From Maritalea mediterranea (GTDB lineage: Bacteria; Pseudomonadota; Alphaproteobacteria; Rhizobiales; Devosiaceae), in assembly GCF_021568695.1 (NCBI RefSeq), contig NZ_JAKGTI010000001.1:1240001-1304000 (forward strand): a stretch of DNA of 64,000 nucleotides, in the 5' to 3' direction. Shown piece after piece: positions 1 to 64,000 of the stretch. A model generated the notes under the pieces. The model was not told the origin of the DNA. It searched no databases and saw only the letters and a list, made by a program, of their open reading frames with translations. A program made the translations under genes and the position numbers. Each line of letters opens with the position of its first letter. The stretch's first letter is position 1.

Positions 1-94
1 CTGTGATATGGCTTTGATAATGCGCCAGAATGGTTTGGCTCGCGGCCAGGGCAGCCTCCAGCATCTGTTGGGCGAGGGCGCTAAATGTGGGCAT
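1..94 (-). CDS. N-terminus of probable inositol monophosphatase/CysQ-family protein (partial)
   Basis: Reading leftwards, an ATG at 94 opens a frame that stays open to the window edge, giving 31 residues that begin MPTFSALAQQMLEAALAAS. An alanine/leucine-rich amphipathic first helix followed by an 'ILxHY' turn resembles the start of IMPase/CysQ/SuhB-type sugar phosphatases (for example 'AAREAGxLILxHY'). It starts 8 nt after the nadC stop, so the two are probably co-transcribed. An AGGA-like ribosome site sits about 12 nt upstream. No catalytic motif lies inside the window, so the family call is only a resemblance. Confidence 0.4.
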   Translation of the reverse strand, partial: MPTFSALAQQMLEAALAASQTILAHYQSHIT

Positions 95-102
95 GGGGCA
101 GA

Positions 103-981
103 CTATTCCTGGATATTTATATCGAGGCCGATATCGAGCGGGGTGGCCGCCATGGTGATCTGGCTGGTAGAAATGAACTCCACGCCCGTTTCGGCAACTT
201 TGCGCACGCTCTCAAGATTAATTCCGCCAGACGCTTCCAGCCGCGCCGCCCCCTTGGCCCGATGCACAGCTTCGCGCAACTGTTTTGGGGTCATATTGTC
301 CAGCAACACAGCGGTTGCCCCCGCATCGAGCGCCTCTCCAAATTGGTCCAGCGTGTCCACTTCCACTTCAATGGAGGTGAGATGACCCGCAAACGCCTTG
401 GCCGCCAGAACGGCCTGCTTTACCCCGCCCGCCACAGCAATATGATTGTCTTTAATCAGGATCGCGTCATCCAGTCCAAACCGATGGTTCGACCCGCCAC
501 CACATTTAACCGCATATTTTTCAAAAGCGCGCAGGCCAGGCGTGGTTTTGCGGGTGCAGCAGATTTTGGCGCCGGTGCCGTCAATCTCGTCCACAAACCG
601 CTTGGTAAAAGTGGCAATGCCGCTCAAATGGCACAAAAAATTCAAGGCAACCCGCTCAGCTGACATAAGCAATCTTGCATTGCCGCTGATTGTCGCGATG
701 TCTTGACCGGGTGCGACCACGTCGCCATCGGCCACATGGGCCACAAACTGCAACCCCGCGCCGATCTGCGCGAACGCGGCTTCTGCCAGCGCCAAACCGC
801 TGATCACCCCATGCTGTCGCACATTCATCACCGCCCGGGCCGTTGCGCTGGGCGGCAGGGTGGCCTGGCTGGTCAGGTCGCCTGCTTGGCCGAGATCTTC
901 CAAAAGCGCATCGTCCACGGCGCGCCGCACAAGCGGATAAGCCAATTCGGCAGGCAATTGTGGATGTGGGGCCAAGATCAT
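103..981 (-). CDS. nadC: Nicotinate-nucleotide pyrophosphorylase (carboxylating)
   Basis: The 292-residue product is a full-length quinolinate phosphoribosyltransferase. It converts quinolinate and PRPP to nicotinate mononucleotide, CO2 and PPi in de novo NAD synthesis in the cytoplasm. Visible signatures are the N-terminal 'ALLEDLGQAGDLTS' (25-38), 'ERVALNFLCHLSGIAT' (109-124), the PRPP/quinolinate loop 'TRKTTPG' (143-149), 'GGGSNHRFGL' (161-170) and 'KDNH' (177-180), followed by the C-terminal barrel strands 'EVEVDTL' and 'LEASGGI'. The length is normal for the family. nadA and nadB are not adjacent on the visible side. The next gene downstream starts 8 nt after the stop. Confidence 0.96.
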   Translation of the reverse strand: MILAPHPQLPAELAYPLVRRAVDDALLEDLGQAGDLTSQATLPPSATARAVMNVRQHGVISGLALAEAAFAQIGAGLQFVAHVADGDVVAPGQDIATISGNARLLMSAERVALNFLCHLSGIATFTKRFVDEIDGTGAKICCTRKTTPGLRAFEKYAVKCGGGSNHRFGLDDAILIKDNHIAVAGGVKQAVLAAKAFAGHLTSIEVEVDTLDQFGEALDAGATAVLLDNMTPKQLREAVHRAKGAARLEASGGINLESVRKVAETGVEFISTSQITMAATPLDIGLDINIQE

Positions 982-1056
982 GTTCCTTTTGACGTTGATG
1001 CCATAGCATTAGCGAGGCCAAATTGCTTTATCAAGCAATGGCGTGCTCTTTCACCG

Positions 1057-1701
1057 CTATTTTGTAGGAAAAATGACCGGTTCATCGCCGGGTTGCCACG
1101 GCGAAAATTTAGGCATGATGGCCTCAAACCGCGCGCTGTCCCAAAAATAATCGAGCCAGGCGATCAAATGCGGACGGTCCTGCGCCCAGAACCAGTTGCG
1201 ATCCACATGGGCAAATTGCCGGATAAACGGCCAAATGCCCAGATCGGCAACGCTGATCCGGCCATGGAACAAAAACCCGCCATCGCGCAAGCGTGCGTCG
1301 AGCATATCAAGGAACGGCAACGCATCATTTCGCGCTGGTTCACCGCTGTCCAGCTCGTATCGGCTTGGATATTTATAGCGGTCCAACAATGGCTTAAACT
1401 CCCGATCTAACTGCGCGATCAACGCATGCATCTGCGGCAGATCCTGGCCGCCATGCTGTAAATTTTCGGGGTCATGCTGCGCCAGCGCCCATTGCAGGAT
1501 GTCGTGACTTTCCTCGATAACCTCGTCACCCAAATCCAGCACAGGCACGGTGCCCTTTGGTGATCTTTGCAAAAACAAGTCAGGCTTGTCGCGCAACAGA
1601 ATTTCGCGCAATTCAACCTCAATCCCGGCGGCATGCAGGCCGAGCCGGCCGCGCATGGCATAGGGACAGCGGCGAAAACTATAAAGAATGGGTCTGCTCA
1701 T
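1057..1701 (-). CDS. Glutathione S-transferase family protein
   Basis: The 214-residue product has a thioredoxin-fold N-terminal GST domain ('ILYSFRRCPYAMRGRLGL', about residues 5-22, with a single Cys-Pro in the glutathione-site loop; 'GTVPVLDLGDEVIEESHDI' about 50-68, the cis-Pro and Glu-Ser glutathione-binding segment). An all-helical C-terminal domain follows ('SVADLGIWPFIRQFA'). The frame is open upstream to 1803, but the start at 1701 (MSRPILYSFRR) fits the family and has an AGGA just upstream, unusually close to the ATG. Substrate is unknown. The sequence between 1702 and 1955 is AT-rich and carries no gene, and probably holds promoters for this gene and for the divergent rpfF homologue. 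Confidence 0.88.
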   Translation of the reverse strand: MSRPILYSFRRCPYAMRGRLGLHAAGIEVELREILLRDKPDLFLQRSPKGTVPVLDLGDEVIEESHDILQWALAQHDPENLQHGGQDLPQMHALIAQLDREFKPLLDRYKYPSRYELDSGEPARNDALPFLDMLDARLRDGGFLFHGRISVADLGIWPFIRQFAHVDRNWFWAQDRPHLIAWLDYFWDSARFEAIMPKFSPWQPGDEPVIFPTK

Positions 1702-1955
1702 ATCCTGCTTATGACAAAGCCGACAGGGCGCAGCAACCCATAAAACGGGCGTCACATATGCCATTTTTGGCATTAAACTGTGGGTAAGTTTACAAATTTT
1801 CATTAAAAAATTTGTTTATCACATTGTTTTGAAACGGTTTTGGTTTTGTGATGGTTAATTGTTACATATTGCCAAAGGAATAATTTTGATTGAAACTTTC
1901 GTTAATTTGTTGTTAACTGGATGCGTATTTTAAAAATGTTTTAGTATTTAGTATC

Positions 1956-2909
1956 ATGTCAGATAATGCAGTTTTAAGCCTGCAAAGTTCAAACTTTGTG
2001 GCCAATCAAAATCCCCAAAATGAACAAATGGTGCTGGCACCGCGTCAGTCAGCATCGACGACTCTGTCAAGCCAGTTCTGGCCCGAACTCGGGCAATTGG
2101 ACAATGCATTTGATATTTCCCACAGCACCTTGTGGAGCTTTATGAATTTTGAGGGGCGGGCGGCCTATAACCCCGCTCTGCTAGACGATTTTCATGGGTG
2201 GCATCGCAATATTCGAGCGTTGAAAGAGGAAATGGGCGAGCACTTCAAATTTGTCGTGCTCGGCTCGCGACATCCGGATTTTTTCTGCTTGGGGGGCGAT
2301 CTGAACTATTTCTCCCAATGTATTGATAATCAGGATCGGGATGGGCTCTACGAATATGGTCGCTCCTGCATTGAGATTTTGCACAACAATTGGCGCAGTA
2401 TTGACAGCGAAGTTCTGACGGTGGGGCTGGTGCAAGGTGACGCATTGGGCGGCGGTTTCGAATCTTTGCTGTCGTTTGACTATATTTGCGCTGAAGAGGG
2501 CACAAAGTTCGGGTTCCCAGAGCAGATGTTCGGCCTTTTCCCTGGCATGGGGGCGCTAACCTTCCTTGGCCGATCACTTGGCTTTGCTAAAGCAGAGCAA
2601 CTGGTGCGCACTGGCCGCACCCTGACGGCTGAAGAGCTATACGAAATGGGTGTTGTTCATATTTTGGCTGAAAAAGGGCAGGGGCTGAGAGCTGTGCAAC
2701 GTTTCATTGCCAAAAATGAGCATAAGCACGCCGCCTTGTGCACCTACCGCAAGGCCGCCAAACGTGCCAACCCAATTCCGTTTGAGGAATTGGACGATGT
2801 TGTTTCCCTTTGGGCGGACGCCGGTATGCGGATTTCGGCCCGGGAACTGAAGGTGATGCATCGGCTAGTGGCAGCCCAATCCAAAAAAACATCGCCCGCT
2901 GCTGAGTAG
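1956..2909 (+). CDS. rpfF: DSF-family signal synthase, RpfF-like crotonase
   Basis: This 317-residue crotonase-fold protein is RpfF-like rather than a beta-oxidation hydratase. RpfF makes cis-2-unsaturated fatty-acid signals (DSF) by acyl-ACP dehydration and thioester cleavage. Visible marks are 'FFCLGGDL' (109-116), 'VQGDALGGGFES' (159-170) and 'GFPEQMFGLFPGMGA' (186-200). They place Glu169 and Glu189 20 residues apart, the same spacing as the catalytic pair Glu141/Glu161 of Xanthomonas RpfF. The C-terminus 'ELKVMHRLVAAQS' also matches the RpfF tail. The first ~45 residues are extra and Ser/Gln-rich. No good ribosome site precedes the ATG. The upstream 150 bp is strongly AT-rich. The gene converges on a GGDEF-EAL gene 34 bp away, sharing a terminator. 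Confidence 0.88.
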   Translation: MSDNAVLSLQSSNFVANQNPQNEQMVLAPRQSASTTLSSQFWPELGQLDNAFDISHSTLWSFMNFEGRAAYNPALLDDFHGWHRNIRALKEEMGEHFKFVVLGSRHPDFFCLGGDLNYFSQCIDNQDRDGLYEYGRSCIEILHNNWRSIDSEVLTVGLVQGDALGGGFESLLSFDYICAEEGTKFGFPEQMFGLFPGMGALTFLGRSLGFAKAEQLVRTGRTLTAEELYEMGVVHILAEKGQGLRAVQRFIAKNEHKHAALCTYRKAAKRANPIPFEELDDVVSLWADAGMRISARELKVMHRLVAAQSKKTSPAAE

Positions 2910-2926
2910 CGGGCGATGATGATTTT
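2891..2926 (+). terminator. Rho-independent terminator of rpfF homologue
   Basis: Perfect 10-bp arms ATCGCCCGCT (2891-2900) and AGCGGGCGAT (2908-2917) are followed by GATGATTTTT. The hairpin overlaps the last codons and the stop of rpfF. It lies between two convergent genes. Confidence 0.8.
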
Positions 2927-2943
2927 TAATTATACAGAGCGGT

Positions 2944-5295
2944 CTATTGCGCCGCGGCGTTTTCGCTCCGCGTCTTAACCTGCTTCAGGAAATCTGAATC
3001 AAATTTGCCTTTGCCGATTTCCAGCAGGCTGGTCGTATCTTCATTGTTGAGCGGTCGGCACAAATAAAAACCTTGTATCTCGCTTACGCCAGCTTCGCGC
3101 AAATAGTCCATTTGCTCTTGTGACTCAACGCACTCCGCCACAACTCGTATATTGAGCGCCTGCCCAATATGTGCCACCGCTGTAGCAACAGCTTTGGAGC
3201 TGGTGTTGCTCTCCAGATCGCGCACAAACGATCCGTCAATTTTGATCTTGTGATAGGGGAAAGTGCGCAACTGTGAGAGCGAAGAAAACCCGGTTCCAAA
3301 ATCGTCCAGTGAAATATTGACGCCAATGGCGCGGAACTGGCGCAAAATATCAAGTGTAGCCATTTCATCCTGAAAGAAGGCGGTTTCTGTGATCTCAAGC
3401 GACACACGTTCCGGCTTAACCTTGAAGCGCCGTAACTGTGATTTCAGATACTTCGGAAAATCGGTGTCTTGAAACTGAACGGCGCTAAAATTGATGGCGA
3501 TCGGCGTATCCGTTGGCCATTTGGAAGCGCATTTGATCGCCTCACTCAGAACCCAACGGCCAATGTCGATGATTTGTCCGGTCTGTTCGGCCACCTGAAT
3601 AAATACAGAAGGGGCAACGCGCCCCCGTTTTTCGTGGGTCCAGCGTATCAGTGTTTCAAACGCTGAGATTTCCAAGGTATTCGCATCCACAATGGGCTGG
3701 AAGGCCAAGCGGAACTGATTTTCTTCCAGCGCATATTTGATGTCGAGCTCCAAGGCGCGATCTTGCTGAGCTTTTTGATCCATCTTTTGCTCAAAAAACT
3801 CATATCGATTTCGCCCCATATTCTTCGCGGCATAAAGCGCCATGTCGGCCCGTTTGAGCAGCAGCGCCGCATCCTCACCATCCTTTGGAGAGATCGCAAT
3901 CCCGATGGAGGCGCCGATGCGCACATAGTGCGAGGCCACATTGAAGGGCTGCTTCAGTGCTTCTATGATCTGGCTCGACAAAATCTCTGGCGTCCGCGCA
4001 TGAGGCGTCAGTTTTTGCATCACCAAAAACTCGTCCCCGGCCATTCGGCCCACTTCGCATTCGTCAAGGCAAACATCGCAGATGCGCTTGGCCACTTGTT
4101 GCAACAAATCATCACCGACTGGATGACCGAGCGTGTCGTTCACATTTTTAAAGTGGTCCAGGTCAATAAAATAAACAGCGATCTCTTGATCAGAGTGGTT
4201 ATTTTTCAGCAAGTTGCGAAAACTGGTTTGCAGGGAGGTCCGGTTCATCAAGCCGGTCAACTGGTCAACCAATGCCAAGTGCCGAATTTGGGCTTCGGCT
4301 TCCTTTTGTTCTGTCACGTCGGCGAATACCAGCACCCTGTTGCCTGTGGAGGTCTGCCGTGATGAGACGTCGACATAGCGGCCGTCTTCCAACTGGATGG
4401 TGTGTTCAAAATTGGCCTTCGCCCGGTCCTTATCAAGATCGCCATCAAATACGAAATGATCGCGATCTGCAGGATGGATGAGCTCGAGCACTTCTTGGAA
4501 AGATTCGCCTTTATGCAGCCTTTCGGGTGGGCAACGCAAAATGTCACAAAGAATCGGGTTCCACACCAACAGCTTATTGTCGCGATCAAACATGCAAAGC
4601 CCATGCGACATGTTTTTAAGCGCGCCATCAAACAGATTGGCCTGCTGTTCGAATGAATCGGCAAGCTCTTTATTTTTTTCTCGTGTTTCCAATGCGTTGA
4701 TAATTGTTTTGCGCACGGCCAGGGTGATATCTGTCATGCCAAACATGAAGATGAGTAGCGCCGCGCCAACCACTTCGTAGAACAGGGTTTCATGCAGAAT
4801 CAGACCCAGCCCCATTGGGACAGATGCAAAGTAGAGCTGCCCGAGCGCCACCCAGGGGCGGCTGGCATTGCGGCCCGCGATGGAAGCAGCATAGGCTGCC
4901 GTCGTGGTGGTCAGCATCAAGTGGATCGCGCCATTATCAACACGCAACACTGCGAACAAAGTTACCATGCCCAAACAAAGCGAAAAGGCAGTACCACCAA
5001 TGGCATAGGCCCATTCCCATTGATTAACATTGTGAGGGGTTACCGGCTGCCCCGACCGCAAATAATAAACGCCCAGCGCAATTCGTCCGAGGGCAATCAG
5101 CACCACCGCATAGGCGAGGTTCACAACCAGTTGATCATTTGCAGTGAAGGACAATACGGCGGCAATAAACAGCCCAGCGACAGCCCCTGAAATTAACGAG
5201 GCAAAGGGATGAAACAGCCCATCAACAAGCTGCGCCCGAATGGTCGCTGAGAGCTCTTTTTCTGATCGGATGGTCTCTAATAGTCTTTTAAACAT
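2944..5295 (-). CDS. Membrane PAS-GGDEF-EAL cyclic-di-GMP turnover protein
   Basis: The 783-residue product has six or so hydrophobic segments (about 30-50, 55-80, 95-117, 123-140, 148-170, 173-195), a short linker helix, a PAS-like domain (~220-330), a GGDEF domain (~335-500) and an EAL domain (~520-770). The cyclase signature reads AGDEF (419-423), a variant often still active. I see no RxxD inhibitory site. The phosphodiesterase signature is ETL (547-549) in place of EAL; the other catalytic positions look intact: 'INFSAVQF' (601-608), 'EITE' (634-637), 'DDFGTG' (664-669), 'KIDG' (685-688), 'AECVE' (720-724) and Gln741. It is probably a bifunctional or PDE-dominant enzyme with a membrane sensor. 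It converges with the rpfF homologue. Its N-terminus is not the FI domain of RpfR. Confidence 0.93.
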   Translation of the reverse strand: MFKRLLETIRSEKELSATIRAQLVDGLFHPFASLISGAVAGLFIAAVLSFTANDQLVVNLAYAVVLIALGRIALGVYYLRSGQPVTPHNVNQWEWAYAIGGTAFSLCLGMVTLFAVLRVDNGAIHLMLTTTTAAYAASIAGRNASRPWVALGQLYFASVPMGLGLILHETLFYEVVGAALLIFMFGMTDITLAVRKTIINALETREKNKELADSFEQQANLFDGALKNMSHGLCMFDRDNKLLVWNPILCDILRCPPERLHKGESFQEVLELIHPADRDHFVFDGDLDKDRAKANFEHTIQLEDGRYVDVSSRQTSTGNRVLVFADVTEQKEAEAQIRHLALVDQLTGLMNRTSLQTSFRNLLKNNHSDQEIAVYFIDLDHFKNVNDTLGHPVGDDLLQQVAKRICDVCLDECEVGRMAGDEFLVMQKLTPHARTPEILSSQIIEALKQPFNVASHYVRIGASIGIAISPKDGEDAALLLKRADMALYAAKNMGRNRYEFFEQKMDQKAQQDRALELDIKYALEENQFRLAFQPIVDANTLEISAFETLIRWTHEKRGRVAPSVFIQVAEQTGQIIDIGRWVLSEAIKCASKWPTDTPIAINFSAVQFQDTDFPKYLKSQLRRFKVKPERVSLEITETAFFQDEMATLDILRQFRAIGVNISLDDFGTGFSSLSQLRTFPYHKIKIDGSFVRDLESNTSSKAVATAVAHIGQALNIRVVAECVESQEQMDYLREAGVSEIQGFYLCRPLNNEDTTSLLEIGKGKFDSDFLKQVKTRSENAAAQ

Positions 5296-5525
5296 GTGAT
5301 CACCAACTAAATTGGACGACGCGCAAGGTTTGAAATAAATTATATTACATCAAGATTTTAGAATATATTCTTCTTCAAAAAGTTAAGTTTTCCTGCAAAA
5401 TCCGAATATCTTTCACCATTGCGCATTTGAACCCTTTGCTCTAGATTTGATTTCAACACGTAACACATCGTCATTGGGGCGCCGCTTTCAGCGTAGCGAC
5501 CCGGACTGGATGGAGCAAATATAGA

Positions 5526-6773
5526 GTGACCGAAAAGATTCGGTCCGCAAACCAGAAAAGCCCATCACACCCTTCTATAAAGGGCACAGATGAGGGGCAC
5601 TTGGCAACTGGTCCCAAGGACCAACACGCCAGAGGCGGCCAACGGCCTTCTCCTGGCCAATCGCGGACCCATAAACGAAATGGCCAACGCCACAAATCCG
5701 TGCGTGGCCCCGCCAAGCCAAATATTTATGGTGCCTTGGATTTGGGCACCAATAATTGTCGGCTTTTGCTGGCTCGACCCACCGATAGCGGCTTTAAGGT
5801 TGTGGACGGATTTTCCCGAATCGTGCGTTTGGGGGAGGGCCTGTCCACCACGGGATCGCTGACCCAGGCCGCCATGGATCGCACCATTGATGCGCTCAAG
5901 CAATGTCAAACCAAAATAGGCAATCATCGCATTGCCAAATTGCGTTTGATCGCCACCGAAGCCTGCCGTTCCGCCGACAATGCGGAAGAGTTTTTGCAGC
6001 GCATCCAGCTTGAAACCGGCATTGAACTGGAGGTGGTCGACCGCAAGACCGAAGCCCAACTGGCCGTTACTGGTTGCGCTGATCTTGTTGATCCGGGCGT
6101 GAGCGGTGCCGTGATTTTCGATATTGGCGGCGGTTCGTCCGAATTGGCGTGGTTGGATTTCCGCGGCGGACGCCCGAAAGCTCGTGGCAAAATGGCTGCC
6201 TCTATCCGGTCTTGGCAATCGCTTCCGGTGGGCGTTGTTTCGATCGCTGAAAAGTTTGACGGGGTCAATGTTACCCCCGAAAGCTTTGAGGAAATGATCG
6301 CATATGTGCGTACCTTTTTGAAGAAATTTAAGGGCCGCGAGAAGCTGAAGCGTGCCATTGCCGAGAATAAAATGCACCTTGTGGGCACCTCCGGCACCGT
6401 AACCACCCTGGCCGGTCTGCACCTTGGGTTGGACCGATATGACCGCTCCAAAGTGGATGGCCTTTGGATGGGCGAACAGCATGTGATCGACACGATGCGC
6501 GTGTTGTTGAACATGGACTATGACCGCCGCGTCGCCAACGCTTGCATCGGCCGCGAGCGCGCTGACTTGGTGATTCCCGGCTGTGCTATTTTTGAAGCGA
6601 TCCGGCGGGAATGGCCATGTGACCGCATCCGCGTCGCAGACCGTGGGTTGCGTGAAGGCATTTTGATCTCCTTAATGTCAGAGGACCGCGTATGGTCGAA
6701 ACGGCCTGGACGCAGTGCCCGGGGCAACAGGAAACCCCAAAAGCAACGCAATGAGGGGGCGAAACCATCATGA
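5526..6773 (+). CDS. Ppx/GppA family phosphatase
   Basis: The product (415 residues from a GTG start at 5526 with GGAG about 10 nt upstream) belongs to the exopolyphosphatase/guanosine-pentaphosphate phosphatase family, which hydrolyses polyphosphate or pppGpp. The phosphate-1 motif 'LDLGTNNCR' (71-79) and phosphate-2 motif '[10 protein letters not shown]' (~195) of the actin-like ATPase fold are present, with '[13 protein letters not shown]' further on. Residues 1-65 are a basic, low-complexity extension with no ATG alternative before the conserved domain. The stop overlaps the start of rlmE by ATGA, so the pair is translationally coupled. Confidence 0.9.
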
Positions 6774-7537
6774 GCAAGAAGCCAAACAAGCCCGGTGGTG
6801 GCGGCAAGAAGGCCCGAGGCAAAGCGATTGCCAAAGCGGCCGGCAAGGCCAAGTCAAAAGCTTCAGATCGCAGCCTTAAGACGCGGGTCAAGACCGCCAA
6901 GGGCCGCAAAATCTCCTCTACCTTGTGGCTGCAACGCCAATTGAACGACCCCTATGTGCAGCGCGCCAAAAAAGAAGGGCGTCGCTCCCGTGCGGCCTAT
7001 AAGCTGATTGAGCTTAATGAAAAGCACAATATTTTGCGCCCCGGCATGCGTGTCGTGGATCTTGGCTGCGCCCCTGGCGGCTGGTGCGAAGTTGCCACCG
7101 AAATTATGGGTGCAGATGCCGACGATCCGAAAATTGTCGGCATTGATTATCTTGAAATGGAACCGATGCCCGGTGTGATCTTCCTCCAGAAGGATTTCAA
7201 CGATGATGACGCGCCCGAGATGCTGATCGATGCGCTGGGTGGTCACAAGGTCGATCTAGTGCTCTCCGATATGGCGGCGCCCACCACCGGCCACAAAGCG
7301 ACGGACCATTTGCGCATTATGGCGCTCGTCGAACTGGCGGCGGACTTCGCCATTCAAATCCTGAAGCCCGATGGTGCCTTTGTCGCCAAAGTATTTCAGG
7401 GCGGTACCGAGAATGAATTGCTGGCGCACCTTAAGCGCCATTTCAAATCAACGTTCCATGCCAAGCCTCCGGCCTCGCGACAGGATTCATCTGAGAGCTA
7501 TCTGATCGCCAAAGGCTTTAAGGGCAAGCAGGACTAG
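6770..7537 (+). CDS. rlmE: 23S rRNA (uridine(2552)-2'-O)-methyltransferase
   Basis: The 255-residue product is an RlmE/FtsJ (RrmJ) enzyme that 2'-O-methylates U2552 in the A-loop of 23S rRNA. The SAM site '[15 protein letters not shown]' is at about 95-109. The K-D-K-E catalytic set can be placed in '[11 protein letters not shown]' (Lys), '[16 protein letters not shown]' (Asp), 'AKVFQGGTE' (Lys) and the C-terminal '[11 protein letters not shown]' (Glu). The first ~50 residues are a Lys/Ala/Gly-rich basic extension absent from the E. coli protein, probably an rRNA-binding tail. It is coupled to the ppx/gppA gene by a 4-nt overlap. The stop codon lies in a 14-bp copy of the end of the MITE found at 60203-60479. 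Confidence 0.95.
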
Positions 7538-7554
7538 GTCCTGACCCTTGGCGA

Positions 7555-8952
7555 TCAGGCCATTGGCTTGACCTTGGCCTTATGGCCAGACACATCGTCG
7601 CCCACCTGTTTTGACAGTCCCAATATAGGCCACATGGTCATTGCAGTGATCGCCGCCAGCACGAAGAAGGCCAGCTGCATTTCGCGCACACCCACTTCGG
7701 TGCCATTGATCAGCGAGAACACATCGAGCAACAGCGCGGCAAATGCTACGCCCAAGGCGAAGGCCAATTGAATGCTGACCGAGCTGATCACCGTGGCTGA
7801 GCCAGATTGATGTTCTGGTGTTTCAGAGAAGGTGAGGGTGTTGAGCGAGGTGTAGAACATGGAACGGAAGAAGCCCATAAACAGCAGGATCGACATCATC
7901 ACCCAGATTGGTGTTTGCGCGGTGAAGAAGCCATGGGTGACGGCCAATAGCGTCGACATGATCACCGCGACAATCAAAAGGACTCTAAAGCCAAACTGTT
8001 GCAGCGCGGGCTTCAAGAAGAACTTCATGATGATGGCACCGGCGGCGCCGATAAAGGCGATCATGCCACTTTCGAACGGCGTATAGCCAAAGCCGATCTG
8101 CAGCATCAGCGGAAACAGGAACGGAAAGGCCCCGCCAGCGATGCGATAAATAAAGCCGGAGACAATTGAAGTGCGGTAGATCGGTTCCTCAAACACTTTT
8201 AAATCAAGCACTGGCTCGTCCACCCGACGCGCATGCCTCCAATAAATATAGCCCGCGCCAAAGCCCGCCGCTGCAACGCTGGCGCCAAATATGGGCGGCA
8301 GGGCGGGCATGGAAATAACGGACAGGCCGAAAATAATGCCGGAGAAGGCGGTGCCGGTGAGCAGAAAGCCGACAATATCGAGCTTTCGCTTGTCGCGATA
8401 GCCGGTGCCCGGCAGATATTTGCTGGCCAGCACAATGCCGATCAGCCCGATCGGGATATTGATATAGAAAATCCAATGCCAGGAGAAATAGGTGGTGAGG
8501 AAGCCCCCCACCGGCGGCCCGGCCAAGGGCCCGAACAGGGCTGGCATGGTGAGCCACGCCCAGGCATGGATCAAATCCTTTTTCGGCGTGTTGCGGATCA
8601 GAATTAACCGCGACAGCGGCGTCATCATCGAACCGCCCATGCCTTGCAGGAACCGCGCCGCGACAAAGGTGAACAGCGAGTCGGCAAAGGCGCAGGCCAG
8701 CGAGCCCAGCATAAACACCACAATCGCCCCGCGAAACACATTGCGGGCGCCATACCGATCCGCCATCCAACCGCTTATGGGAATAAAGATCGCCAGCGCC
8801 ACCAGATAAGAGGCCAGGGCGAGTTTCAATGAAATCGGGTCGGTGCCAATATCGGCAGCGATAGCGGGCAGGGCTGTGGCGATGACGGTGGCATCCATCA
8901 ACTCCATAAACAGCGCCACCGCCAAGATGAGCGGCGTGATGCGATCTTGCAT
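7555..8952 (-). CDS. MFS transporter, DHA2 (EmrB/QacA) type
   Basis: The 465-residue integral membrane protein has about 13-14 hydrophobic segments. The A-motif 'GWMADRYGARNVF' (~60-72) lies between TM2 and TM3, and the antiporter C-motif 'GPLAGPPVGG' (~141-150) follows, as in drug:H+ antiporter-2 exporters. 'MELMDATVIATALPAIA' in TM1 is typical of the EmrB/QacA group. No EmrA-type membrane-fusion gene is adjacent, so it probably works alone. Substrate cannot be read from sequence. It converges on rlmE, 17 nt apart, with only a weak hairpin between them. Confidence 0.92.
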   Translation of the reverse strand: MQDRITPLILAVALFMELMDATVIATALPAIAADIGTDPISLKLALASYLVALAIFIPISGWMADRYGARNVFRGAIVVFMLGSLACAFADSLFTFVAARFLQGMGGSMMTPLSRLILIRNTPKKDLIHAWAWLTMPALFGPLAGPPVGGFLTTYFSWHWIFYINIPIGLIGIVLASKYLPGTGYRDKRKLDIVGFLLTGTAFSGIIFGLSVISMPALPPIFGASVAAAGFGAGYIYWRHARRVDEPVLDLKVFEEPIYRTSIVSGFIYRIAGGAFPFLFPLMLQIGFGYTPFESGMIAFIGAAGAIIMKFFLKPALQQFGFRVLLIVAVIMSTLLAVTHGFFTAQTPIWVMMSILLFMGFFRSMFYTSLNTLTFSETPEHQSGSATVISSVSIQLAFALGVAFAALLLDVFSLINGTEVGVREMQLAFFVLAAITAMTMWPILGLSKQVGDDVSGHKAKVKPMA

Positions 8953-9114
8953 GGATTATGTCTTTTTGATTCAGTGGTCCAACCAGTCTAACGCTCTTCT
9001 GCATCCCTGTCACCCCGGATGAATTTTTATCTGATTACGCGACGTTGTATGTGTGACCTGCATTGTGTTTGAACCGTGGGCATGGCTATAGTTTTGGCCA
9101 ATAAGGAGGCATGT

Positions 9115-9528
9115 ATGGCCAAAGGTGAATGCAATTGTGGCGCAGTGGCGTTTGAAATTCATAAGCCCATTCAGGATGTTATTATTTGTCATTGCTCTAT
9201 ATGCCGCAAGGCGACGGGCAATAATGGCATGGCGCTTGTGCTCGTGATGAATGAGGAGTTCACCTGGCTGCGCGGGCAGGAGCATATCCAATATTGGAAA
9301 AAGCCCGACGCGGATTGGGAAGGCTGGTTCTGCCAGATCTGTGGCTCCACCTTGCCCGGCCGCAATGATGATACCAAGCTGTATGTGCCGGTTGGATTGA
9401 TCACCGAAGGCGGTGAAAATCTGCGTGTCGCCCATCATATTTTCACCAATTCCCGCGCGGCATGGGATGAAATTGGTGATGGCGGCGTGCAGCATCCGCA
9501 TGAGTTTGGCTCTGGATTGGGGGTATAG
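9115..9528 (+). CDS. GFA-family (glutathione-dependent formaldehyde-activating/CENP-V) zinc protein
   Basis: The 137-residue product shows the Cys pattern of the GFA zinc fold: 'CNCGAV' (6-11), 'CHCSICRKATG' (~27-37) and 'CQICGS' (~79-84). The family is a small zinc beta-fold found in Gfa and CENP-V; most bacterial members have no proven reaction. The start at 9115 is fixed by AAGGAGG at 9103-9109, 5 nt upstream; an earlier in-frame GTG at 9076 and ATG at 9082 lack such a site. It is monocistronic, with a long non-coding gap behind it. Confidence 0.9.
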   Translation: MAKGECNCGAVAFEIHKPIQDVIICHCSICRKATGNNGMALVLVMNEEFTWLRGQEHIQYWKKPDADWEGWFCQICGSTLPGRNDDTKLYVPVGLITEGGENLRVAHHIFTNSRAAWDEIGDGGVQHPHEFGSGLGV

Positions 9529-9559
9529 CTTGGTGGTGGCTGCGGTTTGGTGTCGTTTG

Positions 9560-9580
9560 GTCCCGGATCAAGTCCGGGAC
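9560..9580. repeat. REP-like palindrome, GTCCCGGA family
   Basis: The 21-bp copy GTCCCGGATCAAGTCCGGGAC has 8-bp complementary arms around a TCAAG loop and is the type copy for this gap. Confidence 0.8.
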
Positions 9581-9713
9581 GGCCATGTTGTGTGTCGGGG
9601 TTGGTGTTTCCTCTTCATGGTGATCTAGACCCTTTGGCAGTTGCTGAGGATTTTTGGCTTGTGCCCCAGATTGTGCGGTTCGGGAATATGCCATATCGCC
9701 CCTCCCTGAGGCC

Positions 9714-9734
9714 GTCCCGGACTTGATGCGGGAC
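9714..9734. repeat. REP-like palindrome, GTCCCGGA family
   Basis: GTCCCGGACTTGATGCGGGAC is the same element in the opposite orientation (CTTGA loop), with one arm mismatch. Confidence 0.75.
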
Positions 9735-10294
9735 CAACTCACGAATACCGCCCATACCAAAGCGCCCGACATGCACAGCATTCGGGGGATCATTTGCGGG
9801 GCACGAGATGGTGCAAAACTCGTGTGGTTGCGCAGAAAAATGAGCCTATTCCCATCTCGCGCCAACGGCATTTTTCGCTCAGCCAAGCCGGTTCGAGGTG
9901 CTGACCCAATATCCCCATCCTCAAAAGGACGCCCTCGGTGTCGGGCAAAACCAACATGGCGGCGCGGCCACCGCGTCCGGCTAACCCACCGTTTCTCCCT
10001 TCTTGCTGCTCAAGCGCCGCATATACCCCGTCTGTTCGTCAACAAACCGCATGGGGCGGAAGATGAATATGATTTTATCACGGTCTTGAGGGGCGGGGAT
10101 AAGTTTTTGCCGTGGCAGACAGGTAGGGATTAAGGCGATTGTGTCTTCAAAGTTGAATAATCACTTTAATTCAGTGTGTTAATCGATGGCACGGTCGCAA
10201 TGTGGTCTGCCAGTCGCGAAATAGGCACAACTTAAAATTGTGCGAAATTGCTTGAAATGTGTGATTTGCTGTTTTTATGGTTTGACGCAGTTTG

Positions 10295-10315
10295 GTCCCG
10301 AATCAAGTCCGGGAC
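10295..10315. repeat. REP-like palindrome, GTCCCGGA family
   Basis: GTCCCGAATCAAGTCCGGGAC has one arm mismatch against the copy at 9560. Confidence 0.75.
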
Positions 10316-10451
10316 GGCCTCTGGGGCGGGAGCGTCATGGGACGTCGCAAGGCTGTGCCCTCCGAGGTGAGTGTAAAAAGTCTGACTAATATTTGGGTTG
10401 ACTAAGCCTTCACGCAAATGAGGTTACCTAACCTGTCCAAACGGGGTGGCG

Positions 10452-10472
10452 GTCCCGGACCTGATCCGGGAC
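10452..10472. repeat. REP-like palindrome, GTCCCGGA family
   Basis: GTCCCGGACCTGATCCGGGAC is a perfectly paired copy in the inverted orientation. Confidence 0.75.
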
Positions 10473-10534
10473 CAAAGGTCGTGAATCTCTTGCACGACAA
10501 TTGCGGGATTTTTCCGTCTCATTGAAGCCAGATG

Positions 10535-10561
10535 AAAAAATCCCCGACAAAAGTCGGGGAT
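10535..10561 (-). terminator. Rho-independent terminator of outer-membrane protein gene
   Basis: Read on the minus strand, TCCCCGAC-TTTT-GTCGGGGA is followed by TTTTTT. It lies about 24 nt past the stop of the gene at 10585-11115. Confidence 0.88.
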
Positions 10562-10584
10562 CAAAACCTAAATGTTGTGACGAC

Positions 10585-11115
10585 TTAGAAGTGCCAGAGG
10601 GCAGACGCGCCGAAGCTGTGGCCGGTGTTGCCGGTGTCGGACCAACCGAGATATTTATATTCGAAATCAAGCGTAACTTGATCGGAAACCACAAACTCGG
10701 TGCCAAGGCCGATGGACGTATATTGGTCGCCAGTGTCGTAAAAATGTCGACCAATGCCCGCATAGGCCAGCACATCCTGCGTGAACAAATAACCTGCGCG
10801 CGCCTCGATGCCACCACTGCCGCCCATTGCGCCAGAACCTTGATCGCGATAGCCGCCTAGCCAAATTTCTGCACCGATCAGGAAATCGTCTTGCGTTACA
10901 TTCACGCCGACAATGGCATCAAGCTGAGCCATGGTGTCACCATTTATATTTGCGCCACCGATGCCAACGCCGGCATAAAACCCTTCCCAATCAAATCCAA
11001 CCTGTACATATTCTGTTGGCAATGGCGGATAGTCGATCGCATCGCCTGCCAGCGCAGAACCAACCATTAACAATGTTGTGGCGGAAAGTGTAAGAATAGA
11101 TTTGAGTTTGGTCAT
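10585..11115 (-). CDS. Small outer-membrane beta-barrel protein
   Basis: The 176-residue product has a Sec signal peptide (basic 'MTKLK', hydrophobic core, cleavage near 'GSALA|GD', residues 20-24). A barrel-type sequence follows, with alternating hydrophobic strands rich in Gly and aromatic residues ('GFYAGVGIGGANI', 'EARAGYLF', 'LAYAGIGRHF', 'VTLDFEYKYLGWSD'). It ends in the C-terminal Phe ('SALWHF') recognised by the BAM complex. Size and pattern suit an eight-stranded OmpW/Omp25-like barrel. It has its own terminator and a 350-bp non-coding upstream region, and is probably monocistronic. Its role (structural or small-molecule pore) cannot be told. Confidence 0.85.
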   Translation of the reverse strand: MTKLKSILTLSATTLLMVGSALAGDAIDYPPLPTEYVQVGFDWEGFYAGVGIGGANINGDTMAQLDAIVGVNVTQDDFLIGAEIWLGGYRDQGSGAMGGSGGIEARAGYLFTQDVLAYAGIGRHFYDTGDQYTSIGLGTEFVVSDQVTLDFEYKYLGWSDTGNTGHSFGASALWHF

Positions 11116-12970
<1,855 letters not shown>

Positions 12971-12971
<1 letters not shown>

Positions 12972-13399
12972 TGTCAGGCTTTGAGAAGCTTTTATTGCTG
13001 ATCACTTTTGCGCAAGTTGCGCTGACGTTCGGGGTGCTGTTTTATCTGGGGCGGCTGCGGCTGCCCCTGGTGCAGGCGGGCGAGGTGAAGGTGGCAGACA
13101 TCGCGCTGCATGATGGCAATTGGCCCGAAAAGTCGCAGCAAGTTTCGAATAATTTCAACAACCAGTTTCAATTACCTGTGCTGTTTTATGCGGCGGTGGC
13201 GATTTGCTTTGCGGTGCGGTTCGTGCCCGGCATCTTTTTGTTGTGCGCATTCGGCTTTGTTTTAAGCCGTTATGTGCACGCCTATATCCATTGCACCACA
13301 AACCGTGTATATCGCCGGTTCTATGCTTATTTTGCCGGGTTGGTGTTGCTCACCATTGGGTGGATTGACCTGGTGATTGAGCTGATGTTGGTTTTGTGA
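12971..13399 (+). CDS. MAPEG-family membrane protein
   Basis: The 142-residue product has four hydrophobic segments (about 6-27, 63-85, 88-105, 115-140) with the MAPEG pattern: 'NNFNNQFQLPVLFYA' after TM1, where Asn/Gln and Pro mark the glutathione/eicosanoid-type fold, and 'SRYVHAYIHCTTN' after TM3. The inner-membrane proteins of this group in alphaproteobacteria have no assigned reaction. It overlaps the guaB stop by one base and is followed 7 nt later by rsmB, so it sits inside a guaB operon. Confidence 0.88.
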
Positions 13400-13406
13400 G
13401 GCGAAA

Positions 13407-14702
13407 ATGCGGTTACCCGGCAGATTAAGTGCAGCGATTGAAGTGCTCAATGACATTGAAAAGCGCAAACGGCCCGTGGCCGATGCGCTGAAGGATTGGG
13501 GCTTGTCGCATCGCTTTGCCGGCTCGGGAGACCGCGCGGCCATCGGCAATATTGTTTATGACGCTTTGCGCAAAAAGCTGAGCAACGCCCATGTCGCTGG
13601 CGGCGACACGGGGCGCCATCTGGCCTTTGCCACCCTGATCCGCGATTGGGGCGAAACGCCTAAAAGCTTGCACGCCATGTTTGAGGGCGACAAATTTGCG
13701 CCCGAACCGTTGAGCGATAAAGAAATCGCCACGCTTACGCGCGCAAACCCGCTGGCCGATGCGCCGCTGCATGTGCAAGCCGATATTCCGGAATGGTGTC
13801 AAAACTCATTCGAACGCAATTTTGATGAGGAGTGGGTGGCTGAGGGCCAGGCGCTGGCCACGCGTCCGCCAGTCGACTTGCGGGTGAATACGCTAAAGGC
13901 CAATCGTGACAAGGTGCTCAAAGCGCTTAAGCGCGTGAAACCTGTAGCAACTGAAATCGCACTGAATGGCGTGCGCCTAAAGGCTGGCACAACTGACGCG
14001 CGTACACCCAATGTGCAGGCGGAAGAGGGCTACCAAAAAGGCTGGTATGAAGTGCAGGACGAGGGCAGCCAGATCGTGGCTGACCTGATCTTTGCGCGGC
14101 CGGGCGAAAAGGTGCTGGACCTTTGCGCTGGGGCCGGGGGCAAAAGCCTCGCCATGGCGGCGGCCATGGAAAATAAGGGCCAGATTTTTGCCTATGACAG
14201 CGACCGCAAACGCCTCTCGGCGATTTTTGAGCGCATCAAACGCGCCGGGGCGCACAATATCCAAGTGCGCCAGCCGGACGATGGATCGCTGGATGATCTG
14301 CTGGACAGCATGGATAAAGTGGTTGTGGATGCGCCGTGCACCGGTTCCGGCACCTGGCGGCGGCGACCCGATGCCAAATGGCGCCTCAGCCGCGAACAGC
14401 TGGATGTGCGCCTGCGCGAGCAGGAAGAAGTACTCTCGCAAGCGATTCCCTTTGTGAAAGTGGGCGGCTTCTTGATCTATATTACCTGCTCGGTGTTTCC
14501 GGAAGAAAATGAGGGGCAAATCTATGCCTTTCTCGATGAAAACCCCAGCTTTGAATTGGTGTCGGCAGGGGAAGTCTGGCAAGACCTTTATGGCTTTGAC
14601 AAACCACAGCCCTGGTCGTCTGATCTGAAATCGATCACCCTGACCCCGGGCACCACGAACACCGATGGTTTTTATTTCGCCGTGATGCTCCGCAACGCTT
14701 AA
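13407..14702 (+). CDS. rsmB: 16S rRNA (cytosine(967)-C(5))-methyltransferase, RsmB/NOL1/NOP2/Sun family
   Basis: The 431-residue product has an N-terminal NusB-like RNA-binding region and a C-terminal m5C methyltransferase. The SAM site is 'VLDLCAGAGGKSLAMA' (~233-248). The two catalytic cysteines are in 'VVDAPCTGSGTWRRRPD' (motif IV) and 'YITCSVFPEENE' (motif VI). The C-terminus is a PUA-like end, 'TNTDGFYFAVM'. It follows the MAPEG gene by 7 nt. The family has several sub-specificities, so assignment to C967 is by overall length and context, not a unique residue. Confidence 0.9.
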   Translation: MRLPGRLSAAIEVLNDIEKRKRPVADALKDWGLSHRFAGSGDRAAIGNIVYDALRKKLSNAHVAGGDTGRHLAFATLIRDWGETPKSLHAMFEGDKFAPEPLSDKEIATLTRANPLADAPLHVQADIPEWCQNSFERNFDEEWVAEGQALATRPPVDLRVNTLKANRDKVLKALKRVKPVATEIALNGVRLKAGTTDARTPNVQAEEGYQKGWYEVQDEGSQIVADLIFARPGEKVLDLCAGAGGKSLAMAAAMENKGQIFAYDSDRKRLSAIFERIKRAGAHNIQVRQPDDGSLDDLLDSMDKVVVDAPCTGSGTWRRRPDAKWRLSREQLDVRLREQEEVLSQAIPFVKVGGFLIYITCSVFPEENEGQIYAFLDENPSFELVSAGEVWQDLYGFDKPQPWSSDLKSITLTPGTTNTDGFYFAVMLRNA

Positions 14703-14775
14703 AATTGTTAGCGTTTTAGCGAAAAATTTAACCTTGCCTGATAGCTTGAACGACAATCAAGTTTTCGAGGCAACC

Positions 14776-16173
14776 ATGAGTTCTGGGACCCCACAGCAGC
14801 AGATTCATCTGGCCGAATTATTGGCCGCGCTCAGCCATGCGCTCGACATTACCGAGGGGCAACCGGTGGGCCATTGCGTGCGCGCCTGTTGGACGGGGTT
14901 GCATGTGGGACAGCAAATGGGGCTCAAGTCGGGCCAATTGTCCGATCTGTATTACACGATTTTGCTCAAGGATTTAGGCTGTTCCAGCAATGCAGCGCGC
15001 ATCTGTGCCCATTATCTGGCCGACGATCTGACCTTTAAGAATGAGTTCAAAAAGGTCGATGGCAGCCTGCCGCAAGTGCTCAATTTTGTGATCACCCAGT
15101 CGGGCGTAAAAGCCAATATGGCCGATAAGTTCAGATCGATTATCACCACGCTGCGTCACGGTGGTCAGATCACCCGTGAACTGATCGAGACGCGCTGCCA
15201 GCGCGGCGCGGCCATCGCACGGCAAATGCATTTCAACGATGCGGTACAGCAGGGCATTTTGAGCCTAGATGAACATTGGGACGGCACGGGCCAGCCCGAC
15301 AAGTTGCAGGGGCTTGAAATTCCGCTCTACTCGCAGATTGCGCTGTTGGGACAAGTGGTGGACGTGTTCTTTATGAATGACGGACGCGACGAGGCCATCA
15401 AGGCGGTGCGCAGCCGGGCGGGCACCTGGTTCAACCCCAAAGTGGTGGATGCTTTTCTCGCGCTTGAAACTGATGAGGCCTATTGGCAGACGCTCGCCCG
15501 TAACGATCTCTCGGACATTATTTATAGATTTGAACCCGGCCAGAGCGCCCGGATTGCGGACGAAGACTATCTCGACGATATTGCGCAAGCATTCGCTCAA
15601 GTGGTGGACAGCAAAAGCCCGTTTACCGCAGGCCATTCCGAACGGGTGACCCTGTTTGCCGATTTGATCGCCGAACAAATGGGCTATGCGGAAGAAAAGC
15701 GTCGCTGGCTGCGCCGGGCAGCCCTCTTGCACGATATTGGCAAGCTGGGCGTATCCAACTCGGTTTTGGATAAACCAGGACGACTGAATGACGAAGAGTT
15801 TGCCGAAATTAAGAAACACCCCGTCTATTCGAAAGACATCTTGGCCAATATCCGCGCATTCGGCGATATTGCACCGGTGGCTGGCGGTCACCATGAACGA
15901 TTGGACGGTAAGGGCTATCCGTTTGGATTAAAGGGCGATGAAATAGATATGGACACGCGCATTGTCACCGTGGCCGATATTTTTGATGCGCTGACTGCCG
16001 ATCGACCTTACCGCGCAGCAATGCCCGTGCCCAAAGCGCTCAACATTATGCGTGAAATGGTGGACGACGCCATCGACCGCAATTGCTTTACCGCGCTGTG
16101 CGCCGCCATTGCCAAATTTGATCAATTGCCCACTGCGGACCGGCAAGCAGGTGAGTTGAAAGCGGTAAGCTAG
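14776..16173 (+). CDS. Tandem HD-GYP domain protein (c-di-GMP phosphodiesterase class II-like)
   Basis: The 465-residue product carries two HD-GYP-type regions. In the first (about 15-250) the HD motif has become 'LLKDLGCSSNA' and the HHExxDGxGYP motif reads 'DEHWDGTGQP', so its metal site looks lost. The second (about 285-450) is complete: 'HSERVTLFADLIA', 'LLHDIGKLGV', 'HPVYSKDIL', 'HHERLDGKGYPFGL', 'RIVTVADIFDALTADRPYR'. That domain should hydrolyse c-di-GMP. The start at 14776 has GAGG 6 nt upstream; an upstream TTG at 14734 lacks one. It is the last gene of the guaB run and ends just before a palindrome-rich gap. Confidence 0.9.
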   Translation: MSSGTPQQQIHLAELLAALSHALDITEGQPVGHCVRACWTGLHVGQQMGLKSGQLSDLYYTILLKDLGCSSNAARICAHYLADDLTFKNEFKKVDGSLPQVLNFVITQSGVKANMADKFRSIITTLRHGGQITRELIETRCQRGAAIARQMHFNDAVQQGILSLDEHWDGTGQPDKLQGLEIPLYSQIALLGQVVDVFFMNDGRDEAIKAVRSRAGTWFNPKVVDAFLALETDEAYWQTLARNDLSDIIYRFEPGQSARIADEDYLDDIAQAFAQVVDSKSPFTAGHSERVTLFADLIAEQMGYAEEKRRWLRRAALLHDIGKLGVSNSVLDKPGRLNDEEFAEIKKHPVYSKDILANIRAFGDIAPVAGGHHERLDGKGYPFGLKGDEIDMDTRIVTVADIFDALTADRPYRAAMPVPKALNIMREMVDDAIDRNCFTALCAAIAKFDQLPTADRQAGELKAVS

Positions 16174-16216
16174 GCGCGCGCCAAGAAAATTTCGGGCAAT
16201 AGCTAACTGTACGGCC

Positions 16217-16237
16217 ATCCCGGCCTTGAGCCGGGAT
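16217..16237. repeat. REP-like palindrome, ATCCCGGC family
   Basis: ATCCCGGCCTTGAGCCGGGAT lies 43 nt past the HD-GYP gene stop and may also act as its transcript end. A CCCCGG-family palindrome follows 18 nt on. Confidence 0.8.
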
Positions 16238-16254
16238 CAGCTTCCGTAACATGA

Positions 16255-16715
16255 CCCCGGATCAAGTCCGGGGCGGCCCCAAATGGAGGCTTTGCAATCG
16301 ACTGTTCGCATGACTGCGGTAATGTACCCGCCATATTGCAATTATTGACGCCCTTTATTCGAACATTCTCTTTCACTGCTTTCCTCAGCTTCGTCATACC
16401 CACCGCCGTCACCCCAAGACTTGATCTTGGGGGCTATTTCACATTGGCCGCAGCGCAGGGTGAGCGCAATTTTGGCCAAACTCATGCCAAGACATGAGTT
16501 GGAATGGATTGCAAGATCAAGTATTGCAATGACGATGTGTGTGGGGAGAGGACGTGCCGCACCTGAAACGCCAACTGGCCCCGGATCATGTCCGGGGCGG
16601 TGAGACTGGCGAGGGCATGTGAGTCTTCATAGGTGCGCGGCTCAGGTCGACAATGCATATTGTGCTGCATACCTGTCGGTCCCCTCCCAACTCCATCCCG
16701 GCCTTGAGCCGGGAT
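16255..16715. repeat. Composite palindrome block, copy A (~460 bp)
   Basis: The block contains, in order, palindromes at 16255-16273 (CCCCGGATCAAGTCCGGGG), 16412-16432 (CCCCAAGACTTGATCTTGGGG), 16579-16597 and 16695-16715 (ATCCCGGCCTTGAGCCGGGAT). Shared linker sequence between them includes 'TTTCACATTGGCCGCAGCGC' and 'GAATGGATTGCAAGATCAAG'. The same four palindromes and linkers recur in the same order at 17722-18151. No gene lies in this copy. Confidence 0.85.
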
Positions 16716-17650
16716 CAATTCTCCCCATTAGCCGAATAGGCTCGCAACACCCGCAGTGCCATCAATGTGGTCCAGCGGCTGGGCTGGCGACCTTTTTCCA
16801 TTTTGAAATGTACTTGGCCGGCGCGGGCCGCTTCGGTGCGCCAGCGGCCATCTTTGTGTCGTTTGGCCCGCAACACATCTATCGCGTCTAGCATCCGGTC
16901 ATCCCAGGGCACCCGCGCGGCCTGAAAATGATCTAGGGCGCGCAAGATGTTATAGTACCAGCGCGGCGGGAAGCTGAGTTGCAAAAAGTCCTTGCGAATA
17001 ATCTCGCCAGTGCGGTCCGACTTATAAAAGCGGTGCAGCAGCATGAACTCGCGCGCCGCAGCCGCGCAGTTTTTTAATTCTGCCGCGCGGTAGGTGTAGC
17101 CGTTGACGAGATATTCATGAATGCCTTCCAATACCGAGACGGTGGAGTGCAGGGAACTATGATGCGGCTTGGCGCGGTTGGAGCGGCAGTTAAATCCGCC
17201 ATCCTGCATATGCTGGTCGATCAGAAAATCGACAATTGAGGTCAACTCTTCCGCAGGTGTGCCAAAATAGCTGGCATAGTTCAGCACCATGCCATTGACA
17301 CAAACATCGCTGCGGGGGTCGGACTGCCCGCATCGAATGCCGCCATCATCGCTCTTTTGCTCAGCAAAAATCTTGCGAATGCTGTCGCGAATGGCGGCAT
17401 GATCCGGGGCAATATTCAGCAGTTTCAGATCAAGCAGCGTATAGTGCGAGCTGATCCATTTGGGTTGATAAAAGCGATCGCCCCAAACCCCGTCAGACCC
17501 GCGCGCCGCCAAAAACTGCGCGCCCCAACCCTCCGTGGCAATGCGCGCACGAATATCGGGCCGCCCCTCATCGAGAAGGTCGCGATAGGTCTGATACTGA
17601 ATGGCCGGATCGTCGGCCAATAGCCAATCAATGATTTCATCCTGAGTCAT
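16715..17650 (-). CDS. Squalene-cyclase/prenyltransferase-fold protein of unknown function
   Basis: The 311-residue product looks like an alpha-alpha toroid of the terpene cyclase/prenyltransferase superfamily. QW-like repeats are visible: 'GSDGVWGDRFY' (51-61), 'KSDDGGIRCG' (99-108), 'HMQDGGFNCRSN' (147-158) and 'HKDGRWRTE' (265-273). Length is about half that of a squalene-hopene cyclase, and no DXDD protonation motif or signal peptide is visible, so it is unlikely to be a hopene synthase. It stands alone between two diverged copies of a composite repeat block. Its stop codon (16715-16717) begins on the last base of a palindrome. Confidence 0.7.
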   Translation of the reverse strand: MTQDEIIDWLLADDPAIQYQTYRDLLDEGRPDIRARIATEGWGAQFLAARGSDGVWGDRFYQPKWISSHYTLLDLKLLNIAPDHAAIRDSIRKIFAEQKSDDGGIRCGQSDPRSDVCVNGMVLNYASYFGTPAEELTSIVDFLIDQHMQDGGFNCRSNRAKPHHSSLHSTVSVLEGIHEYLVNGYTYRAAELKNCAAAAREFMLLHRFYKSDRTGEIIRKDFLQLSFPPRWYYNILRALDHFQAARVPWDDRMLDAIDVLRAKRHKDGRWRTEAARAGQVHFKMEKGRQPSRWTTLMALRVLRAYSANGEN

Positions 17651-17721
17651 GGCAATAGATTAGCATGCGGCGCTGCTGATGAGTTGATATTGGTCAAGGG
17701 GCGCACGGCGTGTGGTTTTGG

Positions 17722-18151
17722 CCCCGGATCAAGTCCGGGTTTGCCCCAAATAGTGGCCTCGCAATATGCTGCCTGAAATTCAGCAATATTGGGAAGCTAT
17801 TCGACCAGCATCCCCCGTTCTCCTCAGCATCACCACACGCACCGCCGTCACCCCAAGACTTGATCTTGGGGTCCATTTCACATTGGCCGCAGCGCAGGGT
17901 CAGCGCAAATTTGGTCAAACTTGTGCCAAGACTACAGGTGGAATGGATTGCAAGATCAAGTCTCGCAATGACGTAGTGGTTGAGGAGAAGGCGGGTCGCA
18001 TCGAAACGCCGACTGGCCCCGGATCAAGTCCGGGGCGGTGAAGCTGGCAAAAGCATCTTGTGTAGCTGTAGGACAGCTGTCGCAGGAGGTTCGGGATGAG
18101 CGCTATTCAAGCTCATGCCTCCCCGTCACCATCCCGGCCTTGAGCCGGGAT
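17722..18151. repeat. Composite palindrome block, copy B (~430 bp)
   Basis: Direct-orientation relative of 16255-16715, with palindromes at 17722-17739, 17851-17871, 18017-18035 and 18131-18151 and matching linkers. The first ~100 nt after the first palindrome is the least conserved part. The two blocks flank the squalene-cyclase-like gene. Confidence 0.85.
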
Positions 18152-18403
18152 CAATTGAATGCATCTTGCAGACACATCAGCTTACAAATCGACAACGCAC
18201 TTTTTAGAGTGACCACATTGCTTAACGTGGTTTTTGAAATGAAAGATTTCGCCAAGCTATTTTGGGTGCACCTTGTTACAAGGCGACAGCACCTACCAGT
18301 AATATCCACCGCCATCTTTGTTTGCGGTCAATGGCTTTTATAAGCGGTAAACGATAAACTTGTACCGACTTCAGTTTGGGCCTTTATTCTGGTCTTTTTA
18401 TCT
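18152..18403. other. Non-coding tail behind repeat block B
   Basis: AT-richer sequence with no gene. The last ~60 nt are open in frame with the small membrane ORF that follows and translate to a hydrophobic stretch (through 'VWAFILVFLS') preceded by a stop, which raises the possibility of a 5'-truncated gene. Confidence 0.4.
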
Positions 18404-18667
18404 ATGGTTTTAGAAACGCCCTTTTCATTTGCATTCTATGGTTTTGATCCTGACATAAAGGATCATCATACCGCATTGCCTAATGTCCCGCTAGGGAAGC
18501 AGTTTTGTGTCACACTTGTGGGATTGGGCGTGGTGTTAAGCTACTTCGCCTTGCTGGCTTTTCCAGTTTGGGCTTATCTAGTTGTGATGGCGTTTTTCTT
18601 GATAATATTGCATAATCAATATTGGCGCTCCAAACACGCTAAACGCCATAAACCACACAGCCCATAA
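18404..18667 (+). CDS. Small membrane protein, hypothetical (possibly 5'-truncated)
   Basis: The 87-residue frame has two strongly hydrophobic segments (about 35-55 and 56-70), a periplasmic or cytosolic 'DPDIKDHHTALPN' region before them and a basic, His-rich tail ('HAKRHKPH'). I recognise no family. There is no convincing ribosome site before the ATG. The frame is open for 20 more codons upstream, encoding another hydrophobic stretch without a normal start codon, so this may be the 3' end of a broken gene. It runs into a terminator shared with the convergent helicase gene. Confidence 0.45.
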   Translation: MVLETPFSFAFYGFDPDIKDHHTALPNVPLGKQFCVTLVGLGVVLSYFALLAFPVWAYLVVMAFFLIILHNQYWRSKHAKRHKPHSP

Positions 18668-18697
18668 AAAAAGCCGCCGGAAAATCCAGCGGCTTTC
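18665..18697 (-). terminator. Terminator of RhlE-type helicase gene
   Basis: Arms 18670-18681 and 18685-18696 pair over 11 of 12 positions (AAAGCCGC..GGA). On the minus strand the hairpin is followed by TTTTTTT. It is located between two convergent genes. Confidence 0.85.
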
Positions 18698-18719
18698 AAA
18701 TCTTTACCCGTCAACCAAA

Positions 18720-20078
18720 CTACGCAGCGTCACGGCGTGGCTTGCGGCTGCGTTGTGGCTTGCCGCCTTTGCGTGGGCCGTTTTTCGGGGCTGCATTTTT
18801 GTGTTGGCCATCGCGACCACCACCGCCATTGCGATTGCGGCCACCACGTGGTGGGCCACCGCGACCACGGCGTTGATTACGTTTTGGTGGGGCGCCGCGT
18901 GGAATTTCAATTTCCACTTCTTCGCCTTCCATATCCACGGCAGGAATATCCAACTGCACAAGGCGCTGGATCAGGCCCAGATAGGGCCGCTCTTCCGGAT
19001 CACAGAAGGAAATCGCCAAACCAGATGCGCCGGCACGGGCCGTGCGGCCAATGCGGTGTACATAGCTTTCCGCCACTTCCGGCAATTCATAATTGACCAC
19101 AAGGCCAACGCCGGGCACGTCAATGCCGCGGGCGGCAATATCGGTGGCCACAAGCACCTTGCAGGCGCCTTTTTTGAATTGCTTTAGGGCGCGCTCGCGC
19201 TGATTGTGCGACTTGTTGCCATGAATGGCCTGGGCTTTGATGCCCGAAACGCCAAGACGTTTGGCCACTTTGTCGGCACCGCGCTTTGTGCGGGTGAATA
19301 CGATGGCGGTTTTGTCTTCATGCTCCAACAGCACATCAGAAATCGCTTCAATCTTGTCAGCTTTGCTCATCGAAATGACACACTGCTCGATTTTGTCGGC
19401 AGTCGGTTTGTTTGACGGCACAGACACTTCAAGCGGCTGGTGCAAATGGGAATTGCTCAGCTTGCGAATTTCTTTCGGCATGGTGGCAGAGAACAACATG
19501 GTTTGACGCTCAGTTGGCGTCAAATTCAGGATCTCTTTAATGGCGGGCAAGAAACCAATGTCGAGCATTTGGTCGGCTTCATCAAGCACCACCATTTGCA
19601 CGTCATCAAGCGTCAAAGCATTTTGCTTCAACATATCTTGCAAGCGGCCTGGGGTGGCGATCAGAATATCAACGCCTTGCTGCAACTGGTTTTTCTGCAC
19701 CCGATAGGACACGCCGCCAACAATGGTGGCTACGCGCAAATTGGTGCGGGCAGAGTAATTGCGCACAGATTCGTGAATCTGAGCCGCCAACTCACGGGTT
19801 GGCGAAAGGATCAAGGCGCGCAAGCGCTTATTTTTCGGCGCAGGCCCTTGGGCTTGCAGCTTATGCACGATCGGCAGCGAAAAGGCTGCGGTTTTACCAG
19901 TGCCGGTTTGGGCAAGGCCCACAATATCACGCCCATCCAAGGCAGCCGGAATGGCTTTGGATTGGATAGGGGTGGGCTCGTTCAACCCAAGTTTAGGCAA
20001 AACGGCAAGAATCGGCTTCGCTAAGCCGAATAGTTCAAAACTCAATGGAATATCTTTCGTTGTTGGCGCCGGCAGCAT
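18720..20078 (-). CDS. rhlE: DEAD-box RNA helicase, RhlE type
   Basis: The 452-residue product has all DEAD-box motifs: Q motif 'EPTPIQSKAI', motif I 'AQTGTGKTAAF', Ia 'PTRELAAQI', Ib 'TPGRL', II 'DEAD', III 'SATMP', IV 'IVFTRTK', V 'ATDIAARGIDVPG' and VI 'HRIGRTARAG'. The last ~70 residues are an Arg/Gly/Asn/Lys-rich disordered RNA-binding tail. These enzymes remodel rRNA and mRNA structure and often act in cold adaptation. The start is uncertain: ATG at 20078 places a normal-length N-terminus before the Q motif, while the frame is open to a TTG at 20147. A good terminator follows. Confidence 0.93.
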   Translation of the reverse strand: MLPAPTTKDIPLSFELFGLAKPILAVLPKLGLNEPTPIQSKAIPAALDGRDIVGLAQTGTGKTAAFSLPIVHKLQAQGPAPKNKRLRALILSPTRELAAQIHESVRNYSARTNLRVATIVGGVSYRVQKNQLQQGVDILIATPGRLQDMLKQNALTLDDVQMVVLDEADQMLDIGFLPAIKEILNLTPTERQTMLFSATMPKEIRKLSNSHLHQPLEVSVPSNKPTADKIEQCVISMSKADKIEAISDVLLEHEDKTAIVFTRTKRGADKVAKRLGVSGIKAQAIHGNKSHNQRERALKQFKKGACKVLVATDIAARGIDVPGVGLVVNYELPEVAESYVHRIGRTARAGASGLAISFCDPEERPYLGLIQRLVQLDIPAVDMEGEEVEIEIPRGAPPKRNQRRGRGGPPRGGRNRNGGGGRDGQHKNAAPKNGPRKGGKPQRSRKPRRDAA

Positions 20079-20269
20079 CCGAGTCTCGTTATGAACTAAC
20101 TTTGCTCGGCTTATGACAGGGATGTCATTCTGATAGCGCGTGGCCAAAAATAATTTCGGGCCGGTCCAAATCTGCGCTCAAACAACATTATGCGGCGATA
20201 AAGTCAAGCGAATTCGCATAAATTGCCAAATGAAGGCTGCAAAAGGCAGATATTTTTCGCTTGCCATAT

Positions 20270-20286
20270 ATGAGAAAATATCTCAT
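20270..20286. promoter_or_regulatory. Palindromic operator candidate for the XRE-cupin regulator
   Basis: ATGAGA-AAATA-TCTCAT is a perfect 6-bp dyad centred about 30 nt before the regulator's start codon, followed by a half-site-like GAGAATATGAG. Position and symmetry suggest autoregulation. Confidence 0.5.
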
Positions 20287-20307
20287 TTTAGAGAATATGA
20301 GGGCGCT

Positions 20308-20859
20308 ATGGACAATTTTACATCGCAATTGGCGGAACGACTGAAAACATTGCGACAGGATGCTGACCTGACGCTGGATCAATTGGCGCAGCAATCTGGC
20401 GTTAGCCGGGCCACGCTGTCTCGCTTGGAAAAAGGCGAGGTGAGCCCGACGGCTGAAGTGTTGGGCAAATTATGCGCCGTTTATGGGCTGCCCATGTCGC
20501 GCCTGATGGCCATGGTCGAACAAGAATTTGTGCCGCTGGTGCGTCAGGAGGAGCAGGAGTTTTGGCACGATGCCAAAACTGGCTTTACCCGCACCAAAGT
20601 GTCGCCTCCCGCGGCCAAGCTAAAGGGCGAGGTCATTCGCGGCCGGTTGGAGCCGGGCTGTCAGATCATTTATGATCAACCGTCATTGGCCGGGCTGGAG
20701 CATCATCTGGTGATGCTGGACGGGGCGCTTTTAATCCGCATTGACGATCAGCATTTTCGCCTGAAGACAGGCGATTGCCTGCGCTATCAACTCTTTGCCA
20801 GTTCTGAATTTATCGCCCCGCCCGATAGCGGCGCGGAGTATCTAATTATGCTTGTGTGA
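20308..20859 (+). CDS. XRE-family regulator with C-terminal cupin domain
   Basis: The 183-residue product has an N-terminal lambda-repressor-like helix-turn-helix (about 5-62; 'LTLDQLAQQSGVSRATLSRLEKGEVSPT' spans the recognition helices, 21-48) joined to a small cupin barrel (about 105-180; 'GCQIIYDQPSLAGLEHHLVML', 'KTGDCLRYQLFA') that probably senses a small ligand. The start at 20308 is preferred because the HTH begins directly after it; the frame is open upstream to 20140 but there it is non-coding. A dyad lies in the leader. It heads a three-gene run (regulator, GNAT, DMT transporter). Confidence 0.88.
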   Translation: MDNFTSQLAERLKTLRQDADLTLDQLAQQSGVSRATLSRLEKGEVSPTAEVLGKLCAVYGLPMSRLMAMVEQEFVPLVRQEEQEFWHDAKTGFTRTKVSPPAAKLKGEVIRGRLEPGCQIIYDQPSLAGLEHHLVMLDGALLIRIDDQHFRLKTGDCLRYQLFASSEFIAPPDSGAEYLIMLV

Positions 20860-20865
20860 GGATTT

Positions 20866-21411
20866 ATGCAGATTTTGCGCGCCACGCTGGATCAGTTTGA
20901 TCAGCATTTCGATGATCTGGTCGAAATTTTGCAGCAAACCGTCAACCACGGTGCGGCTGTGGGCTTTATCGCACCGCTCAGCGCCGAGCGGGCAGCACAA
21001 TTTTGGCAGGAGACGATCCGTCCCGCCGTGGCCAGCGGCGACCGGGCCTTGTTTTTGGCGCTGGAGGAGGGGCGGGCCGTGGGCACGGCGCAATTGATAT
21101 TGGGCATGCCCGACAATCAGCCCCATCGTGGCGAAGTCTCCAAAATGATGGTGCATCCTGACCATCGCCGCAAAGGCATTGCCCACCACCTGATCGCGCG
21201 GCTGGAAGAGGAGGCTAGGGCCCATCATCGCTGGCAGATCACGCTGGATACACGCACCGGCGGCGGGGCAGAGCCGTTCTATCATCGCATGGGCTATAAG
21301 GTGGCCGGGATCATTCCCAATTTTGGGAAAAACGCCACAGACGACGCATTCCATGCCACCACCTACATGTACAAAACGCTGGATGAGCGCCGATGCCAAC
21401 AGGCTGGCTAA
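20866..21411 (+). CDS. GNAT-family N-acetyltransferase
   Basis: The 181-residue product has the GNAT fold. The acetyl-CoA pyrophosphate loop is 'VHPDHRRKGIAHHLI' (~101-115; consensus Q/RxxGxG/A as RRKGIA), motif B is 'ITLDTRTGGGAEPFYHRMGY' (~126-145), and the beta4 strand is 'GEVSKMMV'. The substrate is unknown; relatives acetylate amino acids, antibiotics or protein N-termini. It starts 7 nt after the regulator and its end overlaps the next gene by 19 nt, so the three genes are an operon. Confidence 0.88.
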   Translation: MQILRATLDQFDQHFDDLVEILQQTVNHGAAVGFIAPLSAERAAQFWQETIRPAVASGDRALFLALEEGRAVGTAQLILGMPDNQPHRGEVSKMMVHPDHRRKGIAHHLIARLEEEARAHHRWQITLDTRTGGGAEPFYHRMGYKVAGIIPNFGKNATDDAFHATTYMYKTLDERRCQQAG

Positions 21412-21968
21412 TCGGCGGGCTGATGGTCGCCGCCATTTTGGGCGGCGCGCTGATCGCGGCGCAGGGGCCCATCTATGCCCGCATGGCTGTGGGCCTGGGC
21501 AATCCCATCACTGCAACATTGATGGCTTTTCTGATTGCCACTTGTGCTATCAGTTTGGTTGCCATCATAACAAAGGCACCGATGCCCGATGGGCAGGCGG
21601 TGCGCACCATGCCGCCTTGGGTGTGGCTTGGCGCGCTGGTCGGCGTTTATCAGGTGCTGGTGTCCATCTTTGCGGTGCCACGTTTGGGCGTGGCGCCCTT
21701 TATTTTGCTGGTGATTGTGGGACAGATTTGCGCCAGCCTGCTTTATGATCATTTCGGCCTGTTTGACCTCAAAATTCGACCCGTGAATGTGCAGGCGATG
21801 CTGGGTGCAACACTTGTCATTATCGGCGCGTTGCTGGTGATTTGGCGGTCAATTCTAGTTGCGCGGCAGCCCGGGCAAATAAAACCGTCAATTGCACTCA
21901 TTTTTTGCCAGAATCGGCGTGAATCCCGGTTGCGGAATCTCACAATTGGGGGTAAAGCGTCGCCATGA
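21393..21968 (+). CDS. DMT-superfamily transporter, YdcZ/DUF606 type
   Basis: The 191-residue product has five hydrophobic segments (about 6-28, 35-57, 70-92, 98-120, 130-152), the layout of YdcZ/DUF606 proteins, half-size relatives of EamA exporters. After the last segment ('[18 protein letters not shown]') the frame runs on for about 35 polar residues and ends with its TGA overlapping the guaA ATG (ATGA at 21965-21968). That tail looks like run-on after loss of an earlier stop. It overlaps the GNAT gene at its 5' end. Possibly exports the substrate or product of the acetyltransferase. Confidence 0.8.
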
Positions 21969-23533
21969 CAGACATCATCCACGACACCACCCAAAATATC
22001 CTCATTATGGACTTCGGTTCACAAGTGACCCAGCTTATTGCACGTCGCGTACGCGAGGCGGGCGTTTATTGCGAAGTTCATCCCTTCAACAATCTTGGCG
22101 ACAAGCTTGAAACCCTCAAGCCCAAAGGCGTGATCCTTTCCGGTGGCCCGGCAAGCGTGACCGATGACATGGCGCCAGAAATCCACCCCGACATTTGGGC
22201 GCTGGATGTGCCGGTGTTCGGCATCTGCTATGGCCAGCAAGCCATGTGCATGTCGCTCGGCGGCAAAGTTGAAGGCGGCGACCACCGCGAATTTGGCCGC
22301 GCTGATGTGGAAATCACCGCGCCGTGCCCACTGTTTGAAGGTGTCTGGGACGTGGGCCAGAAATATCCTGTGTGGATGAGCCATGGCGACCGCGTGGTGG
22401 ATATTCCCGAAGGGTTTGTGGTGAAAGGCAAATCGCCCGGCGCACCTTTTGCGCTGATCGCCCATGAAGCAAAAAAACGCTTTGCGGTGCAGTTCCACCC
22501 CGAAGTGGTGCACACCCCGGATGGTGCGAAACTGATTTCCAATTTCGTCCATAAAATCTGTGGTTGCGACAATTCATGGACCATGGCCGCCTATCGCGAA
22601 ATGGCCATTGAACGCATCCGCGAAGAAGTGGGCGACGCCAAAGTGATTTGCGGCCTGTCCGGCGGCGTCGATTCCTCTGTGGCTGCGGTGTTGATCCATG
22701 AAGCGATTGGCGATCAGCTGACCTGTATCTTTGTGGATCACGGCCTTTTGCGGATGAATGAAGCGGAAGAAGTGGTGACCCTGTTCCGCGACCATTACAA
22801 CATCCCGCTGGTGCATGTGGATGCCGAAGACACCTTTATGGGCGAGCTGGACGGCAAGTCGGACCCGGAAGAAAAGCGCAAAATCATCGGCCGCTTGTTC
22901 ATCGAAACCTTTGAAGAAGAAGCGAAAAAAGTGGGCGGTGCTGAGTTTTTGGCGCAGGGCACACTTTATCCTGACGTGATCGAAAGCGTCAGCTTCACGG
23001 GCGGTCCATCCGTCACCATCAAATCGCACCACAATGTGGGCGGCTTGCCGGAAAAGATGAATTTGAAGCTGGTCGAGCCACTGCGCGAACTTTTCAAAGA
23101 CGAAGTGCGCGAACTGGGCCGCGAGCTTGGACTGCCCGACAGCTTTGTGGGCCGCCACCCGTTCCCCGGACCGGGCCTGGCCATCCGCTGCCCCGGCGGC
23201 ATCAACAAAGAAAAAGCCGACATTTTGCGCAAAGCCGATGCGATCTATCTCGATGAGATCCGCAAGTCTGGCCAATATGACAAGATCTGGCAGGCATTCG
23301 CCGTGCTGCTGCCCGTGCAAACCGTTGGCGTGATGGGCGATGGCCGCACCTACGAATTCGTATGCGCCCTGCGGGCTGTTACGTCGGTCGATGGCATGAC
23401 TGCCGATTTCTATCATTACGATATGGAATTCCTCGGCCGCACCGCCACACGCATCATCAACGAAGTCAAAGGCATCAACCGCGTCGTCTATGATGTGACC
23501 TCAAAGCCCCCGGGGACTATTGAGTGGGAGTGA
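21965..23533 (+). CDS. guaA: GMP synthase (glutamine-hydrolysing)
   Basis: The 522-residue product converts XMP to GMP using glutamine and ATP. The N-terminal class-I glutaminase has the nucleophile in '[10 protein letters not shown]' (~81-90) and 'QFHPEV' with His and Glu of the triad. The ATP-pyrophosphatase P-loop is '[13 protein letters not shown]' (~227-239). The C-terminal dimerisation domain ends '[10 protein letters not shown]'. The length is normal. Its start overlaps the preceding transporter gene by 4 nt, so its promoter must lie within or before that cassette. A strong terminator follows. Confidence 0.97.
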
Positions 23534-23555
23534 GGAGCGTTGGCCGTTAGGCCAG

Positions 23556-23580
23556 AAAAAGCCAATGATTTGGCTTTTTA
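23556..23580 (+). terminator. Rho-independent terminator of guaA
   Basis: AAAAAGCCAA (23556-23565), loop TGAT, TTGGCTTTTT (23570-23579): perfect arms with the T-run inside the 3' arm, 22 nt after the guaA stop. Confidence 0.85.
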
Positions 23581-23631
23581 AGCAACGAACGCCCCGAGCT
23601 TTGCGAGGGGCCAGACCGACTGGTAGCGTAG

Positions 23632-23652
23632 AATTGGTCCAGTGGACCAATT
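23632..23652. repeat. Perfect palindrome, 9-bp arms
   Basis: AATTGGTCC-AGT-GGACCAATT. It is unrelated in sequence to the REP-like palindromes and no T-run follows, so it is not an obvious terminator. Confidence 0.6.
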
Positions 23653-23786
23653 TGAGTTGCGAACGCCCGAAGCCAGCCTGCGTGGCGCGAACGCAGAAAG
23701 AAACAGCGCGGCGTAGGGCTAGGCGTTGGCCACTTGTAAGTTGCGATTGTCGCAAATACCTCAGGGTTTGGCCGCCGTTGAATTGG

Positions 23787-23861
23787 CCCCGGATCAGGTC
23801 CGGGGCGGCCGGAGTGAGCGTTGCCCACTCATCTCGTGGCATTCCCGGCCTTGAGCCGGGA
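23787..23861. repeat. Pair of REP-like palindromes
   Basis: CCCCGGATCAGGTCCGGGG (23787-23805) is followed by TCCCGGCCTTGAGCCGGGA (23843-23861): the same order as the ends of the composite blocks at 16579-16715 and 18017-18151, but with a shorter linker. Confidence 0.8.
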
Positions 23862-24159
23862 TCGGTTGGCAATTTTTGCTCGGCCTGGTGATCTTCGTGC
23901 ATGTTGATGGCTGTTATGATTTCCTATGCCAACACAAGGGTGACACGGATACCAAGACCAATTCTAGCGCTGAGGCGGGGCCACGGATGAGGTCCGGGGC
24001 GGAGAGAGGGCTGGCAACCTAAAGCCACGCCGGTGCGCAACGCAAAATCGAATAAACAAACACCAGCGACGCATCATTTGATGCGCCGTTTTGTTGATCG
24101 CTATTGCGTCCAGCCAAAAGTCTTCCTACATTGCATTCAATAATTTTTAGGGGGATAAA

Positions 24160-24726
24160 ATGGTCTGGTTAATCTTGGGCTTAGTCTTGTTTTTGGGCGT
24201 TCATTCGGCACGGATGTTGGTGCCTGATTTCCGGGAAAAATTCATCGCCAAACATGGCGAGATGATGTGGAAAGGGCTTTATGCCATCGAATCGCTGATC
24301 GGTCTGGCGCTGATCATTTGGGGCTATGGCCAGGCGCGCATGGACCCGGTTATTCTTTATGAAACACCTTATTTCTTCCGCCATATCGCCCATTTGCTGA
24401 TGCTGGTGGCCTTCATCGTGCTGGCCGCGGCCTATGTGCCCGCAGGCAAAATCAAGGCAGCAACCAAGCACCCGATGATCCTGTCGGTCAAAATCTGGGC
24501 CTCCGCCCACTTGCTGGTGAATGGCGATCTCGCCTCGCTGATCCTGTTCCTCAGCTTCCTCGCCTGGGCCGTCTGGAACCGCATCAACGTCAAACGCCGC
24601 GGCGAACCCACACCTGACGCGGGGCCGGTGACCAATGACATGATTGCCGTAGTTATCGGCGGCGTAGCGTTTGTGATCTTCGCCTTCTGGGGCCACGGGA
24701 CACTGATTGGGGTGCCGTTGTTTTAA
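24160..24726 (+). CDS. NnrU-family membrane protein
   Basis: The 188-residue product has about five hydrophobic segments and the NnrU/isoprenoid-methyltransferase-like pattern: 'GVHSARMLVPDFREKF' (13-28) after TM1, 'KHPMILSVKIWASAHLLVNGD' (about 105-125, with His-Pro and Ala-His-Leu-Xaa-Asn-Gly) between TM3 and TM4. NnrU was first linked to nitric-oxide respiration clusters, but no denitrification gene is nearby and the biochemical role is not known. GGGG lies 7 nt before the ATG. It is monocistronic. Confidence 0.85.
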   Translation: MVWLILGLVLFLGVHSARMLVPDFREKFIAKHGEMMWKGLYAIESLIGLALIIWGYGQARMDPVILYETPYFFRHIAHLLMLVAFIVLAAAYVPAGKIKAATKHPMILSVKIWASAHLLVNGDLASLILFLSFLAWAVWNRINVKRRGEPTPDAGPVTNDMIAVVIGGVAFVIFAFWGHGTLIGVPLF

Positions 24727-24990
24727 TGGAGTGTGAGGTTGGTTGCGAATGCTGAGGGCGCATCAACTTTCGTCAGTGATGCTTTGTTAGGAATGTCTGT
24801 AAATGAATGCAGAGTTTGCAGAGGTTCGAGGGTTCCTCGATAGCATCATTTCATTTAGGATGATCTAAAATTTAAGTGTGTGCTAGTAGATGATCAGTGA
24901 GCATTGGGAGAAGAGTATTTTTATACCTAGTCGCTTTTTATGGTGATTGTCATAGACCTTTACTAGTTCAATTTTATTTTCGGAGAACTT

Positions 24991-25617
24991 ATGAAACGTT
25001 TTTTATTCCTTTCGCTATTTGCAGCATTTGTTTTGGCGGGCTGTAAAGCAGATAATGTGCAAATCGAGTTGCAGACTTCCGATATTGTTGACGTCGCCCA
25101 AGGTGGGGCAACAATGGTTGAGTTTGAAGCGGAGTTCTCCAATTTTGGTGAACTTGACGATGAGCAGCGTGCCCAGGTAAGTGCGCTTGAGTCAATCTTG
25201 GAGAATTATCTCACACTTAACGATTTTGAATTAGCGCATACAGAAACTGGCTTTAAAGTGACGATTGAAGGGGAAATTACAATGACCTCTGATTTAAACG
25301 TTGATGACGCCTATTTCATCGGTGTCGCACAATCGGATATTGTGAGAGATGCCACTTTAGTCCAGTTAAAGACCGGAAGTGATTTTGACCGAATGCAGCG
25401 AGAGATGAAGGCAGTAAATTTCATGTTGGCACCAGATGCCTTTCATCCTACTCGCTTTCGTCTGCGCGGTGAAGCGCCTATGGACATACTGGCCCCTGCC
25501 GTACAGATCGATGGTCACCATTATCTTATGTGGCAAGGTACAGCTCGAGATCGACTATCGTTGGTTTTTTCAGGTGGGGCTTTTGAAGAGGTTGGGGCAG
25601 GCTTTTTTATCCGCTAA
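24991..25617 (+). CDS. Lipoprotein of unknown function
   Basis: The 208-residue product starts with a lipoprotein signal ('MKRFLFLSLFAAFVLAGCK'; lipobox LAGC, Cys18), so it should be anchored to a membrane facing the periplasm. The mature part is acidic and mixed alpha/beta with no repeat. I do not recognise the family. A clear GGAG lies 8 nt before the ATG. It is more AT-rich and has less biased codon use than its neighbours, which suggests an accessory gene. The 260 bp upstream is AT-rich and empty; the gene converges on the DksA-like gene. Confidence 0.75.
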   Translation: MKRFLFLSLFAAFVLAGCKADNVQIELQTSDIVDVAQGGATMVEFEAEFSNFGELDDEQRAQVSALESILENYLTLNDFELAHTETGFKVTIEGEITMTSDLNVDDAYFIGVAQSDIVRDATLVQLKTGSDFDRMQREMKAVNFMLAPDAFHPTRFRLRGEAPMDILAPAVQIDGHHYLMWQGTARDRLSLVFSGGAFEEVGAGFFIR

Positions 25618-25633
25618 AGGCAAATATTAGTGC

Positions 25634-25987
25634 TCACTCATTCCCCGCCGCACACCGAATGCAAAACGCGGCGGCCGGATCAACCTCGAGGCGCTGTTTC
25701 GCGATCGGATCGCCGCAATCTTCGCAAAAGCCGTAATCGTCATTTTCGATGCGGGTGAGGGCCATCTCGATGCGGGTGCGTTCGCGTTGGCGGTGGCGTT
25801 TTTGGGCTTGGGCCATGGCTTGCCCCTGCATTGCATCCATGCGGGAAAGGCGGCCGACGGATTGCTGGTCGAGTTCGACGGCTTGCCGTGCTTCTTCGCC
25901 CAGCGCGTCAATGGCTTGCAGCTCTTGCTGTTTGGCCAGCAAAATATCTTTGAAGGCCGCGATTTCTTTTGCGCTTAACTCATCCAT
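25634..25987 (-). CDS. DksA/TraR-type zinc-finger protein
   Basis: The 117-residue product has an N-terminal helical coiled-coil (about 1-80, including 'QERTRIEMALTRIENDDYG'-type sequence) and a C-terminal C4 zinc finger 'CEDCGDPI' (~87-94) with 'CIRCAAG' (~108-114). DksA binds the RNA polymerase secondary channel and works with ppGpp. This protein is shorter than E. coli DksA (151 residues), and the Asp-Ala pair at the coiled-coil tip is not clearly seen, so it may be a DksA-like paralogue. It has its own promoter region, divergent from the YfgM-like gene. Confidence 0.87.
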   Translation of the reverse strand: MDELSAKEIAAFKDILLAKQQELQAIDALGEEARQAVELDQQSVGRLSRMDAMQGQAMAQAQKRHRQRERTRIEMALTRIENDDYGFCEDCGDPIAKQRLEVDPAAAFCIRCAAGNE

Positions 25988-26130
25988 AAGCCGCTGATTT
26001 TAACTGCTTTTACAAAAATTCAAAGGGGCCACGAATTTTCACTGCATTTTGCTTCAGATAAATTGCATTTTTGTTGGCTTCACACTATGGTGCAGCACTC
26101 AAATACAGCCCGAATAAAGAGCAATAGCAT

Positions 26131-26844
26131 ATGTCAGACGAAATTTTTCACGAAGTCGAAGAAGATTTGCGGAATGAACGCATGCGTAGACTGTGGCGCC
26201 AGTTTGGCCCCTATGTGATTGGCGCAGCGGTGCTGATTGTGCTTGTTGTGGCGGGCAATGAAGCCTGGCGCTGGTGGCAAAGCTCACAGCAAAACAGTTC
26301 TGCCGAACAATTTGTGGCGGCGCTGGACGAGGTGGAAGCCGGAAATTATCAGGCCGGCCTTGAAGCGCTGGACAAAGTGCAGGCCGAAGGTGCGGGCAAA
26401 TATCCGGCGCTCGCGAGCTTCCGTGAAGCTGCCGCCTTGGCCCAGCAGGGGCAAATTGATGAGGCTGTGGCCACTTATGATGCCATTGCCGCAGGCCAAA
26501 GCGATCAGCGCTTGCGCGAATTGGCATCGCTATTTGCCGCTTATTTGCTGGTAGATGGCGGTGATCCCTTGGCGGTGAGCCAGCGGGTGGGCGATTTGCA
26601 GGTTGACGGACATCCGATGCGCAGTGCTGCGCGTGAGGCGCTTGGACTGGCCTATTACAGCGCAGGCGATTTCGCGGCGGCCTATACGCAGTTTGAGGCT
26701 GTGGCCAATGATCGTGGTGCACCGCGCAACCTGGCGCAGCGTGTTGGCCTTTATTTGGCCCAACTTGAATCGCAAGGCGTAACCGGTGCGCAGAGCGAAG
26801 AAGCGGCTGCTGCAACCGAAGAAGACGCCGCAGCGAGCGAATAA
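26131..26844 (+). CDS. YfgM-like TPR protein, inner-membrane anchored
   Basis: The 237-residue product has a cytoplasmic N-terminus, one transmembrane segment (about 28-48, 'YVIGAAVLIVLVVAGNEAW') and a periplasmic TPR-like helical domain (about 60-215, with Ala-rich helix pairs such as 'EALGLAYYSAGDFAAAYTQF'). An acidic Ala/Glu tail follows. This is the layout of YfgM, the SecYEG-associated ancillary subunit. As in E. coli it lies just upstream of der, but the bamB gene that separates them there is missing; only 39 bp lie between. Confidence 0.85.
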   Translation: MSDEIFHEVEEDLRNERMRRLWRQFGPYVIGAAVLIVLVVAGNEAWRWWQSSQQNSSAEQFVAALDEVEAGNYQAGLEALDKVQAEGAGKYPALASFREAAALAQQGQIDEAVATYDAIAAGQSDQRLRELASLFAAYLLVDGGDPLAVSQRVGDLQVDGHPMRSAAREALGLAYYSAGDFAAAYTQFEAVANDRGAPRNLAQRVGLYLAQLESQGVTGAQSEEAAAATEEDAAASE

Positions 26845-26883
26845 CGCTGCTGGCGTAAAATCTGGCCGAGTGGAGCCATCAAA

Positions 26884-28350
26884 ATGAGTGTATCTGTTGC
26901 GATCGTTGGGCGCCCCAATGTCGGCAAATCGACATTGTTTAATCGCCTGGTGGGCAAAAAACTGGCGCTGGTGGATGATTCCCCCGGCGTAACGCGTGAC
27001 CGACGCGAAGGCACGGGCCGCATCGGCGATCTCACCTTCAATCTGATCGACACCGCAGGCTATGAAGATGCCGACGATGGCAGCCTTGAAGCGCGGATGC
27101 GCCAGCAAACGGAAGAAGCGATCCGCGTGGCGGACGTGATCTTGTTTATGATCGACGCGCGCGCGGGCGTGACGCCGATGGACGAGCATTTTGGCCGCCT
27201 GCTGCGCAAGGCCGACAAAAAGGTCACGCTGGTGGCCAACAAATATGAAGGCCAATTGGCCGATGAAGGCCTTTACGAGGCTTTCAAACTGGGCTTTGGC
27301 GAACCGATTGCGCTTTCCGCTGAACATGGCATGGGCCTGGCCGACCTTTACAATATTGTCGCCACCACCATTGAAGAGGCAGAAGAAAACCTGAAAGAGG
27401 GCGAAGCTGAATTTGAGGCGGCCGTGGCCAACCTTGATGAAAGCATGATGCCCGAAATCAATGTCGATCTGGAAGAAGACGGCAAAGGCGTTGAAGACGG
27501 CAAGGGCACCTATGACCCAAACCGCTTTTTGAACGTGGCCATCGTGGGCCGCCCCAATGCGGGCAAATCCACGCTGATCAACAAGATGGTGGGCGCGGAG
27601 CGCGTGCTGACCGGCCCGGAAGCCGGGATCACCCGCGACGCCATTATGGTGCCCTGGGAATGGCAGGGCCGAACCATCAATCTGGTGGACACGGCAGGCA
27701 TTCGCAAAAAGTCCAAAGTGCAGCAAAAGTTGGAAAAGCTTTCGGTGGCCGATGCTTTGCGCTCTATTCAATATGCCGAGATTGTGGTGCTGATGCTGGA
27801 CGCCACCATCCCCTTTGAAAAACAGGATCTGCAATTGGCCGATCTGGTGGAACGCGAAGGCCGGGCCATCGTGATCGCGCTCAACAAATGGGATTTGGTG
27901 AAGGACAAGCAGGGTCAACTCAAAGACATGAAAGAAGCGTGCGAGCGCTTGCTGCCGCAGCTCAAAGGCGTGCCATTGGTAACCCTGTCCGGCCTGCGCG
28001 GCAAAAATATCGACCGGCTGATGGAAGCGGTGCTGAAGGTGGAAAAGACTTGGAATTCAAGGATTTCCACTGCGCGTTTGAATCGTTGGTTGACCGGCAT
28101 GACCGAAAGTCATCCGCCCCCGGCCGTGTCGGGTCGCCGCATAAAATTGCGCTATATGACCCAGGCGAAAACCCGGCCGCCCAGCTTTATCATTTTTTGT
28201 TCGCGCCCGGACGCGCTGCCAAAATCCTATGAGCGATATTTGGTGAAAGGCCTGCGCGAAACCTTCGGTTTGGAAGGGGTGCCCATCCGCTTGTGGATCA
28301 GGGGCGGGCAAAACCCATATCATGAAAAAGGCAAGTTTAAGCCATCATAG
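26884..28350 (+). CDS. der: Ribosome-biogenesis GTPase Der (EngA)
   Basis: The 488-residue product has two tandem GTPase domains and a KH-like C-terminal domain. G1 motifs are 'GRPNVGKST' (~9-17) and 'GRPNAGKST' (~222-230); G3 motifs are 'DTAGYED' and 'DTAGIRK'. The second G4 is canonical ('NKWD'), whereas the first reads NKYE. An acidic linker (about 165-205) joins the domains. Der is essential for 50S subunit maturation. The C-terminus ends in the typical '[11 protein letters not shown]'. A good terminator follows at once. Confidence 0.96.
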
Positions 28351-28356
28351 AATATC

Positions 28357-28386
28357 AAAGGGTCGCGGAAGCGGCCCTTTTATTTT
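28357..28386 (+). terminator. Rho-independent terminator of der
   Basis: AAAGGGTCGC-GGAA-GCGGCCCTTT with one G-T pair, followed by TATTTTC. It starts 6 nt after the der stop and ends just before the convergent LysE gene. Confidence 0.82.
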
Positions 28387-28387
28387 C

Positions 28388-28987
28388 TTACGCCTTTTGC
28401 ACCAGCGCGGCGGCCATGGCCGAGCCGAGCAAGCCCGTCGCCGCACCATATTTAAGGGTGATTTGCCCCGCATGATTTTCGAACAGGAGGCGGCTATAGC
28501 CCGCCAACAGGGCACAAATGGCAAATATCGCGAACACCAATCCCATAAACAGCGGCACCAGCACCATCAGCTGCGCCACAACGTCTCCCCGATGATCAAT
28601 AAATTGCGGGAAAAAGGCGACAAAAAAACCGACCGCCTTGGGGTTGAGGGCGGTGATGGCGAACCCTTGGGTGAACGGGGCCTGAACCTTCTGATTGGCA
28701 TCCAGCTTGATTTCAGCTGACGCCCGCAATTGCTTGATGCCCAGATGAATCAGATAGGCGACACCAGCCCATTTGACCAGATTGAACAGCATCACAGAAC
28801 TCTGCAAGACAGCGCCAAGACCGAGGAGAGAGATGGTGAGCAACATCGCATCCGCCACCAACACACCGAGCGTGTATTTAAGCCCGGCAATCGTGCCTTG
28901 CCGAAGGCTCACCACAAGCAGCAGCAAGATGGACGGGCCGGGAACAATGGTGATCAAACAGGTTGCGATGATAAACCCAATTAGCAT
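28388..28987 (-). CDS. LysE/RhtB-family amino-acid exporter
   Basis: The 199-residue product has six hydrophobic segments and the family signature 'IVPGPSILLLLVVSLRQG' near the N-terminus (about 13-30) plus 'GFAITALNPKAVGFFVAFFPQF' (about 107-128). RhtB/LysE proteins export amino acids and derivatives by proton antiport. The start at 28987 is chosen for its AAAGGAG site 8 nt upstream; the frame extends 7 codons further but lacks one. A second, diverged LysE gene is transcribed the other way 155 bp off. Confidence 0.9.
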   Translation of the reverse strand: MLIGFIIATCLITIVPGPSILLLLVVSLRQGTIAGLKYTLGVLVADAMLLTISLLGLGAVLQSSVMLFNLVKWAGVAYLIHLGIKQLRASAEIKLDANQKVQAPFTQGFAITALNPKAVGFFVAFFPQFIDHRGDVVAQLMVLVPLFMGLVFAIFAICALLAGYSRLLFENHAGQITLKYGAATGLLGSAMAAALVQKA

Positions 28988-29141
28988 GGCAAATCTCCTT
29001 TGCCTCAATTAGGCATGGTTGCGTCATCAATCAAAATGATAAATAGGAATATGACTATTTATGATTCTGATGAAATTGGCTTGACGACGACATGGCGCGG
29101 GCATAGCTTGAGGTCAACTGACCATTGATTGAGTTTCTCAC

Positions 29142-29759
29142 ATGACCACTGTTTCTCTGATCGCTTATTGCATCGCGCTGGCCATCGCTGTGGCCATTCC
29201 CGGCCCGGGCATTATGGCCCTTTTGGGCACCGCGCTGGGCCGTGGCTTTAAACCGGCCTTCGCCATGCTGGTGGGCATCACCTTTGGCGATTTGACATGG
29301 CTGACTTTAGCGATCTTGGGGCTAGCCGCCGTGAGTGAGCTTTATGCAGACGCCTTTCTGGTGGCCAAATTTATCGGCGCCGCTTATTTGCTTTATCTGG
29401 CCTATAAGTTCTGGACCAGCAGCGAAGCGCCGCAAAAAACAGAAGTGGTCAATAAACGTGGGATCATGGCGCTGACGCTGAATGGTTATATTATCTGCCT
29501 CAGCAACCCCAAGCCAATCCTGTTCTATCTGGCGCTTGCGCCCGTGCTGCTGGATATGAGCGCCATTACGCTTTCAGACTATTTCGTCATTTTGGGCTGC
29601 ACCGCCGCCATTCTGTTGCTGGTGGCTGTGCCTTATCTGCTGGTCGCTGCAGGCGCCCGCGAATGGCTCTCCTCCACCCGCGTCTATAAATGGATGAACC
29701 GCTCCGCCGCCGTGATCATCGGCGCCGCAGCGCTGGCAATCGGCTTTCGGGCGCACTAA
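29142..29759 (+). CDS. LysE/RhtB-family amino-acid exporter
   Basis: The 205-residue product has six hydrophobic segments, 'AIPGPGIMALLGTALGRG' (about 18-35) and 'LNGYIICLSNPKPILFYLA' (about 112-130), the two family landmarks. It shares family but little close identity with the divergent gene at 28388-28987, so it is not a recent duplicate. The 154 bp between the two genes is AT-rich and should carry both promoters. Downstream the gene runs into palindromic repeats and a comB remnant. Confidence 0.9.
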   Translation: MTTVSLIAYCIALAIAVAIPGPGIMALLGTALGRGFKPAFAMLVGITFGDLTWLTLAILGLAAVSELYADAFLVAKFIGAAYLLYLAYKFWTSSEAPQKTEVVNKRGIMALTLNGYIICLSNPKPILFYLALAPVLLDMSAITLSDYFVILGCTAAILLLVAVPYLLVAAGAREWLSSTRVYKWMNRSAAVIIGAAALAIGFRAH

Positions 29760-29876
29760 GCGAAAGCAGGGTCTTTTCAATCGTCATTACCGGGCTTGAC
29801 CCGTTAATCCAGATTGACTGTCGGTTTTTAACGGCCCAGGGCGTCGGGTGTTTTGCACTTTCGACAAGTTGCCTGG

Positions 29877-29899
29877 ACCCTCGGGTCAAGCCCGAGGGT
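29877..29899. repeat. REP-like palindrome, ACCCTCGGG family
   Basis: ACCCTCGGGTCAAGCCCGAGGGT (10-11-bp arms). A related half-palindrome ('ACCGGGCTTGACCCGTTAATCC', split by mismatches) lies at about 29789-29811. The copy abuts the comB remnant. Confidence 0.82.
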
Positions 29900-29903
29900 G
29901 ACG

Positions 29904-30263
29904 GCGGTAGGAGTTGACGGCAGTTTGGGCCCCGCCTTTGAGGATCAATTGGCGGCTGGCGCCATTGCGCGCTATCTGGATGGTCGCTTGTCGCCGGAAG
30001 CGGGCGCAGCCGTGGCGATCTTTTCATCCTTTGAATGGGATTTGCTGGCGCAGCTTGAGCAATCTACATCCGGGCAGGAGTTGATTGAGCGCGGCTTTCA
30101 GGAAGATGTAATCTGGGCGAGCCAGCTTAATGCGTCCGATTGCGTACCGCGCTTGCAGGCCTTGCCGCGTTCATATGAAGAGGTGGGCATGACCGTGGAC
30201 GATATGCCCGCTGGCATGACTGCTGGTCAGGCGATATGTTTTTATGCGGATCGTTTGGCGTAA
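29904..30263 (+). pseudogene. 5'-truncated 2-phosphosulfolactate phosphatase (ComB-like) remnant
   Basis: From about 29904 the frame reads 'VGVDGSLGPAFEDQLAAGAI' followed by a helix-rich stretch ending 'FQEDVIWASQLNASDCVPRL'. This matches the C-terminal half of ComB, which dephosphorylates phosphosulfolactate; full-length proteins have about 235-240 residues. Only ~120 residues remain. Upstream the frame is continued only by translated repeat sequence, because a palindrome (29877-29899) ends exactly where ComB similarity begins. The N-terminal half, which carries part of the active site, has no room before the LysE gene. Probably non-functional. Confidence 0.6.
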
Positions 30264-30368
30264 GGGTCTGCCACCCAATCTCTTGAGGTTTTATCGCCCG
30301 ACCCTAACCTCTCCCCAATCAAGGGGTGGAGAAATGGTTGGTGCCATGCGACGACTTCCCCCGTGGCC

Positions 30369-30438
30369 ATCCCGGCCCTGAGCCGGGATCAAGTTAAATC
30401 GCTAATGCTGCCAGAACCCTCGGGTCAAGCCCGAGGGT
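30369..30438. repeat. Pair of REP-like palindromes
   Basis: ATCCCGGCCCTGAGCCGGGAT (30369-30389) and ACCCTCGGGTCAAGCCCGAGGGT (30416-30438); the latter is identical to the copy at 29877. Together with that copy it brackets the comB remnant in direct orientation. Confidence 0.82.
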
Positions 30439-30480
30439 GACGGGAGAGGTCTCATGACGTCACCCAAGGTGGTTTACGAG

Positions 30481-31218
30481 TTATAGCGGCGAGGTCTCGC
30501 CGTTATTCTTCAAATCGATAAACTGGCCGTTTTCAGTGTAAGACGGCGTGATCAGATCGACGAATTTCGGGGCGATCTCGCGGGGGTGGGGCAAGGTGTC
30601 CGGATTTTCGCCGGGCACGGCCTTGGCGCGCATTTGGGTGCGGGTGGGGCCGGGATTGACCACATTGATATTGAGCGGTGTGTTGGCATGTTCGCCGGCA
30701 TAGGATTTTGCCATGGCGTTAAGCGCCGCCTTGGTGGCAGCATATAGACCCCAATAGGGCTTGCAGCTATAGGCGGAACTGGACGAGACAAACAAAACGC
30801 GCCCCGCATCGGATTGCTTCAATAGCGGCTCCAGCGAGCGGATCAGGCGGAAATTGGCGGTGACATTGAGCTTGAAGACTTTGTCGACCTCTTTCGGGTC
30901 CAGATGGCTGACCGGCGTGATTGAGCCGAGCATGCCGGCATTGCCGATCAACGCATCCAGCTTACCCCAACGTTCAAAAATGGCGCGCCCCATCCGGTCA
31001 ATCGCATCACCATCCATCAAATCCATGGGCACCAGCGTGGCGCTGCCGCCTGCGGCCTGAATTTCATCGTCCAAATCTTCCAAACCGCCCACCGTGCGGG
31101 CAATGGCGATCACATGTGCACCGCGATTTGCCGCTTCAATGGCGGTGAAATAGCCAATACCTCGAGAGGCCCCTGTGACCACAATCACACGGCCGGCCAG
31201 ATCTTGTTCTTCTGTCAT
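30481..31218 (-). CDS. Short-chain dehydrogenase/reductase
   Basis: The 245-residue product is a classical SDR: NAD(P)-binding 'VTGASRGIG' (~14-22), 'GNAGMLGS' (~91-98), catalytic Ser in 'VLFVSSSSAYSC' and the 'YAATKAALN' Tyr/Lys pair (~158-166), then 'NPGPTRTQM'. The substrate cannot be told from sequence. It follows purF with 3 nt between stop and start, in an order (cvpA-purF-SDR) common in this bacterial group, so it is co-transcribed with purF. Confidence 0.9.
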   Translation of the reverse strand: MTEEQDLAGRVIVVTGASRGIGYFTAIEAANRGAHVIAIARTVGGLEDLDDEIQAAGGSATLVPMDLMDGDAIDRMGRAIFERWGKLDALIGNAGMLGSITPVSHLDPKEVDKVFKLNVTANFRLIRSLEPLLKQSDAGRVLFVSSSSAYSCKPYWGLYAATKAALNAMAKSYAGEHANTPLNINVVNPGPTRTQMRAKAVPGENPDTLPHPREIAPKFVDLITPSYTENGQFIDLKNNGETSPL

Positions 31219-31221
31219 GGA

Positions 31222-32742
31222 TTATCCTGCCTCTCTGAGCATAGAGCGTTGTTTGATATTGCCTTTTTCCGCTTCCAGATCCACCAGGCGGGTCGGGTAT
31301 TCACCGGTGAAATAATGGTCGGTAAATTGCGGATTTTTGGGGTCGCGTTTCACGCCGCCAACGGCCTCATAAAGCCCGTCTACAGAAAGAAAATGCAGGC
31401 TGTCGCAACCGATAAATTCGCACATGGCGTCATGATCTACATATTGATTGGCAATCAATTTGGAGGGATCTGGCGTATCAATGCCATAATAATCGGAATG
31501 GGTGATCTTGGGGCTGGACACGCAAAGATGCACTTCCTTTGCCCCGGCATCGCGGACCATTTGCACGATTTTGAGCGAGGTGGTGCCGCGCACCACAGAA
31601 TCGTCCACCAGGATCACACGCTTGCCATCCAATTGCCCCCGATTGGCCGAGTGCTTCAACTTCACGCCAAAGGCGCGGATTTGCTGGCTCGGCTCAATAA
31701 AGGTACGGCCCACATAATGGTTGCGGATGATGCCCAACTCAAACGGAATGCCACTTTCCTGCGCGTAGCCAATGGCCGCCGGGGTCCCCCCATCGGGAAT
31801 GGGCACAACCACATCTGCATCCACCTGCGCCTCGCGGGCCAGATTGATGCCCATATTTTTGCGCACATTATAAACGGAGCGTCCCGACACAATGCTGTCT
31901 GGTCGCGCAAAATAGACATATTCAAACAGACACATGCGCTCTGGCTTTTCGCCAAACGGCATGGAGGATTCAATCGTGATCTCGCCATTGGCCTGGCGTT
32001 CACAAATGATCACTTCGCCATTTTTGATGTCGCGCACAAATTTCGCGCCGATAATGTCTAAAGCGCAGGTTTCCGACGCCAGAATGGGAGAGCCGTTCAA
32101 ATCGCCCAAGACCAGCGGGCGAATGCCGTTCGGATCGCGCGCGCCAATCAATTTGGTGCGGGTGAGGGCGATCAGGGCATAGCCGCCTTCCATCTGGCTG
32201 ATGGCATCAATAAAGCGGTCGGAAGAGCGCTGTTTTTGCGACCGGGCGATCAAATGCACCACTACCTCGGAATCCGATGTGGATTGGCAAATGGCACCGT
32301 CTTTGATGATCTCTTTGCGCAGCTTGAGGGCATTGGTGAAATTGCCATTATGGGCCACGGCGATGCCACCGGCGCTCAATTCAGCAAACAAAGGTTGCAC
32401 ATTGCGCAGGGCGGTTTCCCCGGTTGTGGAATAGCGCACATGACCGATAGCGGCTTTGCCCGGCAGGCGCTCCAAGGTCGCGGCGTCGGTATAATGGTCG
32501 CCCACAAGGCCCATATGCCGTTCGGAGCGAAACTGCTCGCCATCAAAAGTGACAATGCCTGCGGCTTCCTGACCCCGGTGCTGAAGCGCGTGCAAGCCCA
32601 AAGCGGTGAGGGCGGCGGCATCATCTTGCTCGCCTAAAATCCCGAAGACCCCGCATTCCTCACGCAAACTATCTCCATCAAGATCAAATTCTTCATGGCC
32701 ATCCTGGGTACCAGCCGCGCTGGTTGCGTGTGGTGCGTGCAT
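31222..32742 (-). CDS. purF: Amidophosphoribosyltransferase
   Basis: The 506-residue product catalyses the first step of purine synthesis, PRPP + glutamine to phosphoribosylamine. A short propeptide precedes 'EECGVFGI', whose Cys is the N-terminal nucleophile after processing. The glutaminase domain has 'GHVRYSTTG' and 'AHNGNFTN'. The PRPP loop is 'VILVDDSVVRGTTS' (~370-383). The four Cys positions of a B. subtilis-type Fe-S cluster are partly visible in 'HLCVSSP' and 'CEFIGCDSL'. ATG at 32742 with GGCGGA upstream is preferred over an upstream TTG. Confidence 0.97.
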   Translation of the reverse strand: MHAPHATSAAGTQDGHEEFDLDGDSLREECGVFGILGEQDDAAALTALGLHALQHRGQEAAGIVTFDGEQFRSERHMGLVGDHYTDAATLERLPGKAAIGHVRYSTTGETALRNVQPLFAELSAGGIAVAHNGNFTNALKLRKEIIKDGAICQSTSDSEVVVHLIARSQKQRSSDRFIDAISQMEGGYALIALTRTKLIGARDPNGIRPLVLGDLNGSPILASETCALDIIGAKFVRDIKNGEVIICERQANGEITIESSMPFGEKPERMCLFEYVYFARPDSIVSGRSVYNVRKNMGINLAREAQVDADVVVPIPDGGTPAAIGYAQESGIPFELGIIRNHYVGRTFIEPSQQIRAFGVKLKHSANRGQLDGKRVILVDDSVVRGTTSLKIVQMVRDAGAKEVHLCVSSPKITHSDYYGIDTPDPSKLIANQYVDHDAMCEFIGCDSLHFLSVDGLYEAVGGVKRDPKNPQFTDHYFTGEYPTRLVDLEAEKGNIKQRSMLREAG

Positions 32743-32862
32743 CAGCAATTCCGCCCTATAGACAAAAAGGGGTTACCATATAATCGGCTCATTACGCCGC
32801 TCTTAGACGAGAGTCAACTCATCTCGCCCCGGATTCCAGTCAACAATTAGGCGCATAGGCCG

Positions 32863-33447
32863 CTAGGTCGAGCTGGTCTCCAATTCTTCTTCCAACTGGT
32901 CCGTACCTTCGGTCACCGGCACTTCTTGCTCTGGTCCGGAGCTGCCGCGCAGAAAGTCTGTGACCATTTCTTCCACATTATCCGGCAGGGCCGCAATCAG
33001 ATCATCACCAATTGAGGTGAGCATCGGCATGGTTTTGCTGTCTGCCGCAAAGCGCTGCAGCTCATTGGCGAAAAGCCACTGGCCGAAAATCAGCAATACC
33101 ACCACGATCAGAATGCCGCGAACGCCGCCAAACACAAAGCCCAACGACCGGTCGAGCGGGCCGATCTTACTGTCGGTCACCAAATCGGCGATCCACATGG
33201 TCAAGAGGTGCAAAATGATCAGCGCCACCACGAAGCTGGCCAGCACCGTCACAATGTCGGCCACAGTCGGGTCCGCTACATAATTGCGGGCCAATTCGGG
33301 ATGGTTGGCATACATCCACCAAGCGAACACAGCAGAGCCGCCCCAAGTCACCAATGACAAAACTTCGCGGGTAAACCCACGCATGGTGGCCAAAAGCGCC
33401 GAGATCAACACAAGAACGCCAACGATAATATCAAAGGTGGTGATCAT
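32863..33447 (-). CDS. cvpA: CvpA-family membrane protein
   Basis: The 194-residue product has four hydrophobic segments (about 3-20, 28-45, 62-85, 103-125) and the CvpA pattern 'RGFTREVLSLVTWGGSAVFAW' (about 24-44) and 'LDRSLGFVFGGVRGILIVVV' (about 98-117). An acidic, Glu/Thr-rich tail follows. CvpA is an inner-membrane protein first described in colicin V production and linked to envelope stress tolerance. It lies upstream of purF as in many proteobacteria, separated by a 120-bp gap. Confidence 0.9.
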   Translation of the reverse strand: MITTFDIIVGVLVLISALLATMRGFTREVLSLVTWGGSAVFAWWMYANHPELARNYVADPTVADIVTVLASFVVALIILHLLTMWIADLVTDSKIGPLDRSLGFVFGGVRGILIVVVLLIFGQWLFANELQRFAADSKTMPMLTSIGDDLIAALPDNVEEMVTDFLRGSSGPEQEVPVTEGTDQLEEELETSST

Positions 33448-33546
33448 AAAAACATCCCTTTTGAACCACTTTGCGCTTCATTTACCCTTTATCGGCCAGC
33501 CTGCCAAGAGTTGATGGCCGAATTTAAAATTTTGTGCAACTGACGG

Positions 33547-34944
33547 TTAAACCGGCTCCCGTTGGGGATTTGCCCGCCCTTTGCTGGCAATTTGTGCCAC
33601 CAGATCGGCCAATTGCTTATGACTGCCCAACTGCATCTCTAACCCTTTATCATGGTCCTTCAGCTTGGCCGTGTGGGCAATGCCAAAGCCCAGCTTTTGC
33701 GCCTCCTTCAGCCGCGTACCGGTATGGGACACAGGGCGTACGCCACCTGAAAGGCTGACTTCGCCAAAATAAACAGCGTCAGCAGGCAAGGGCGCATTGG
33801 TGAGCGAGGAGACAAGCGCCGCCGCCACCGCCAGATCGGCGGCAGGTTCGGTGATCTTGAGGCCGCCCGCCACGTTCAGATAAATGTCATTGGCCCCAAT
33901 GCGCACACCGCAATGGGTTTCGAGCACCGCCAATACCATGGAGAGGCGGGCATTGTCCCAGCCCACAACGGCGCGCCGCGGCGTCCCCAAGGGGGAGGGC
34001 GACACCAGCGCCTGAATTTCCACCAGCACTGGGCGCGTGCCCTCCATGCCGGCAAAAACTGCGGATCCGGTGGCGTCTTTATCCCGTTGATCGAGAAACA
34101 AGGCTGAGGGGTTCGCCACTTCGCGCAGCCCCATATTGGCCATTTCAAAAACGCCAATTTCGTCCGTGGCGCCATAGCGGTTTTTAACCCCGCGCAAAAT
34201 GCGGAAATTATGGCCGCCATCGCCTTCAAAATAGAGCACGGCATCGACCATATGTTCGACGACGCGCGGCCCGGCAATCTGCCCGTCTTTGGTCACATGG
34301 CCGACAAGCACCACGGCGGCACCGGTTTTCTTGGCATAGCGGGTCATGGCCTGAGCGCTGGTGCGCACCTGGGTGACAGTCCCCGGCGCGCTGTCGATCC
34401 GGTCGGTCCAGAGCGTCTGGATCGAGTCAATGATCACCAAATCTGGTTTGCCCGCCGCCTCCAAGGTCGCCAAAATGGTTTCCACATGGGTTTCGCTGGC
34501 CAGTTGCACCGGCGTGTCGGCCACACCAAGCCGAGAGGCGCGCAACCGCACCTGGGCAATGGCTTCCTCACCGGAAATATAAACCACATTGTGGCCTTTG
34601 GCAGCCAAGGCCGCGGCGGCCTGCAGCAACAGGGTGGATTTGCCAATGCCTGGATCGCCACCCACAAGGCTGGCGGAGCCCACAACAAAACCACCACCGG
34701 TGACCCGGTCCAGCTCGGCAATGCCGGTGATCACCCGCTGAGCATCGTCGGTGGCACCCGTCAGCGACACCAGCTCAATGGGGCGCCCCGCAGCCGTGGC
34801 GGTTTTGGGGCCAGAGCCGACCCCGGAATTGATTTGTTCCTCAACGATTGAGTTCCATTCGCCACAATTATCGCACCGCCCGGCCCAACGGGGCGTGACA
34901 CTGCCACAGGACTGGCAGACAAATTGCGCCTTCTGCTTCGCCAT
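33547..34944 (-). CDS. radA: DNA repair protein RadA
   Basis: The 465-residue product has the N-terminal zinc finger 'CQSCGSVTPRWAGRCDNCG' (10-28), the RecA-like ATPase with Walker A 'GGDPGIGKSTLLL' (~93-105), the RadA-specific 'KNRYG' motif (~252-256) and a C-terminal Lon-protease-like domain. RadA is a hexameric helicase that extends heteroduplex during recombination. Its ATG follows the alr stop directly (TAGATG), so the two are translationally coupled. Confidence 0.96.
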   Translation of the reverse strand: MAKQKAQFVCQSCGSVTPRWAGRCDNCGEWNSIVEEQINSGVGSGPKTATAAGRPIELVSLTGATDDAQRVITGIAELDRVTGGGFVVGSASLVGGDPGIGKSTLLLQAAAALAAKGHNVVYISGEEAIAQVRLRASRLGVADTPVQLASETHVETILATLEAAGKPDLVIIDSIQTLWTDRIDSAPGTVTQVRTSAQAMTRYAKKTGAAVVLVGHVTKDGQIAGPRVVEHMVDAVLYFEGDGGHNFRILRGVKNRYGATDEIGVFEMANMGLREVANPSALFLDQRDKDATGSAVFAGMEGTRPVLVEIQALVSPSPLGTPRRAVVGWDNARLSMVLAVLETHCGVRIGANDIYLNVAGGLKITEPAADLAVAAALVSSLTNAPLPADAVYFGEVSLSGGVRPVSHTGTRLKEAQKLGFGIAHTAKLKDHDKGLEMQLGSHKQLADLVAQIASKGRANPQREPV

Positions 34945-36075
34945 CTAGGCTTCGCCCCCCACATAGGCGCGGCGATAGCGCCCGTGCAAATTGGTCAGCA
35001 CTTCATAGCCAATGGTGCCCGCGGCGTCTGCAATATCGTCGATTGACACGTTCGGCCCTAAAATCTCAACCATTTCACCCGGCACCGGCCCGTTCGGTCC
35101 GAAATCAGTAACATCAATGGCGGTGGTGTCCATGGAAATGCGGCCAACAATCGGCGCCAGCTTCCCATTGATGGCAACGCGGGCGCCCATATGGTTGGTC
35201 GACGAGCCATTGGCACGGAAAAACCCATCGCCATACCCAATCGCGGCCAAGGCAATGCGGCTGTCGCGTTGCAAGGTATAATCGCCACCATAACCGACCG
35301 ATTCACCGGTTTTGGCGTCGCGCACCTGCAAGATGGGCACTTCGAGATTGACCACATGCGACAGCGGATTTGTTCGGCCGGAAATGGCGCGGCCGCCATA
35401 AAGGGCAATGCCCGGGCGCACCAACTGAAAATGGTTATGCTTCGAGCCCATCAGCCCGGCGGAATTGGCCAGCGAGCCGGGAATATCTGGAAAATGCGCC
35501 ATGATCGATTGAAAAAACGCCAATTGCGTGCGGTTTTTCTCATGGGTTGGCTGATCGCCGCAAGCCAAATGGCTCATGATCATTTGCGGCTGATATCCAG
35601 TCTTTTCCAACTGCTGGCGCACCCAGCTGACATCTGACAGGCGAAAGCCCAGCCGGTTCATGCCGGTGTCGAAATGCAGGCTGGAGGGATAGGCTTCCCC
35701 CTGTTCCACACAAAAGGCCAACCACTCTTCCAGCATCGCCATGGAATTGAGCACGGGCATCAGCCGCGCCTGCGCGTAAATCTCGGCTGTGCGTGGCCAA
35801 AGGCCACCCAACACGAAAATATGGGCGGCCGGCAGGGCCGTGCGCAAACGCAACCCTTCTTCCGGATTGGCAACAAAGAAAAATTGTGCCCCTTCCTTGG
35901 CCAGCGCTTTGGACACTTCTTCCAGCCCCAACCCATAGCCATTGGCTTTCACCACCGCGGCGGTGAGGGTCCCCGGCGAAATCTTGTCCAATGCCGCCCA
36001 GTTGCGCGCGATCGCATTCAAATCAATGGTGAGTTGACCTGAACTCAATAGCGAAGAAGCGGAGATGTCGGTCAT
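34945..36075 (-). CDS. alr: Alanine racemase
   Basis: The 376-residue product is a PLP-dependent racemase supplying D-alanine for peptidoglycan. The PLP lysine is in 'AAVVKANGYGLG' near the N-terminus. The catalytic Tyr of the other subunit is in 'SVGYGGDYTL'; 'FDTGMNRLGF' and 'GRISMD' are further landmarks. The start is uncertain: ATG at 36075 gives a normal N-terminus, but the frame is open to a TTG at 36120, one base after the dnaB stop, and no option has a good ribosome site. Lies between dnaB and radA in one run. Confidence 0.93.
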   Translation of the reverse strand: MTDISASSLLSSGQLTIDLNAIARNWAALDKISPGTLTAAVVKANGYGLGLEEVSKALAKEGAQFFFVANPEEGLRLRTALPAAHIFVLGGLWPRTAEIYAQARLMPVLNSMAMLEEWLAFCVEQGEAYPSSLHFDTGMNRLGFRLSDVSWVRQQLEKTGYQPQMIMSHLACGDQPTHEKNRTQLAFFQSIMAHFPDIPGSLANSAGLMGSKHNHFQLVRPGIALYGGRAISGRTNPLSHVVNLEVPILQVRDAKTGESVGYGGDYTLQRDSRIALAAIGYGDGFFRANGSSTNHMGARVAINGKLAPIVGRISMDTTAIDVTDFGPNGPVPGEMVEILGPNVSIDDIADAAGTIGYEVLTNLHGRYRRAYVGGEA

Positions 36076-36121
36076 ATATGTGTCCAATGGCTCAATATTC
36101 GGCACCGCGATGCCCGTCAAA

Positions 36122-37606
36122 CTAATCTAGCTGTTCTGGCAGATACTCATCTTTAGCCAAATTGCCAAAACGTGTAAGATTCGCATTAAAGTGTAGCTGC
36201 ACTGTGCCCGTAGGACCATGCCTTTGCTTGGAAATAATCACTTCCGCGCGGCCCTCAACCTCATTCATCTTGGCTTGCCACTCAAAAAACTCCGGTGTGT
36301 TTTCCTGCGGCATCTTGCCTTTGAGGTAATATTCTTCCCGATACACAAACAACACCACGTCGGCGTCCTGCTCGATCGAACCCGATTCCCGAAGGTCAGC
36401 CAATTGCGGGCGCTTATCATCCCGCGCTTCCACCTGACGGGAAAGCTGAGAGAGGGCGATGATCGGTACATCCAGCTCTTTGGCTAGGGCTTTGAGACTG
36501 GTGGTAATCTCGGTCAATTCCTGTACCCGGTTGGCTTGCGATTTTGCCGACGAGCCGGACAGGAGCTGCAAATAGTCAACGATCAACAAATCAATGCCCT
36601 TTTGCCGCTTCAAACGGCGCGCCCGGGCGGCGAGTTGCGAAATGGCCAGGCCACCCGTGTCATCAATATAAAGCGGGGCCTTGGCCATGATATTGGAGGC
36701 CTCGACCAGCTTGGAGAACTGGCTTTCGTGGATTTTACCGCGCCGGATGTCGGACGAGGAGATGCCCGATTGTTCCGCCAGAATACGGGTGGCAAGCTGC
36801 TCTGCGCTCATTTCCAGCGAGAAGAAGGCGACCACACCGCCATTGGCAGGCTTAATCGAGCCATCGGGCAGCACCTCGGGCTCGTAGGCCTTCGCAATAT
36901 TAAAGGCGATGTTGGTGGCCAGTGAGGTTTTACCCATGGCGGGACGTGCCGCGAGAATAATCAAGTCAGAACGCTGCAGGCCGCCCATTTTCTGGTCCAT
37001 ATCGATCAAACCAGTCGCCAAACCGGACAAAGAGCCGTCCCGACGATAGGCTTCCCCCGCCATATGCACGGCTTCGCGCAGGGCAGCACTGAAATCAACA
37101 AAACCCCCATCGGAGCGGCCTTTTTCGGCAAGTTCAAACAGGGCCTTCTCGGTATTTTCAATCTGCAGGGAAGGCGGGCTGTCAAAATCTGCCGTATAGG
37201 CCTCGTTGGCCAAGGTTTCACCCACAACAATCAGTTTGCGGCGGATCGCCAGGTCATAAATGGTTTGCCCATAATCCGCCGCGTTAATAATGGTCGTGGC
37301 ATCAGCCGCCAGACGCGCCAGATATTGCGTCATGGTGAACTCGGGCGTCAGGTCGTCGGGCAGAAAGGTCTTTACAGTGATGGGGGTGGCGCGCTTGCCG
37401 GACCGAATGATCTTGGTGCAAACCGAATAAATATCCGCATGCACCTGCTCATAAAAATGTTCTGCCAGCAGAAAATCGGAAACCCGGTCAAACGCCTCAT
37501 TGTTCACCATGATCGCGCCCAAAAGGGCCTGTTCCGCTTCAACATTGTGTGGCGCCTGCCGATAGTCTTCAGACTGTGCAACGTCGAATTTTTGTACTGC
37601 TTCCAT
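36122..37606 (-). CDS. dnaB: Replicative DNA helicase
   Basis: The 494-residue product has the N-terminal DnaB collar domain ('PHNVEAEQALLGAIM', ~18-32), a linker helix and the RecA-like motor with Walker A 'ARPAMGKTSLATN' (~222-234), Walker B 'LLIVDYLQLL', and 'ALSQLSRQVEARDDKRP' towards the C-terminus. It is the hexameric helicase that unwinds the fork and recruits DnaG. Length is typical, with no intein. It is preceded by 250 bp that hold the rplI terminator and presumably a dnaB promoter. Confidence 0.97.
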   Translation of the reverse strand: MEAVQKFDVAQSEDYRQAPHNVEAEQALLGAIMVNNEAFDRVSDFLLAEHFYEQVHADIYSVCTKIIRSGKRATPITVKTFLPDDLTPEFTMTQYLARLAADATTIINAADYGQTIYDLAIRRKLIVVGETLANEAYTADFDSPPSLQIENTEKALFELAEKGRSDGGFVDFSAALREAVHMAGEAYRRDGSLSGLATGLIDMDQKMGGLQRSDLIILAARPAMGKTSLATNIAFNIAKAYEPEVLPDGSIKPANGGVVAFFSLEMSAEQLATRILAEQSGISSSDIRRGKIHESQFSKLVEASNIMAKAPLYIDDTGGLAISQLAARARRLKRQKGIDLLIVDYLQLLSGSSAKSQANRVQELTEITTSLKALAKELDVPIIALSQLSRQVEARDDKRPQLADLRESGSIEQDADVVLFVYREEYYLKGKMPQENTPEFFEWQAKMNEVEGRAEVIISKQRHGPTGTVQLHFNANLTRFGNLAKDEYLPEQLD

Positions 37607-37802
37607 TCTACATTCCCCTTGGGTCTCGACCCCGGATCAACCCATGGCCAATTGTCCACAATTTAACAGCTTTGGCCAGTGCTAGCTTTGATTGACAGGT
37701 ACTTCTTTCATTGCCAATTCGCAGGCCTGTGATCAATGGGGAAAAGCGATGCGCCCATCAATATCCAAAGACCGTTTCTCATCAGCAACAAACCGGACAA
37801 TA

Positions 37803-37832
37803 AAAAAGGCTGGAGCAGCGCCCCAGCCTTTA
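37803..37832 (-). terminator. Terminator of the rpsF-rpsR-rplI operon
   Basis: On the minus strand AAGGCTGG pairs with CCAGCCTT around a 9-nt loop, followed by TTTTTA. It lies 24 nt past the rplI stop, separating the ribosomal operon from dnaB. Confidence 0.85.
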
Positions 37833-37855
37833 ATTCAGATCGAAAAGAAGAAAGC

Positions 37856-38458
37856 TTATTCAGCTTTTGCTTCTTCTGCTTCGTCTTCAGCAGCCTGTGC
37901 TTCCTCGGCAGCTTCTTCCGCAGCTTCTTCGGCTTCCGCTTCAATTTCCGCAGGCACTTCGTCAAAATTCATCACGGTGAGATCTTCACCTTGTGCCTGA
38001 CGATCCGCCTCATCTTGTGAACGGGCAACGTTCACAGTGATTTCGGAGGTCACTTCAGCGTGCAAAGCCAGGGCCACAGTGTGCAAGCCAACAGCTTTGA
38101 TAGGCGCGGCCAGCTCAACTTGAGAGCGGCCCACCTTGATGTTGTCCTCAGCTAGGCTATCTGTGATGTCCCGTGCAGAAACAGAACCGTAAAGCACACC
38201 AGTTTCACCCGCCTGACGGATAATGGTGACGGTTTTACCGTTCACTGATTCGGCCACTGCCATCGCAGAATCACGACGCTCGGCGTTGCGCTTCTCGATT
38301 TCTTCACGCTCGGCTTCAAAACGGGCGCGGTTTGCTTCGTTCGCACGCAATGCTTTGCCTGTTGGCAACAAGAAGTTGCGGGCAAAACCGTCTTTAACAG
38401 TCACTTCGTCACCAATGGTGCCCAAACGACCAACGCGCTCAAGTAGGATAACTTTCAT
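37856..38458 (-). CDS. rplI: 50S ribosomal protein L9
   Basis: The 200-residue product has the L9 N-terminal domain ('[19 protein letters not shown]', then '[14 protein letters not shown]') that binds 23S rRNA at the base of the L1 stalk, a long connecting helix (about 50-80) and the C-terminal domain. It is longer than E. coli L9 (149 residues) because of an acidic Glu/Ala tail of about 45 residues, a feature of alphaproteobacterial L9 proteins. The membrane-protein gene often found between rpsR and rplI in this group is absent here; the gap is 69 bp. Confidence 0.96.
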
Positions 38459-38527
38459 TTTATATCTCCAATGCTGTCCCGCAAATTGCGGTTAGGGGAG
38501 GTGTCCCCAACGTTCGGCGAACCGAAC

Positions 38528-38782
38528 TTAACTTACAACGTAAGGCAAAAGGCCCAAGAAACGTGCGCGCTTGATGGCACGTGCCAATTCACGCTGCTTT
38601 TTCGCAGAAACCGCTGTGATACGGCTTGGAACGATTTTGCCGCGCTCTGAAACATAGCGCTGCAACAAACGAACATCTTTATAGTCAATCTTTGGAGCGT
38701 TGGCGCCAGAGAAAGGACATGTTTTACGACGACGCTGGAAAGGACGACGTGTTTGTGTACCTGATAGATCACGAATTGCCAT
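38528..38782 (-). CDS. rpsR: 30S ribosomal protein S18
   Basis: The 84-residue product has the S18 core: '[20 protein letters not shown]' (about 17-36) and '[20 protein letters not shown]' (about 53-72). The start at 38782 is fixed by AAGGAG 8 nt upstream; a TTG two codons earlier overlaps that site and is rejected. S18 forms a heterodimer with S6, encoded just upstream, on the platform of the 30S subunit. Confidence 0.97.
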
Positions 38783-38794
38783 GGTCAACTCTCC

Positions 38795-39157
38795 TTAGAA
38801 ACGACGGCCGCCGCCACGACGATCATTGCGATCATCGCGCTTTTGCATCATTGGGGATGGGCCTTCTTCCAGCTCATCAACGCGCACAGTCATGTAACGC
38901 AACAAATCTTCGTTGAAGCGCAACTGACGCTCAACTTCCGCAATTGCGGTAGCTGGTGCTTCAACATTGAGCAAAGTGTAGTGAGCTTTGCGGTTTTTGT
39001 TGATGCGGAATGTCATGGATTTCAGACCCCAATATTCAGTTTTGGAAACTGTACCGCCATTGGCAGCAAAAAGGTCTGTAACAGTTTGGGTAAGCTCTTC
39101 CACCTGTGATGTGGAAATATCCTGACGTGCCAGGAAAATATGCTCGTACAATGGCAT
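38795..39157 (-). CDS. rpsF: 30S ribosomal protein S6
   Basis: The 120-residue product begins '[15 protein letters not shown]' and contains '[20 protein letters not shown]' (about 42-61), typical of S6, with a C-terminal Arg/Asp/Gly-rich tail ('[16 protein letters not shown]'). It is the first gene of the rpsF-rpsR-rplI operon. An AAGGCG ribosome site lies 7-8 nt before the ATG. The leader holds a hairpin and a CCGGCGG segment that might be an S6:S18 autoregulation site. Confidence 0.97.
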
Positions 39158-39544
39158 ATTATTTCGCCTTTTGTTTGGTTTACACTTATGTTCATCCGCC
39201 GGCGCAAAGCCCCTTTGAAGCCTTCAAAAGGCGTCAAAGAAATCTTACAAAGAGCGGGAACACGGGAGGCCGATGCCCTTCCTGGCACCATCTGTCTGCA
39301 TAACCATGTGGCAATGAAAAACAGTCCTCCGTTCAGCTCCCGGCCAAACGAACAGGGGCTTCATAAAGTGAGAAGCGGTAAAATGCAAGCCTTTTGCCGG
39401 TTTTTATTGCGCGGCCTATGCCCAGAAAATTCAGGACTTACACACAGGCGAAATGGCAAATAGCCGAGTTTGTCCTTGCGTCTCAATCTGAGCAAACTAT
39501 AAACTCCCCCGAAAATTCAAAGATAAAAGGGGAGTGGCCAGCGC
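39158..39544. other. Divergent regulatory region between rpsF and a GNAT gene
   Basis: No gene seen. On the minus strand a hairpin (39214-39238, TTTGAxGCCTT/AAGGCxTCAAA with one mismatch) and a GCGCCGGCGGATGAAC segment precede rpsF. The rest should hold promoters for both sides. Confidence 0.5.
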
Positions 39545-39994
39545 ATGACCACGTCAAAAGTACGCCCGTTGGAGAGCGATGATAAAGAACGATGGAGCGA
39601 GCTTTATGCCGCCTATGCGCGCTTTTACAATGCAACCCAAAATGGCGAGATGCGCGAGCAGGTCTGGGCGTGGCTGATGGACGAGTCAAACGAGCTTAAG
39701 GGACTTGTTGCGCTGGACAAGAAGGACAATGTGGTCGGCATTGCACACTATCGCCCCTTTTTGCGACCGCTGGCGGCGTCAAAAGGCGCCTTTTTGGATG
39801 ACCTGTTTGTAGACCCGTCGCACCGCGGTTCAGGGGCTGCAGAGGCTTTGATCGGCGAAATTAAAGCTGTGGCCGAAAAAGAAGGCTGGACCATTGTTCG
39901 CTGGGTCACCGCTGACAATAATTACCGCGCACGTGCTGTTTATGACCGTGTTGCGCGCAAAACTGACTGGCTGACCTACGATATTCAGCTTTAG
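39545..39994 (+). CDS. GNAT-family N-acetyltransferase
   Basis: The 149-residue product shows a GNAT fold with 'FLDDLFVDPSHRGSGAAEALI' (about 80-100), where 'HRGSGAA' is the acetyl-CoA loop, then 'RWVTADNNYRARAVYDRVA' (about 120-138), the motif-B strand and helix. GGGGAG lies about 13 nt before the ATG. Substrate is unknown. It is the first gene of the plus-strand run leading into fabD, 32 bp downstream, and may be co-transcribed with the fatty-acid genes. Confidence 0.88.
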   Translation: MTTSKVRPLESDDKERWSELYAAYARFYNATQNGEMREQVWAWLMDESNELKGLVALDKKDNVVGIAHYRPFLRPLAASKGAFLDDLFVDPSHRGSGAAEALIGEIKAVAEKEGWTIVRWVTADNNYRARAVYDRVARKTDWLTYDIQL

Positions 39995-40026
39995 ATTATT
40001 CAGACCAATCAAGTGAGGCTTGAGAT

Positions 40027-40974
40027 ATGAGTTCAACCGCATTCACCTTTCCCGGACAAGGCAGCCAGGCTGTCGGCATGGGGCAAGAGCTGGCGGAACA
40101 TTACGATGTGGCCAAAAAGGTTTTTGAAGAGGTCGATGACGCGCTGCAAACCAAATTGTCGTCCATCATGTTTGGCGGGCCTGACGACACCTTGCGGCTG
40201 ACCGAGAATGCCCAACCCGCGTTGATGGCCGTGTCGATGGCGGTGATCCGTGTGTTGGAGAGCAAAGGCGTGAAGGTTGGTGATGTGGCCAAATATGTGG
40301 CCGGGCACTCGCTGGGCGAATATTCGGCCCTTTGCGCTGCTGGTGCGCTTTCAATTGCAGACACAGCGCGTCTTTTGCAAGTGCGTGGGCGCGCCATGCA
40401 ACAAGCTGTGCCGGTGGGCGAGGGCGCCATGGCCGCCATTCTTGGCCTTGAATATGATGAAGTTGAGGAAGTGGTGCAAGCTGCCGCCCAAGGGTCAGTC
40501 GTGGAAATCGCGAATGACAACGCGCCGGGCCAAATTGTGGTCTCCGGGGCCGCGTCCGCTGTGGAACGCGCGGTGGAAATGGCCAAGGCCAAAGGCGCAA
40601 AACGTGCCATGCTGCTGCCCGTATCCGCCCCTTTCCACTGTTCCATGATGGGCCCGGCAGCGGAAGCCATGGAATCGGCCTTGGCAAGTGCTGAGGTGAA
40701 AGAACCGGTGGTGCCGGTGGTGGCCAATGTGTTGGCAACCCCGATTTCCGATCCGGCCGAAATCAAGAAGCGTCTGGTCAAACAGGTGTGCGGCAAGGTG
40801 CGTTGGTCGCAATCGGTGACCTGGATGACCACTGAAGGCGGCATCGACACATTGGTGGAGCTGGGCACTGGCAAAGTGTTGACCGGTCTGGCCCGTCGCA
40901 TCAATCGCGACGCCAACGCACTGGCGATCAATACGCCGGACGATATTGAAAAATATGTAGAGAGCTTAGGCTAA
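40027..40974 (+). CDS. fabD: Malonyl-CoA:ACP transacylase
   Basis: The 315-residue product transfers malonyl groups from CoA to acyl carrier protein, the entry step for chain elongation. Motifs: 'FPGQGSQAVGMG' (9-20), nucleophile elbow 'GHSLGEYSALCAAGAL' (~93-108, Ser95), the conserved Arg in 'LLQVRGRAMQQA' and catalytic His in 'VSAPFHCSMM' (~202-211). Length is normal. It starts the fabD-fabG-acpP-fabF set. Confidence 0.97.
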   Translation: MSSTAFTFPGQGSQAVGMGQELAEHYDVAKKVFEEVDDALQTKLSSIMFGGPDDTLRLTENAQPALMAVSMAVIRVLESKGVKVGDVAKYVAGHSLGEYSALCAAGALSIADTARLLQVRGRAMQQAVPVGEGAMAAILGLEYDEVEEVVQAAAQGSVVEIANDNAPGQIVVSGAASAVERAVEMAKAKGAKRAMLLPVSAPFHCSMMGPAAEAMESALASAEVKEPVVPVVANVLATPISDPAEIKKRLVKQVCGKVRWSQSVTWMTTEGGIDTLVELGTGKVLTGLARRINRDANALAINTPDDIEKYVESLG

Positions 40975-40998
40975 GACCCAAACCTATAGGGGAACTAA

Positions 40999-41736
40999 AT
41001 GTTTGATTTGAGCGGTAAACGAGCGCTGGTGACCGGAGCAAGTGGCGGTATTGGCCGTGCGATTGCCGAAAAACTGGCTGAAGCAGGTGCAACGGTGGGC
41101 CTATCCGGCACACGCGTGAATGTGCTGGAAGAAGTGGCAAACGGCATTTCCGGCGACACCCATATTCTGCCTTGCAATCTTTCAGACAAAGACAGTGTAG
41201 ACGCCTTGATCCCGTCAGCCGTTGAGGCGATGGGCGGTCTGGACATTCTGGTGAACAATGCCGGCATCACCCGCGACAATATTTTCATGCGCATGAAAGA
41301 CGAAGAGTGGGATGATGTGATCGCGGTAAATCTGACCGCGGCCTTCCGCCTATCCCGCGCCGCGGTGAAAGTGATGATGAAGCAGCGCTATGGCCGCATT
41401 ATCGGCATCACATCGGTCGTGGGCGTCACCGGCAATCCGGGCCAAGGCAACTATGCTGCCTCAAAGGCTGGTCTGATCGGCATGTCCAAAGCGATTGCCC
41501 AAGAAGTGGCCAGCCGCAATGTGACGGTCAACACCATCGCGCCGGGCTTTATTGCTTCGGCCATGACGGATGAGTTGAACGAAAAACAGCGGGACAGCAT
41601 TTTGGCCACAATTCCAACAGGCCGGCTGGGTACAGCAGATGAAATCGCCGCCGGGGCAGTCTTTCTGGCCAGCGACGAAGCGTCCTATGTGACCGGGCAA
41701 ACCATGCACATTAATGGCGGTATGGCCATGATCTAA
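40999..41736 (+). CDS. fabG: 3-oxoacyl-[ACP] reductase
   Basis: The 245-residue product is an NADPH-dependent SDR with 'VTGASGGIG' (~12-20), 'NNAGITRD', catalytic Ser in 'GITSVVGVTGN', 'YAASKAGLIGMSK' (Tyr/Lys) and the FabG-typical 'APGFIASAMTDEL'. It reduces 3-oxoacyl-ACP in each elongation cycle. It sits 24 bp after fabD with a GGGG/AGGGGA ribosome site. A 200-bp gap separates it from acpP, so acpP probably has an additional promoter. Confidence 0.97.
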   Translation: MFDLSGKRALVTGASGGIGRAIAEKLAEAGATVGLSGTRVNVLEEVANGISGDTHILPCNLSDKDSVDALIPSAVEAMGGLDILVNNAGITRDNIFMRMKDEEWDDVIAVNLTAAFRLSRAAVKVMMKQRYGRIIGITSVVGVTGNPGQGNYAASKAGLIGMSKAIAQEVASRNVTVNTIAPGFIASAMTDELNEKQRDSILATIPTGRLGTADEIAAGAVFLASDEASYVTGQTMHINGGMAMI

Positions 41737-41938
41737 AACCGCTTTGATCTTACATGAGAATTTTTTTCTCAATATGGTCAAATGTGGAAAAGTATGATAA
41801 TGCCCCGTCCAACACGGGTCCAATACATGCCTTAACCTTGATTTTATTCAAGATGAGGTGCATTTAAGCGGACAACACGCCACACAAAGTGGTGCCGTTG
41901 AACTAAATTGTAGACTTTTAGGTGAAGAGGAACCAAAT

Positions 41939-42175
41939 ATGAGCGATATTGCAGATCGCGTTCGCAAGATCGTTGTTGAGCATTTGAACGTAGATGCCGA
42001 CAAAGTGACAGAAAAAGCCAGCTTTATTGATGATCTTGGCGCGGATTCGCTCGATCAGGTTGAACTGGTTATGGCGTTTGAAGAAGAATTCAGCGTAGAA
42101 ATCCCTGACGATGCCGCTGAATCCATTCAGACATTTGGCGATGCCGTTTCTTTCCTTGAAAAGGCTGTGAAGTAA
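41939..42175 (+). CDS. acpP: Acyl carrier protein
   Basis: The 78-residue acidic protein carries the growing acyl chain on a phosphopantetheine attached to Ser in '[19 protein letters not shown]' (about 33-51). The start at 41939 has AGAGGA 8-9 nt upstream; the frame is open 27 codons further but that part is leader. A short palindrome CTTGATTTTATTCAAG lies about 85-100 nt upstream. ACP is also the likely source of substrate for the RpfF homologue at the other end of the window. Confidence 0.98.
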
Positions 42176-42215
42176 GACCAAGGGCTGAGCCCTTAGCAGC
42201 CGTAGGACATCTGAG

Positions 42216-43484
42216 ATGAAGTTGCGCAGAATAGTTGTCACCGGTCTTGGCATTGTCAGCCCTTTGGGCGCCAATGTGGAGACCGTTTGGAAAAATATTC
42301 TTGACGGCAAAAGCGGTGCCAAAAAGGTAGAAGAATTTGATGTGTCAGATTTGGCTTGTCAAATTGCCTGCCGCATCCCGCTTGGTGACAGCGCCGAGGG
42401 CAACTTCAATCCGGATGACTGGATGGACGTAAAAGAACAAAGAAAGGTTGACCCTTTCATTGTTTACGCCATGGCGGCCGCAGGTCAGGCGCTTCAGGAC
42501 AGTGGTTTTGAGGCCAAAACAGACGAACAAAAAGAACGGGCCGGTGTATTGATCGGTTCGGGCATTGGCGGCGTTGGTGGCATTTATGATGCCTCTGTTA
42601 CGCTCGCTGAAAAAGGCCCGCGTCGGATCAGTCCGTTTTTTATCCCTGGTCGCTTGATCAATCTGGCGTCCGGCTATGTTTCAATCCGTCACGGATTGAA
42701 AGGGCCAAATCATTCTGTGGTCACCGCTTGCTCAACCGGCGCACACGCTATTGGCGATGCGGCCCGCTTGATCGCGCTGGATGATGCAGATGTGATGGTG
42801 GCCGGTGGCGCAGAATCGCCGGTAAACCGCCTTTCGTTGGCTGGTTTTGCGGCCTGTCGCGCCCTCTCAACCGGATTTAATGATGATCCGACACGCGCAT
42901 CTCGCCCATATGACAAGGCCCGAGATGGCTTTGTAATGGGGGAAGGTGCAGGCACCGTCATTTTGGAAGAATATGAACATGCCAAGGCCCGCGGCGCCAA
43001 GATCTATGGCGAAGTGGTTGGCTATGGCCTGTCGGGCGACGCCCACCACATCACAGCGCCTGCCGAAGATGGCAATGGCGGCTATCGCTCCATGCAGGCA
43101 GCTATTAAGCGCGCCGGACTGGATGTGAGCGACATTGATTATGTAAACGCGCACGGCACCTCAACGCCTCTAGGTGATGAGATCGAGCTCGGCGCGGTGA
43201 CACGACTTTTGGGCGAACATGCCAAAAACCTCACCATGTCTTCAACCAAATCTGCTGTCGGCCATTTGTTGGGTGCGGCAGGCGCGGTAGAGGCAATTTT
43301 CTCCATTCTCGCCATGCGCGACAATATAGCACCGCCCACCATCAATTTGGACAATCCGTCGGTTGAAACCGAGATTGATCTGGTGCCAAACAAGGCAAAA
43401 GCCAAAGAAATCAATGTGGCGCTGTCCAACTCTTTCGGCTTTGGTGGCACAAACGCCTCTTTGGTGTTCAAAAAGCTGGATTAG
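42216..43484 (+). CDS. fabF: 3-oxoacyl-[ACP] synthase II
   Basis: The 422-residue product condenses malonyl-ACP with acyl-ACP. The thiolase-fold triad is visible: Cys in 'VVTACSTGAHAIGDA' (~168-182), His in 'NAHGTSTPLGD' (~310-320) and His in 'KSAVGHLLGAAG' (~345-356), ending 'SNSFGFGGTNASLVF'. The length is normal. It lies 40 bp after acpP and 96 bp before the mltG start. Confidence 0.97.
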   Translation: MKLRRIVVTGLGIVSPLGANVETVWKNILDGKSGAKKVEEFDVSDLACQIACRIPLGDSAEGNFNPDDWMDVKEQRKVDPFIVYAMAAAGQALQDSGFEAKTDEQKERAGVLIGSGIGGVGGIYDASVTLAEKGPRRISPFFIPGRLINLASGYVSIRHGLKGPNHSVVTACSTGAHAIGDAARLIALDDADVMVAGGAESPVNRLSLAGFAACRALSTGFNDDPTRASRPYDKARDGFVMGEGAGTVILEEYEHAKARGAKIYGEVVGYGLSGDAHHITAPAEDGNGGYRSMQAAIKRAGLDVSDIDYVNAHGTSTPLGDEIELGAVTRLLGEHAKNLTMSSTKSAVGHLLGAAGAVEAIFSILAMRDNIAPPTINLDNPSVETEIDLVPNKAKAKEINVALSNSFGFGGTNASLVFKKLD

Positions 43485-43580
43485 GTGAAGTGCAAAAGAG
43501 CGGGGATGAGCCATCTTCGCTCTTGTTTTTGCCCCATTCATCTATTCAGTATAGCGCCAAATTATAAGAAGCAGGGTGCC

Positions 43581-44702
43581 ATGTTTGGAAAACGCAAAAA
43601 CAAAAAAGTCCGCAAAAAACCAAATACATTCGTGCAAGTGGCCAACGCCTTTATGACCCTGATTATATTGGGGATCGTGATTGCCGGTGGCCTACTTTAT
43701 TATGGCATCAATCAATTCAACGCTGCAGGGCCAGTTAAAGAAGAAACCATCTTCGCGGTGCCGCAGGGGGCGGGCGTTTCCACCATTGCCCGCAAACTGG
43801 AAGATGAAGGGCTGATCACTAACTCGTTCATCTTTCGTTTTGGGGCTGTGGCACTGGATAAAGATACGGAGTTGAAAGCTGGCGAATTCCGCATTGCGGC
43901 CGATTCTTCCATGCGCGAAATCCTTACAGAACTGAGCGAAGGCCGGGCAATCCAATACAATGTGACCATTCCGGAGGGGTTTACCTCTTGGCAGATCGTT
44001 GAACGGCTGAGGGCTGCCGAGCTTTTGACCGGTGAGATTGAGAATATCCCGGCCGAGGGCACCTTGCTGCCAAATACCTATAATTTTGAGCGTGGGGCAA
44101 CACGACAAAGCGTTTTGGACCAGATGAAAGAAGCGCATGATGAGGCGCTGGCCGAAATCTGGGAAAACCGCGACGAGGGCCTGCCGATAGAAACGCCTGA
44201 AGAATTGGTGATCTTGGCCTCAATCGTGGAAAAAGAAACCGGCTTGGCTGAAGAGCGCCCGGAAGTGGCCGGGGTGTTTATCAACCGGTTGAACCGCGGC
44301 ATGCGGCTGCAATCTGACCCGACCATCATTTATGGCATCACCAAAGGTGAGGGCACTCTGGGTCGCGGGTTAAAGCGCTCTGAAATTGACACCAAAACTG
44401 ACTATAATACCTATCAGATCGATGGGTTGCCAATTGGGCCGATCGCCAATCCCGGCATCGAATCCATGAAGGCTGTGGCCAATCCGGCAGAGACAGATGC
44501 GCTCTATTTTGTGGCGGATGGCAGCGGCGGACATGCCTTTGCCAAAACCTACGATGAGCATCGGGCCAACGTCGCCAAATGGCGTCAAATTGAGAAAGAG
44601 CGGCAGGAAGCTGCAGAGGCTGCTGCCGAGGCAGAAAAAGAAGAGCTGCAACGCCAAGAAGCCGAAAAGCTGGACGAAAAGAGTAGCGACAGCGCAGAAT
44701 AG
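43581..44702 (+). CDS. mltG: Endolytic murein transglycosylase MltG
   Basis: The 373-residue product has a basic cytoplasmic start ('MFGKRKNKKVRKK'), one transmembrane anchor (about 23-43), a LysM-like region ('VPQGAGVSTIARKLEDEGLI') and the YceG catalytic domain with the key Glu in 'ILASIVEKETGLAEERP', then 'FINRLNRGMRLQSDPT'. MltG cuts nascent glycan strands and sets their length. An acidic/Ala/Glu coiled tail (about 325-373) is extra. The start at 43581 fits the membrane topology; the frame upstream to fabF is non-coding. Confidence 0.95.
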   Translation: MFGKRKNKKVRKKPNTFVQVANAFMTLIILGIVIAGGLLYYGINQFNAAGPVKEETIFAVPQGAGVSTIARKLEDEGLITNSFIFRFGAVALDKDTELKAGEFRIAADSSMREILTELSEGRAIQYNVTIPEGFTSWQIVERLRAAELLTGEIENIPAEGTLLPNTYNFERGATRQSVLDQMKEAHDEALAEIWENRDEGLPIETPEELVILASIVEKETGLAEERPEVAGVFINRLNRGMRLQSDPTIIYGITKGEGTLGRGLKRSEIDTKTDYNTYQIDGLPIGPIANPGIESMKAVANPAETDALYFVADGSGGHAFAKTYDEHRANVAKWRQIEKERQEAAEAAAEAEKEELQRQEAEKLDEKSSDSAE

Positions 44703-44732
44703 ACGCTGACAAGCGCGAAGAGGAGAGCGGAA

Positions 44733-45626
44733 ATGTCAAAACCAATCGCCAGCATGACCGGTTTTGCCCGGGCGGCCGGGGGCATTTCTGGTGCAGCCTT
44801 TAATCTCGAAATTAAATCGGTGAATGCCCGAGGCCTTGATTTGCGCTTGCGCGTGCCGCCGGGCTTGGACGATCTCGAAAACCTGCTGCGTCAAAAGTTG
44901 ACCAAGGCGCTGACACGCGGGGCTGTGCAGGTCAATCTCAACATCAGCTATGAGCATTTGCAGAGCGAAGTCAGCGTCAACCAGCAAGCATTGCAGACGG
45001 TGATTGACGCAATAGGCCAACTCAGCGCTAAAGTCGAAGCGGATAAGCCCCGCCTCGATGGCATTTTGGGCCTTAAAGGGGTGCTGGAGCTGTCCGAAGC
45101 CAAGCTGAGCGAAAAAGAGCTGGGTGATTTGAAACAGGCGGTGCTCGACGCCGCGGACAATACGATTTCCGATCTCATCGCCTCCCGCGAAGCCGAAGGG
45201 CTGAACATTCATGCCTTTTTGACCCAACGCCTGGTGGAGATCGCTGAGTTGACATTGAAGGCAGAAGAGCATCCTGCCCGAAGTCGCGAGGCGATTTTGG
45301 AAAAGCTCAACAACCAAATTGCGCTGTTGCAAGAAGGTGAGAACGGCCTTGCCGAAGACCGGCTCCACGCCGAGGCGTTGGTGCTGGCCACAAAAGCAGA
45401 TATTCGCGAAGAGCTGGACCGATTGGTGGCGCATGTGGCCGCCGCGCGCAAGCTTTTGAAGCAAGGCGGGCCGGTGGGCCGAAAGCTTGATTTTCTGTCC
45501 CAGGAGTTTAACCGCGAAGCCAACACGCTGTGTTCAAAGAGCAATCATGTGGATTTGACAGCGATCGGACTTGATCTCAAAGCGGCGATCGATCAATTAC
45601 GTGAACAAGTGCAAAACATAGAATAG
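44733..45626 (+). CDS. YicC-family endoribonuclease
   Basis: The 297-residue product begins with the family signature 'SMTGFARAAGG' (7-17) and ends with 'NTLCSKSNHVDLTAIGLDLK' (about 264-283), both diagnostic of YicC/YloC. The family has endoribonuclease activity and acts on small RNA and mRNA turnover in E. coli. A GGAGAG ribosome site lies about 8 nt before the ATG. It sits between mltG and gmk with 8 bp to gmk, the usual order in the group. Confidence 0.93.
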   Translation: MSKPIASMTGFARAAGGISGAAFNLEIKSVNARGLDLRLRVPPGLDDLENLLRQKLTKALTRGAVQVNLNISYEHLQSEVSVNQQALQTVIDAIGQLSAKVEADKPRLDGILGLKGVLELSEAKLSEKELGDLKQAVLDAADNTISDLIASREAEGLNIHAFLTQRLVEIAELTLKAEEHPARSREAILEKLNNQIALLQEGENGLAEDRLHAEALVLATKADIREELDRLVAHVAAARKLLKQGGPVGRKLDFLSQEFNREANTLCSKSNHVDLTAIGLDLKAAIDQLREQVQNIE

Positions 45627-45634
45627 GACCTGCC

Positions 45635-46273
45635 ATGTTTGACCGTCGGGGCTTGATGCTCATTCTCTCTTCACCTTCAGGTGCAGGCAAGACGTCGATT
45701 TCCCGCACCATTTTGCAGCAGGATTCTAATCTCAAATTATCCATATCTGTGACCACGCGCCCAAAACGCGCCAATGAGGTGGATGGCGTCGATTATTTTT
45801 TCAAAACAGTCGAACAATTTGAGCAGATGCGGGACAATGGCGAGTTGCTGGAATGGGCCGAAGTGCATGGCAATTTCTATGGCACCCCAAAAGCCGCCAT
45901 TGAGAAGGAGCTAGACGCGGGGCGCGATGTGCTCTTTGATATTGATTATCAGGGCGCGATCCAGCTCTATGACAAATGCCCGGAAGATATAATCGGCGTT
46001 TTCATTTTGCCACCTTCTATCGCCGAACTGAAACATCGGCTGGAGCGCCGGGCAGATGACAGCGAAGAGGTGATCCGTCGCCGCCTCACCACCGCGCAGC
46101 AGGAACTGAAGCAGTGGGAGAGTTACGACTATATCATCGTGAACCATGATCTTGAGGAGAGCTGTCAGGCTGTACGGTCCATATTGCATTCCGCCCGCAT
46201 GATGCCATCACGACAAAAGAACCTGGCGGGCTTTGTGAAGGGCCTGCAGAGCGAGCTTGATTCAATATTGTAA
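45635..46273 (+). CDS. gmk: Guanylate kinase
   Basis: The 212-residue product phosphorylates GMP to GDP. P-loop 'LSSPSGAGKTSIS' (~11-23), GMP-binding 'SVTTRPKRANEVDGVDYFF' (about 38-56) and 'WAEVHGNFYGTPK' are present, and the lid 'RLERRADDSEEVIRRRL' is intact. It is the last gene of the fab-mltG-yicC run, with a hairpin and T-run about 20 nt after the stop. Confidence 0.97.
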   Translation: MFDRRGLMLILSSPSGAGKTSISRTILQQDSNLKLSISVTTRPKRANEVDGVDYFFKTVEQFEQMRDNGELLEWAEVHGNFYGTPKAAIEKELDAGRDVLFDIDYQGAIQLYDKCPEDIIGVFILPPSIAELKHRLERRADDSEEVIRRRLTTAQQELKQWESYDYIIVNHDLEESCQAVRSILHSARMMPSRQKNLAGFVKGLQSELDSIL

Positions 46274-46293
46274 TTGCAATGCAGAGGCGAGGT

Positions 46294-46326
46294 GGTGAAC
46301 CCTGTTCACCATTTTTGAATTTTTGC
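46294..46326 (+). terminator. Terminator of gmk
   Basis: GGTGAAC-CCT-GTTCACC (46294-46310) followed by ATTTTTGAATTTTT. Confidence 0.75.
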
Positions 46327-46355
46327 TTTCGATCACGGTCACAAGGCTATACACG

Positions 46356-46540
46356 AAGATGGGTTTGTGCTACTCTTAACGTGCTAACAAAGAGGTGTGC
46401 AGCGTCGAACGATTGGAAATTTTCCGCCAATTGCAAGGTGTTGCCAGTCCACCATCTTTTTGTATATGCGCTCACGATACTCAATATTAGGCACGAATAT
46501 TGCTGTGTCCACCCGCTCGTGGTTCGAGCGGGTGTTTTGC
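46356..46540 (+). ncRNA. Candidate small RNA between gmk and rsmA
   Basis: After the gmk terminator, a promoter-like TTGCTT (46323-46328) and CTATAC (46347-46352) 18 bp apart precede about 180 nt that encode no protein. They end in a second strong terminator on the same strand: CACCCGCTCG-TGGTT-CGAGCGGGTG-TTTT (46510-46538). Inside, AAGATGG (46356-46362) can pair with CCATCTT (46452-46458) to close a domain of about 100 nt containing a GGAAATTTTCC helix. I could not match it to a known RNA family. Confidence 0.4.
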
Positions 46541-46611
46541 ATTTTAGGGGTAGGTTTTTGGCATGATACCCGCGATTACTACCCAGCCGCTCCCTTATCT
46601 GTCGATCAGAT

Positions 46612-47457
46612 TTAACTCTGTTGCAGCGCCTCGATCCAACCGGCCATCGCTACAAATTGCGCCATCGATATTTGCTCTGCACGTTCTGTGCCCTTAAGCG
46701 ACAGCGCTTCAAACAATGCGGGCAGATCTACATCTAACGCCTTCAGGCTTTGACGCAGCATTTTGCGGCGTTGACCAAAGGCGGCGCGGGTCACATGTTC
46801 AAGCGTTGTCGCCTTGATTTCATTAGCCGAGGGATTCGGCACCAGATGCACAATCGCCGAACTCACTTTAGGGGGCGGGGTAAAGGCGCCGGGGCCGACA
46901 TTCAACGCCACATTTGCCTGACACCGCCATTGCGACAGGATTGAGAGGCGACCATAGGCCTTGCTGCCCACCGGGGCGCAGATGCGATCGGCGACTTCCT
47001 TTTGAAACATCAATGTCAGACTGTCGAAATAGGGTGGCCATGGATCTTCCAGCCAGCCCGTCAGCAAGGGGGTGGCGATGTTGTAGGGCAAGTTGGCGAT
47101 GATCTTGGTCGGCCCATCTGCCAAAGCACGATAATCAATCTCCATCGCGTCACCTGAAATGACTTCCAGCCGCCCCGGATAGGCATCAGCTATTTCAGCC
47201 AATGCAGGAAGGGCGCGGTCATCGCGCTCAATCGCAATCACTTTTTTGGCGTCAGACGCGAGCAGCCCGCGCGTCAGTCCGCCGGGGCCGGGGCCAACCT
47301 CGATAATAGTATGATCCTCAAGTGGAGCCGCAATGCGGGCGATGCGGGCGGTCAGGTTAAGATCGAGCAAAAAATTTTGCCCCAGCTCCTTTTTGGCCCG
47401 TAACCCGTGCCGGGCAATCACATCGCGAAGCGGCGGCAAGCTGTCAATTTGGCTCAT
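46612..47457 (-). CDS. rsmA: 16S rRNA (adenine(1518)-N6/adenine(1519)-N6)-dimethyltransferase
   Basis: The 281-residue product (KsgA) dimethylates two adenines in helix 45 of 16S rRNA. '[15 protein letters not shown]' (~18-32), SAM motif I '[16 protein letters not shown]' (~50-65), motif IV '[14 protein letters not shown]' (~118-131) and 'FQKEVADRI' are typical. Length is normal. It follows pdxA by 28 nt, the last gene of the lptF-lptG-lptD-surA-pdxA-rsmA run. Confidence 0.96.
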
Positions 47458-47485
47458 GCGTCACACCCGATCCATTCCGTTGCAC

Positions 47486-48490
47486 TCAAGTGAGGGGCTT
47501 TTGGGTCATTTCGTCGGCAATGGCAAGGGCTTTCAAGAAACTATTGGGTGAGGCCTTGCCGGTACCGGCCAAGGTGAGGGCGGTGCCATGGTCCGGCGAG
47601 GTGCGCACAATCGGCAAGCCAAGGGTGATGTTCACGCCCTCATCAAACCCAATGGCTTTTACTGGAATGAGCGCTTGATCGTGGTACATGGCAATCAGTG
47701 CATCATAGTTGGACCAGATATGTGGCGCAAAGGCCGTATCTGCCGGCAGCGGGCCATCAACCGGGAACCCCTCTACCCGCAGACGTTGCAACGCCGGGGC
47801 AATAATGTCTATCTCTTCTTTGCCCATTGTCCCGTCTTCACCCGCATGGGGGTTAAGCCCAGTGACGCCAATTTGCGGCCGCTCGATCCGAAACCGTGTT
47901 TGCAAGTCACGATAGACGATCCGCACATTTTCTATAATCAAGTCTGGCGTGAGCGTCTCAAATACCTGCTTTAGGGCCATATGGATTGTCACCGGCACAG
48001 CGCGACGGCTCCCATGGGCCAACATCATAATCGGTGTGAGCGTGTCACCGCCCTTGGCGCAGAGACTTGCGAGATATTCCGTGTGACCTGGAAAATCAAA
48101 TCCTTCTTTATAAAGATTGGCCTTGTGGATGGGCGCGGTGACGAGACCGCGGCACTGGCCGGCAAAAATAGCGTCCACACTTTGACGAATGGCATCGACC
48201 ACTAGCGGTGCAGCATCAGGTGACAAGATGCCTGGTTGGTCTACGACGCGATGGCCCAGATCGACAACGGGTAGGGCATGATCGAAAATTTCGGGCGCCT
48301 GGCCTGGCGTGGTCGTTTTAATGGCAAGGTCATATCCCAGTCGCTTGGCGCGGGCATCCAACAAGTCCGGATCACCAAACACACAAAAAACGGGCAGCTT
48401 TTGCGCCACCCGCTCCTTGTAGATTTTTAAAATCAAGTCTGGTCCGATACCCGCAGGTTCTCCAATCGAAATGGCGAGAGGTGAGGGCAT
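47486..48490 (-). CDS. pdxA: 4-hydroxythreonine-4-phosphate dehydrogenase
   Basis: The 334-residue product oxidises 4-phosphohydroxythreonine in DXP-dependent pyridoxal phosphate synthesis. It has 'SIGEPAGIGPDL' at the N-terminus, 'VTAPIHKANLYKEGF' (about 138-152) with metal-site His, 'GLNPHAGEDGTMGKEE' (about 212-227) and 'AMYHDQALIPVKAI' (about 268-281). Length is normal. It starts 9 nt after the surA stop. Confidence 0.96.
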   Translation of the reverse strand: MPSPLAISIGEPAGIGPDLILKIYKERVAQKLPVFCVFGDPDLLDARAKRLGYDLAIKTTTPGQAPEIFDHALPVVDLGHRVVDQPGILSPDAAPLVVDAIRQSVDAIFAGQCRGLVTAPIHKANLYKEGFDFPGHTEYLASLCAKGGDTLTPIMMLAHGSRRAVPVTIHMALKQVFETLTPDLIIENVRIVYRDLQTRFRIERPQIGVTGLNPHAGEDGTMGKEEIDIIAPALQRLRVEGFPVDGPLPADTAFAPHIWSNYDALIAMYHDQALIPVKAIGFDEGVNITLGLPIVRTSPDHGTALTLAGTGKASPNSFLKALAIADEMTQKPLT

Positions 48491-48499
48491 AAAAATGGC

Positions 48500-49399
48500 T
48501 TATCGATTTTCAATAGTGGCTTGCTCGCGCAATTTAGCGAGATACTCGTCCGCTTCATCCTTGAGCTTTTCTGATCCAACTTCGTTGCGCAACTTATTCT
48601 TCACAAAAGTCAAATCTTCCGCAGCGGTTTTGGCACATACGGCCAGCATCTGCACCCCGCTAGCAATAGTGCGGGGCTTGGAAATACCACCCACATTTAA
48701 GCCAGCCAGTTCTTGTGCAACCGGATCTGGCAGTTGCGTCGAATGACGACGACCCATTTTTCGCACTGCAGCATCGCGATAAGATAGAGCCAGATCGACG
48801 GCATTGTCGCAGCCATTAAAATTGCGGCGATATTGATTGGCTTCGTTGGTTCGTGAGCGTGTGTTGCCCGTGGTGTTCAAAAACACAATCTCGGTCAGCA
48901 TAAAATCGTAATGCGTTGTGTTGCCGATCTCTTCCCGAGCAGCCAAATCCAGTTCCAAATCGGAAATCTGCACTTTCTTGCGCAACACCTGCCTGACGAT
49001 TTCCTGCCAAGCCAACTGCGATCTAAGCTTGTTCTTGAGCGTTGTCGACTGCACGCCAGCAGCGTTCAAGATTTCTGTCAGCTTTGACGAACTGAGCTTT
49101 AGTCTGACGGCGACACGATTGTACGCATCGTTAACAGCGCGATCAGATATGGAGCCGCCTAGGCGTTTGAGCTCGCCCATAATCAGCGCTTCATCAATCA
49201 GCTCTTCTCTCGCTAAGCGAAGGCGATCGCTGTTGGATTTACCGCGGCGTTCCAGCCGAATAAATCCCGCACGTTGGCTGATATCATGATCGGTGATGGT
49301 TTGTCCGTTCACGACCACCTTCACAGTGGCAGCAAAACTGGACTGGCCAAAACTGGCCAAGCTCAGCATGGCGATGAGGACAAGGCTTAGAATGCGCAT
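48500..49399 (-). CDS. surA: SurA-like periplasmic chaperone
   Basis: The 299-residue product has a signal peptide ('MRILSLVLIAMLSLASFGQ', cleavage near SFA|A), a SurA N-terminal helical domain ('VVVNGQTITDHDISQRAGFI', about 28-47) and one divergent parvulin-like region ending 'VGGISKPRTIASGVQMLAV'. It is shorter than E. coli SurA (428 residues), which has two parvulin domains. SurA escorts barrel proteins, LptD above all, to the BAM complex; the gene is directly downstream of lptD. The start at 49399 is set by the signal peptide. Confidence 0.9.
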   Translation of the reverse strand: MRILSLVLIAMLSLASFGQSSFAATVKVVVNGQTITDHDISQRAGFIRLERRGKSNSDRLRLAREELIDEALIMGELKRLGGSISDRAVNDAYNRVAVRLKLSSSKLTEILNAAGVQSTTLKNKLRSQLAWQEIVRQVLRKKVQISDLELDLAAREEIGNTTHYDFMLTEIVFLNTTGNTRSRTNEANQYRRNFNGCDNAVDLALSYRDAAVRKMGRRHSTQLPDPVAQELAGLNVGGISKPRTIASGVQMLAVCAKTAAEDLTFVKNKLRNEVGSEKLKDEADEYLAKLREQATIENR

Positions 49400-49476
49400 A
49401 GTCAATTGATCCCGATGATTACTTGAAAATTGTTTAGCACACATGCAGAACAAATGCGGCCATTTTTTGAGACAGG

Positions 49477-51783
49477 CTAGAAATCATAGTCATAGCCATA
49501 ATCGCCGATCATTTTCAGATTGAGCTTGGCGCCAATAGTGTCCTTAGGGTCAAGCGTGTTGGCGGAAGAGCGGTTGTAATAAAGGGTACCGCCCAGATAG
49601 CCGTCATCATAGCTTAGATCACTGCCGTAGCTCACAAAGCTTTGATCGGCGATGTCATAGTTGGAGTAGGCGCCAACGCTCCAATAATCATCAATATAAA
49701 CGCGCACATCACCCCCCACTTCATGACGATCCTGGGTGGCACCCGGCGCAACGCTTTGGTGCGCATAGCTGTAAAATGCTCCTGCGCTGAAAACACCGCC
49801 ATTATATTGACCGGCGACCGAACCACGTGCGACCTGGCCATTGTTCGGATCAATGAGCGTTTTAGCTCCCAATGTTATGCCGTCGAATGGTGCGCCCTGG
49901 ATGCCTGCAACAAAATAGGAGGGCGATTGATCTGCGCCACTGCCGATACCGGTCTGATATGGATTTGCGACTGCAGCCGCGTTGGTGCCGCCAAGATGGT
50001 AGGATTGACCCAAAACAATATCGACCCAACGACCATTGCCGAAATCCGCATTATAGTGCGCGCCCAGAGCGACCCTTGTGCCGCTATCTTGCCGATCTTC
50101 ACCCGAAAAGCGATTGAAGCTGAACAGATTCGTATCGTCAAACACAAAGCTTTGCGCATCATCATTAGTAACGCCGGTGGTGGTGGGGCCGCCACGCGAT
50201 ACGATTTGAAGGCGCGGGGCAAAATAGTGTTTTGTGCCTGAGCTGTCGGTGCCGACCAACGGCCAGCTTACATCCAAGGCGGCAATCGGCGTGGCACTAT
50301 ATACGATATCTGCCGCAGGCGCGTCGGCATGACCACTGGCGCCGTCATATTGTGCAATATCTGCCCGAGCGCCCAAATACGGGGCGATCAACAAGCCGCC
50401 AGGGGCAACCCACTGTTTGCTCCAACCTGCTTCTAGGGTCAGGTGGGATTTGGCCCCTTCAAACCCAAACACATGCGGAGTGCCATTCACGCTGGTCGCA
50501 TGATCCGCATCGCGCTCGAGATGAATAAGTTTGCCAGAAAGGCGGACCTCGCCCCAATCATTGGCCAATTGTTGCACATGATTGGCTTCGATCTTTGGTG
50601 CAATCAAGGCCTGACGTGCTTCATTCGCGGCACCACCTTCGCCCAATCCGACATATTGCTCAATGCGCCCATCCAAATAGCTGTCGCCTTCAAGATAAGT
50701 GCCGTAAACCCGATTGACAGCATATGAGCCTTCACGATTGCCAACATCATAATCTGTGAGGAAAGAGCGATCGGAAAACAAGGTGTAGGCACCGCCAATG
50801 GTCACATGCTCTGTCGGCGTGTAAACCGCGCTCGCTTGCACCGCGCCGCGCATGTTGCGATCACCTAGCTTGCCGCTAAAGGCTGAGGGGTTGAACTGAT
50901 AGATACCATGGCCGGTGACCTTAACTGATGTCACCTTTGTCGAATGCGCCCAATCCAGTTGGCCCAATACGCCTTGATTGGTGAAAATGGTCGGCGTCAG
51001 GGTCAAATTGGTCCGCGGATCATGCAAAATGAAACCCGGATAGGCGATACCTACGCCCAGTTCAGCCGAATAGGACAGACGCGCTTTCAACAACTCATCA
51101 TAATCTGTCAATGATGGGTCGGGAATCGTCAAATAAGGAATGGTCGCGATCGGCACGCCAGCAAACACCATCGATGGGCGCTCAAAATAGATGGTCTTTT
51201 CTTCAGTATTGCGCACGATGCGCACGGCTTTGATGCGCCAGCCGATTTCGCGGCCCTTTTCGTCAACACAGGTGCCGCAAGGGGTGATGTCCGCATCGTT
51301 TAGATCAAGACTGCGATTGGGTTTGATCTCTGCCTCCGCGGCGGAAAGCCAAATTCCTGCCTCATCTTGGAAAATCAGCTTCTCCAAAAAGCCCTGCCGG
51401 AAATCCCCAGTAAGATTTGCTCTGTCTGCTACATAAACGAGACCGGTCGGATCTTTGACCGCAACATTGCCAACAAGTTCGACTTCCCGGGTGCGCTTGT
51501 TATAAACGACACGGTCAGCCTTAACGAGATAACCTTCAGCAGAAACCTCCACATCACCTGTGGCTATAATCAGGCCTTGCGCGGACAGGACAGTTAAGGT
51601 TTGGGCACTGACTTTTAGATCACTTGTGGTGGAAAGGGCTTGGCCCGCGAAATAGTCAGTAGGCAGGAGTTGGGTTTGTTGCGCCGAAGCCGCAGGCGCA
51701 AAAGCGCAGGTCGCTAGCAATGCAACGCTCAGCAACGTCGACTTCAACTTCCCCTTATGCGTGCAAAAACGCGTCACGCTCAT
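49477..51783 (-). CDS. lptD: LPS-assembly outer-membrane protein LptD
   Basis: The 768-residue product has a signal peptide ending 'CAFAPAASA' (about residues 27-35), a periplasmic OstA/LptA-like beta-jellyroll ('LIIATGDVEVSAEGYLVKADRVVYNKRTREVELVGN') and a large barrel with the LptD signature 'AIPYLTIPDPS'-like strand. It ends in aromatic/acidic 'DYGYDYDF' with terminal Phe. LptD with LptE places LPS in the outer leaflet. One Cys pair, 'CGTC', is visible in the early barrel region. The start ATG overlaps the lptG stop (ATGA). Confidence 0.94.
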   Translation of the reverse strand: MSVTRFCTHKGKLKSTLLSVALLATCAFAPAASAQQTQLLPTDYFAGQALSTTSDLKVSAQTLTVLSAQGLIIATGDVEVSAEGYLVKADRVVYNKRTREVELVGNVAVKDPTGLVYVADRANLTGDFRQGFLEKLIFQDEAGIWLSAAEAEIKPNRSLDLNDADITPCGTCVDEKGREIGWRIKAVRIVRNTEEKTIYFERPSMVFAGVPIATIPYLTIPDPSLTDYDELLKARLSYSAELGVGIAYPGFILHDPRTNLTLTPTIFTNQGVLGQLDWAHSTKVTSVKVTGHGIYQFNPSAFSGKLGDRNMRGAVQASAVYTPTEHVTIGGAYTLFSDRSFLTDYDVGNREGSYAVNRVYGTYLEGDSYLDGRIEQYVGLGEGGAANEARQALIAPKIEANHVQQLANDWGEVRLSGKLIHLERDADHATSVNGTPHVFGFEGAKSHLTLEAGWSKQWVAPGGLLIAPYLGARADIAQYDGASGHADAPAADIVYSATPIAALDVSWPLVGTDSSGTKHYFAPRLQIVSRGGPTTTGVTNDDAQSFVFDDTNLFSFNRFSGEDRQDSGTRVALGAHYNADFGNGRWVDIVLGQSYHLGGTNAAAVANPYQTGIGSGADQSPSYFVAGIQGAPFDGITLGAKTLIDPNNGQVARGSVAGQYNGGVFSAGAFYSYAHQSVAPGATQDRHEVGGDVRVYIDDYWSVGAYSNYDIADQSFVSYGSDLSYDDGYLGGTLYYNRSSANTLDPKDTIGAKLNLKMIGDYGYDYDF

Positions 51784-52856
51784 CCATCTTCCTTCAGCAA
51801 CAGAACGGTTGTGCCAATGACAATCGCCACAATTGCAGGTCCCCATGCCGCCAATAGCGCACTGATATTGCCAGATTCCCCGGCGCGATCGGCAAGCTTT
51901 GTCAAAATATACACGACAAACCCTAACAAAATTCCGTAAATGATATGGGTTCCCGACGTACCCATACGTGAGTAACCCGATGTAAATGCGAACGCAATTA
52001 ATAAAGTGCCAACAAGCACAATTGGCAAGGCCTCCAAGCGTCGCATCCGCATCTGCGCAACATATTCAGCGGGGGTTGTGACGGTTTTATCACGCAATTG
52101 CGATTTGAGTTCAAAAATGGACATGCGCGATATTGCGCCCAGTTGAAGCTGGAGCTGAGCGGCGCTAAATGATGTGGGCAACGAAAAAGTTTTAAAACTT
52201 TCAACGGGTTGGCCTGGTGAGCTGATGGTTCCTTCAATAAAGGTCCATGCAAAATTTTCATATCTTGCTTGCTCAGCCTCAATTTGCCGATTGTCACCGC
52301 CTTGCCCACCAAGCATGAACACCCGAACACCATTCATCACATCGCCGGTATTTAAGATCTGATCGGCCTTAATGATATAGCGCCCCTCGGCGTAGTCTTG
52401 TTCTATCCAACCTGAACGTCGTGTCGGTGCTGCCGAACCAGCAGATTGTGCCTTGATCTGCGCATCCACAAGATCATTGAGTTTCAAAATCACCGGATCG
52501 AGCGCATAGCTGACAGTCAGTCCGAGCAATATTGCAAAAATCACGGGTGCGCGCACCAATCCCCAGATGGAAATGCCCGACGCTTTGGCAACAATAAACT
52601 CGCGGTGATTTTGCAAATCGCTTATAGCAATCACACCGCCGATCACAAAGGATATCGGCAGCAAATCCATGCTCCAAACAGCGGCGGTGAGCGCTGCAGC
52701 AGACAAGGTTGTGCCGGGATTGCTCATCATATTGGTGCCCGGCTGGTTGCTGAATTCGACGATTTCGATCAGTCCCACCAAGCAAAAGAACAGACTCATC
52801 ACCAGCAAGATGGATTTGCACAATTTTATGCTCACATGCAGGCCAAGGCGGGTCAT
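51780..52856 (-). CDS. lptG: LPS export system permease LptG
   Basis: The 358-residue product is a YjgP/YjgQ-type permease with three transmembrane segments at the N-terminus, a periplasmic beta-jellyroll (about 130-260) and three segments at the C-terminus ('LPIVLVGTLLIAFAFTSG', 'IIYGILLGFVVYILTKLAD', 'AAWGPAIVAIVIGTTVLLL'). With LptF and the ATPase LptB it pulls LPS from the inner membrane. The start at 52856 is inside an ATGA overlap with the lptF stop, favouring it over the longer open frame. Confidence 0.94.
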   Translation of the reverse strand: MTRLGLHVSIKLCKSILLVMSLFFCLVGLIEIVEFSNQPGTNMMSNPGTTLSAAALTAAVWSMDLLPISFVIGGVIAISDLQNHREFIVAKASGISIWGLVRAPVIFAILLGLTVSYALDPVILKLNDLVDAQIKAQSAGSAAPTRRSGWIEQDYAEGRYIIKADQILNTGDVMNGVRVFMLGGQGGDNRQIEAEQARYENFAWTFIEGTISSPGQPVESFKTFSLPTSFSAAQLQLQLGAISRMSIFELKSQLRDKTVTTPAEYVAQMRMRRLEALPIVLVGTLLIAFAFTSGYSRMGTSGTHIIYGILLGFVVYILTKLADRAGESGNISALLAAWGPAIVAIVIGTTVLLLKEDG

Positions 52857-53950
52857 CCGGTTCCTCCCAAATTCGGGGTGCGCTGCAACAAACCTTGCCT
52901 GAACACGGCAGGAACCGACACAACTAGCGGCAACATTGCAGGTGCGTAGACCAACGGCCACAAGGTGGGAGACCGAAATACATATTGTTCAACACCTGTG
53001 CCGATCACCTTGACGATAACAGCAATGGCCAACACCACAAACTCGATGCTGACGCGCGACTTGCCCCGCATAGTGTTCGGGCGGGAGACCATGAGAAAAG
53101 CCAAAAGCCCCATCGAAAATACATAAAGCGCTGCCACATTGCGCAAATGCAGATTCAGCGTATCGCGGGCGGAAAGCGGACTGCCTCCCGATTTGCGCAG
53201 CAGTTCCAATGAGTTCGGTGTGACGCTCGCGGCGGAATTGCTGCCGGACAAATCGGCCACGGCCAAAGAATAGGTGTCGAATTCCAGCCCGGTCATTTTG
53301 CGGGTGGCATAGGTAAAATACTGAATTGAGCCGCGGCGAAGCCGCACGGTCAACACGCCATCAATCTGTGCCAACTGCGACTCCTCGGCAATAATGGTTT
53401 GCGACCGCAGCGGATCGCGCGTGTCGTAAATGAAAAAACCCAGACCCGTGCCATCGGGCGCGCGATCGCGGATCATCATGGTGAGCCCGCTACTCACTTC
53501 GGTAAATCGACCGGGCCGAGACGAGTTGGCCACCAAATCTGCATTGATTTGATCACTTTGCACCGCGATGAGATATTTTGTTGCCGGCACAATAAAATGG
53601 GTGAGGGCGAGGCTGGTTACAATCGATATGCCAATAAACAGCGCCCAGGACCGCAAAAACGGTTTCAGGCCGACGCCAGCATAGATCGGAAATATTTCCT
53701 TCGAAAACTGCAACGCCCGCACGGTGCGCGAAATGCCCAGTGCCACGCACAAAAACAACACGATGTTGAGGATTTCCGGGAGACTTAAAAAAGACTGATA
53801 GACCATGGCCCCCAAGCCTTGGCCCTTATTGGTCACCAATTCTACCGCGCGTAGCAGTTGGATCAGCCAACCGAGAAAGCACAGCAAAAATGCAATGCCA
53901 GCTGCCGCAACCAGATATTTCTTGAGTATGTAGCGAGTCAGCAATTCCAT
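52853..53950 (-). CDS. lptF: LPS export system permease LptF
   Basis: The 365-residue product begins 'MELLTRYILKKYL', as LptF proteins do. Six transmembrane segments flank a periplasmic jellyroll with 'ISSGLTMMIRDRAPDG'-like sequence. The frame is open upstream to 54091, with an alternative ATG at 53986, but the family start fits 53950; no strong ribosome site marks either. It is the first gene of the lptF-lptG-lptD run and is divergent from pepA, with 163 bp between them. Confidence 0.93.
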   Translation of the reverse strand: MELLTRYILKKYLVAAAGIAFLLCFLGWLIQLLRAVELVTNKGQGLGAMVYQSFLSLPEILNIVLFLCVALGISRTVRALQFSKEIFPIYAGVGLKPFLRSWALFIGISIVTSLALTHFIVPATKYLIAVQSDQINADLVANSSRPGRFTEVSSGLTMMIRDRAPDGTGLGFFIYDTRDPLRSQTIIAEESQLAQIDGVLTVRLRRGSIQYFTYATRKMTGLEFDTYSLAVADLSGSNSAASVTPNSLELLRKSGGSPLSARDTLNLHLRNVAALYVFSMGLLAFLMVSRPNTMRGKSRVSIEFVVLAIAVIVKVIGTGVEQYVFRSPTLWPLVYAPAMLPLVVSVPAVFRQGLLQRTPNLGGTG

Positions 53951-54113
53951 AGAAAACTTTTGCCACAGCTTGGGCTCCACCACCATCTTTTTTAAGGTGA
54001 TTTTATCCCTTAAAATCTTTTTGCTCTTGGTTGCACTTTTGCCCGAACTGACGCACCTTATAACAAAATCGCATGCGCGTTCGCGCACCACTTCAATTTA
54101 TTAGGACGGTAAA

Positions 54114-55601
54114 ATGGGGCAAAAATTGACAATTGCCATAGTTGAACATGGCAAGGGCACCGGCAAGAACATTGTGATCACGGCAAATGCCGATCTGGAA
54201 TTGACGGCGAAGGGCCATGCCATCTGGGAAAAGACCGGGCTCGACCTTTCCAAACTGGCCCAAGCTGCAGGTTTTAAAGGCAAGAGCGGCACTTTCCTGC
54301 CCGTGTTGGCGCCACAAGGTCTTGATGCAGATGTGTTGCTGGTGGCCGGTGTTGAGGGGCTGAGCAAAGACAGTGCGAAATATGAGTTTGCGGATTTTGG
54401 CGGCAAATTGATCGACCAGGTCTCCAATCGTCCATCTAACACCACACGCGTGGTGCTGAATGATGACCTATTTACCGCGCCGCTGGTGGCCGAAGTCGCT
54501 GCAGGCATCAAATTAAGCCAATACCGTTTCGACAAATATAAAACCAAAAAGAACGATGATGACACGTCGAGTGAAATCGACATTACCCTTGAAACCGCCG
54601 ATGCAAAGGCCGCAACTGCCGCGCATGAAGACCGTGATTGCGTAACCGCGGGCACCATTTTCGCCCGCGATCTTGTGAACGAACCGGCCAATATTTTGGG
54701 CACATTGGAATTTGCCGAAGCCGCTAAAAGCCTTGAAGCGGACGGCTTGGAAGTTGAACTGCTTGACGAAGCCAAGATGAAAGAGCTGGGCATGGGCGCG
54801 CTGCTGGGCGTGGCCCAAGGCTCGGTCCGCCCGCCGCGCTTGGCGATCATGAAATGGAATGGTGGCGCCAAGGATGAGGCACCGGTGGCCTTTATCGGTA
54901 AAGGGGTGGTGTTTGACAGCGGTGGCCTATCCATCAAGCCTGCTGGCGGCATGGAAGATATGAAAGGCGATATGGGTGGCGCGGGTGCCGTGGCCGGCCT
55001 GATGAAAACCGTCGCCTTGCGCAAGCCAAAGATCAATGTGATTGGCGTGATCGGTCTGGTGGAAAACATGCTCGATGCCAATGCCCAACGTCCCGGCGAT
55101 ATTGTGACCTCTATGTCCGGTCAGACCATTGAAGTGCTCAATACCGATGCGGAAGGCCGCTTGGTGCTGGCGGATGCGCTTTGGTATACCAAGGAGACGT
55201 TCAAGCCGAAATTTATGGTCAATCTGGCGACCTTAACCGGGGCCAACTTGGTGGCCTTGGGCAATGAGCATGCGGGCCTGTTTTCAAATGATGATCAACT
55301 TGCGGAACGCATCACCGCTGCTGGGTTGGAAACAAACGAAAAAGTGTGGCGCTTCCCCATGGGGCCAGCCTATGACAAGTTGATCGACAGCAAGAATGCG
55401 GACATGAAAAATATTGGTGGTCGGTGGGCCGGGGCGATCACCGCGGCGCAGTTTCTGAAGCGGTTTGTGGGCGATACCAAATGGGCGCACCTCGACTTGT
55501 CGACGGCAATGAACGTGCCATCAACGGCAACCAACAAGAGCTGGGCCACCGGTTTTGGCGTTTATCTGCTCGACCAGATGGTGCGCAACCATTACGAGTA
55601 A
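54114..55601 (+). CDS. pepA: Leucyl aminopeptidase
   Basis: The 495-residue product is an M17 dizinc aminopeptidase. The N-terminal macro-like domain is followed by the catalytic domain with '[19 protein letters not shown]' (metal-binding Lys/Asp), '[11 protein letters not shown]', the family signature '[14 protein letters not shown]' (about 342-355) and '[15 protein letters not shown]'. In E. coli PepA also serves in XerCD recombination and as a repressor. AGGA lies about 8 nt before the ATG. holC follows, as in E. coli. Confidence 0.96.
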
Positions 55602-55619
55602 GCGAAAGGCTTTGGCAGC

Positions 55620-56078
55620 ATGACCGAAATTCTGTTCTACCATCTGGAACAAAAGCCATTAGAGGCCGTGCTGCCCGTTTTGCTGGAAAAGACATTGGAA
55701 CGGGGTTGGCGCGCCATGGTGCAATGCGGCAACCCCGGCAAATTGCATGCGCTGGACGAGGCCCTATGGACTTATCGGCCCGAAAGCTTTTTGCCGCATA
55801 TGGTGGTGACGGATCAGGCCGAGCCGGACGAACTGGCTGAAATGCCTGTGCTAATTGCCGACAATGAACAAAACCCCAATAGCGCCCAAATCCGCTTTTT
55901 TGTGGAAGGCGCGGTGCCGGAACAGCCGAATGGCTACGAGCGCATTGTCTTTATGTTCAATGGCCATGATCCCGACGCAGTGACCCGCGCCCGGCAAGCC
56001 TGGAAGGCGCTCAACAAAGAGCATGAACTGACCTATTGGCAGCAAGAGCCCAACGGGCGCTGGGTGAAAAAGGCCTGA
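55620..56078 (+). CDS. holC: DNA polymerase III chi subunit
   Basis: The 152-residue product shows the HolC pattern: 'EILFYHLEQKPLEAVLPVLL' (3-22), 'ERGWRAMVQCGNPGKLHALD' (~27-46), 'LWTYRPESFLPHMV' (~49-62) and 'DRIVFMFNGHDPDAV'-like strand (~108-122). Chi binds SSB and links it to the clamp-loader complex. It lies 18 nt after pepA. Confidence 0.93.
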   Translation: MTEILFYHLEQKPLEAVLPVLLEKTLERGWRAMVQCGNPGKLHALDEALWTYRPESFLPHMVVTDQAEPDELAEMPVLIADNEQNPNSAQIRFFVEGAVPEQPNGYERIVFMFNGHDPDAVTRARQAWKALNKEHELTYWQQEPNGRWVKKA

Positions 56079-56081
56079 CAC

Positions 56082-56297
56082 CTAGTCGGCGAGGGCCGCA
56101 CATGCTGCACCAATATCTGATTGAACTTTTCTGACTCTCCAGAAGCCGGAAAGTGGGCTTATTTTTCGAACGTGAAAAAGCGCTTTGTCGGGACTGAACC
56201 AGAGCGTGACATAAAGAGCGGTGACAAGGACGAGGGCGCACTGCGCGACGACAAAGCGTATTTTTTTAATCTGGCCATGAGTCCAAGGACTTAGCAT
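56082..56297 (-). CDS. Small single-pass membrane protein, hypothetical
   Basis: The 71-residue frame from ATG at 56297 has one clear hydrophobic segment (about 16-34, 'VVAQCALVLVTALYVTLWF') between basic flanks and a mixed C-terminal part. I recognise no family. AAGG lies about 11 nt upstream of the ATG; the frame also runs on to a GTG at 56357. It ends 4 nt from the convergent holC stop. Coding status is moderate: length and one TM segment are the only support. Confidence 0.4.
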   Translation of the reverse strand: MLSPWTHGQIKKIRFVVAQCALVLVTALYVTLWFSPDKALFHVRKISPLSGFWRVRKVQSDIGAACAALAD

Positions 56298-56403
56298 TTT
56301 GAAAGAACCCTTGAAATTGGCGCTGCCGGGCGCGGTTTCAAGCGCCGCGTCCGACACATATTTTAAAAACTGCCCTCGAATGCTGGCAAAACAGGTTCAA
56401 AGG

Positions 56404-57198
56404 CTATTCTTCTGCCAACATGTCCTCAATCACAAGATCAAGGAACAGATCGGTCAGCTCATAGCACATGACGATCTCTACATTTTCTGGATCGTAAAAC
56501 GCATTTTGCTCGTCACATGATGTGGCGCGAAAAGTCGTTGCTTCCGGCAAGGTTTCTGCGAAGCGCTGTTGTAGCTCTTCCATCATGCCCGACTGTTTGA
56601 TGATCGTGGCGGAGAGTTCGGTTTCTGCTGTTGGTTCGTCATAAACAATGCGCGCGGTGTGTCCTTTGCCGCGCAAAGGATCAATGAAGGCTTCAGTCAT
56701 CACCGCCCAAGAGCGCTCCAACTGTTCATAATCAACGCCGCAAAGATCAATTCGATCTTCATCCAGTCCATATTCGGCGGCAAATTCGCCGAAGGTTTCA
56801 AGGCTTTGGCCCGCCATCAAACATACGATTTGATAAGAGCGCTGGATATCAAGACTATGGCTCCCATAAAAGTCGGATTCTACGAAATCGGATGTGTTGC
56901 TCAAGTCGGAGAGGTACCATCCGTCCGCAGCATCAATCAGAATATTATCAAACTCTTCCTTACGCTCACTCAGCAGTATGACGGATGCTATATTGTCTGC
57001 CGCATCTTCTTCTTTGCCCAATATGGGTAGGCCGAATTGCGAAATAGCGAGATGACCAAACTCATGATAAAGCACAAAAATGGTATTGTTTTGGGCAAAT
57101 CGGATTGCCTCGTCATATTGTTCGTCAGATAGATCCTGAGCATGTGCCGGGCCAATCAACACAGCCAAAATTGATAAAAGACCGATGATAAAGCGCAT
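56404..57198 (-). CDS. DUF4344-type putative metallopeptidase, secreted
   Basis: The 264-residue product has a signal peptide (about 1-20, ending 'GPAHA|QD') and an early zinc-peptidase motif 'LYHEFGHLAI' (~43-52: HExxH). A second acidic patch 'KEEDAADNIASVILL' (about 62-76) could supply the third zinc ligand, as in DUF4344 proteins. Two or more Cys pairs could form disulfides. It should act in the periplasm or outside the cell; the substrate is unknown. It lies 13 nt after the ABC-F gene stop-to-start, so possibly co-transcribed. Confidence 0.82.
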   Translation of the reverse strand: MRFIIGLLSILAVLIGPAHAQDLSDEQYDEAIRFAQNNTIFVLYHEFGHLAISQFGLPILGKEEDAADNIASVILLSERKEEFDNILIDAADGWYLSDLSNTSDFVESDFYGSHSLDIQRSYQIVCLMAGQSLETFGEFAAEYGLDEDRIDLCGVDYEQLERSWAVMTEAFIDPLRGKGHTARIVYDEPTAETELSATIIKQSGMMEELQQRFAETLPEATTFRATSCDEQNAFYDPENVEIVMCYELTDLFLDLVIEDMLAEE

Positions 57199-57210
57199 GT
57201 TTCCCCCCTT

Positions 57211-59094
57211 TTAGAGGCCCAGATCCTCCTGCGCCTCTTCCAAATTAGCCAGCTTTTCAAGCCAAAGCTCTTCAGCGGCCTCAATGTCTTTAGCTAAATC
57301 TGCCCGATCTTTGCCCAATTGCACAGCTTTTTCCTGATCTTTTTGAAATAAATCAGGGTCTTCGAGGGCTTTGTCGGTTTTGGCCAGCTGCTGATTCAGT
57401 TTTTCAACCTTTGATTCCAACTGTTTGATTTCTTTGCGCAATGGCGCAAGTTGTGCCCGCTTTTCCGCGGCAATCTTGCGTTCATTTTTTTTGTCGGACG
57501 GGCTGTTGGCCTTGTTGGGCTCGGGCTTGTCACGGGTGCCGGTGAGCGAGCGCTGATAGGTATCCAGATCATAATCGCAGACAGAAATCGTGCCTTCCGC
57601 AGCAATCCAAAGCTGGTCCACCGTTGCCTCGATCAAATGCCGATCGTGGGAGATGATCAGCACCGCGCCTTCATATTCATTCAGCGCCTGCACCAACGCA
57701 TCGCGGCTATCAATATCCAAATGGTTGGTCGGTTCGTCGAGGATCAAAAGGTTGGGCCCGTTAAACGTCACCAGCCCCATCAAGAGCCGGGCTTTTTCAC
57801 CACCGGAAAGGTTTTCCGCCAGCGTATCCATACGTGATGTGGTCAGCCCCATCTGCGCCACACGGGCGCGGCGCTTGGCCTCGCTATCGTAAGGCATGAG
57901 CGGTTCCACATGCTCGAGTGGCGTTTGCTTGGGCTTGAGCATATCCATCTGGTGCTGGGCGAAATGTGCGACGGACAATTTGCGCGCCTTTGTGAGGCGG
58001 CCATCCATCAGCTGCAACTCGCCCGCCAGCAGCTTGGCAAAGGTCGACTTACCATTGCCATTGATGCCAACCAGCGCGATCCGGTCTTCAGGATCAATCC
58101 GGCCATTAATGCGGCTCAAGACCGGCTTGCCATCATAGCCGGTGCTGGCATTTTCCATGTCAATGATTGGGGCGGCAACGGCCCGCTTGGGCTGCGGGAA
58201 GGTGAAGGGGGCCACATGTTCATCGAACAGCGCTTCCACCGGTTTGATCTTTTCAATCCGCTTCAAGCGAGATTGCGCCTGCTTGGCCTTGGTGGCCTTG
58301 GCACGGAACCGATCCACAAAGCTTTGCATATGGGCAATTTGTTCAAGCTGCTTTTCGCGCTGCTTGTTGTTGATGTCCATTTGCAAGCGGCGGTTTTCCT
58401 CAAACTGGTCATAAGCGCCGCGATAAAATGTGAGCCCGCCTTTTTCCAGATGCACAATGGAATTGACCGCTTTGTTCAGCAAATCCCGGTCGTGGGAAAT
58501 CATAAAGACTGTGTAGGGATAGTTCGCCAGATAACGCTCCAGCCACAAAGTGCCTTCAAGGTCGAGATAGTTTGTCGGTTCATCGAGCAGCAACAGATCA
58601 GGCTTTGAAAACAGCACACCAGCCAGCGATACGCGCATGCGCCAGCCGCCAGATAGATTGGCGCAAGGCTCATTCTGCTTGGCCTGATCAAAGCCAAGAC
58701 CTTTTAGAACGGCGCTGGCGCGTGCTTCAGCAGAGTGCGCCTCAATTTCGGCCAGACGGGTATGCACCTCGCCAATGCGCATTGGGTCGGTCACGGTTTC
58801 CGCTTCTTCCAAAAGGCGCAACCGCTCCTTATCGGCCTCCAGCACAATATCCATCACGCTGTCATTAGTGGCAGGCGCTTCCTGCGCCACCGAGCCCATT
58901 TTGGCGCGGTGATGAATTTCGATGGTGCCGGAATCGGTGGGGATCTCGCCCTTGAGCAACCGGAACAGGGTGGTTTTGCCCGAGCCATTGCGCCCCACAA
59001 AACCAGCCTTGGCACCGGCAGGCAAGGTAAGGCTCGCATTGTCAAACAGCGAGCGGCCTTCAATCGAGTAGTTTAAATTTGTAATTTTCAGCAT
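57211..59094 (-). CDS. ABC-F family ATPase (Uup-like)
   Basis: The 627-residue soluble protein has two ABC domains: Walker A 'GRNGSGKTTLF' (~35-45) with signature 'LSGGWRMRVSLA', and Walker A 'GINGNGKSTFA' (~345-355) with signature 'LSGGEKARLLM'. An interdomain linker rich in Lys/Arg ('RFRAKATKAKQAQSRLKRIE') lies between them. A C-terminal coiled coil (about 540-625) is Uup-type. ABC-F proteins act on ribosomes rather than in transport. The start at 59094 (MLKITNLNYS) fits the family; 9 extra upstream codons are unlikely. Confidence 0.93.
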   Translation of the reverse strand: MLKITNLNYSIEGRSLFDNASLTLPAGAKAGFVGRNGSGKTTLFRLLKGEIPTDSGTIEIHHRAKMGSVAQEAPATNDSVMDIVLEADKERLRLLEEAETVTDPMRIGEVHTRLAEIEAHSAEARASAVLKGLGFDQAKQNEPCANLSGGWRMRVSLAGVLFSKPDLLLLDEPTNYLDLEGTLWLERYLANYPYTVFMISHDRDLLNKAVNSIVHLEKGGLTFYRGAYDQFEENRRLQMDINNKQREKQLEQIAHMQSFVDRFRAKATKAKQAQSRLKRIEKIKPVEALFDEHVAPFTFPQPKRAVAAPIIDMENASTGYDGKPVLSRINGRIDPEDRIALVGINGNGKSTFAKLLAGELQLMDGRLTKARKLSVAHFAQHQMDMLKPKQTPLEHVEPLMPYDSEAKRRARVAQMGLTTSRMDTLAENLSGGEKARLLMGLVTFNGPNLLILDEPTNHLDIDSRDALVQALNEYEGAVLIISHDRHLIEATVDQLWIAAEGTISVCDYDLDTYQRSLTGTRDKPEPNKANSPSDKKNERKIAAEKRAQLAPLRKEIKQLESKVEKLNQQLAKTDKALEDPDLFQKDQEKAVQLGKDRADLAKDIEAAEELWLEKLANLEEAQEDLGL

Positions 59095-59221
59095 TTTTTC
59101 AGCAGCTTTCGACCGGCCCAATTTTGTTCATTATTCGAGATTAGTTTGAACAGCACACGTCAAATGCGGCGCGAGAGAGCGTGATTTGACGTGCCTTTTA
59201 ATATTTCAAACAGGTCTTGTA

Positions 59222-59647
59222 ATGAAACTGCCGAAATCCATTATACTGTCTTTACTCTTGATTTTTGCAACACCCTTAGCCGCCAGCGCGCAGGGCGTCA
59301 ACATTGGCCCGAAAATCCCGACCTTCAACACTCAGCCGTCTCCCGGCCTTTCGCCCGATAATGTGCCTACTGTGCGTCGCGTGGGCACTGATCAAGTGCA
59401 TTTTGACTATATATATTTTGCCCCCAACGGCTGCTGGAACTTAGGTGGCCGCACTTTGCATGTCGGTCGCATTGTGGCGGACCTCACCTTCAATGTCACC
59501 GTGGAGGGTGGCATGTGCACCATGGCGATTAAGCCGCTCAATATGGAAGTCTGGTTCGATGCGCCAAAAGATCTGGAACGATTGCGCTTTGAGGTGAAAG
59601 ATCAGGAAGGGCAAGTGATCGAAGCCCAGGAATTGCTGATTGAATAG
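59222..59647 (+). CDS. Secreted protein of unknown function
   Basis: The 141-residue product has a signal peptide ('MKLPKSIILSLLLIFATPL', cleavage near AASA|QG) and a small mature domain with three Cys-free beta-like stretches and a Cys in 'NGCWNLGG' and another in 'GGMCTMAI' that could pair. I recognise no family. The region is open upstream to 59186, but the signal peptide fixes the start at 59222. It lies between the ABC-F gene (divergent) and ndk, with 116 bp to ndk. Confidence 0.75.
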   Translation: MKLPKSIILSLLLIFATPLAASAQGVNIGPKIPTFNTQPSPGLSPDNVPTVRRVGTDQVHFDYIYFAPNGCWNLGGRTLHVGRIVADLTFNVTVEGGMCTMAIKPLNMEVWFDAPKDLERLRFEVKDQEGQVIEAQELLIE

Positions 59648-59763
59648 GGGCAAATTGTCCCTGTCATCCGCCTGTCACAGCGAAATGATCTTGGTGCTTG
59701 TCATATGCGGTTTAGGTCTATAAAACGCAGGCCAACTCCACAAAGCAAAATAAGGGTATTTAA

Positions 59764-60186
59764 ATGGCTTTGGAACGTACATTTTCTATTATTAAACCTG
59801 ATGCCACCAAGCGCAACATCACCGGCAAAATCATCGCCAAGTTTGAAGAAGCTGGCTTGCGCGTTGTTGCATCAAAGCGCATTCACATGACACGCGAGCA
59901 AGCTGAAGGCTTCTACGCTGTGCACAAAGAGCGTCCTTTCTTTGGTGAATTGGTTGACTTCATGATTTCTGAGCCCGTTGTTGTGCAGGTATTGGAAGGC
60001 GAAGACGCCATCGCGAAAAACCGCGAAGTGATGGGCGCAACAAACCCAGCTGACGCGGCTGAAGGCACAATCCGCAAAGAGTTCGCGCTGTCAATTGGCG
60101 AGAACTCAGTGCACGGTTCAGACGCACCAGAAACTGCTGCTGAAGAAATCAAATATTTCTTCTCAGACGACGAAATCGTTGGCTAA
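59764..60186 (+). CDS. ndk: Nucleoside diphosphate kinase
   Basis: The 140-residue product balances NTP pools through a phospho-His intermediate. '[20 protein letters not shown]' (4-23), '[16 protein letters not shown]', '[17 protein letters not shown]' and the active-site '[16 protein letters not shown]' (about 115-130, His near 118) are all present. The length is normal. Its terminator lies 300 nt away because a MITE occupies the space between (see 60203-60479). Confidence 0.98.
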
Positions 60187-60202
60187 TTGCTGCGATTTTG
60201 CT

Positions 60203-60479
60203 AGGGTCAGGACCTATTAAATTGACTGAAATGGTCGGTGCGAATTTGTGCGGATGCAAGGAGTAAGTCCGCAGGAAGGCTATAGCCTTTCAAGGGATTA
60301 CGACGAAGCAGCCCGTGCAAATTAGTCCGATCCGTGGGCAGCCTTAGGCAACGCTCGATCTGAAGTCGAACTGCTGCGTCAAAGACTTTGACCGGGGTGC
60401 AACCCCGCTCTGCAGTCTTTTCCTTGCATTTCTCGTCAGCTCGAACGCCATTACAGCCAATTTAATAGGTCCTGACCCT
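60203..60479. mobile_element. MITE-like element, 277 bp, with perfect 22-bp terminal inverted repeats
   Basis: Ends AGGGTCAGGACCTATTAAAT.. (60203-60224) and ..ATTTAATAGGTCCTGACCCT (60458-60479) are perfect 22-bp inverted repeats, extending imperfectly for about 10 bp more. The inside has no open frame of gene size and no transposase. No clear target duplication is visible. The element sits between the ndk stop and the ndk terminator. The parent transposon family is not recognised. Confidence 0.82.
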
Positions 60480-60486
60480 GGTTTTT

Positions 60487-60513
60487 AAGGGTCGCTTCGG
60501 CGACCCTTTTTTA
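60487..60513 (+). terminator. Rho-independent terminator (ndk, displaced)
   Basis: AAGGGTCGC-TTCG-GCGACCCTT followed by TTTTTA. The hairpin directly abuts the MITE and precedes the oxidoreductase start by about 30 nt, so its original place was probably just behind ndk. Confidence 0.85.
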
Positions 60514-60544
60514 TGCCTTGAACCTTGCCCGAAAGGCCATTCAT

Positions 60545-62620
60545 ATGTCCGTTGCCCGCATTGAACGCACCGTCTGTCCTCACGATTGCCCATCCACCTG
60601 CGCGCTGGATGTGGAGATTTTGGAAGATGGCACCATGGGCCGGGTGCGCGGCGCAAAGGATGACCCCTATACCGCCGGGGTGATCTGCGAAAAGGTGGCC
60701 CGCTATGCCGAACGCGCCCACCATCCCGACCGGCTGCTTTATCCGCTGAAGCGGGTGGGGGCCAAAGGTGAAGGCAAGTTTGAGCGGATTTCATGGGATG
60801 AAGCGCTGGATATTGTGGCCGAAAAGTTCCTCGCGGCGGAAGAAGAGTTCGGCGCGGAGAGCGTCTGGCCCTATTATTATGCGGGCACCATGGGCTATGT
60901 GATGCGCGACGGGATCGACCGGCTGCGCAACGCCAAAAACTATTCGCGGCAATATGGCACCATCTGCTCCATGATTTCATGGGCAGGCTATGTGGCAGGC
61001 ACAGGCCGCTTGCAGGGCGTGAACCCGGAAGAAATGGCCCAATCGGACGTGATCGTGATTTGGGGCACCAACCCGGTGCACACCCAGGTCAATGTTATGA
61101 CCCACGCCATGAAGGCCCGCAAGGAGCGGGGCGCGAAAGTGGTCGTGGTCGATATTTACCGTACCGCCACCATGCAACAGGCGGATATGGGCGTGCTCTT
61201 GAAGCCTGGCACCGATGGGGCACTGGCCTGCGCCTTGATGCATATTTTGCTGCGCGATGGCAAAGCCGATCGCGAATATATGAGCAAATACACAGACTTC
61301 TCACCCGAGTTTGAATCACATCTTGAAAGCTGGAATCCTAAACGCGCCGCTGAGATCACCGGATTAGATGTGGCCCAAATCGAAGAATTGGCCGCTTTGC
61401 TGGGCAACAACCCACGCGCGTTCTTCCGGCTGGGCTATGGCTTCACCCGCCAACGCAATGGCGCCACCGCCATGCACGCTGCGCTAAGCGTGCCCGCCAT
61501 GCTAGGCGCATGGCAATATGACGGGGGCGGGGCGTTTCACTCCAACTCGGGCACATGGGGCATCGACAAAAGCCTGATCACCGGATCAGACCTTGCCACC
61601 AAGCCCCGGCGCTTGTTGGATATGTGCGAACTTGGACCCATTTTGACCGGCGATCAAAAGGCACTGAAAAACGGCCCACCGGTGAAAGCCATGCTTATCC
61701 AGAACTGCAACCCGGCGGTGGTGACGCCAGATCAGGAGCTGGTGCGACAAGGCTTTAAACGCGACGATCTGTTTGTGGTGGTGCATGAGCAATTTATGAC
61801 TGACACCGCCGAGCTGGCCGACATTGTGCTGCCCGCCACCATGTTCACCGAGCATGAAGATTTTTACACCCGCGGTGGCCACACGCGCATTCTTTATGGC
61901 CCGAAAATCCAAGAGGGGCCGGGCGAAACCCGCTCCAACCATTGGCTGTTTAAAGAACTGGCCAAACGGTTGAACGCCGAGGGCGCCGCCTTTGAAATGG
62001 AAGATCGCGAACTGATCGATGAGACGTTCCAAAAGTCGGGTTTTGGGTCGCTGAACGAAGTGGCCGAAGAGGGCTATATTGAACGCGCCGACAGTGTGGC
62101 CGACGCCCATTATCGCGATGGCTTCGCGTGGGACGATGGCCGCTTCAAATTCGCGCCGGACTGGCCCGCCACCCAAGAGCGCAAGGCAGTAGAATTTGTC
62201 TGCGATCCAGCCATTCTGCCCAAATTCGCCGACCATTGGGAAACCATCGAGGCGTGTGACGAAGCGCATCCGTTCCGCCTGGCCACAAGCCCAGCCCGTG
62301 CCTTCCTCAACACCAGCTTCACCGAAACCCCCGGTTCACAAAAACGCCACCCGGAACCCACCGTGTTCGTCCACCCAGACGATGCCACCGCGCTGAACAT
62401 CAATGAGGACGACTACGTCACCGTCGGCAACAAACGCGGCGAAGTAGTGCTCAAAGCCAAAATCTTCGACGGCATGCAACGCGGCGTGCTGATCGCCGAA
62501 AGTCTGTTTAAGAACAAGGCCCATAAAGGCGGTAAAGGAATCAACACTTTAATCGGCTCCGACCCCGTGCCACCGTTTGGTGGAGCCGCGTTTCATGATT
62601 GTGCGGTTTGGGTGAGGTAG
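60545..62620 (+). CDS. Molybdopterin-dependent oxidoreductase (DMSO-reductase family)
   Basis: The 691-residue product begins with a 4Fe-4S site ('CPHDCPSTCALDV', C-x3-C-x3-C, ~11-23; fourth Cys in 'GVICEKVARY', ~46-55). The bis-MGD binding domains follow: 'WDEALDIVAEKF', 'DVIVIWGTNPVHTQ', 'PGTDGALACALMHILL', and the C-terminal cap domain 'DDATALNINEDDYVTVGNKRGEV'. No Tat signal is seen, so it is probably cytoplasmic. Partner subunits are not adjacent, and the substrate is not readable from sequence. The start at 60545 (ATG) is preferred over a TTG at 60518. Confidence 0.92.
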   Translation: MSVARIERTVCPHDCPSTCALDVEILEDGTMGRVRGAKDDPYTAGVICEKVARYAERAHHPDRLLYPLKRVGAKGEGKFERISWDEALDIVAEKFLAAEEEFGAESVWPYYYAGTMGYVMRDGIDRLRNAKNYSRQYGTICSMISWAGYVAGTGRLQGVNPEEMAQSDVIVIWGTNPVHTQVNVMTHAMKARKERGAKVVVVDIYRTATMQQADMGVLLKPGTDGALACALMHILLRDGKADREYMSKYTDFSPEFESHLESWNPKRAAEITGLDVAQIEELAALLGNNPRAFFRLGYGFTRQRNGATAMHAALSVPAMLGAWQYDGGGAFHSNSGTWGIDKSLITGSDLATKPRRLLDMCELGPILTGDQKALKNGPPVKAMLIQNCNPAVVTPDQELVRQGFKRDDLFVVVHEQFMTDTAELADIVLPATMFTEHEDFYTRGGHTRILYGPKIQEGPGETRSNHWLFKELAKRLNAEGAAFEMEDRELIDETFQKSGFGSLNEVAEEGYIERADSVADAHYRDGFAWDDGRFKFAPDWPATQERKAVEFVCDPAILPKFADHWETIEACDEAHPFRLATSPARAFLNTSFTETPGSQKRHPEPTVFVHPDDATALNINEDDYVTVGNKRGEVVLKAKIFDGMQRGVLIAESLFKNKAHKGGKGINTLIGSDPVPPFGGAAFHDCAVWVR

Positions 62621-62680
62621 CAATTGTGAAGAATTATTGCCAATGTGGTAGCATTCGTTGAATTACGGGTGGAGTAAGAC

Positions 62681-63679
62681 ATGCGAGTGCGCAAGACGAT
62701 CGACACTGTGAAAAGTGCGTCTGATAACGCCTTATCAAAAATGAAGAAGCGTGCCGAGTTGCGTGCTTTTTTTCGGCGTCAGAAAAGAAGAAATAGGCTT
62801 CATTTCCCAACAGTCTGGGACATAGAATCTTTTGCTGCAATCGACAATCTGGGTTCTGCTGAAGAGATAAGCGAGGACATTAAAAAGGAAGTTATTGAAA
62901 ATCTACATAAAGGTAAGGAGCTACACTACAAACAGATTTTAAGGTCGCGCCTGCTAGCCGCTCCAATTTCATTGTTTATTGTATTTAACTATTTTGGTCT
63001 CAGCGAGCATATCTCATTTGCGGGTGTTACTCTCGATGCAACAAGTCTACCTTCGGCTGAAATCGCAATTTTGCTCCATTCAATTGTCATGTTTTTAAGC
63101 CATGGCACGCTGGTGAAATATCATACAATTGAGCGGATGCTGCAAAGAGCTTATTACAAGTTTTATGAAAATGCTCGTTCACAGATTTACATCCGCGCTT
63201 TGGTGGTCGACACAGAACCGATTCCGTTTTGGTTTGAAAACTTACCCAGTAGACATTGGGGCAAGGCTCGGAATTGGATTTCTAAATTGAACTTGTCAAT
63301 AATATGGTTGCGTGGGCTTACGCCGTTACTTTTTGCTTTTCTGTTTTACTATTTGGCGTTTTCTAAGATTTTTAGCGAACCAAATTTACCAACGCATTTC
63401 CTTTGGCCATTGGTTGGTATTTGCATCCTGTTGCTTGTTGCCGTTTTGTTTAGGACATTTGTCTTTGGACTATTGTCGCCATTTAGAGACTGGAGCAAAT
63501 TAGAAGAGCTTAGGTCTCTTCAGCAGTCAGATCCAGTCGGGGCAAACAAACTTAATTCTGAGTTATTTGATGAAATGAACCAAGATATAAATGAAATGCG
63601 TGCAAAGGGCGTGCTGCCTTCCGATGAAACTGAGTTTAACAAGATTTGGTCGAAGATGAGCGACAGAAAGTTGTTTTAG
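62681..63679 (+). CDS. Membrane protein of unknown function, AT-rich
   Basis: The 332-residue product has a basic N-terminus ('KMKKRAELRAFFRRQKRRNR', about 20-39), then four likely transmembrane segments (about 92-106, 125-142, 207-227, 240-265) and a soluble acidic C-terminus. I recognise no family. Base composition is more AT-rich than the neighbours and codon use is relaxed, suggesting acquisition. A GGTGGAG-like ribosome site lies about 10 nt before the ATG. Downstream, 63680-63833 is empty up to the convergent RidA-family gene. Confidence 0.75.
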   Translation: MRVRKTIDTVKSASDNALSKMKKRAELRAFFRRQKRRNRLHFPTVWDIESFAAIDNLGSAEEISEDIKKEVIENLHKGKELHYKQILRSRLLAAPISLFIVFNYFGLSEHISFAGVTLDATSLPSAEIAILLHSIVMFLSHGTLVKYHTIERMLQRAYYKFYENARSQIYIRALVVDTEPIPFWFENLPSRHWGKARNWISKLNLSIIWLRGLTPLLFAFLFYYLAFSKIFSEPNLPTHFLWPLVGICILLLVAVLFRTFVFGLLSPFRDWSKLEELRSLQQSDPVGANKLNSELFDEMNQDINEMRAKGVLPSDETEFNKIWSKMSDRKLF

Positions 63680-63833
63680 TATTTATTGCCCCAATTTACC
63701 CTTAAGCCTTCCATACGTTTTACACCCTCAACCCCGCGCCCAAAATGGTCACTAAGCGACTCATTTTGTCATGGCTGTTTCGGCGGCTTGCCAGCGTGGT
63801 ATCCGCCGACGCGTAACGTGCCGGCGATCTCAC

Positions 63834-64000
63834 TCATCTTTTAACCGCAGCCGTTGCCTCAATCTCAAACATCAGTTCCGGCATGGCCAGCCGTGTGACG
63901 CCGAGCAGCGTCATGGGTGGGGCATTGTTGAAGGGGCCGAACTTTTGGCCCAGCAGGTCAAAATTCTTCAGCGCTTCATCTACATCGGTGGCATAGATGC
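63834..64000 (-). CDS. RidA/YjgF-family protein, C-terminal part (partial)
   Basis: On the minus strand the last 54 codons of a frame that enters from the right edge read '..IYATDVDEALKNF', then 'MTLLGVTRLAMPELMFEIEA' and end at TGA (63834-63836). The closing pattern, a short T/V-rich strand followed by 'LxxPxLxFEIEAxA', is the end of RidA/YjgF/YER057c-type proteins, which include enamine/imine deaminases. The catalytic Arg expected before it (as in PARTTV) is not clear here ('PPMTLL'), so it may be a RidA-like subfamily member without the deaminase Arg. Confidence 0.7.
   Translation of the reverse strand, partial: IYATDVDEALKNFDLLGQKFGPFNNAPPMTLLGVTRLAMPELMFEIEATAAVKR

Follow-up and report, generated by a model that had tools for sequence, protein, structure and literature searches.

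A DSF-synthase-family gene convergent with a membrane GGDEF-EAL protein in Maritalea mediterranea: a putative single-protein variant of DSF receptor

Reviews of DSF signalling describe two main routes of perception, RpfC/RpfG and RpfR (PMC4504480, PMC13220807), and also name accessory sensor kinases (PMC4504480). In the RpfF/RpfR systems of Burkholderia and Cronobacter, rpfF is convergent with one GGDEF-EAL gene and the output is c-di-GMP (PMC4504480, PMC6361424). RpfC is a five-helix histidine kinase connected by phosphorelay to a separate regulator (PMC4504480). In the RpfF/RpfC/RpfG system of Xanthomonas, and in its alphaproteobacterial REC-GGDEF-EAL form, rpfF stands beside a membrane sensor and the output is also c-di-GMP. 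The gene pair of Maritalea mediterranea analyzed here resembles both arrangements in these respects, and its membrane GGDEF-EAL partner, judged from sequence, represents a putative variant of DSF receptor unlike either RpfC/RpfG or RpfR.

The pair is located within the window, the whole 64,000-nucleotide stretch of DNA that was analyzed (Table 1). The two genes are convergent with 34 bp between their stops, and an inverted repeat that overlaps the rpfF stop fits the terminator pattern on both strands (the pattern scan found 11 sites in the region versus 5.1 expected). The original prediction, which had identified both open reading frames, their spacing, Glu169 and Glu189 of the crotonase, and the AGDEF and ETL motifs and six membrane helices of the partner, is confirmed on all of these points. 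It had also suggested that rpfF may have been acquired. The DNA 5′ of rpfF (1804–1955) is indeed AT-rich, with a GC content of 25% compared to 53.7% for the whole window and 51.8% for rpfF itself, which is weak evidence alone; against a recent acquisition, the pair occupies the same neighbourhood in all six genomes of the genus group that were compared. An HD-GYP reading frame, to which attention had been drawn, is present ∼10 kb from the pair (14734–16173), but we place it outside the circuit because two other genera have the pair and lack this gene in the surrounding 20 kb. In these two genomes (G006 and G036; another genus, another family), the 20 kb regions match window positions 1–24000 only in the pair and in a frame antisense to it.

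Table 1. Positions of the gene pair, its domains and the intervening repeat in the window
Feature	Coordinates	Strand	Basis
rpfF homologue, 317 aa, DSF-synthase-family crotonase	1956..2909	+	PDB ranking, NCBIfam, tree
783-aa S6-PAS_7-GGDEF-EAL protein; putative DSF receptor and predicted c-di-GMP enzyme in the membrane	2944..5295	-	Pfam, AlphaFold, rpfF adjacency elsewhere
S6 six-helix membrane input domain, residues 1–217	4645..5295	-	AlphaFold, S6 alone
R-N-A-S-R motif, residues 142–146, loop joining helices 4 and 5	4858..4872	-	Conserved R-[N/D]-A-x-R
PAS_7 domain, residues 226–334	4294..4620	-	Pfam PF12860
GGDEF domain (AGDEF motif), residues 341–497	3805..4275	-	Pfam
EAL domain (ETL), residues 518–748	3052..3744	-	Pfam; presumed catalytic residues kept
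Inverted repeat flanked by T runs; probable terminator for both convergent genes	2890..2918	.	Pattern match, both strands

By sequence, the crotonase is a member of the RpfF (DSF synthase) family and presumably produces DSF. Its top four PDB matches score 149–159 bits and the next 56 bits. Two of the four are named RpfF or RpfF protein; the others, named crotonase/enoyl-CoA hydratase, are presumably also RpfF-type. Glu169 (2460–2462) and Glu189 (2520–2522) are the predicted catalytic pair. In an alignment with 3m6m, an RpfF structure of Xanthomonas type, they fall on two glutamates, which we take to be the known Glu141 and Glu161 of a Xanthomonas protein. Among the S6-paired RpfF rows of our tree, glutamate is found at position 169 in 48 of 49 and at position 189 in all 49. 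The tree has 123 rows; removal of near-copies (≥82% identity) had reduced 180 rows to 118, and the long-branch sequences of G138 and G632 were left out. It separates 116 RpfF-family proteins from seven ordinary crotonases of the window genome with an SH-aLRT of 100, although the outgroup branches are long; together with the PDB ranking, this bears out the predicted RpfF membership, and clustering with β-oxidation hydratases is not observed. The NCBIfam scores are 322 bits for NF006452 and 184 bits for NF053515. The model whose cut-off is passed bears only the name crotonase-family protein, and the RpfF equivalog cut-off of 550 bits is missed (184 bits). However, the same equivalog model gives 181 bits for a protein matching the PDB entries 6dgn (RpfF) and 5fus at 494–497 bits, and 370 and 580 bits for two proteins from loci with RpfC plus HD-GYP. 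Since the 6dgn/5fus-matching protein and one of the latter fall below it, this cut-off marks a subgroup rather than function.

The AlphaFold model of the full-length partner has a mean pLDDT of 90.9 with six membrane helices, and S6 modeled alone reaches a pLDDT of 94.3 and a pTM of 0.88. Neither a kinase nor a REC domain was identified in the pair by Pfam. Just 26 of the 61 paired proteins match PAS_7, which is missing from the S6-GGDEF-EAL partners of Sphingomonas and Sphingobium, and thus S6 is the common input part of the paired proteins. The enzymatic domains are well preserved: the GGDEF-site motif reads GGDEF in 72 and AGDEF in 7 of 79 paired proteins, and, across 61 proteins, Glu547, Asn602, Glu634, Asp664, Asp665 and Lys685 of the EAL domain are invariant, with Glu721 and Gln741 conserved in at least 90%. 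We take these eight to be the known EAL metal-binding and catalytic residues.

No Pfam match falls on S6 of the window protein at E 0.1, and Pfam searches with the 61 whole proteins returned no recurring family beyond the PAS, GGDEF and EAL types. Isolated weak matches, listed without their location in the protein, also occurred; for example, one protein matched AA_permease_2 (E 0.0047). NCBIfam yielded a single weak match for S6, to a transporter model (E 0.0041), in one of eight. The best match of an S6 profile against PDB sequences, CDP-archaeol synthase (E 0.027), was taken as chance. In its predicted fold, S6 comes closest to the membrane domains of ImcA and adenylyl cyclase 9 (AC9), a tentative match whose score is under the ∼13 below which the tool advises caution for helical bundles. 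Foldseek with S6 alone found nothing under E 0.001. ImcA (PA1851), a six-helix diguanylate cyclase of Pseudomonas aeruginosa, shares 5% identity with S6; it has been assigned, together with IsmP, to an iron-response module, and the available part of that report does not mention an EAL domain (PMC10904736). The membrane domains of the adenylyl cyclases AC9 and Rv1625c, and of CqsS, serve different outputs; that of AC9, the one compared, has 6% identity to S6, and common ancestry does not follow from the tentative match in fold.

As predicted, the partner differs in architecture from both known receptors; the input that the paired proteins have in common is the membrane domain. RpfR is soluble and senses through FI and PAS domains, whereas the partner type found in Maritalea has the six-helix membrane domain as common input; the N-terminus is this domain, and its PAS is a PAS_7, unlike the FI-PAS of RpfR. 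RpfR is also reported to restrain the synthase. At E 0.001, an RpfR FI-PAS query matched nothing in the window genome, whereas it hit all three control genomes with E values of 6e-74 or lower. The RpfF proteins of RpfR systems and those of S6 pairs also fall into different clades of the tree. In contrast to RpfC/RpfG, the S6 partner unites a putative sensor with the enzyme in a single chain that has neither kinase nor REC. A single RpfC-like query, used without a positive control, gave no match in the window genome that reached query residues 1–170. A relationship of S6 to the RpfC input domain was considered and rejected, as hhalign detected no similarity, although shallow alignments make this a weak test.

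Comparisons across genomes indicated that the pairing is not restricted to the window. Among 41 genomes (that of the window and 40 relatives), the crotonase is present in nine, and at least eight of these carry a full-length neighbor match (≥42% identity, with at most 25 candidates per genome scored), which is always convergent, with stops that range from an 8 bp overlap to 36 bp apart. The ninth, G033, is of the RpfC type. The pair is patchy in the family, with 7 of 25 family genomes; Devosiaceae is the family given for two Maritalea and Devosia loci.

Neighborhoods in wider samples were labeled by rules on home-made domain models rather than curated annotation. In the order sample, rpfF was found in 55 of 397 genomes. 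An S6-GGDEF-EAL gene is adjacent in 17 of the 55, in keeping with the prediction that the two genes are neighbors in related genomes; 8 of the 17 pairs are convergent, and the tandem pairs have the S6 gene upstream in five and rpfF upstream in four. The other loci have an RpfC-like kinase with an EAL protein (29, the latter being REC-GGDEF-EAL in the examples inspected), an RpfC-like kinase with a REC-kinase (2), an EAL gene cut by the contig end (1, G243), or none of these (6), such that an RpfC-like kinase is present at 31 of the 38 loci not of S6 type. In G201, one of the six, rpfF and the S6 gene lie close to different contig ends. S6 occurs in 90 of the 397 genomes, only 22 of which carry rpfF as well. 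A check for unlinked S6 in eight genomes gave a strong match in G551, the known gene in G201, weak matches (52–54 bits) in G271, G190 and G162, and none in G243, G138 and G236.

Among the best 80 named genome hits, a set biased toward the query, 57 are of S6 type (48 convergent, 9 divergent) and belong to Sphingomonadales (41), Hyphomicrobiales (11) or have no rank (5). The phylum sample contained rpfF in 63 of 398 genomes, of which 7 were already covered; 40 of the 56 others were analyzed, and S6 was beside rpfF in none of these 40 loci. They have instead an RpfC-like protein without a recognized regulator nearby (14), another GGDEF-EAL protein (11; of the N-termini inspected, two are RpfR-like and one is not), RpfC-like with HD-GYP (9), RpfC-like with an EAL protein (1), or none (5). 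In a class sample of 337 genomes spread over families, rpfF was found in 22 and S6 in 8 (E 1e-10). The two are adjacent in only 1 of the 22, the window genome, and are both present but apart in three (strong in G491, weak in G780 and G837). Based on the order, named-hit, phylum and class samples, the putative S6 circuit occurs mainly in Hyphomicrobiales and sphingomonads. The recurrence of the pairing across genomes argues that it is not due to chance. Mapped onto the RpfF tree, the S6 label has to change five times, and well-supported branches force at least three of these changes. Over 79 pairs, distances of RpfF correlate with those of S6 (0.93) and of GGDEF-EAL (0.86), figures that ignore kinship between species and that we therefore do not count as evidence.

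The R-[N/D]-A-x-R motif is conserved in all 79 paired proteins. All 57 non-redundant paired S6 domains have alanine at residue 144; the 14 unpaired ones, drawn from the best 30 S6 loci, carry tyrosine in nine cases and phenylalanine in five. Arg146 is found in all 57 paired but only 7 of the 14 unpaired proteins, whereas Arg71 and Arg142 are present in every member of both sets. The 57 and the 14 also fall on opposite sides of one branch of the S6 tree, with a support of 91 that is not decisive, and thus the contrast at residue 144 may reflect ancestry rather than ligand.

A shared function of the pair is argued by its linkage in several gene orders, by its occupying the site next to rpfF that elsewhere belongs to RpfC and its regulator, and by the common S6. 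We consider it probable that the two genes form a self-contained, membrane-sensed DSF quorum-sensing circuit with one receptor-enzyme, in which signal production, binding and the direction of the output are inferred. RpfF would convert 3-hydroxyacyl-ACP to a cis-2-unsaturated fatty acid, which, as the free acid, would enter the inner membrane and be bound by S6 of the neighboring protein. The carboxylate would probably lie near Arg142 and Arg146, with Arg71, on the cytoplasmic side. Binding could then shift helix 6 and its extension (residues 171–227) and alter the GGDEF-EAL output, most likely by raising phosphodiesterase activity and lowering c-di-GMP. A single membrane protein would, in this way, do the job of RpfC and RpfG. 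Fatty-acid sensing by S6 is plausible given reports on other six-helix membrane domains: a response to fatty acids is described for those of adenylyl cyclases (PMC11606603, PMC12505454), and an adenylyl cyclase membrane domain can be replaced by CqsS (PMC12414865). Points that weigh against the reading are the frequency of S6 without rpfF, the rarity of the adjacent pair in the class sample and its absence from the 40 loci of the phylum sample, the possible ancestral origin of the contrast at residue 144, the lack of similarity between S6 and the RpfC input domain in the weak hhalign test, and the low fold score.

Of the other explanations, one that we regard as unlikely is that the crotonase is an RpfF-family thioesterase or dehydratase for membrane lipid remodeling and that S6 reads the lipid state, with c-di-GMP set by lipid stress and not by a cell–cell signal. 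The general name of the NCBIfam model passed and the frequency of S6 without rpfF agree with this, as does the response of a six-helix cyclase to ordinary C18 fatty acids (PMC12505454), but the glutamate pair and the clade of the crotonase are those of the RpfF family, and most other rpfF loci of the order sample have a partner familiar from DSF systems, namely an RpfC-like kinase. It is also possible, but quite improbable, that the circuit is a DSF circuit in which PAS_7 binds the signal and S6 serves only to hold the protein close to a signal that partitions into the membrane. RpfR senses BDSF by its PAS domain (PMC6361424), and by analogy the PAS_7 of the window protein could be a sensor in Maritalea; its absence from over half of the paired proteins, including those of Sphingomonas and Sphingobium, argues against such a general role. 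Finally, that the two genes are neighbors through inheritance alone, without a common function, is very improbable, since, despite the synteny of the entire neighborhood within Maritalea, the pair is kept in unrelated neighborhoods in convergent, divergent and both tandem orders, and several changes of the S6 label on the RpfF tree are forced.

Returning to the membrane-sensed DSF circuit, we propose tentatively that S6 may be an undescribed, membrane-embedded cis-2 fatty-acid receptor domain. In sphingomonads and Hyphomicrobiales, it would couple the RpfF signal to a c-di-GMP enzyme on the same polypeptide; residue 144 (Ala versus Tyr/Phe) would mark the DSF-sensing branch, and the six-helix bundle would be shared with the fatty-acid-sensing membrane domains of adenylyl cyclases. 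Among the open-licence papers listed in searches by title and abstract, we found neither a description of rpfF beside a membrane GGDEF-EAL protein nor work on DSF signaling in the environmental groups concerned, to which such signaling would be extended. As the presumed ligand-making enzyme is encoded by the next gene, the pair would offer a bacterial test case for six-helix domains as fatty-acid receptors. If correct, this proposal would add a third, single-protein membrane route of DSF perception in Sphingomonas, Sphingobium, Pseudolabrys, Maritalea and others.

The protein encoded by the HD-GYP gene of the window lacks a Pfam REC match. The gene is retained in G004, a genome of the Maritalea genus group (locus L023), and no match to it was found within the 20 kb surrounding the pair in G006 and G036, genomes of another genus and another family that have the pair.

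HD-GYP gene of the window
Feature	Position	Description
HD-GYP-type protein gene	14734-16173	HD domain of HD-GYP type at the C-terminus

Some loci combine rpfF with a gene for S6-GGDEF-EAL, where S6 is the predicted six-helix membrane input domain. At L153 and L154, beyond the S6-GGDEF-EAL gene as seen from rpfF, there is a second, shorter RpfF-like gene (233–234 residues) on the opposite strand. Sphingomonas sp. H160509 carries two rpfF/S6 loci (L164 and L167), at the first of which the S6 and EAL parts are split over two separate frames.

RpfC-like kinases also accompany rpfF. Within the phylum sample, the two genes are frequent together, with no response regulator recognised near them, in small genomes (∼1.5–3 Mb) of family f81 (L242–L255 and L275–L277). 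At L149, L150, L223 and L228, an RpfC-like kinase and a REC-containing histidine kinase adjoin rpfF, replacing the c-di-GMP enzyme. In 29 of the 55 rpfF loci of the order sample (L113, L119 and L126 among them), rpfF is partnered by an RpfC-like kinase together with an EAL protein, the latter a REC-PAS-GGDEF-EAL protein in the example read (L119). At these loci, an EAL protein takes the place held in the RpfC/RpfG system by the HD-GYP protein RpfG.
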